Virus record (IMG/VR): IMGVR_UViG_3300014496_000009
Location: 1-20,926 of that record
Origin: a virus
Direction: 5' to 3' (one strand)
DNA: 20,926 bases
A program made the translations under genes and the position numbers. Below the pieces are notes generated by a model that saw only the letters and a program-made list of their open reading frames with translations, was not told where the DNA came from and made no database searches. Numbering within the stretch: position 1 is the first letter of the stretch; each line of letters begins with the position of its first letter. This document shows positions 1 to 20,926 of this stretch, piece by piece.

Positions 1-635
1 CCACCAGACATTTCTTTATATTTGCATTTATTACAAATGTTTTCTCTCATTTTTACCCTCCTAAATTTAATCCCATTTTCTGAATAATCGTACTCTTTTA
101 ATATCATTTTTCTTCCTCTAGTTACTAACCGGCATACATAAGATTGTGATATACCTAATGTTTTGCCAATTTGTACTTGTTTTTGACCACTTACATATAA
201 ATCTAAAATATTCTTTGTCTGTAAAGGAAGTTTATCCAAAATTTCGTTCAAAGCAAATTCATTTAGCCAATCCTCTACGTTATCATTTTTTATCAATTTA
301 GATTGCAGAAAATCCCATAGATTATATTCGCCCTCATCACAAAAAGATTCTAATTTAGAAACAGCAATAGTTGATAGTTTATAAATTGGTTGTCTTATTG
401 TCATTAAAATTTCATTATCCATACATCTAATGCTGTAAGTGCTAAATTTAATTTGTCTGCCTATGTCAAATCTCAATGCTGCTTTTGTCAAGCCAAGTAA
501 ACACAAACTGTTTATTTCTTCTAATTCAATTTCAAAATTTATTCGTTTATACCATTTTGCAGCCATAAAATAGGCTAAACGGATATTATCTTCAACTAGG
601 CTTTTCTGATAGTCAGTAAATACATTTTTAGTCAT
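1..635 (-). CDS. Phage-encoded sigma-70 family RNA polymerase sigma factor (3' end outside window)
   Basis: The reading frame is open from an ATG at 635 to the window edge (211 codons, no stop). A GGAGG site lies 8 bases before the ATG. Residues about 10-85 look like sigma region 2: an N-terminal helix with DNIRLAYFMAAKWY, then a GLTKAALRFD stretch and KFSTYSIRCMDNEI, which matches the family's FSTYA..WI core. Residues about 145-185 look like region 4, with LDKLPLQTKNILDLYVSG followed by a helix-turn-helix containing IGKTLGISQSYVCRLV. It would redirect host RNA polymerase. It is last in the early operon, after the primase, so a switch to late transcription is plausible (inference). Oddity: near the edge the frame runs in phase through an AGGAGG plus ATG at 50, followed by a CxxC peptide, so a second in-frame product or a fused C-terminal tail is possible. 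Sigma assignment is confident; the C-terminus is unknown. Confidence 0.85.
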   Translation of the reverse strand, partial: MTKNVFTDYQKSLVEDNIRLAYFMAAKWYKRINFEIELEEINSLCLLGLTKAALRFDIGRQIKFSTYSIRCMDNEILMTIRQPIYKLSTIAVSKLESFCDEGEYNLWDFLQSKLIKNDNVEDWLNEFALNEILDKLPLQTKNILDLYVSGQKQVQIGKTLGISQSYVCRLVTRGRKMILKEYDYSENGIKFRRVKMRENICNKCKYKEMSG

Positions 636-705
636 TTGTCTTACCTCCATAAACAATTTGTCCACCTACCTTAAAATATTTGTCCACCCTTAAAAAGGCA
701 TTTGT
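634..705. repeat. Four ATTTGT-headed repeats at exact 22-bp spacing
   Basis: On the plus strand ATTTGT starts at 634, 656, 678 and 700, exactly 22 bp apart. The copies at 656 and 678 share 11 bases (ATTTGTCCACC). All four also share AA at unit positions 18-19, and three share CA at positions 8-9. The array covers the 3' end of the primase gene, the intergenic gap and the sigma start codon. It could bind a regulator or initiator on one face of the helix. Function is inferred only. Confidence 0.5.
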
Positions 706-2444
706 TCATAAGTTTCAATTAAGTCTTTTTTGTTCCAGCCAAAGCTTCTTTCATTTTCAAATTTTTCATATAGTCTTTTAGATTTCTTGGAAAATTGATA
801 ACCTCTTTCTACATCAACAAATCCATAATATCTATTTTTAGAAATAGTGATTGTCGAATCATAGTTGGAAAATATTGAATCATCCTTTTTTACTTTCTTA
901 ATCCAAAATTCATTAAATGCAGAATTTCTAATATCACCAGCACCAGAAATTACCTCACCGGATTTATTAGGATGAACAACTAAATTCAAAATTAAATTAT
1001 TATTCTTAATGAACAATCGTAATCTATCAACAAATATTGATTGTGCCCTATAGATGTCTTTGTTAAAATTGAATCTAACAGTCATTAAGTTATCAATTAT
1101 AAATATTCGACAATTAAATCGTTTATAAGCTTCTTCCATTAGTTCAAATATTTTATCTTCTTCATTCGTATTTGTATCTGTGTAAATATAAACTTTACCG
1201 TTAATCCATTCGTCAATTTTTTCAATTGTCTTTTTATCTGGAACGTATGAAGTAACATGTGTTTCTTTATCAATGCTTTCAATCATATTAGAATCTCCGG
1301 CAGCTTGACTATAAAGCCAAAGTTTAAAGAATCCACTCATTAATTCACCACTATATATAAAAATCTTATATCCCTTTTCAATACAAGTTAATAAAGTCTG
1401 AGATAAAACTGTTGATTTTCCAGAACCTCTTTCTCCTGTCCAAATGTTCAAAGAAGGGAATATATATCCACCAGCAAATTTGTCAATAATCGTTATTCCT
1501 GTAGGTATTCGTTCCATTTTTGCTGTGTCAACAATTGCAACATTAGCTAAATTTTCAATTCCTTCAACTTTTGGGTAAGCAGCTTTGGCAACCACATCAC
1601 GAATATATCTACTTCCAAATGTTACCAGTTCTTCGTTTACATCTTTAAGTTCATGTTTTACAACACGTGTTTTATATGGTTTAAATCTAATCATTAATTC
1701 AGCAGCTAATTTATCACCAGCTAAATCATTGTCAACATACAAAATCCATTCTTGTACATCATTAACAAAATCATAGGAATTTTCTAACCATGTAAGGTCA
1801 TTAGTGCCACTCGGTATACTCACTACATTCGTTTCTCCGGCTTCTAAGCAACTTAGGCTGTCAATCATACCCTCACATAGGATAACTGGCTTAGAAGTAT
1901 CAATTTGCTTCATATTCCATAATATGTGTTTACCTCCTACCTCTTTCCATTCTTTCATTTCCATTTTTCCGTTTTTCATCTCTGGTTTTCTAGCTAAACG
2001 AATTTTATTCATTACCAGATTACCATTCTCGAAAAACTGAAAAACTGCATTACTTCCATAACTTTTTACTCCGGCTTTAACCAATGTCTTTTCGCTAATT
2101 CCTCTACCATTGAAATAGTTAATAACATTAAGATTTAATTCTGTGATAGTATATTTAGGTTTTATATATTCCTGTGTAGGTTTTACATATCTGTTATTAT
2201 TTTTCAGAAATTCTTCCATGTAATCGGCTTTTAAATTGTATCTATCACATAATTCTTTAAATGTTCCATGACTTCCACACTTCCCCCTTAAACAATTGTA
2301 AGTATGTTTTTTAGTGTTAATAGAGAATGTAAACTGGTCTTGATGTTGACCACCATTGCAGAATAAACAATACTTAGATTCAATTTCGTCACCTTTAACT
2401 TTTATTTCTGTAAAATAAATCTTTGCAAATTCTCTTTCATCCAA
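690..2444 (-). CDS. Bifunctional DNA primase-helicase (zinc finger, TOPRIM, RecA-like/DnaB-type ATPase)
   Basis: This protein would make RNA primers and unwind the fork, in the manner of T7 gp4. Numbering below is from the TTG at 2450. A zinc-binding site is formed by C28-x2-C31 and C53-x4-C58. A TOPRIM domain follows, with CEG near residue 191 and a YVDNDLAGD acidic motif near 237-245. A helicase domain has Walker A GERGSGKST near 339-347 and a Walker B-like CRIFIIDNL near 447-455. The TTG at 2444 is preferred because AGGTGG lies 7 bases upstream of it; the TTG at 2450 is only 1 base from that site. No in-frame ATG occurs nearby. It follows the replication initiator by a few bases and is probably co-translated. 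Length of about 584 residues suits phage primase-helicases. Confidence 0.92.
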   Translation of the reverse strand: MDEREFAKIYFTEIKVKGDEIESKYCLFCNGGQHQDQFTFSINTKKHTYNCLRGKCGSHGTFKELCDRYNLKADYMEEFLKNNNRYVKPTQEYIKPKYTITELNLNVINYFNGRGISEKTLVKAGVKSYGSNAVFQFFENGNLVMNKIRLARKPEMKNGKMEMKEWKEVGGKHILWNMKQIDTSKPVILCEGMIDSLSCLEAGETNVVSIPSGTNDLTWLENSYDFVNDVQEWILYVDNDLAGDKLAAELMIRFKPYKTRVVKHELKDVNEELVTFGSRYIRDVVAKAAYPKVEGIENLANVAIVDTAKMERIPTGITIIDKFAGGYIFPSLNIWTGERGSGKSTVLSQTLLTCIEKGYKIFIYSGELMSGFFKLWLYSQAAGDSNMIESIDKETHVTSYVPDKKTIEKIDEWINGKVYIYTDTNTNEEDKIFELMEEAYKRFNCRIFIIDNLMTVRFNFNKDIYRAQSIFVDRLRLFIKNNNLILNLVVHPNKSGEVISGAGDIRNSAFNEFWIKKVKKDDSIFSNYDSTITISKNRYYGFVDVERGYQFSKKSKRLYEKFENERSFGWNKKDLIETYEQMPF

Positions 2445-2455
2445 CTTCAACCCAC

Positions 2456-3133
2456 CTATACAATTTTATTTTTATAAGCGATTTTCTTTTCTTGGTTTAA
2501 GTAACCTTCAAATTTATTACCGAAAAGTGTTTCTGGTCTTAAAAACTTTTCCCAATCAGTACCTATCCATTCGGCACATTTTATATCTATAACTTTTTTA
2601 AAATCTTCTAAGATAAATTTCTCGTTTTGTCTTGCTGTTATTAAAGAAATATTTTTAGTAGTAGTAGATTTATAATTCTTAGAAGTCTTTAAATTTAGAT
2701 AATTTATTACATCAGAAACAACTATATATATATTATTTTCTTTATTACCTTTATTGGTAGTGTCCTTTTGTTGTCCTTTTGTTGTCCTTTTAGTGTCCTT
2801 TTTTTCTTCTACGTTTTGCCAAAGTGAGTAATTGACTATGTTTATGGTACTTTTTCTGTTGTCCGATTTTAATTCAATCATTGAATCATTTTGTAACAGG
2901 ATTAAAAAGTCTTTTACCTTGTGTCTACTCCATCCCCAAGATTCAGAAAGGTTCAAAATTGAAGTTGTAAAATTACCTCTTTCTTGAATTTCTCCTTTAT
3001 ATTCGTGCGATAAATAACTCGTTCTTAATAATAAATCTATCCATGCTTGACCTTTAGAAAATGGAGTAATTTTCCATAACCAATGGTCTTGAAGTTCCCT
3101 GTGTAAACTTATATATCCTTTTCCTTCTTCCAT
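2456..3133 (-). CDS. Phage replication initiator / replisome organizer (DnaD-like N-terminus, conserved phage C-terminal domain)
   Basis: The N-terminal part (residues about 1-115) opens with GYISLHRELQDHWLWK and contains a winged-helix pattern (NLSESWGWSRHKVKDFL), as in Firmicute phage replisome organizers. A Lys/Thr/Gln/Asn-rich linker follows (about 115-140). The C-terminal part has VINYLNLKTSKNYKST, ISLITARQNE and WEKFLRPETLFGNKFEGYL, the signature of the conserved phage C-terminal domain (Phg_2220_C type). Such proteins bind the phage origin and load the helicase. The linker-coding DNA carries four 11-bp iterons next to an AT-rich stretch, the usual position of origins in this class. The gene starts with ATG behind AAGGTGGTG and lies between the Rad52-like gene and the primase. 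Confidence 0.88.
   Translation of the reverse strand: MEEGKGYISLHRELQDHWLWKITPFSKGQAWIDLLLRTSYLSHEYKGEIQERGNFTTSILNLSESWGWSRHKVKDFLILLQNDSMIELKSDNRKSTINIVNYSLWQNVEEKKDTKRTTKGQQKDTTNKGNKENNIYIVVSDVINYLNLKTSKNYKSTTTKNISLITARQNEKFILEDFKKVIDIKCAEWIGTDWEKFLRPETLFGNKFEGYLNQEKKIAYKNKIV
2720..2804. other. Candidate replication origin: 11-bp iterons plus AT-rich unwinding stretch
   Basis: On the plus strand TGTCCTTTT starts at 2761, 2772, 2783 and 2794, four copies with an exact 11-bp period (one helical turn). Next to them, at about 2720-2752, is a nearly pure A/T stretch with a run of alternating TA. The array lies in the linker-coding part of the initiator gene, where lambda-like and Firmicute phage origins often sit. 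The repeats also encode a Lys/Thr/Gln-rich linker, so simple low-complexity coding is the alternative explanation. Confidence 0.6.
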
Positions 3134-3145
3134 ATCACCACCTTC

Positions 3146-3778
3146 TTATATTTTGCTAATTTTCAATCTCAAAGCTTCATATTCTTCTATTGTTAACTCT
3201 GCAATTTCAACTTTTTTATAATCTTTTAAAACAGTTGCTTTTAATCTTCTGGTGGATAATTTGTGTTCAAGTGCAAATTTTATTAAATCTTCAACTTTTT
3301 CTTGCGAAGTTGGCAAATTATTTTTATTCGGTTCATTTTTTGGCAGCGCCCATGATGGAAGTTTTGGAATTTCAGAAAGATACTTTTCGTTTTTAAGTGG
3401 AACCCATGTTTGAGGAAGTTTATACAGATACCTTCCTATTCCCCACTGGTATGCACATCTTTTCATGGCATCTGATAAACCACCTTTTGTAGCTTCTGTC
3501 TGGCTATCATCAGAACCATCATATTTAGTTACCCACTGATTCTTTTGAGAATCCCATACACTGATACCACAAATTTGACTTGTATTTTTCCAGATTAGAA
3601 ATTCATTCTTCCATCCAAAAATACCAAACACATCATCAAGCCTGTTTTGAATTGCCCTATTTGTCACATAAGCAAGTGCTAAGCCTTTTGTTTTATCCTT
3701 AGTTGTACTTCCAACTCTCCACTCAATTTCACTCTCTTTAAATGGTTCTTGTAATTTATCTATAATAGAATCATTCAT
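3146..3778 (-). CDS. Rad52/Rad22-family single-strand annealing protein
   Basis: It anneals complementary single strands in phage recombination and repair. The family core spans residues about 10-130: an N-terminal EPFKESEIEWRVGST, then LALAYVTNRAIQNRLDDVFG and GWKNEF. The most typical segment follows, SDDSQTEATKGGLSDAMKRC then AYQWGIGRYLY, as in phage Rad52 homologs. The C-terminal 70 residues are a charged tail without a clear domain. The ATG overlaps the stop of the Gp157 gene by 4 bases, so translation is coupled. Length of 210 residues is normal for phage members. It stands between Gp157 and the initiator in a classic Firmicute phage recombination-replication operon. Confidence 0.9.
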   Translation of the reverse strand: MNDSIIDKLQEPFKESEIEWRVGSTTKDKTKGLALAYVTNRAIQNRLDDVFGIFGWKNEFLIWKNTSQICGISVWDSQKNQWVTKYDGSDDSQTEATKGGLSDAMKRCAYQWGIGRYLYKLPQTWVPLKNEKYLSEIPKLPSWALPKNEPNKNNLPTSQEKVEDLIKFALEHKLSTRRLKATVLKDYKKVEIAELTIEEYEALRLKISKI

Positions 3779-4263
3779 CTTATTCTCAATCCTTCCGATT
3801 GTTTTATTTCACAACCTTTAACTTTTATATTTGCTTTTAAATCTGCTAACAATTCTTTCTTGTCTAAAACTGGCAATTGTTTGATAAAGTATTTTTTAGG
3901 TATAATAGATTCATCAATTACATTTACAGATGGTGGATTGAACTGTATACCAAGAGAAAAAAGAGGTGTCTTTAATTTTTTTATATTCATTGTTAATAAT
4001 TGCTGGTACATATATTCTTTAATTTGTAATTTACTATTTTCTTTAGCTTTCTTCCTATCTTGTAGTCTTGTTATTTCTGCTTTTAAACCTTCTGAATCAG
4101 CATCAATATTTCTCAACATTTTACACATAGATTCGATTTTATCTGTTAAATCAGTTTCAGATATTTCTTCCATAGCAGCAATTAAATCTTCTTTTGGTGT
4201 AGTTTCTTCATCTAGCATACTTTGTAAATTCATATATCTTTCTGTAATATCATAAAGTTTCAT
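3775..4263 (-). CDS. Siphovirus Gp157-like protein
   Basis: The 162-residue protein starts MKLYDITERYMNLQ, contains an acidic helix and then a coiled coil (about residues 40-95, with LKAEITRLQDRKKAKENSK). It ends in a beta-rich part with LKTPLFSLGIQFNPPSVNV and IPKKYF. This is the layout of the Gp157 family, found next to phage annealing proteins; its molecular role is not settled. The ATG follows AAAGGATG. The gene start overlaps the preceding 46-residue ORF by 14 bases, and its end overlaps the Rad52-like gene by 4 bases, which supports one coupled operon. Confidence 0.85.
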   Translation of the reverse strand: MKLYDITERYMNLQSMLDEETTPKEDLIAAMEEISETDLTDKIESMCKMLRNIDADSEGLKAEITRLQDRKKAKENSKLQIKEYMYQQLLTMNIKKLKTPLFSLGIQFNPPSVNVIDESIIPKKYFIKQLPVLDKKELLADLKANIKVKGCEIKQSEGLRIR

Positions 4264-4390
4264 TTTTAATCATCCTTTCTTTTATTAATTCTTCTCTTTT
4301 ATTGTTCTCTGTTCCCTCAATCAAGAATTTCATCAATTCTTTTTTTAGATACGGAAGTCTTTCTGGATTAACTATTATGCACTTAACCAT
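4250..4390 (-). CDS. Small hypothetical early protein (46 aa)
   Basis: This ORF starts with an ATG that overlaps the stop of the Cro-like gene and ends 14 bases inside the Gp157 gene, so it fills the gap exactly. A GGAGAGGTG site lies about 8-10 bases upstream of the ATG. The product begins MVKCIIVNPERLPYLKKEL and then turns into a charged helix rich in Glu and Lys. No domain is recognised. Its tight fit between two real genes, with a ribosome binding site, is the main support; codon use is too short a sample to judge. Confidence 0.6.
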   Translation of the reverse strand: MVKCIIVNPERLPYLKKELMKFLIEGTENNKREELIKERMIKNETL

Positions 4391-4601
4391 TTTTAACGCA
4401 CCTCTCCAAATCGGCTTTAGTAACGTCTAGCAAATGACTTAAAATGTCTATTCTTTCGTCTGTAAGATACAACCCAGATTTTTCAATTCTGCTATATTGT
4501 CTACAACCTAGACCAAGCGCTTTAGCAACATAGTTAGTCATCAATCCTTTGCCTATCCTCATTTCTCTTAATGTAAGATGTGTTTTAGTTGGAATTGCCA
4601 T
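4383..4601 (-). CDS. Cro-like XRE-family transcriptional regulator
   Basis: The 72-residue protein is one helix-turn-helix domain: LTLREMRIGKGLMTNYVAKA, then LGLGCRQYSRIEKSGLYLTD, then a last helix (ILSHLLDVTKADLERC). ATG at 4601 follows a GGAGG site. It is the first gene of the early minus-strand operon and diverges from the plus-strand repressor, which is the standard Cro position in temperate phages. It would repress the repressor promoter and dampen early transcription (inference from position). An activator or excisionase role cannot be excluded. Confidence 0.8.
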   Translation of the reverse strand: MAIPTKTHLTLREMRIGKGLMTNYVAKALGLGCRQYSRIEKSGLYLTDERIDILSHLLDVTKADLERCVKNG

Positions 4602-4641
4602 TATTTTCTATTACCTCCATTTATTATTAAATTATGATTTT

Positions 4642-4670
4642 ATTATGACTTTATTTGCGACTATTGTAAA
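4642..4670 (-). promoter_or_regulatory. Early (Cro-side) promoter
   Basis: On the minus strand TTTACA (4670-4665) is followed after exactly 17 bases by CATAAT (4647-4642); each hexamer matches the consensus at five of six positions. It points to the Cro-like gene 40 bases downstream. A candidate operator (4653-4671) covers its -35 and spacer. Confidence 0.6.
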
Positions 4671-4830
4671 TAACCAATTTTATCCAAATAAACCAATCTA
4701 ATGAAACTATTTGTACGGTTCTTGGATTATATCCTACTTTCTCATTGCAACTATTTATTCTAGTTATGCACAGTAAATTATTTTTTACAGTATATTTATA
4801 ATTAATTGTCCAATGTCTTGATTTACGACT
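4653..4830. promoter_or_regulatory. Candidate repressor/Cro operators in the divergent region
   Basis: Three related sites occur in the 278-bp space between the divergent genes: ATTTGCGACTATTG at 4653, CATTGCAACTATTT at 4743 and ATTTACGACTTAAA at 4821. The first covers the Cro promoter -35; the third covers the repressor promoter -35. The shared core is TTRCRACT. A fourth similar site (AATTGCGACATTAT) lies at 6927 by the micro-gene. Binding is inferred from position and similarity only. Confidence 0.4.
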
Positions 4831-4851
4831 TAAATTATTGTAATATATTAT
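4822..4851 (+). promoter_or_regulatory. Repressor-recombinase promoter
   Basis: TTTACG at 4822-4827 and TATTAT at 4846-4851 are 18 bases apart. An alternative pair, TTGATT at 4818 and TAATAT at 4841, has a 17-base gap. Either would start transcription shortly before the AAGGAG at 4863. The exact hexamers are uncertain, but a promoter here is required by the gene order. Confidence 0.5.
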
Positions 4852-4879
4852 TATAAGAAAGCAAGGAGTGATAGCGTTT

Positions 4880-5251
4880 ATGGATTTTAAAGATAAGCTT
4901 AAGCAATTTAGATTGAAAAGCAATTTAACGCAAGAAGAATTAGCAAAGAAATTAGATGTCACAAGAACACGAATAACCGACACAGAAAGTGGCAGAGTTC
5001 AAGGAAACTTAAAATTTATAACAAATTTATCTAAAATTTCTATGCGCCCATTAGCGTATTGGATTGATGGTACATTTGAGGATGAATATAAACCATATGA
5101 AGCACTTGATGTTCTAGTTGACAATCTGATTGATGCTGGATTAATAGAAGAAAACAAAGATGTTGATGATAATGTTGCTGTTTTATTATTGAATATGTTA
5201 AAAAAAGAAACTAATTTAAAAATAAGAATTAAAAAGGAAATGAAAAAATGA
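4880..5251 (+). CDS. XRE-family phage repressor without a peptidase domain
   Basis: Residues 1-60 are a helix-turn-helix: DFKDKLKQFRLKSNLTQEEL, then AKKLDVTRTRITDTESGRVQ. The remaining 60 residues are an acidic and helical tail (YEALDVLVDNLIDAGLIEEN) and a Lys-rich end. No S24/LexA autocleavage domain is present, so induction would not be by RecA-stimulated self-cleavage of this protein. ATG at 4880 is preferred: AAGGAG at 4863 lies 11 bases upstream, whereas a GTG at 4868 overlaps that site. The stop overlaps the recombinase ATG (ATGA), so the two are made together. Divergence from a Cro-like gene supports the immunity-repressor role. Confidence 0.8.
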   Translation: MDFKDKLKQFRLKSNLTQEELAKKLDVTRTRITDTESGRVQGNLKFITNLSKISMRPLAYWIDGTFEDEYKPYEALDVLVDNLIDAGLIEENKDVDDNVAVLLLNMLKKETNLKIRIKKEMKK

Positions 5252-6723
5252 GAGTAGCAATTTATGTTAGAAAGTCTGTGCATAAAGATGATTCTGTTTC
5301 CTTAGAAACGCAAATAGAAAGTTGTAAAGAATTTTTAAACTTAAAATATAAGGATTATGATTTTGAAGTTTTTGAGGATGATGGAAAAAGTGGTGGCGAT
5401 ATGAACAGACCAGCGTTTATTACAATGATGAAGTTAATAGATATGAAAAAGTTTGATATGTTGATTGTATATAAAACAGATAGGTTCAGCAGAAACACAA
5501 TTGATGGTTTAACTGTCATTAAGCATTTGAGAGAAATAAATGTAGAATATATAAGCACAAAAGAGGATTATGATACGACAACTACGACTGGTTATATGGT
5601 AATAACAATATTATTATCTTTAGGAGAAAAAGAAAGAAGTGATGTTAAGATAAGAGTTAATGATGCAATGTTAACATTAAATACAAAAGGTTGTTGGACT
5701 GGTGGTAAAACACCAGTAGGATTCAATATAATCAAAATAGATGGAAAAACATATTTACAAAATAATCCAGATGAAAATGATTTTGTAATAGATATGTATG
5801 GAATATATGCTAAGTCAGTTTCTCTATACGCAGCACATTATATATTAAAAAATAAATATCCAAAATTAGAATCTGTAAATATAGAAAATCTTAAAACAAG
5901 ACTAAGAAGTGTAATGTATGTAAAATCTTCATACAAAGTTAACAACTTTTTAGGGTTGAACAATTGGCAAGTATTAGGTGAACCTAACGGTAACGGATAT
6001 TTAAAATATACCCCAAAGGGAAAAGAAAAGATTGCTGTAGTAAGTAAACATTCCGGCATTATAGATGAGGATTTATGGATTCAAACACAAATAAGATTAA
6101 TGAATAAAAAGGAAGAACATTTCAGAAGACCATCTAAAACTTATTGGCTATGTGGGATATTAAAATGTCCAATATGTGGAAGTAACGTCAACATAATAAA
6201 CTCAAATAATCACAGATATTATGTATGTAGCAAAAGAGTTAATAGGGGAATAAAAGGTGTCGGAAATTGCACAAATAGTAAATATTTGAAAGCAGAGGAA
6301 ATTGAAAGTAAAGTTAATGAAGCATTGAATAATATAGAATCAAAAGATGATTTTATAAATGAGTTTACAAAACCATCTTTTAAAGATAATAATTATTTAG
6401 TCTTAGAAAAGGAAAATAAGAAAATAGATACTAGAATTAATAATTTAATAAGCCAAATAATGGATATGTCTAACGAATCAGCAGTATTATTTAAAGCTAA
6501 AATAAATGAATTAAGCTATGAAAAACTTACAAATAATATAAAAATAGATGAATTAAAAGCAAAAGAATTAGAATGTACACCTAATTTAGATAAATTATTT
6601 GAATCTTTAAACGGTTTTAAAAAATCACATAATGCTTTAGATAAAAGAAATTGGTTACGAATAATTTTCAAATCAATTACTTATAACCCAGTGACAGACA
6701 CAGTTTCACTAATAATCAATTAG
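5248..6723 (+). CDS. Large serine recombinase (phage integrase)
   Basis: This 491-residue protein would integrate and excise the phage. The catalytic domain holds the nucleophile in YVRKS (Ser10), the FEDDGKSGGDMNRPAF loop, and YKTDRFSRN near residues 75-83. GEKERSD and the start of the long helix follow. The recombinase domain starts near GKTPVGFNI. A zinc ribbon is formed by C307, C310, C327 and C341, followed by a Glu/Lys-rich coiled coil (about 375-450), as in serine integrases. Translation starts by a 4-base overlap with the repressor, so repressor and integrase are made from one message. All catalytic landmarks are present and the frame is intact. A transposon-type recombinase is the alternative; the flanking phage modules favour integrase. 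Confidence 0.93.
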   Translation: MRVAIYVRKSVHKDDSVSLETQIESCKEFLNLKYKDYDFEVFEDDGKSGGDMNRPAFITMMKLIDMKKFDMLIVYKTDRFSRNTIDGLTVIKHLREINVEYISTKEDYDTTTTTGYMVITILLSLGEKERSDVKIRVNDAMLTLNTKGCWTGGKTPVGFNIIKIDGKTYLQNNPDENDFVIDMYGIYAKSVSLYAAHYILKNKYPKLESVNIENLKTRLRSVMYVKSSYKVNNFLGLNNWQVLGEPNGNGYLKYTPKGKEKIAVVSKHSGIIDEDLWIQTQIRLMNKKEEHFRRPSKTYWLCGILKCPICGSNVNIINSNNHRYYVCSKRVNRGIKGVGNCTNSKYLKAEEIESKVNEALNNIESKDDFINEFTKPSFKDNNYLVLEKENKKIDTRINNLISQIMDMSNESAVLFKAKINELSYEKLTNNIKIDELKAKELECTPNLDKLFESLNGFKKSHNALDKRNWLRIIFKSITYNPVTDTVSLIIN

Positions 6724-6725
6724 TT

Positions 6726-6769
6726 ATCGCCCCGACGATAAGAGGGCAGGCTTTTAACTTCGGGGCGAT
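6726..6769. repeat. GC-rich 10-bp perfect inverted repeat just after the recombinase stop
   Basis: ATCGCCCCGA (6726-6735) and TCGGGGCGAT (6760-6769) are perfect inverted arms around a 24-base centre, 2 bases after the recombinase stop codon. The GC content stands out from the AT-rich surroundings. There is no T-run behind it, so it is not a standard terminator. It could be an RNA hairpin at the end of the integrase message, or part of the phage attachment site. Confidence 0.6.
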
Positions 6770-6787
6770 TAACATTTATAAAGAATT

Positions 6788-6821
6788 AAGCTTATAGTTG
6801 TTAGCATACAATTATAAGCTT
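6788..6821. terminator. Two-way intrinsic terminator between recombinase and micro-gene
   Basis: AAGCTTATA (6788-6796) pairs with TATAAGCTT (6813-6821). The stem extends inward by a G-T pair and four further pairs to about 14 bp, closing on a 6-base loop. On the plus strand TCTTTTATTTTA follows. On the minus strand a T-rich TTCTTTAT follows. It would end both the recombinase message and the convergent micro-gene message. Confidence 0.75.
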
Positions 6822-6825
6822 TCTT

Positions 6826-6909
6826 TTATTTTATATTTTCTATTTCCTCTAAGAGTTGTTCCAGTGTTTCAACTAAATCAATAAATTCTTTGCTACAATT
6901 GTTATCCAA
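6826..6909 (-). CDS. Candidate micro-gene encoding a 27-residue acidic peptide
   Basis: A TTG at 6909 stands 6 bases behind a perfect AGGAGG (6921-6916). The frame runs 27 codons to a TAA at 6826 and encodes an acidic amphipathic helix: MDNNCSKEF, then IDLVETLEQLLEEIENIK. A promoter (6950-6978) lies upstream and the two-way terminator immediately downstream, so promoter, ribosome site, ORF and terminator form a complete one-gene unit. A candidate operator (6927-6940) sits between promoter and ORF. No family is recognised. It may instead be a small RNA. It lacks an ATG and is too short for statistical coding evidence. Confidence 0.45.
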   Translation of the reverse strand: MDNNCSKEFIDLVETLEQLLEEIENIK

Positions 6910-6949
6910 TTTAATCCTCCTAAGTAAATTGCGACATTATCATATTCTT

Positions 6950-6978
6950 ATTATAGACATACCATTTATTTTAATCAA
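6950..6978 (-). promoter_or_regulatory. Promoter of the micro-gene
   Basis: On the minus strand TTGATT (6978-6973) is followed after 17 bases by a perfect TATAAT (6955-6950). The predicted start is near 6943, about 34 bases before the TTG start codon at 6909. Confidence 0.65.
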
Positions 6979-7143
6979 GCCTAGCAGTTTATTACATCAC
7001 TACCATTTTACAACTAAATATACATATTAATTACAATTGACTTTTTAAAAGACATATTCTGATAATGCAAAACTTAAAAGCTAGTAATAGTAGTAAAAGT
7101 TGTCGATAGAAAAATATTTATTAATGACATTATTTACCACATA

Positions 7144-10100
7144 TTAAGATTTTTTCTTTAGGTAATTTAGAAATTCACCTTTAGAAATTACAGATGCTTG
7201 ATTCAATATTTTAACAATTAAATTGACTTTATCATCATCAGAAATGTTTCTTTTTAGTATTGAAGTTATTCCGTTATTTGTCAATCTTCCGACTTCTTTT
7301 TGATACAATGGTTTTTCTGTTTCTGTTAAAACATGGGTATAAGTTTTGCCCTTTTGTGTCCAAGTAAGTTTGCTAGGAATAACTCTAGGAAATTGAGTTG
7401 TGCTTCCAGTAGTTGCATTTAATCTTAACAATTCCTTTTGAACTGGTGTCGGATTATTCTTAGTAACAAATGATGGATTCAAAAATACATTGAATAAATT
7501 ATTAGTTCCATTCTGGTAAACTTCTTTCTTTTGTCCAAGAACACCATAATTTTGAGGAAGTTTATTCGCCAAAAATGGTATTTTATTTTGTGCAATATTT
7601 AAACCAGTTTTTAAAGGATTAGGGTTATAAGTTGACCTTGCAACATTGCTATTAAGTTGTCTAAATTGATTTAAAAGTGTTGGAGTAAAACTTGATGGTA
7701 AACTTTGCGCAACATTTCCAAATGCTGCTGCTGGACTTTTACTTTGTATCAATTTTGTAAGACCTTGAAGAACTGGCTGGTCAGCAATTGAACTTAACCC
7801 ACTTTCAGCAGCAGTGCCAAGACTTGAAGTTAAATCTTCCGATATAGATTTTTTCTCTTTAATACTTTGGTTCATATTAGCGCCAAATGCTAAACTCATA
7901 GCTATAGGTTGCGCCCAATCATAAGAAACAAGTGTGTCATTATCTTGTGCTTTTAAAGCATTTTGATTAAATCCACTTTTCGCCCACCTTTGCAAAGCAG
8001 TAACATTTACCTTATAACTTCCTCCACCAGCTTCCGTTTGTGCTTCTCTTAAATCTGCATCAGTTGAAGTTTGTCCAGTAATTACACCTTTGTCAGCAAG
8101 CAAATAACCTAATCCAGTGAATCCAAGCGTTCCAGTTATTGCCCTTGATAGGGAAAGTTCAAAATCTCTAATGTTTATTTTTCCACCTTCCTCAAACAAT
8201 GGTGCTGTAAGTTTATATGCAGAACTAAGAAAACCGGCTGGTGAATAGTCAATACCTCTTAATATTAAAGCTGCTGGTGTTTTAGGATATTTTAAAACTA
8301 GAGAACCAAAACCAAATTCTTTATAAAGATTTAATGCCCTTTTGATGGCTGATAAACTTTGACCTAAAATATTATTATCTTGGAAAGTTACATATTTACC
8401 ATATTGGTCTGCTATTTCTAAAATATTTTTGTCAGCACTCTTTATGAAAGTCTGTACAGCAACTTTTCTTGCTTCACCTTTTAAACCACTATTTATAGCA
8501 CTTAGTTCACCCATTTCACCAAGTGTTTGATTAGCAGCACGTTTATAAGCAGCGTAGTCAAAACCTCTTAGATTCCAGCCTAATGCCTTTTCAAGGTATG
8601 TCATAGGATTCCATTTATTGGTAAATGCTTGTGGTGCTAAATCATATTGTGTTTGTAGACCGGCTGGATTTACGTTTCTCCATCCAGCTTTAGCGCCTGT
8701 TAAAAATGATTTCCAATATTCTCCTTGATTTCCGGTTTTAAATGTAACAGTTCTATCGCTTTTAGTAAAAAATGAACGTGCAATATCTATTGGAGTTGCT
8801 ATATATTTGTTAACTCTTTCAACTCTATAGAATAATTCATTACCGATTATATTTCTGATTAATGTTTTAGGATTCAATAACTGTGCAATAGTTTGTGTCG
8901 TTTCTAGTTTTCTAAAAATATTTGATTTACCTAAACTTTGCAAAGTTGCTTGTAAAATTTGACTAGCTTCTATTTTAGCATCACCAGTTAAATCTTGGAC
9001 ATTCTTTGCTAAGTCTGCAAGTTGTTTTGCCAAATCTGGATTCAATTTCTGTATTTTAGTTAAACCCTTGAACCATCTTTGATTATTAACTTTATCAATT
9101 AACTTTTGTGCATATACTAAAATTCCTTCTGGACTTAATCTATCGTAAATACTTGCAGCTTGGATTGCTTGACCATTCTTAGTTAATTGACTTGAAATAC
9201 TGCTTGCAATATCCACAGCCCTTGCAAAGTTACCTTCCTTCTGGAATTTATTAATTAATTGAATTGCAGTTACAGTTTTTTCAGCAGATGTTTTAGTTTT
9301 ATCATTTACAAAACTTACTGCATCCTCAACACTTTTTTCGATTCTAGCATTTGCAGCTTTCAAAGAATTAGCATTTGTTTCTTTCGTATAGCCAAGTTTT
9401 AAATCCTCCAATTGTTTTTTTAATTCGGCTTCTGTATTAGTAGAGTTTGGAACAGTAACATTTGCAAATCTACTTTTGCCATTGCCAAATTGAAACTTTT
9501 TCGCTGGTAGTACTACTTCTGCTGGTGGTTCTGGTGGTTGATTTTCAGTTGCTTTTAATGGTGTTTCTATTGGTGGTGGTGGTACTTCTGCTGTAGGTGG
9601 TGCAAGTGGATTGTTTAATGTTTCTGGTGTAGTAGGTGCAATTTCTGGTGGAACATTTGCCACTTCTGGTGGAACATTGACAGGAAGTTGTTCGCTACCT
9701 AAACTTGCCCTTTCATTTGCTAAATTCATATTATTTTCATTTACATAATTATAAAAATCTTTAGATGGTATAAAAGCATCAATCATTTTATTCTGGTCAA
9801 TTGCAGCAAGTGCCCTATGTCTACCATCAATAACAAATCCATCTTTGCCAACTACAATTGCTTTATTTATATCAGTTTTATTATCCACAGTTAAGCTTTC
9901 GCTATCTTGTATATCCAGTATTTTAGGATTTATTTTGACCTTTACATAACTGTTTCCACCTTTTAGCAATTCTTCTTTAACAGCTTTTGGATTAAGAGAA
10001 CCTTCACTCATATTATCAATATACCCATAAACTTCACTAATTGGAGTTGTACCATAACCAACTTTTGAAACTTTAGTATCAAAAGAATCAGCATTTGAAA

Positions 10101-11229
10101 ATTTCTTGGTAAAATCAGCTAATTTTTGATTTTCTTCTGGTATGATAATATTCCTATTTGCGATAATATCATTAGTTGCAGCTTTTTCAATAGGTTTTAA
10201 AATGCCTTTAGGATTTAATAAAGTTGCTTGTGTTGCATTTTCTGGTGCTGCAGTTATATTAGGTTCAATAGGATTTTTCGATTCAATAGGCTTTAAAATA
10301 CCTTTAGGATTCAATATTGTATTAGTTTGAGGATTAAAATTATTTTCTGGAATAGTTGGTTCAGCAATTGGTTCGTTAACTGGAACATTTCTTTTAAGCT
10401 TATTTAGAATATCCCCAGCATAAGGAAGAACAGCTTTTCCAAGAACCCCTAATCCAGCGCCAAATCCAGCGCCTTGAATACCAGCACTAGCAATTTCTTT
10501 TGGAGTTCCACCGGCTTGACCAGCAAGTATTGCATTGCTTGCGCCACCGACAACAGCGCCTTGTCCGATTGCTGGCGCAAAAGTTCTTGCAGAATTTGTT
10601 AATCTATTTAAAATATATTCTTTTCCAGTTGTTGACAATAAATTGTTTTCTGCTGGAATTTTGCTTAATATGAAATTCGATAATTCTTTACCAGTTGTTT
10701 CAGTTTGTGCAAGAGGATTTCCAGCGCCCATTTGTCCAGTTTCAAGCGCAGATAAAATCATAGCTACAGTATCAGCACTTACATTTCCAATTGTTCCTAA
10801 ATCTGGTTTAACAAGTGGTTTTCCTTTTTCATCCACAGCCATACCACCAGAATATTGACCGGCAGCAATTTGTAATCTACTTAAAAATGGTATAACTTTT
10901 GTTTTCTCTATATTAGGTTTAAGATATTTATTAAACCAATTTACAATAGGCACATCACTTTGTGGCGCAGATGTTGCACTTGGCGCATTTATATACGAAG
11001 GTGGAGTATAAACTTTTTTAGTAGCTTGAACAAAAGGAGAAACAAATTTTGCTTGTGTGGCAAAACTTGGTAAATTATAATTAGGCTTTGAAAATAATAT
11101 TGAAGTTTTATTTACAGGTACAGTTGGAGTTAAAGGACTTCTTAAAGGATTGCTTACAAAACTATTAGGTGATACTAGCGTAGGAGTTGACGCTGGTTCT
11201 ATCTTCTTTTTAGGATTAAAATAATTCAA
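7144..11229 (-). CDS. Very large internal virion / DNA-ejection protein with ParB-like domain
   Basis: This 1361-residue protein ends the late operon. The N-terminal 120 residues are Pro/Ser/Thr-rich. A Gly/Ala-rich hydrophobic stretch follows (about 218-274), then two copies of LNPKGILKPIE 32 residues apart (about 305 and 337). Residues about 400-495 look like a ParB/sulfiredoxin-type domain with VVGKDGFVIDGRHRALAAI. A Pro-rich spacer (about 517-580) leads to a long helical part. That part includes LLNPKTLIRNIIGN (about 785), a motif of large polyvalent phage proteins, and a hydrophobic segment (LGFTGLGYLLADKGVI, about 1035). It resembles ejected inner proteins of short-tailed phages in size, position after the hub and fibre, and composition. 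No lytic transglycosylase motif is visible. The start is TTG at 11229 behind AAGGAGG. A tape-measure role is less likely because no tail-tube gene is present. Confidence 0.7.
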   Translation of the reverse strand: MNYFNPKKKIEPASTPTLVSPNSFVSNPLRSPLTPTVPVNKTSILFSKPNYNLPSFATQAKFVSPFVQATKKVYTPPSYINAPSATSAPQSDVPIVNWFNKYLKPNIEKTKVIPFLSRLQIAAGQYSGGMAVDEKGKPLVKPDLGTIGNVSADTVAMILSALETGQMGAGNPLAQTETTGKELSNFILSKIPAENNLLSTTGKEYILNRLTNSARTFAPAIGQGAVVGGASNAILAGQAGGTPKEIASAGIQGAGFGAGLGVLGKAVLPYAGDILNKLKRNVPVNEPIAEPTIPENNFNPQTNTILNPKGILKPIESKNPIEPNITAAPENATQATLLNPKGILKPIEKAATNDIIANRNIIIPEENQKLADFTKKFSNADSFDTKVSKVGYGTTPISEVYGYIDNMSEGSLNPKAVKEELLKGGNSYVKVKINPKILDIQDSESLTVDNKTDINKAIVVGKDGFVIDGRHRALAAIDQNKMIDAFIPSKDFYNYVNENNMNLANERASLGSEQLPVNVPPEVANVPPEIAPTTPETLNNPLAPPTAEVPPPPIETPLKATENQPPEPPAEVVLPAKKFQFGNGKSRFANVTVPNSTNTEAELKKQLEDLKLGYTKETNANSLKAANARIEKSVEDAVSFVNDKTKTSAEKTVTAIQLINKFQKEGNFARAVDIASSISSQLTKNGQAIQAASIYDRLSPEGILVYAQKLIDKVNNQRWFKGLTKIQKLNPDLAKQLADLAKNVQDLTGDAKIEASQILQATLQSLGKSNIFRKLETTQTIAQLLNPKTLIRNIIGNELFYRVERVNKYIATPIDIARSFFTKSDRTVTFKTGNQGEYWKSFLTGAKAGWRNVNPAGLQTQYDLAPQAFTNKWNPMTYLEKALGWNLRGFDYAAYKRAANQTLGEMGELSAINSGLKGEARKVAVQTFIKSADKNILEIADQYGKYVTFQDNNILGQSLSAIKRALNLYKEFGFGSLVLKYPKTPAALILRGIDYSPAGFLSSAYKLTAPLFEEGGKINIRDFELSLSRAITGTLGFTGLGYLLADKGVITGQTSTDADLREAQTEAGGGSYKVNVTALQRWAKSGFNQNALKAQDNDTLVSYDWAQPIAMSLAFGANMNQSIKEKKSISEDLTSSLGTAAESGLSSIADQPVLQGLTKLIQSKSPAAAFGNVAQSLPSSFTPTLLNQFRQLNSNVARSTYNPNPLKTGLNIAQNKIPFLANKLPQNYGVLGQKKEVYQNGTNNLFNVFLNPSFVTKNNPTPVQKELLRLNATTGSTTQFPRVIPSKLTWTQKGKTYTHVLTETEKPLYQKEVGRLTNNGITSILKRNISDDDKVNLIVKILNQASVISKGEFLNYLKKKS

Positions 11230-11244
11230 TTAAATCAACCTCCT

Positions 11245-12117
11245 TTAAAAGTTAACACCAGATAATGAATCAGCAGCAGTTGTTTTTTCTTTCGCTGGCG
11301 CTAAATCGTTTTGAATACCATATACCCAAGAGTTTGCTGCTGTAGGTGTCATTCCAGCATTTAATAAAGAACTCATAATTGATTGTTTATTGCTACTTAA
11401 ATATGCAGCAGCTTTTGCATTAGTATTAAAACCATAAACAGCTTTTATTATTGCATTTGCAGTATCATTAATATTACTTGATTTAGAACCAGAAGAACCA
11501 CCGGAGGAACCTCCAGAACTTCTACTTGCCGAAGCTGCCCTTGCTGCACTAGCTGCTGCATCTGCCCTTTGCGTATTGAAATTAGCTTGTGCCTGTGCTG
11601 CTGCTTTCTGCTGTGCATCATAAGCACGATTAGCATTTTCCTGTGCTATCATAGCAGCATTATAGTTTTGCTGTGCTGTAATTAGTGATTGCATAGTCGC
11701 AGCATTAATATTTGCATTAGATGAAGCAACACCAGAATTATAACCAGTATTAACATCAGAAACTTGTTTTGCATTTTCTGCATTAGCAGTTGCCTCACTT
11801 GTAGCAAGATTGCCTAAACTTCCTTGCTTCATTGCATTATTTGTTATATTTGCTTGTGCTAAACTTCCAGAATTACCAACAGCATTGTTTTGACCTCTTT
11901 GTGCCATAAATTCAGCAAAATTCCTTGCTGCTTGCTGGTTAGAAGTATCAACTTGCGACCTTGATTTTAAATAAGCTGGTTCAATTGCTTTTTGCGCTGT
12001 GGATAATGTGTCTAAGCTTTTATTTCTAGCAGTTAATAAGCCTAAATTTGCAGCAGCTTTATTCGCTGTGTTTAATTGGTTTATTTGTGCTGTAGGATTA
12101 TAAACAGCAGTTGCCAT
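11245..12117 (-). CDS. Ala/Gln/Asn-rich internal virion (ejection-type) protein
   Basis: The 290-residue protein is almost all helix and coiled coil up to about residue 195, dominated by Ala, Gln, Asn and Ser (AAAQAQANFNTQRADAAASA). A Ser/Gly linker follows (SSGGSSGGSSGSKSS). The C-terminal 75 residues form a compact helical domain (NKQSIMSSLLNAGMTPTAAN) that may bind DNA or a partner. It has almost no Cys or Trp. Composition and place directly before the giant terminal protein fit the small ejection proteins of short-tailed phages (T7 gp14 or P22 gp7 class), but no sequence motif proves it. ATG at 12117 follows AAGGAGG; a 15-base gap separates it from the 1361-residue gene. Confidence 0.6.
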   Translation of the reverse strand: MATAVYNPTAQINQLNTANKAAANLGLLTARNKSLDTLSTAQKAIEPAYLKSRSQVDTSNQQAARNFAEFMAQRGQNNAVGNSGSLAQANITNNAMKQGSLGNLATSEATANAENAKQVSDVNTGYNSGVASSNANINAATMQSLITAQQNYNAAMIAQENANRAYDAQQKAAAQAQANFNTQRADAAASAARAASASRSSGGSSGGSSGSKSSNINDTANAIIKAVYGFNTNAKAAAYLSSNKQSIMSSLLNAGMTPTAANSWVYGIQNDLAPAKEKTTAADSLSGVNF

Positions 12118-12130
12118 TTTTCATACCTCC

Positions 12131-12901
12131 TTAATATCCGATTGAGAAATACGTAAATGCTTTATTATTAGTATCCGTTGCACCACCAGTAAAACCAAAT
12201 ATACATGTTGTTTTAGTTGATGTGGTTGTACTATGCCACATTAAAACATTGTTATTTTGGTTTACATTAGCGATTAAACAAGCATTAGGAAATGCTTTTG
12301 GGAAAATCACACTACCATAGCTATACCAATAAGTCAGAACTTGCGTTTCAGCATTAGTAGTTCCAGAACCCCATTGTAATATTAACCCATTTGCCAATTG
12401 TTTCCATCCGGTTCCAGCTGTCCAATCAGTTTTCTTAAAAGTTGTTGCATCAATAGTTGTAATTTCTGATTGATTTAAAGCAATTGCAGCATTAGACAAA
12501 ACTAAATCTGTTTGAAGCGCTTTTGCTGTATCAGTTACATCAATAGTATCAAGTCTATCTGATAAACTTGTATAAGTTCTAGCATCTGCACCAGTGTGCG
12601 TATTCGCAACTTCTGCATTTACATTTGCAATAGCGATTGCATCAATTCTCAATTTAACACTTTCTAATACATCTTGGACATTAGTACCACTTAAAGTGGG
12701 GATGCCAACAACACTAATAACGCTTGCAGCAAGTGCATCAATTTCAACAGTTAAAGTATCATTTATATAAGTTTTAATTGCATTACCAGATTCATCAAAT
12801 TTTGTCTTTACCTCAGTTGGAGTTAAACCAGTTACATCATTAGGTTCATCAGCCAAAGTCTGGATTATATCTAAGTCTGTGGTTAATTTAGTTACACTCA
12901 T
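12131..12901 (-). CDS. Tail fibre protein with gp53-like C-terminal receptor-binding domain
   Basis: The N-terminus (LADEPNDVTGLTPTEVKTKF, then DESGNAIKTYIN) is a common anchor in Firmicute phage tail fibres. The middle (about 60-150) is a repetitive trimeric-fibre-like stretch rich in Ile, Thr, Ala and Asp. The C-terminal 100 residues, from GWKQLANGLILQWGSG through VIFPKAFPNACLIANVNQ to the last FSIGY, match the gp53-like tail fibre tip that binds the host surface. ATG overlaps the stop of the 1024-residue gene by 4 bases. The ribosome site GGGGGTAAAG lies inside that gene. The role is adsorption; the receptor is unknown. Confidence 0.8.
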   Translation of the reverse strand: MSVTKLTTDLDIIQTLADEPNDVTGLTPTEVKTKFDESGNAIKTYINDTLTVEIDALAASVISVVGIPTLSGTNVQDVLESVKLRIDAIAIANVNAEVANTHTGADARTYTSLSDRLDTIDVTDTAKALQTDLVLSNAAIALNQSEITTIDATTFKKTDWTAGTGWKQLANGLILQWGSGTTNAETQVLTYWYSYGSVIFPKAFPNACLIANVNQNNNVLMWHSTTTSTKTTCIFGFTGGATDTNNKAFTYFSIGY

Positions 12902-15900
12902 TGAACTTTACCCCCTAATCTTGCTAACATATTTATACTTAATATAGTTACAGTTGTATCAGTATCTAATTTTTCAACAACAAATTTAAAATATACAAAT
13001 TGCTGTGCTGTAAGTTCAAGTGCATAAGGTTGTGGGTTATATGAAGTTCTAAAACTAAAATGTGCAAAATCTAAATGTGTGAAAGTAATAACATTAAATT
13101 CCACTATTTGACTATCACTTACACCATCATTATTAGTGATATATTTTATTGTCAGATAAGACCTATAATTAGGATTTATGGAAATCCAAGCTTTATTCAT
13201 AAACTTCAATCTCCAATCAGCGCCAAAATCATAAAATGCCATTGTCCAGTTAATGTTCATAGCAGTGTTATTATCGCTTCTCAAATTCTCATTAAATCTA
13301 TAAATTGAACCTTCTGCACCGTAATACATTTGACCATCAACAACTAAAAAGTAACTTGCTGTTATATTGTCGAATTTATACCAAGTATCATTGAAATAAT
13401 TGTGAACCCATACGATTGAACCAATACACAGCCAATATTCTTTCTGTTCTTGCCAATTGTATGTTATCGCTTTTGTTAAATCTACAGTATTTAAGCTTTG
13501 CTGTACTCTTTGACTTATTAATTTAGAATTAGTCTGGTCACGCACAGTTGAATTTTGCCAAGCATAAACACCATTATTTATGGTATAAGGAACATCAGCA
13601 ACAACTTGGACTTGCCCAAATGCCATATTCCCAATATTTTCATTTAATTCAAAAACTGGGAAAGAAACAATAACATTTCCAATTACATCAGTTGTGCTTG
13701 AATAATAAGAATACATAGCACCACCACCAAGTTCAAAGAAAATCTTCTGTCTATCTAATTGCTTGATAATATCTGTAATTGCATATTCTCCTGTTCCTAA
13801 ATCATCATAGCTATTACTCTCAAAATATTCAGCCGAAGGAACTCCATTTGCTAAGCCACTCCAAAACCTTCTGTTTTTAAAGTTTGTATTTCCCCAAAGG
13901 AAAACTCTTGAATCAGTTTGTCCAGAATAATCCATTTCGTACAAACAATTTTCTATTAATGTTCTTTGTCCTGTTCCTTTTGTCCATCCAATATCAACAT
14001 TTGAAGGCGTACCGGTTACTGGAATAACGACAAAATGAATTTTCCCTAAAGTTAAATCCACCGTATAATCGGTAGTCAAAGTTAGCGTAATTCCATTCTT
14101 TTTAACATAGTCTATTGAAGTTACTGCTTGTTCTAAAATGTAGAAATCAGCACTTGTTCCATTAGGCGAAAATGTTTCGTGTTTACTTCCTGTTAAAATA
14201 TTTAATTCTTCAAATATTCTGCCAAGACCATCACCAGTAACAGTTCCAGTTCCACCAGCCGGAGGAACACCAACAGCAAGCAAGGGAACATAACCAGCTA
14301 CGGTTTTAACTGTGCTTCCATCATATACAAGGTATTCAGTACCAGTTAATATATATAAATTACTTCCAAATTGAAACATTTTAGTTGCACCGTTGTGCAT
14401 ACCAGTTCTTTTTACAGTTATTATTTCACCAAAATTTCCGGTAACATTAGCATAACAAGTTATAGATGAAGAAATACTTCCAGCAACAATTGCTGGTGTC
14501 GCAGTTGCAGCAGTTGACAAATTGCCTGTTTCCCAAAAATCGACAACAGCTACTTGGAATGAATATGAAGTACCATTTGTTAAACCAGTTGCAGTAAATG
14601 TTGTTGTTGTAGCTGCTATATAACTTAGGTAAACACCATCTTTATATATAAAATATGATTGCTTATCTGTATCTGGTGAAGCTGTCCAATGAAGTATAAT
14701 TTGAGTATCTCCAACAGTAGCAGTTAATCCGGTTACTTGTGAAGGTTTTAATATTGTATATAAATCACCTTCAAGAACATCTAAATCTATATTGGTGGAA
14801 TTAACCCCCCATTCTGCGCCATGACTTCCAGATGATTGGTATTGCCAATTTGTCCATTTATTGTTTGCGAAAATTCCAAATGCCATAAAACCAGATGAAG
14901 GATAACTTGTGGAATAACAAGCAAGCATTAGAGGACATTTTGCGCCTATGCCACCTTTTGTCGAATGGTATAATTCTTGTGGTTCAACAGTTAAATTATC
15001 AACACAATAAAATGCTGTATACAAAATACATTGTCTTTTAGATAATTGTTTAAATTTTCCAAGAAAAGCTTCAATAAAATCAAAAGCTTGGTCATTCGTC
15101 ATTGCTGGATAAATACTGCCATTTGCATTTTCAAAATCAAACATAGGCATAATATCACCAATATCGTTAGCACTTCCGGTTACAGCCACTATATAATTAT
15201 AAAAAGTTGTTGCTTGTGTTTCTGCATTAGCAACCGAACTTAACCATCCATTCGTTGAATCATAATAATTAGGACAATTAAACCATGTAAAACCAATTTT
15301 TAAACCAGCTGCCCTTGCTGCTGTAACGTGTCCGATTGTATTCGTTGTGTCTGCTGCCATTCCAGCATATTTCATCAGCATCATTCCACCGACTTTTTCT
15401 GGCTTTTCACCAGCTTGCGCTGTGTTGTATAAAGTGGTGTAAGTAACATCATCTGTGGAATATTCTATCTTTACATTATGGAAAGTTCTTCCATCTGCAT
15501 AATACATTTGTAAAATTAAATATGGAATAGTTCTTGTTGCTGTAAATTGGCATTTTATCCATTGAGTTCCACTTCCAACAACGACATAAGTAGATAAAAC
15601 TCCATCAATAAAATTGCTTAATGGATTATAGTCTGGCGCCTTGCTTGCTGTTACTGTACTTGTTAAAGCTGCATCAACATAACTACCAGAACCAGAATCA
15701 TAGTAATAAGCTTCAAGTTCGTTAAACACAGAAGAAACATTTGTCGTGCTACCATTTGCAGTAATCTTGATATATTTAGCGCTAATGCTTACAGAATATT
15801 GACCACCAGCCTTCATATGCACATAATCACCTTTAGTTTTCATTGTTGTCCAATTGATAGGTGGTGTATCAGAAGGTTCATTGTATTGATAATGTGAAAT

Positions 15901-15972
15901 ATCACAACCTTTTACAAGTGGTATTCTTCCAGTTGCATCATAGTATTGGAAATAACCAGCAGTTTGTGCCAT
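12898..15972 (-). CDS. Fusion protein: GH25 lysozyme interrupted by a discoidin domain, FN3, and tail-hub C-terminal region
   Basis: The 1024 residues hold four parts. (1) A GH25 muramidase: strand 1 GCDISHYQ with D24, and YVHMKAGG near 50-57. The fold resumes with VTAARAAGLKIGFTWF (about 217-232) and the catalytic D-x-E in MPMFDFEN (D279, E281). It ends with WQYQSSG and a late Asp in IDLDV (D396/D398). (2) Inserted between strands, residues about 58-195, an F5/8C-discoidin-like carbohydrate-binding domain (YIKITANGS, FNELEAYYY, DGRTFHNVKIEYSTDD). (3) An FN3 domain, about 410-495 (LTATVGDTQIILHWTASPD). (4) About 500-1024, a beta-rich region with YILTGTEYLVYDG, GYVPLLAVGVPPAGG, ELNILTGSKHETFS and SRVFLWGN, typical of large phage tail-hub proteins. 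The short gene at 16365-16646 looks like the missing N-terminus of part 4. It is probably a virion-bound cell-wall hydrolase used at infection. ATG follows GGAGG. Confidence 0.85.
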   Translation of the reverse strand: MAQTAGYFQYYDATGRIPLVKGCDISHYQYNEPSDTPPINWTTMKTKGDYVHMKAGGQYSVSISAKYIKITANGSTTNVSSVFNELEAYYYDSGSGSYVDAALTSTVTASKAPDYNPLSNFIDGVLSTYVVVGSGTQWIKCQFTATRTIPYLILQMYYADGRTFHNVKIEYSTDDVTYTTLYNTAQAGEKPEKVGGMMLMKYAGMAADTTNTIGHVTAARAAGLKIGFTWFNCPNYYDSTNGWLSSVANAETQATTFYNYIVAVTGSANDIGDIMPMFDFENANGSIYPAMTNDQAFDFIEAFLGKFKQLSKRQCILYTAFYCVDNLTVEPQELYHSTKGGIGAKCPLMLACYSTSYPSSGFMAFGIFANNKWTNWQYQSSGSHGAEWGVNSTNIDLDVLEGDLYTILKPSQVTGLTATVGDTQIILHWTASPDTDKQSYFIYKDGVYLSYIAATTTTFTATGLTNGTSYSFQVAVVDFWETGNLSTAATATPAIVAGSISSSITCYANVTGNFGEIITVKRTGMHNGATKMFQFGSNLYILTGTEYLVYDGSTVKTVAGYVPLLAVGVPPAGGTGTVTGDGLGRIFEELNILTGSKHETFSPNGTSADFYILEQAVTSIDYVKKNGITLTLTTDYTVDLTLGKIHFVVIPVTGTPSNVDIGWTKGTGQRTLIENCLYEMDYSGQTDSRVFLWGNTNFKNRRFWSGLANGVPSAEYFESNSYDDLGTGEYAITDIIKQLDRQKIFFELGGGAMYSYYSSTTDVIGNVIVSFPVFELNENIGNMAFGQVQVVADVPYTINNGVYAWQNSTVRDQTNSKLISQRVQQSLNTVDLTKAITYNWQEQKEYWLCIGSIVWVHNYFNDTWYKFDNITASYFLVVDGQMYYGAEGSIYRFNENLRSDNNTAMNINWTMAFYDFGADWRLKFMNKAWISINPNYRSYLTIKYITNNDGVSDSQIVEFNVITFTHLDFAHFSFRTSYNPQPYALELTAQQFVYFKFVVEKLDTDTTVTILSINMLARLGGKVQ

Positions 15973-15984
15973 AAAAATTACCTC

Positions 15985-16365
15985 CTAAACAAGAGTAATA
16001 ATGATATTTCCAACAGGAACAGAAACGGAATCTCCAAGAATCAAGTTTCTGTGTGTTGAAAGTTCACCAAAATATAATAAATTGCCAACAGTAAGTGCAT
16101 CCATTACACCAAAATATGAAATATTTCCCCAAATGCCCGTAGATACGGGGAAATTTATAACTAAAGCATTGCTTGTTACCCCAAGTGTTGGCGCTATAAA
16201 AGTAATTGCTTTTCTTACATAGCTTCCACCAGAAACTTCACTTCCACCGGTATTAGGGTTACCAGTAAATAAGGCTATATAAATTGGTGTAACACTTGTA
16301 TAAGCTACATTTCTCATAGAAGCATTAACCAAAGCGTTTTTCAAATAGGTACTAAAACCAGCCAT
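15985..16365 (-). CDS. Gp80-like phage structural protein
   Basis: The 126-residue product starts MAGFSTYLKNALVNASMRN and has YIALFTGNPNTGGSEVSGGS, YVRKAITF, FPVSTGIWGNISYFGVMDA and NLLYFGEL. This is the pattern of a widespread small phage protein family often named Gp80 or minor tail/fibre protein. It is predicted to be all beta. ATG overlaps the stop of the preceding gene (TAATG). It lies between the two pieces of the apparent tail hub, so it probably arrived with, or was trapped by, the lysozyme insertion. The family is recognised from memory of its conserved phrases; exact virion position is unknown. Confidence 0.75.
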   Translation of the reverse strand: MAGFSTYLKNALVNASMRNVAYTSVTPIYIALFTGNPNTGGSEVSGGSYVRKAITFIAPTLGVTSNALVINFPVSTGIWGNISYFGVMDALTVGNLLYFGELSTHRNLILGDSVSVPVGNIIITLV

Positions 16366-16646
16366 TAAATTTCACTTCCTTCAAATTCATATAAATTTCC
16401 ACCATGTGCAACCATCATTTTCCCTTTATACATAATCATTCCGTTTATGGTTCCAGAAGGAAAATTTAATATTTTTGCATATCCTTCTCTTTGTTTTAAT
16501 TTGAAAGTTTGAGTTGTTCTTAAATTAAACATTTCGCTTGCTTCACCTAACTTCAAATTTAAAGCACCATCAACATCTTCATTAAGTCCTAGAAATACAC
16601 TTATCTTAACAGGATTTAATTCTTTTGGAACTTGAATAACTGCCAT
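16365..16646 (-). CDS. N-terminal fragment of a tail-hub protein
   Basis: The 93-residue product carries VKISVFLGLNEDVDGALNLK, then LGEASEMFNLRTTQTFKLKQ, then REGYAKIL, and ends within a beta-propeller-like repeat (MVAHGGNLYEFEGSEI). These phrases are the usual beginning of a single large phage hub protein of roughly 600 residues. Its expected continuation (FGSNLYILTGTEYLVYDG, GYVPLLAVG) is found in the C-terminal half of the 1024-residue protein 1.9 kb downstream. It thus looks like one half of a split gene. ATG at 16646, after GAGGGGTGG and overlapping the previous stop (TAATG), is preferred to a GTG at 16655. Confidence 0.7.
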   Translation of the reverse strand: MAVIQVPKELNPVKISVFLGLNEDVDGALNLKLGEASEMFNLRTTQTFKLKQREGYAKILNFPSGTINGMIMYKGKMMVAHGGNLYEFEGSEI

Positions 16647-17557
16647 TAATCCCACCCCTCACATACATCTTCAATAGATTCAATTGGCGAAGGTTGCCTT
16701 TTATTCGCTTGCTGCTTTCCTTCCATAAACATCTGATTGAAAAATGAAGCACTTGCAGCATCTTCAAGTAAAACTAATTGAGATGCAAGATAATAAGTTA
16801 ATGTTGTCATACAAGTTGTATCATCCATCTGCATTTTCTGTGTCATTAAAGTTATTGGAATTGATACTGGTGTATAGACAATCTTTTCTGTTCCTTCAAA
16901 TTCCCAAGAAACAAACAATCTGTTTGTGCCTTGAAATTTAAACATACTATCCTTTTGGTAAGGTTGAACTGGTGAAGAAGTAACAATCTGGTTGATACTC
17001 TCAAAATCATCCGGCATTACATATTCAATCCATTCCCTATAAATTGGTACTTGTGAAGGCAAAAAAGGTTCTGCGAATAAAGCAACTTTTAAAATCTGGT
17101 AATAAGTATTACCACCAAATGTAATTCGTGTTTGTGTTGCTGTAGGACTAGATACTAAAGTTCCATAATAAGCAGTTGTTTTAATTATTCCTATAATTGG
17201 TATAGTTAGAAGTACATTCCATGTTCCATCTAATTCTTCAATTACAATTGTAGAATCACAATCAATATCAAAATAATAAGAATGTGCTACTTTATCAGTT
17301 GTGTAAGTTTTATCAGTTGATAAATGTTCATCTATAATACTTAGTCTATCGCCTAATAAATTTACATATTTCCTGTGGTTAAATTCATAAAAAGAATAAA
17401 CATTTCCATCACGCGTTAGAATATTCTGACCTATTGTCAAAATTGCTGGTGTTCTTGCTAAATATCTTGCTGTTTTAGTAGCATCAATTAATCCGACATT
17501 ATTCCTTTTATCCATTAAATCCATAGCAGAATTAAATATATCTTGCGCTGTTACCAA
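16646..17557 (-). CDS. Head-to-tail connector-like (adaptor) protein
   Basis: The 303-residue protein starts TAQDIFNSAMDLMDKRNNVG, a helical start typical of phage head-tail adaptor proteins. A beta-rich middle follows (about 45-165), then YREWIEYVMPDDFESINQIV and a C-terminal helical part (CMTTLTYYLASQLVLLEDAA). It ends in a flexible tail with CEGWD. It sits directly before the tail hub, where short-tailed phages keep their connector genes. Start is TTG at 17557, 7 bases behind GGAGGTG; no ATG is available nearby. An intrinsic terminator ends only a few bases before its ribosome site. The connector role is inferred from layout and position, not from a catalytic motif. Confidence 0.55.
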   Translation of the reverse strand: MVTAQDIFNSAMDLMDKRNNVGLIDATKTARYLARTPAILTIGQNILTRDGNVYSFYEFNHRKYVNLLGDRLSIIDEHLSTDKTYTTDKVAHSYYFDIDCDSTIVIEELDGTWNVLLTIPIIGIIKTTAYYGTLVSSPTATQTRITFGGNTYYQILKVALFAEPFLPSQVPIYREWIEYVMPDDFESINQIVTSSPVQPYQKDSMFKFQGTNRLFVSWEFEGTEKIVYTPVSIPITLMTQKMQMDDTTCMTTLTYYLASQLVLLEDAASASFFNQMFMEGKQQANKRQPSPIESIEDVCEGWD

Positions 17558-17572
17558 AATTTACACCTCCAT

Positions 17573-17599
17573 AAAAAAGAACTCACCTAAATGAGTTCT
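17573..17599 (-). terminator. Intrinsic terminator inside the late operon, before the connector gene
   Basis: On the minus strand AGAACTCA (17599-17592), a 6-base loop, and TGAGTTCT (17585-17578) are followed by a run of T to 17573. The stem overlaps the stop codon of the LamG gene. The T-run leads straight into ATGGAGGTG, the ribosome site of the connector gene. Confidence 0.8.
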
Positions 17600-18275
17600 A
17601 TGAATTATTTCTACTTGCACTATAATTTTGTAAAACTTCTGTTGCTGTTAATGCCCTATTATATATCCTAGTTAAATATATAATTCCACCAAATTGTCTA
17701 TTTAGTGCAGTGTTATTCCCAAGCGTAACATCATAAGCATTAGTTACTAAAGTTCCTGTATAAGCTGCGTGATTGTCCAAAACTCCATTAACATATATAT
17801 TCGCATTTGTTCCATCTGTGGTTACGACATAATGCGTTGGTGTATTCAGAGTTAAAGTATTTGCAGATTGAACTACAGCTACACCAGCAACATAAAATGT
17901 TAAATATTTAGTTGCTAAGATAAAGAAAGAATAAGGAGTAGTTCCAGTTGTAGTTTCTTTATCTATTATTCTTCCAGATGTAGAAGGTGTACCAGCAATA
18001 GATATTACACATTCAGTTGATATATAACTTGAATTGAAGCTTGTAGCATGACCACAATTAATTATGTCGTTCACTCCATCAAATTGTATACCGTTTGCTG
18101 TCGTTCCACCACTTGCAGCAGTATTCGCAAAGTTTGAACATGTTCCATTATTAGCAAGTCCACTTCTATCTCTTATAGTTGTTGGCGCTAAAGAATTATC
18201 AAAATCGTGTCCATCAAGCCATAAAACTAGACCATCTTTTACAACTTCTGGAGAAAGTAATTTTGCGTTAAACAT
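17598..18275 (-). CDS. LamG / concanavalin A-like lectin-domain virion protein
   Basis: After a short N-terminal arm (MFNAKLLSPEVVKDG) the protein is a single LamG-type jelly roll: LVLWLDGHDFDNS, IRDRSGLANNGTC, GIQFDGVNDIINCG, STECVISIAG, GRIIDKE. It closes with THYVVTTDGTNANIYVNGVL and IYLTRIYNRALTATEVLQNY, a very typical end of the family. It probably binds carbohydrate on the host or helps capsid adhesion. It lies among head genes, so a surface decoration is more likely than a tail fibre (inference). ATG is one base after the stop of the preceding gene, behind GGGAG. Confidence 0.85.
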   Translation of the reverse strand: MFNAKLLSPEVVKDGLVLWLDGHDFDNSLAPTTIRDRSGLANNGTCSNFANTAASGGTTANGIQFDGVNDIINCGHATSFNSSYISTECVISIAGTPSTSGRIIDKETTTGTTPYSFFILATKYLTFYVAGVAVVQSANTLTLNTPTHYVVTTDGTNANIYVNGVLDNHAAYTGTLVTNAYDVTLGNNTALNRQFGGIIYLTRIYNRALTATEVLQNYSASRNNS

Positions 18276-18276
18276 T

Positions 18277-18612
18277 TTACCAACTCCCTGTCCAAGTGCC
18301 TTGATAACTTATTCCAGCATCACAAGACACCAAATAAATATAGTATACTTTTCCTAAACTCATAGATGGTGTTACTCCATCTTTCCAAGTTATTTTACTA
18401 TCAAAAGTTAATGTAGCTACTATCTTCATGTTAAATCTTAACGAAATTTCTGTATCTAAAGAACCAGCATTTGTTAAAGAAATAGTTTTAGCATTTGCAT
18501 CAGTATTCGCAATTTTAAATTTCATGTTATGAAGTGTTACTGGCAATGTGTATACATTTGCAGCGCTACATTCTAAATTAACCAGATTATTATTAGGTAC
18601 TGAATTTCTCAT
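18277..18612 (-). CDS. Small beta-rich virion protein (111 aa)
   Basis: I do not recognise a named family. The protein is predicted to be mostly beta strands. It has a long central segment (FKIANTDANAKTISLTNA, LRFNMKIVATLTFDSKI, TWKDG) and a C-terminal end YYIYLVSCDAGISYQGTW that resembles ends of phage head-associated beta-sandwich proteins. ATG follows AAGGAGG. It is part of a tight row of small structural genes behind the capsid gene, so a capsid or neck component is likely. Confidence 0.6.
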   Translation of the reverse strand: MRNSVPNNNLVNLECSAANVYTLPVTLHNMKFKIANTDANAKTISLTNAGSLDTEISLRFNMKIVATLTFDSKITWKDGVTPSMSLGKVYYIYLVSCDAGISYQGTWTGSW

Positions 18613-18623
18613 TATTATCCTCC

Positions 18624-19097
18624 TTAATATGGATTATAGTATATAGAAGCTACCATTGTTCCAGAACCAATTTGCGCTTCGGCAATAGCAGCACTAATTC
18701 TTGTATTAGCAAGCATTATAGGCGCGCAAATTGGTATTTGTGGCGCGCTTCCAAATGGGTCTGTTCTTGTAGTTCTTCCCATACTTATCAATACTTCATG
18801 TCCAATTTCGCCACTAAACAATTGAACTTCAAATGTAGTTTGATTGTTTACAAATCCTACATTCATAAAATGTATATCAAATGGTGTTGCTATTGCACCG
18901 GTTGGCACAATTTCAGTTTTAGCACCAAGTGCCCAAGCTAAAGTACCAGTTGTCAATGTTACTCCATTAGCAAGCGTTGGATAAACATGTTGAGTTGAAT
19001 GTAGATTATTATAAACAGCAATTGTTCTTCCATATAATGTATCAGCCAATGGTGAATCGTATCTTGTGCCTACATCTGCGCTATAATTAAAAGGCAT
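18624..19097 (-). CDS. Small phage structural protein (157 aa)
   Basis: No named domain is recognised. The sequence is beta-rich with a middle segment GAIATPFDIHFMNVGFVNNQ and a C-terminal part LANTRISAAIAEAQIGSGT then MVASIYYNPY. The last 30 residues look like a recurring ending in phage head or neck proteins. ATG at 19097 is preferred, 8 bases behind AAGGAG; a GTG at 19106 overlaps that ribosome site. Neighbours are other small virion genes in the same orientation with gaps of a few bases. Confidence 0.6.
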   Translation of the reverse strand: MPFNYSADVGTRYDSPLADTLYGRTIAVYNNLHSTQHVYPTLANGVTLTTGTLAWALGAKTEIVPTGAIATPFDIHFMNVGFVNNQTTFEVQLFSGEIGHEVLISMGRTTRTDPFGSAPQIPICAPIMLANTRISAAIAEAQIGSGTMVASIYYNPY

Positions 19098-19110
19098 TTC
19101 AATCACTCCT

Positions 19111-19728
19111 TTATAAATAAGTTATTAATTGTACGGTTGAAGCTGAATCAGAAATTAAACATAAAAAAGTTGTACAAGCAAAATCATTAGACATTCTTCC
19201 TGTCATCTGAATACTTTTACCAGTTGTAGAAGCATTATAATCGCCATCATTATAGAAAGTAGTTCCAGATATATTTTCAAGTATTACATCTGTTAAAGGC
19301 ATATTGAATCTTTGCATACCAGATGCTAATTTTGTTGTCGCAATTGTAGTTATTGCTAAGCCACCAGATTGTTCCCTTATAGTAATTGTTCCTACTGCCC
19401 TCTTTGAAATATTTCCAAATTCGTCACCTAAAAATGCACCGTTTAAAGTTTTCCAGTTGTTTGTTGCAAGAGTTGAAACTACTGGAGTTGCACCAGTTAA
19501 TGTATAAGTTTTAGTTTTAACTGCATCTGCCATATCTGTTCCCCAGATTGTTATAAGTTGCGTATCAGAAGCAGAATTGGAAAGAATTTCAATACTGTCA
19601 TTCGCTGGTTGGTTAGTAGTTGGAATTATAGTAACTTCAAAAATTGGAATTATTATATTAATTCTTTTTAAATGTAGTCCGACTTTAAGTCTATTTAATA
19701 TTTCTATAGCTACATCATTTTGTAACAT
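19111..19728 (-). CDS. Virion protein of unknown function (205 aa)
   Basis: The product begins with a helix (MLQNDVAIEILNRLKVGLHL) and continues as a beta-rich protein with SIEILSNSASDTQLITIWGT and the later segment GTITIREQSGGLAITTIATT. It ends in SASTVQLITYL. The phrase SDTQLITIWG in the first half echoes SASTVQLITYL at the end, so two similar beta domains are possible. No family is named. The ATG follows AAGGAGG, which overlaps the stop of the zinc-finger gene. Confidence 0.6.
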   Translation of the reverse strand: MLQNDVAIEILNRLKVGLHLKRINIIIPIFEVTIIPTTNQPANDSIEILSNSASDTQLITIWGTDMADAVKTKTYTLTGATPVVSTLATNNWKTLNGAFLGDEFGNISKRAVGTITIREQSGGLAITTIATTKLASGMQRFNMPLTDVILENISGTTFYNDGDYNASTTGKSIQMTGRMSNDFACTTFLCLISDSASTVQLITYL

Positions 19729-19730
19729 TT

Positions 19731-20066
19731 CTATTCCTCCTTTGGATGTTTTTCCCTATAATGGTTCAATAAATCTCCTTGATTATTGCATTTGAAATTG
19801 CATTTTTTACAATGTCTTTGATTATGAACTTTTGTATCATCTTGAACATTTTCGCTAATTGACATTGCTGGTACTATATGGGTTTTCAATTCTAATTTAC
19901 TAATTTCTTTTGCTTCAAGTTTCATACTATCGAAAAAGCCTAGTGCCCTAGATACTATGTGTTCATCATCTGTGTAGTATTCGCCTTTTGAATCGAAAAC
20001 GAAAAGAACTTTTCCTGTCTGGCTACTTTTAATAGGTTGTAAAGGAATACCATAAAATCTATACAT
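19731..20066 (-). CDS. Phage protein with C-terminal C2H2 zinc finger (111 aa)
   Basis: The N-terminal half (MYRFYGIPLQPI, KVLFVFDSKGEYYTDDEHIV) looks like small phage head-module proteins. A short acidic link follows. The last 27 residues form a classical finger, C86-x2-C89-x12-H102-x4-H107, with a helix GDLLNHYREKH. It probably binds zinc and could bind nucleic acid or protein. It is the first gene after the intrinsic terminator and begins with ATG behind GGAGG. Its position between capsid and neck genes suggests head assembly, but no function is proven. Confidence 0.65.
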   Translation of the reverse strand: MYRFYGIPLQPIKSSQTGKVLFVFDSKGEYYTDDEHIVSRALGFFDSMKLEAKEISKLELKTHIVPAMSISENVQDDTKVHNQRHCKKCNFKCNNQGDLLNHYREKHPKEE

Positions 20067-20080
20067 TTGTTAACCTCCAT

Positions 20081-20112
20081 AAAAAAATAATGGGAAGGAA
20101 TTAACCTTCCCA
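20081..20112 (-). terminator. Intrinsic terminator after the capsid/decoration genes
   Basis: TGGGAAGG (minus 20112-20105), loop TTAATT, CCTTCCCA (20098-20091) are followed by TTATTTTTTT. The stem has 8 perfect pairs. The T-run joins directly to ATGGAGGT, the ribosome site of the next gene. It should lower expression downstream of the capsid genes. Confidence 0.85.
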
Positions 20113-20117
20113 ATAAA

Positions 20118-20504
20118 TTAAAGAATCTGTATTACTTTTACATATGCTGCATGGTCTGTTACCAATTTGTCGGTTGCTGCTGGTGTTAAAGTTAACGCAA
20201 TTGTTCCAGCATATGCAAGATTATTTCCTGTTTCAACTTCAATAATTACTTCTGTATTTTTAGTAACTGTTCCAGTTTTTGCAAGTCCAGCCCAAAATGC
20301 ACCGGCTGCAAAACTATAAGTTATATTACCATCAGCACCAGAACCAGTACCACCGATAATTATTACTAATTTCGTGCTTGGTACTGCTGGTGTTATAGTG
20401 AATACCTCTGCTAAAGCATCCGTATCTGCAGTTGCTAAATTTTTAGTAGTCAAAGCTACTGTATTTAAAGTTACAATTGTTGAATTTACTGCTGCTACTG
20501 CCAT
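20118..20504 (-). CDS. Probable capsid decoration protein (128 aa)
   Basis: The protein is Ala/Thr/Val-rich, has no Cys or Trp-rich core and is predicted to be a beta sandwich (VALTTKNLATADTDALAEVF, KLVIIIGGTGSGADGNITYS, EVIIEVETGNNLAYAGTIAL). Its place directly behind the major capsid gene and before a terminator is that of a highly expressed decoration protein. No named family is recognised. ATG follows GGGAGTG. Confidence 0.6.
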   Translation of the reverse strand: MAVAAVNSTIVTLNTVALTTKNLATADTDALAEVFTITPAVPSTKLVIIIGGTGSGADGNITYSFAAGAFWAGLAKTGTVTKNTEVIIEVETGNNLAYAGTIALTLTPAATDKLVTDHAAYVKVIQIL

Positions 20505-20529
20505 TTTATTTCACTCCCTTTAATTTTTA

Positions 20530-20926
20530 TTATATTGTTGTTGAAGCTGCTGCTTGTGTTGCTGCAATTCTAACAAGTTCCATAGGCTTAATTACTTTTG
20601 CACCAAATACATGAAGTCCATCACATTGTCCACTAAAACTAGCTGCCACCATAGGCTGGAAACGTGATTTAAGAATCTGTTCTGCATATACAATAGAATT
20701 ATATGAACCAGCCAAACATTGAGTAACATAAGAACCTTCTGCACCAGTTGTTACTAGGTTATTTGTTACATAAATATCTGTATTTAGGAAGTTAACCCAT
20801 TCTATACCACTGCTGGCACTGTCTGCACCATTTTTAATCTGGAATTTTACTCCGGCAAGTTCTAATTTTTCTTTATACCAAGGTGGAATACATAACCATC
20901 TTTGGTTAGGTTTTACATTTACTTCG
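20530..20926 (-). CDS. Major capsid protein, C-terminal part (gene start outside window)
   Basis: The frame is open from the window edge to TAA at 20530 (131 codons). It contains RWLCIPPWYKEKLELAGVKF, GIEWVNFLNTDIYVTNNL, SYNSIVYAEQILKSRFQP and then FSGQCDGLHVFGAKVIKPME. These are the typical C-terminal phrases of an HK97-fold phage coat protein: a folded P/A-domain end with a conserved GL..FGAKV..P segment. It is followed by the decoration gene. A TTG at 20715 is an internal leucine codon, not the start. Confidence 0.8.
   Translation of the reverse strand, partial: EVNVKPNQRWLCIPPWYKEKLELAGVKFQIKNGADSASSGIEWVNFLNTDIYVTNNLVTTGAEGSYVTQCLAGSYNSIVYAEQILKSRFQPMVAASFSGQCDGLHVFGAKVIKPMELVRIAATQAAASTTI

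What the first reader, a model, noticed from the sequence alone, without database searches (positions are those of the whole stretch)
12898..16646. A tail-hub gene apparently split by insertion of a virion lysozyme
The 93-residue gene at 16365-16646 has the N-terminal phrases (FLGLNEDVDG, LGEASEMFNLR, REGY, GGNLYEFEG) of a large single-chain phage hub protein. The phrases that normally follow (LYILTGTEYLVYDG, GYVPLLAVGVPPAGG, ELNILTG) appear only from about residue 520 of the 1024-residue protein. Between the halves lie a Gp80-like gene and GH25-discoidin-FN3 coding sequence. The hub would thus be rebuilt from two chains, with a cell-wall enzyme permanently mounted on the second. The motifs are seen directly; the split and its order of events are inferred.
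Basis: partly seen in the sequence, partly recalled or inferred. Interest (0 to 1): 0.78.

Follow-up and report, generated by a model that had tools for sequence, protein, structure and literature searches.

The report
Two-gene tail hub carrying a lysozyme
In this short-tailed phage the protein that forms the tail's central channel is made from two separate genes with other genes lodged between them, one part carrying a cell-wall-cutting enzyme, and the same break has arisen about five separate times in related phages, which marks a natural docking point on phage tails.

Summary
The 93-residue protein (16365-16646, minus strand) matches positions 1-93 of a profile of 38 intact podophage hubs (P22 gp10/T7 gp12 nozzle family). 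Residues 519-1023 of the 1024-residue protein match positions 99-594. The pieces tile the hub without overlap; joined they score 613 bits (543 and 63 apart). Intact one-gene hubs are common in relatives (95 of 137 loci), including the nearest (about 55% identical). Two independent metagenome contigs repeat the split, one with the complete gene order, and the short gene is under purifying selection, so it is neither assembly error nor debris.

The interpretation needs correcting. Lysozyme insertion is not what defines the split. The same hub hairpin is broken in at least five tree-separated lineages with different cargo: Gp80 plus a GH25 fusion (window), Gp80 alone, a deacetylase-bearing or other large tail protein, or a 132-residue protein. 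One intact hub carries a 350-residue tail-fibre-like insert at the same spot. This looks like a recurrent insertion port on the propeller rim. Most likely the two chains re-pair as neighbouring beta strands and the GH25-discoidin-FN3 arm is displayed on the hub; that assembly is inferred, not shown.

The parts
16646..17557 (-). Probable head-to-tail adaptor (P22 gp4 / T7 gp11 position), 303 aa, TTG start; stop overlaps the start of the hub N-piece (TAATG)
   Evidence: Position directly upstream of the hub and N-terminal similarity by eye to the gene abutting intact hubs in relatives, e.g. L010 4778-5686; overlap seen in sequence. No strong family match (phrog_394 tail protein, E 0.064).
16365..16646 (-). 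Hub N-chain, 93 aa = hub profile positions 1-93: the N-terminal strands plus the first strands of propeller blade 1
   Evidence: hub profile E 2.5e-21; tiles with C-chain; 60% identical partner in L007, dN 0.275 / dS 1.27
15985..16365 (-). Gp80-like protein (PF23140, podophage GP4 fibre I family), 126 aa; ATG overlaps the N-chain stop (TTTAATG)
   Evidence: Pfam 1.4e-36; PDB 8jou chain a, E 1.1e-17
12898..15972 (-). Hub C-chain, 1024 aa: GH25 (with nested discoidin) - FN3 - linker - hub positions 99-594; own ribosome-binding site (aggaggt)
15799..15921 (-). First part of GH25 (residues about 18-58, GCDISHYQ...)
   Evidence: conserved in L006/L007; boundary inferred from GH25 profile positions missing
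15403..15795 (-). F5/8C (discoidin) domain, residues about 60-190, nested within GH25
   Evidence: PF00754, E 1.3e-7, residues 107-186; outer boundaries inferred
14758..15390 (-). Second part of GH25 (residues about 195-405) with DxE motif D279/E281
   Evidence: PF01183, E 6.9e-8; aligned with spore cortex-lytic enzyme SleM, PDB 5jip, E 2.9e-13
14542..14742 (-). FN3 domain, residues 411-477
   Evidence: PF00041, E 3.3e-6
14422..14490 (-). Linker, residues about 495-517 (AGSISSSITCYANVTGNF), resembling the short beta repeats found next to Gp80 in other phages
   Evidence: by eye, compared with L030 C-chain start and the proteins after Gp80 in L087, L104, L149; resemblance not scored
12904..14418 (-). 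Hub remainder, residues 519-1023 = hub profile 99-594 (last strand of blade 1, remaining propeller and C-terminal part)
   Evidence: AlphaFold2 block pLDDT mostly 75-93
12131..12901 (-). Tail fibre with Gp53-like C-terminal domain, next gene downstream
   Evidence: PF21882, E 5.4e-12

Best explanation
A temperate podophage tail hub (P22 gp10/T7 gp12-like nozzle) encoded as two chains. A cassette of tail-decoration genes lies inside the hub gene at the hairpin between the third and fourth strands of the first propeller blade. The 93-residue N-chain supplies the N-terminal strands and the first three strands of that blade; the C-chain supplies its outermost strand and the rest of the hub. The chains are made from neighbouring, partly translation-coupled genes and most likely re-associate by pairing those two strands during tail assembly. 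The C-chain's N-terminal GH25-discoidin-FN3 arm then projects from the rim of each hub subunit (probably six per virion), next to the Gp80 collar, and helps bind and cut the Gram-positive cell wall on entry. Shown: the split, its tiling, its conservation, its recurrence and the domain content. Inferred: chain pairing, blade numbering, stoichiometry, display, host wall type and enzyme activity.
For: Tiling 1-93 / 99-594 and near-additive joined score. Same order in L007 (N-chain 60% and C-hub 63% identical to the window) and, for the part covered, L006 (C-hub 73%). Purifying selection on the N-chain, dN/dS about 0.22, similar to the C-hub (0.16-0.25). Nearest relatives have one 585-609 aa gene. 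An intact relative folds with confidence (pLDDT 90, pTM 0.86) and its top PDB matches are podophage nozzles and hubs (Pa223, A4, SU10, Pan3, VP1, P22 gp10, T7 gp12). The break maps between strands 88-92 and 99-104 of that model, where intact hubs vary naturally in loop length. The split label needs 5 changes on the tree, and well-supported branches force all 5. L065 carries 350 residues in one chain at the same place.
Against: No two-chain complex could be modelled, so pairing is untested. GH25 confidence in the window model is low (3-sequence alignment). No virion proteomics were available for any split phage here. Gp80 is a tail-fibre component in GP4, but its contact with the split site is not known.
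Confidence: 0.8

Rival explanations
1. The N-chain is a leftover or has another job, and the C-chain alone forms the working hub.
For: The C-chain alone is predicted as a mostly confident hub fold.
Against: The N-chain is kept in five lineages, ends at the same profile position, is under purifying selection in the window lineage, and corresponds to strands present in the intact hubs. In the C-chain-only model the strand that should pair with it is not formed (residues 519-524, blocks near pLDDT 33-62).
Confidence: 0.1
2. The lysozyme arm is cut off or released, so the hub is split but not permanently armed.
For: A linker lies between FN3 and hub; proteolytic processing of phage structural proteins is known in general.
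Against: Fusion is in frame and conserved in all three members; no processing site was identified, though none was searched for.
Confidence: 0.15
3. The two-gene form is ancestral and intact hubs are later fusions.
For: Parsimony on an unrooted tree cannot by itself tell gain from loss.
Against: Split members are scattered tips among intact relatives; the split needs 5 changes, and the inserted cargo differs between lineages, which fits separate insertions better than repeated precise removals.
Confidence: 0.04
4. Assembly chimera or frameshift artefact.
For: The window is a metagenomic virus contig.
Against: Same order in independent metagenomes (L006 in part, L007) and analogous splits in bacterial genomes (L195 Peribacillus saganii, L197 Bacillus sp. 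NTK034; L030 is also found identically in a genome assembly). Genes have their own starts.
Confidence: 0.01
5. The two parts are rejoined by an intron, intein or recoding.
For: Some phage genes are interrupted by introns.
Against: No Rfam match up to E 1 in 11000-18500, no intein family match in Pfam, and the interior is occupied by a complete gene and a fused enzyme conserved as protein.
Confidence: 0.01

Closest known systems
Podophage tail hub/nozzle family: P22 gp10, T7 gp12, Pa223, SU10, GP4 (8jov) ('tubeB' of Hardies)
   Same: Profile and fold match, position after the adaptor, beta-propeller build (T7 nozzle description in PMC6702177)
   Different: The known members are single chains; here the gene is broken in what looks like blade 1, with other coding sequence between
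Bacillus Pagevirus hubs (Pascal gp14, Page gp15; 594 aa)
   Same: About 30% identical over the C-half; the N-terminus matches weakly by BLAST and clearly by profile
   Different: Intact; the tail-spike genes lie upstream of the hub gene, not inside it
Podophage GP4 Gp80 / fibre I (PF23140, PDB 8jou)
   Same: Whole-length match. In GP4-type contigs Gp80 also follows the probable adaptor
   Different: There Gp80 lies before an intact hub gene; here it lies inside the hub gene
GH25 lysozymes, nearest solved SleM (5jip)
   Same: GH25 domain with DxE motif aligned
   Different: Discoidin domain nested inside GH25, and fused to the tail hub

Membership tests
P22 gp10/T7 gp12 podophage hub | Whole-length sequence homology to hub proteins | tested here: met
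   Two pieces cover hub profile 1-93 and 99-594
P22 gp10/T7 gp12 podophage hub | Hub fold with beta-propeller | tested here: met
   Intact relative L010: PDB podophage hubs and nozzles fill the top ranks; window C-chain also matches them. Fold of the joined window pair not modelled.
P22 gp10/T7 gp12 podophage hub | Encoded as a single polypeptide (usual, not strictly defining) | tested here: not met
   Separate genes with separate starts. This is the variation reported; the two chains together meet the homology criterion.
P22 gp10/T7 gp12 podophage hub | Hexamer below the adaptor in the virion | not testable with these tools
   needs structure or proteomics
GH25 muramidase | GH25 domain with catalytic DxE | tested here: met
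   PF01183 above cut-off; D279/E281 conserved in all three and aligned with SleM
GH25 muramidase | Peptidoglycan hydrolase activity | not testable with these tools
   needs assay
PF23140 Gp80 (GP4 fibre I) | Whole-domain profile match | tested here: met
   residues 3-124 to profile 1-128, E 1.4e-36
PF23140 Gp80 (GP4 fibre I) | Position around the tail in the virion | not testable with these tools
   needs structure; for GP4 a fibre collar is cited second-hand in PMC10925440

The most novel reading that the evidence does not exclude
The hairpin between the last two strands of the first propeller blade is a general, repeatedly used port in podophage hubs. Host-interaction modules (lysozyme, deacetylase, collar or fibre proteins) are inserted there, either within one chain or by splitting the hub into two self-assembling chains, so cargo is swapped without rebuilding the tail.
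Probability: 0.5. Interest if true: 0.75.

Novelty: new variant of a known kind. Interest (0 to 1): 0.62.

Why it matters
[quoted passage not shown] If it can be broken at one fixed place and still work, that place is a natural attachment point for enzymes and receptor binders, and a testable model of how phages exchange tail parts. It also warns that genome annotation will miss split hubs: the short N-chain had no Pfam match and only marginal PHROG matches here.

Tried and rejected
Insertion of the lysozyme as the cause of the split: rejected as the general cause, because L030 has the split without it. Gp80 as the general cause: rejected, because L170, L195, L197 and L186 lack it between the pieces and L199 has Gp80 upstream of an intact hub. 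Ancestral split: not favoured. Assembly error: rejected. Intron or intein: no sign. A search for other copies of the GH25-discoidin arm found only L006 and L007 in viral contigs and none in cultured phages, so its source is unknown. The first viral scan with the short protein alone found nothing, a limit of the exact-peptide method. Genome searches in the family, order and class around L197 gave no new split lineage beyond those known. Library searches for an earlier description of a split podophage hub found none, but that library lacks most subscription journals. AlphaFold of the C-chain gave little on the enzyme arm.

Full report
What the window is. The record is an IMG/VR virus contig of 20,926 bases. 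It holds a podophage tail region on the minus strand and a serine recombinase (PF00239 resolvase, 5248-6723), so the phage is probably temperate. Reading down the minus strand: probable adaptor (16646-17557), 93-aa gene (16365-16646), Gp80-like gene (15985-16365), 1024-aa gene (12898-15972), a fibre with a Gp53-like end (12131-12901), then two further genes of 290 and 1361 aa.

Observation. The large protein carries F5/8C and FN3 matches, and GH25 when its first 511 residues are searched alone. Its residues from about 515 on match intact hub proteins of Bacillus Pagevirus phages (30% identity, 1e-45). The 93-aa protein alone gives only a weak BLAST hit to the start of the same Pagevirus gene (E 0.08) and marginal matches to the starts of two PHROGs, phrog_578 (head closure Hc3) and phrog_3287 (virion structural protein). 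A profile settles it. With 38 intact hubs, the short protein covers positions 1-93 and the large one 99-594. Joined for scoring only, they give one alignment over 1-594 with 613 bits, against 63 and 543 apart.

Not an artefact, not debris. L007 (39-kb contig, another metagenome) has the identical order: adaptor, 93 aa, Gp80, GH25-discoidin-FN3-hub. L006 shows the part it covers. N-chain identity window-L007 is 60%, C-hub 63%, and both have dN well below dS (dS is near saturation, so only the direction is reliable). In the window the N-chain start overlaps the adaptor stop, and the Gp80 start overlaps the N-chain stop; the C-chain has its own strong ribosome-binding site.

Intact relatives. Scans of viral contigs and bacterial genomes, with the reference loci, gave 137 loci with a hub match; 95 are plain single-gene hubs. 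The nearest (L008, L010-L012, L014) are about 55% identical to the window's C-hub and have about 100 residues before it in the same gene. In L010 the probable adaptor directly abuts the intact hub.

The split recurs. L030 (identical in a bacterial genome assembly): 108-aa N-chain, Gp80, then a 556-aa C-chain with only about 60 extra residues and no lysozyme. L170, L171/L195 (Peribacillus saganii) and L197 (Bacillus sp. NTK034): 120-124-aa N-chain, a 657-679-aa tail-type protein (in L170 with a polysaccharide deacetylase domain), then a 504-506-aa C-chain. L186/L190: N-chain, a 132-aa protein, a 570-aa C-chain; here the N-chain frame is open over its expected length but shows no usual start codon before mid-gene. 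In every case the break falls at about hub position 92-101 (the C-chain alignment of L195 begins at 89). On a careful tree of 48 C-halves the split needs five changes, well-supported branches force five, and bootstrap trees give 5-6. Five independent breaks landing in one stretch of about eight positions out of 595 would be very unlikely under uniform breakage (about 3e-8; a rough figure, since breaks in loops are favoured). L065 carries a 350-aa insert, part of it tail-fibre-like (phrog_6782), in a single chain at position 97|98, and L189 a smaller one at 91|99.

Why that site. The AlphaFold2 model of intact L010 (pLDDT 90, pTM 0.86) matches podophage hubs and nozzles in the PDB. The break lies in the turn between strands 88-92 and 99-104. 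The sequence pattern suggests these are the third and fourth strands of the first propeller blade, the fourth being outermost; blade numbering is my inference. Intact hubs vary in loop length here (up to 9 extra residues, in 14 of 38 rows). In the T7 nozzle the propeller is itself closed by a strand from elsewhere in the chain, and a loop of blade 3 extends into another domain (PMC6702177), so a propeller with a strand supplied by a second chain is plausible. The window C-chain model without its partner is confident for most of the hub, but the first strand after the break is not formed, as expected if it needs the N-chain.

Where the cassette may come from. In GP4-type contigs Gp80 follows the probable adaptor, proteins with short 'ASITGTATVTA'-like repeats lie further on, and the hub comes later. 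The start of the L030 C-chain and the linker in the window resemble those repeats by eye. This suggests, without proving it, that a Gp80-plus-repeat cassette entered the hub gene in two lineages. Gp80 belongs to the GP4 fibre family (PF23140; PDB 8jou); the DEV authors cite GP4 for a 15:12 collar on the adaptor (PMC10925440).

The enzyme. GH25 is interrupted by the nested discoidin domain; the DxE motif (D279, E281) is conserved in all three members and aligned with SleM. Whether it is active and displayed is untested.

Verdict. The lysozyme is one cargo among several at a recurrent break site. I found no earlier description in the held library.

Noticed in passing
L055 about 3643, L058 about 5879, L059 about 2969; L060, L061, L066 about 5843: In two non-sister hub lineages the hub gene breaks at the identical 14-mer AGACCACGGTTATA. 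The upstream frame ends in a stop right after it, while a +1 shift continues the hub (RPGY). Sisters L046 and L080 read AGA CCA GGN TAT without the extra base. CGG is nearly unused in these contigs. Possible programmed +1 frameshift.
   Followed up: partly
16646-17557 and relatives (L010 4778-5686, L015 5284-5676, L169 1801-2178): The probable adaptor varies from about 125 to 306 aa among close relatives, as if a domain of about 170 residues were inserted; DEV gp83 has a comparable lectin-domain insertion (PMC10925440).
   Followed up: no
L197 4570-5898 and L195 5274-5921: Extra genes of unknown family (a 442-aa apparently membrane protein; a 215-aa gene on the opposite strand) lie between the tail protein and the hub C-chain in two split prophages.
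   Followed up: no
L186 about 1230-1512, L190 likewise: The hub N-chain frame is open over its expected length but has no ATG, GTG or TTG before mid-gene, so the start codon is unclear.
   Followed up: partly
L054 7086-7160 and L057 4350-4424: Hub broken near profile position 455-484 with nothing inserted; looks like a frameshift.
   Followed up: partly
L185, L202, L210, L222: Single-chain hubs of 677-696 aa that match profile stretch about 169-238 twice, an apparent internal duplication.
   Followed up: no
17598-18275 and 18277-18612: A lectin-like (Laminin_G_3) protein and a 111-aa protein sit just upstream of the adaptor; the same order is in L007 (2121-2798, 1784-2119).
   Followed up: no
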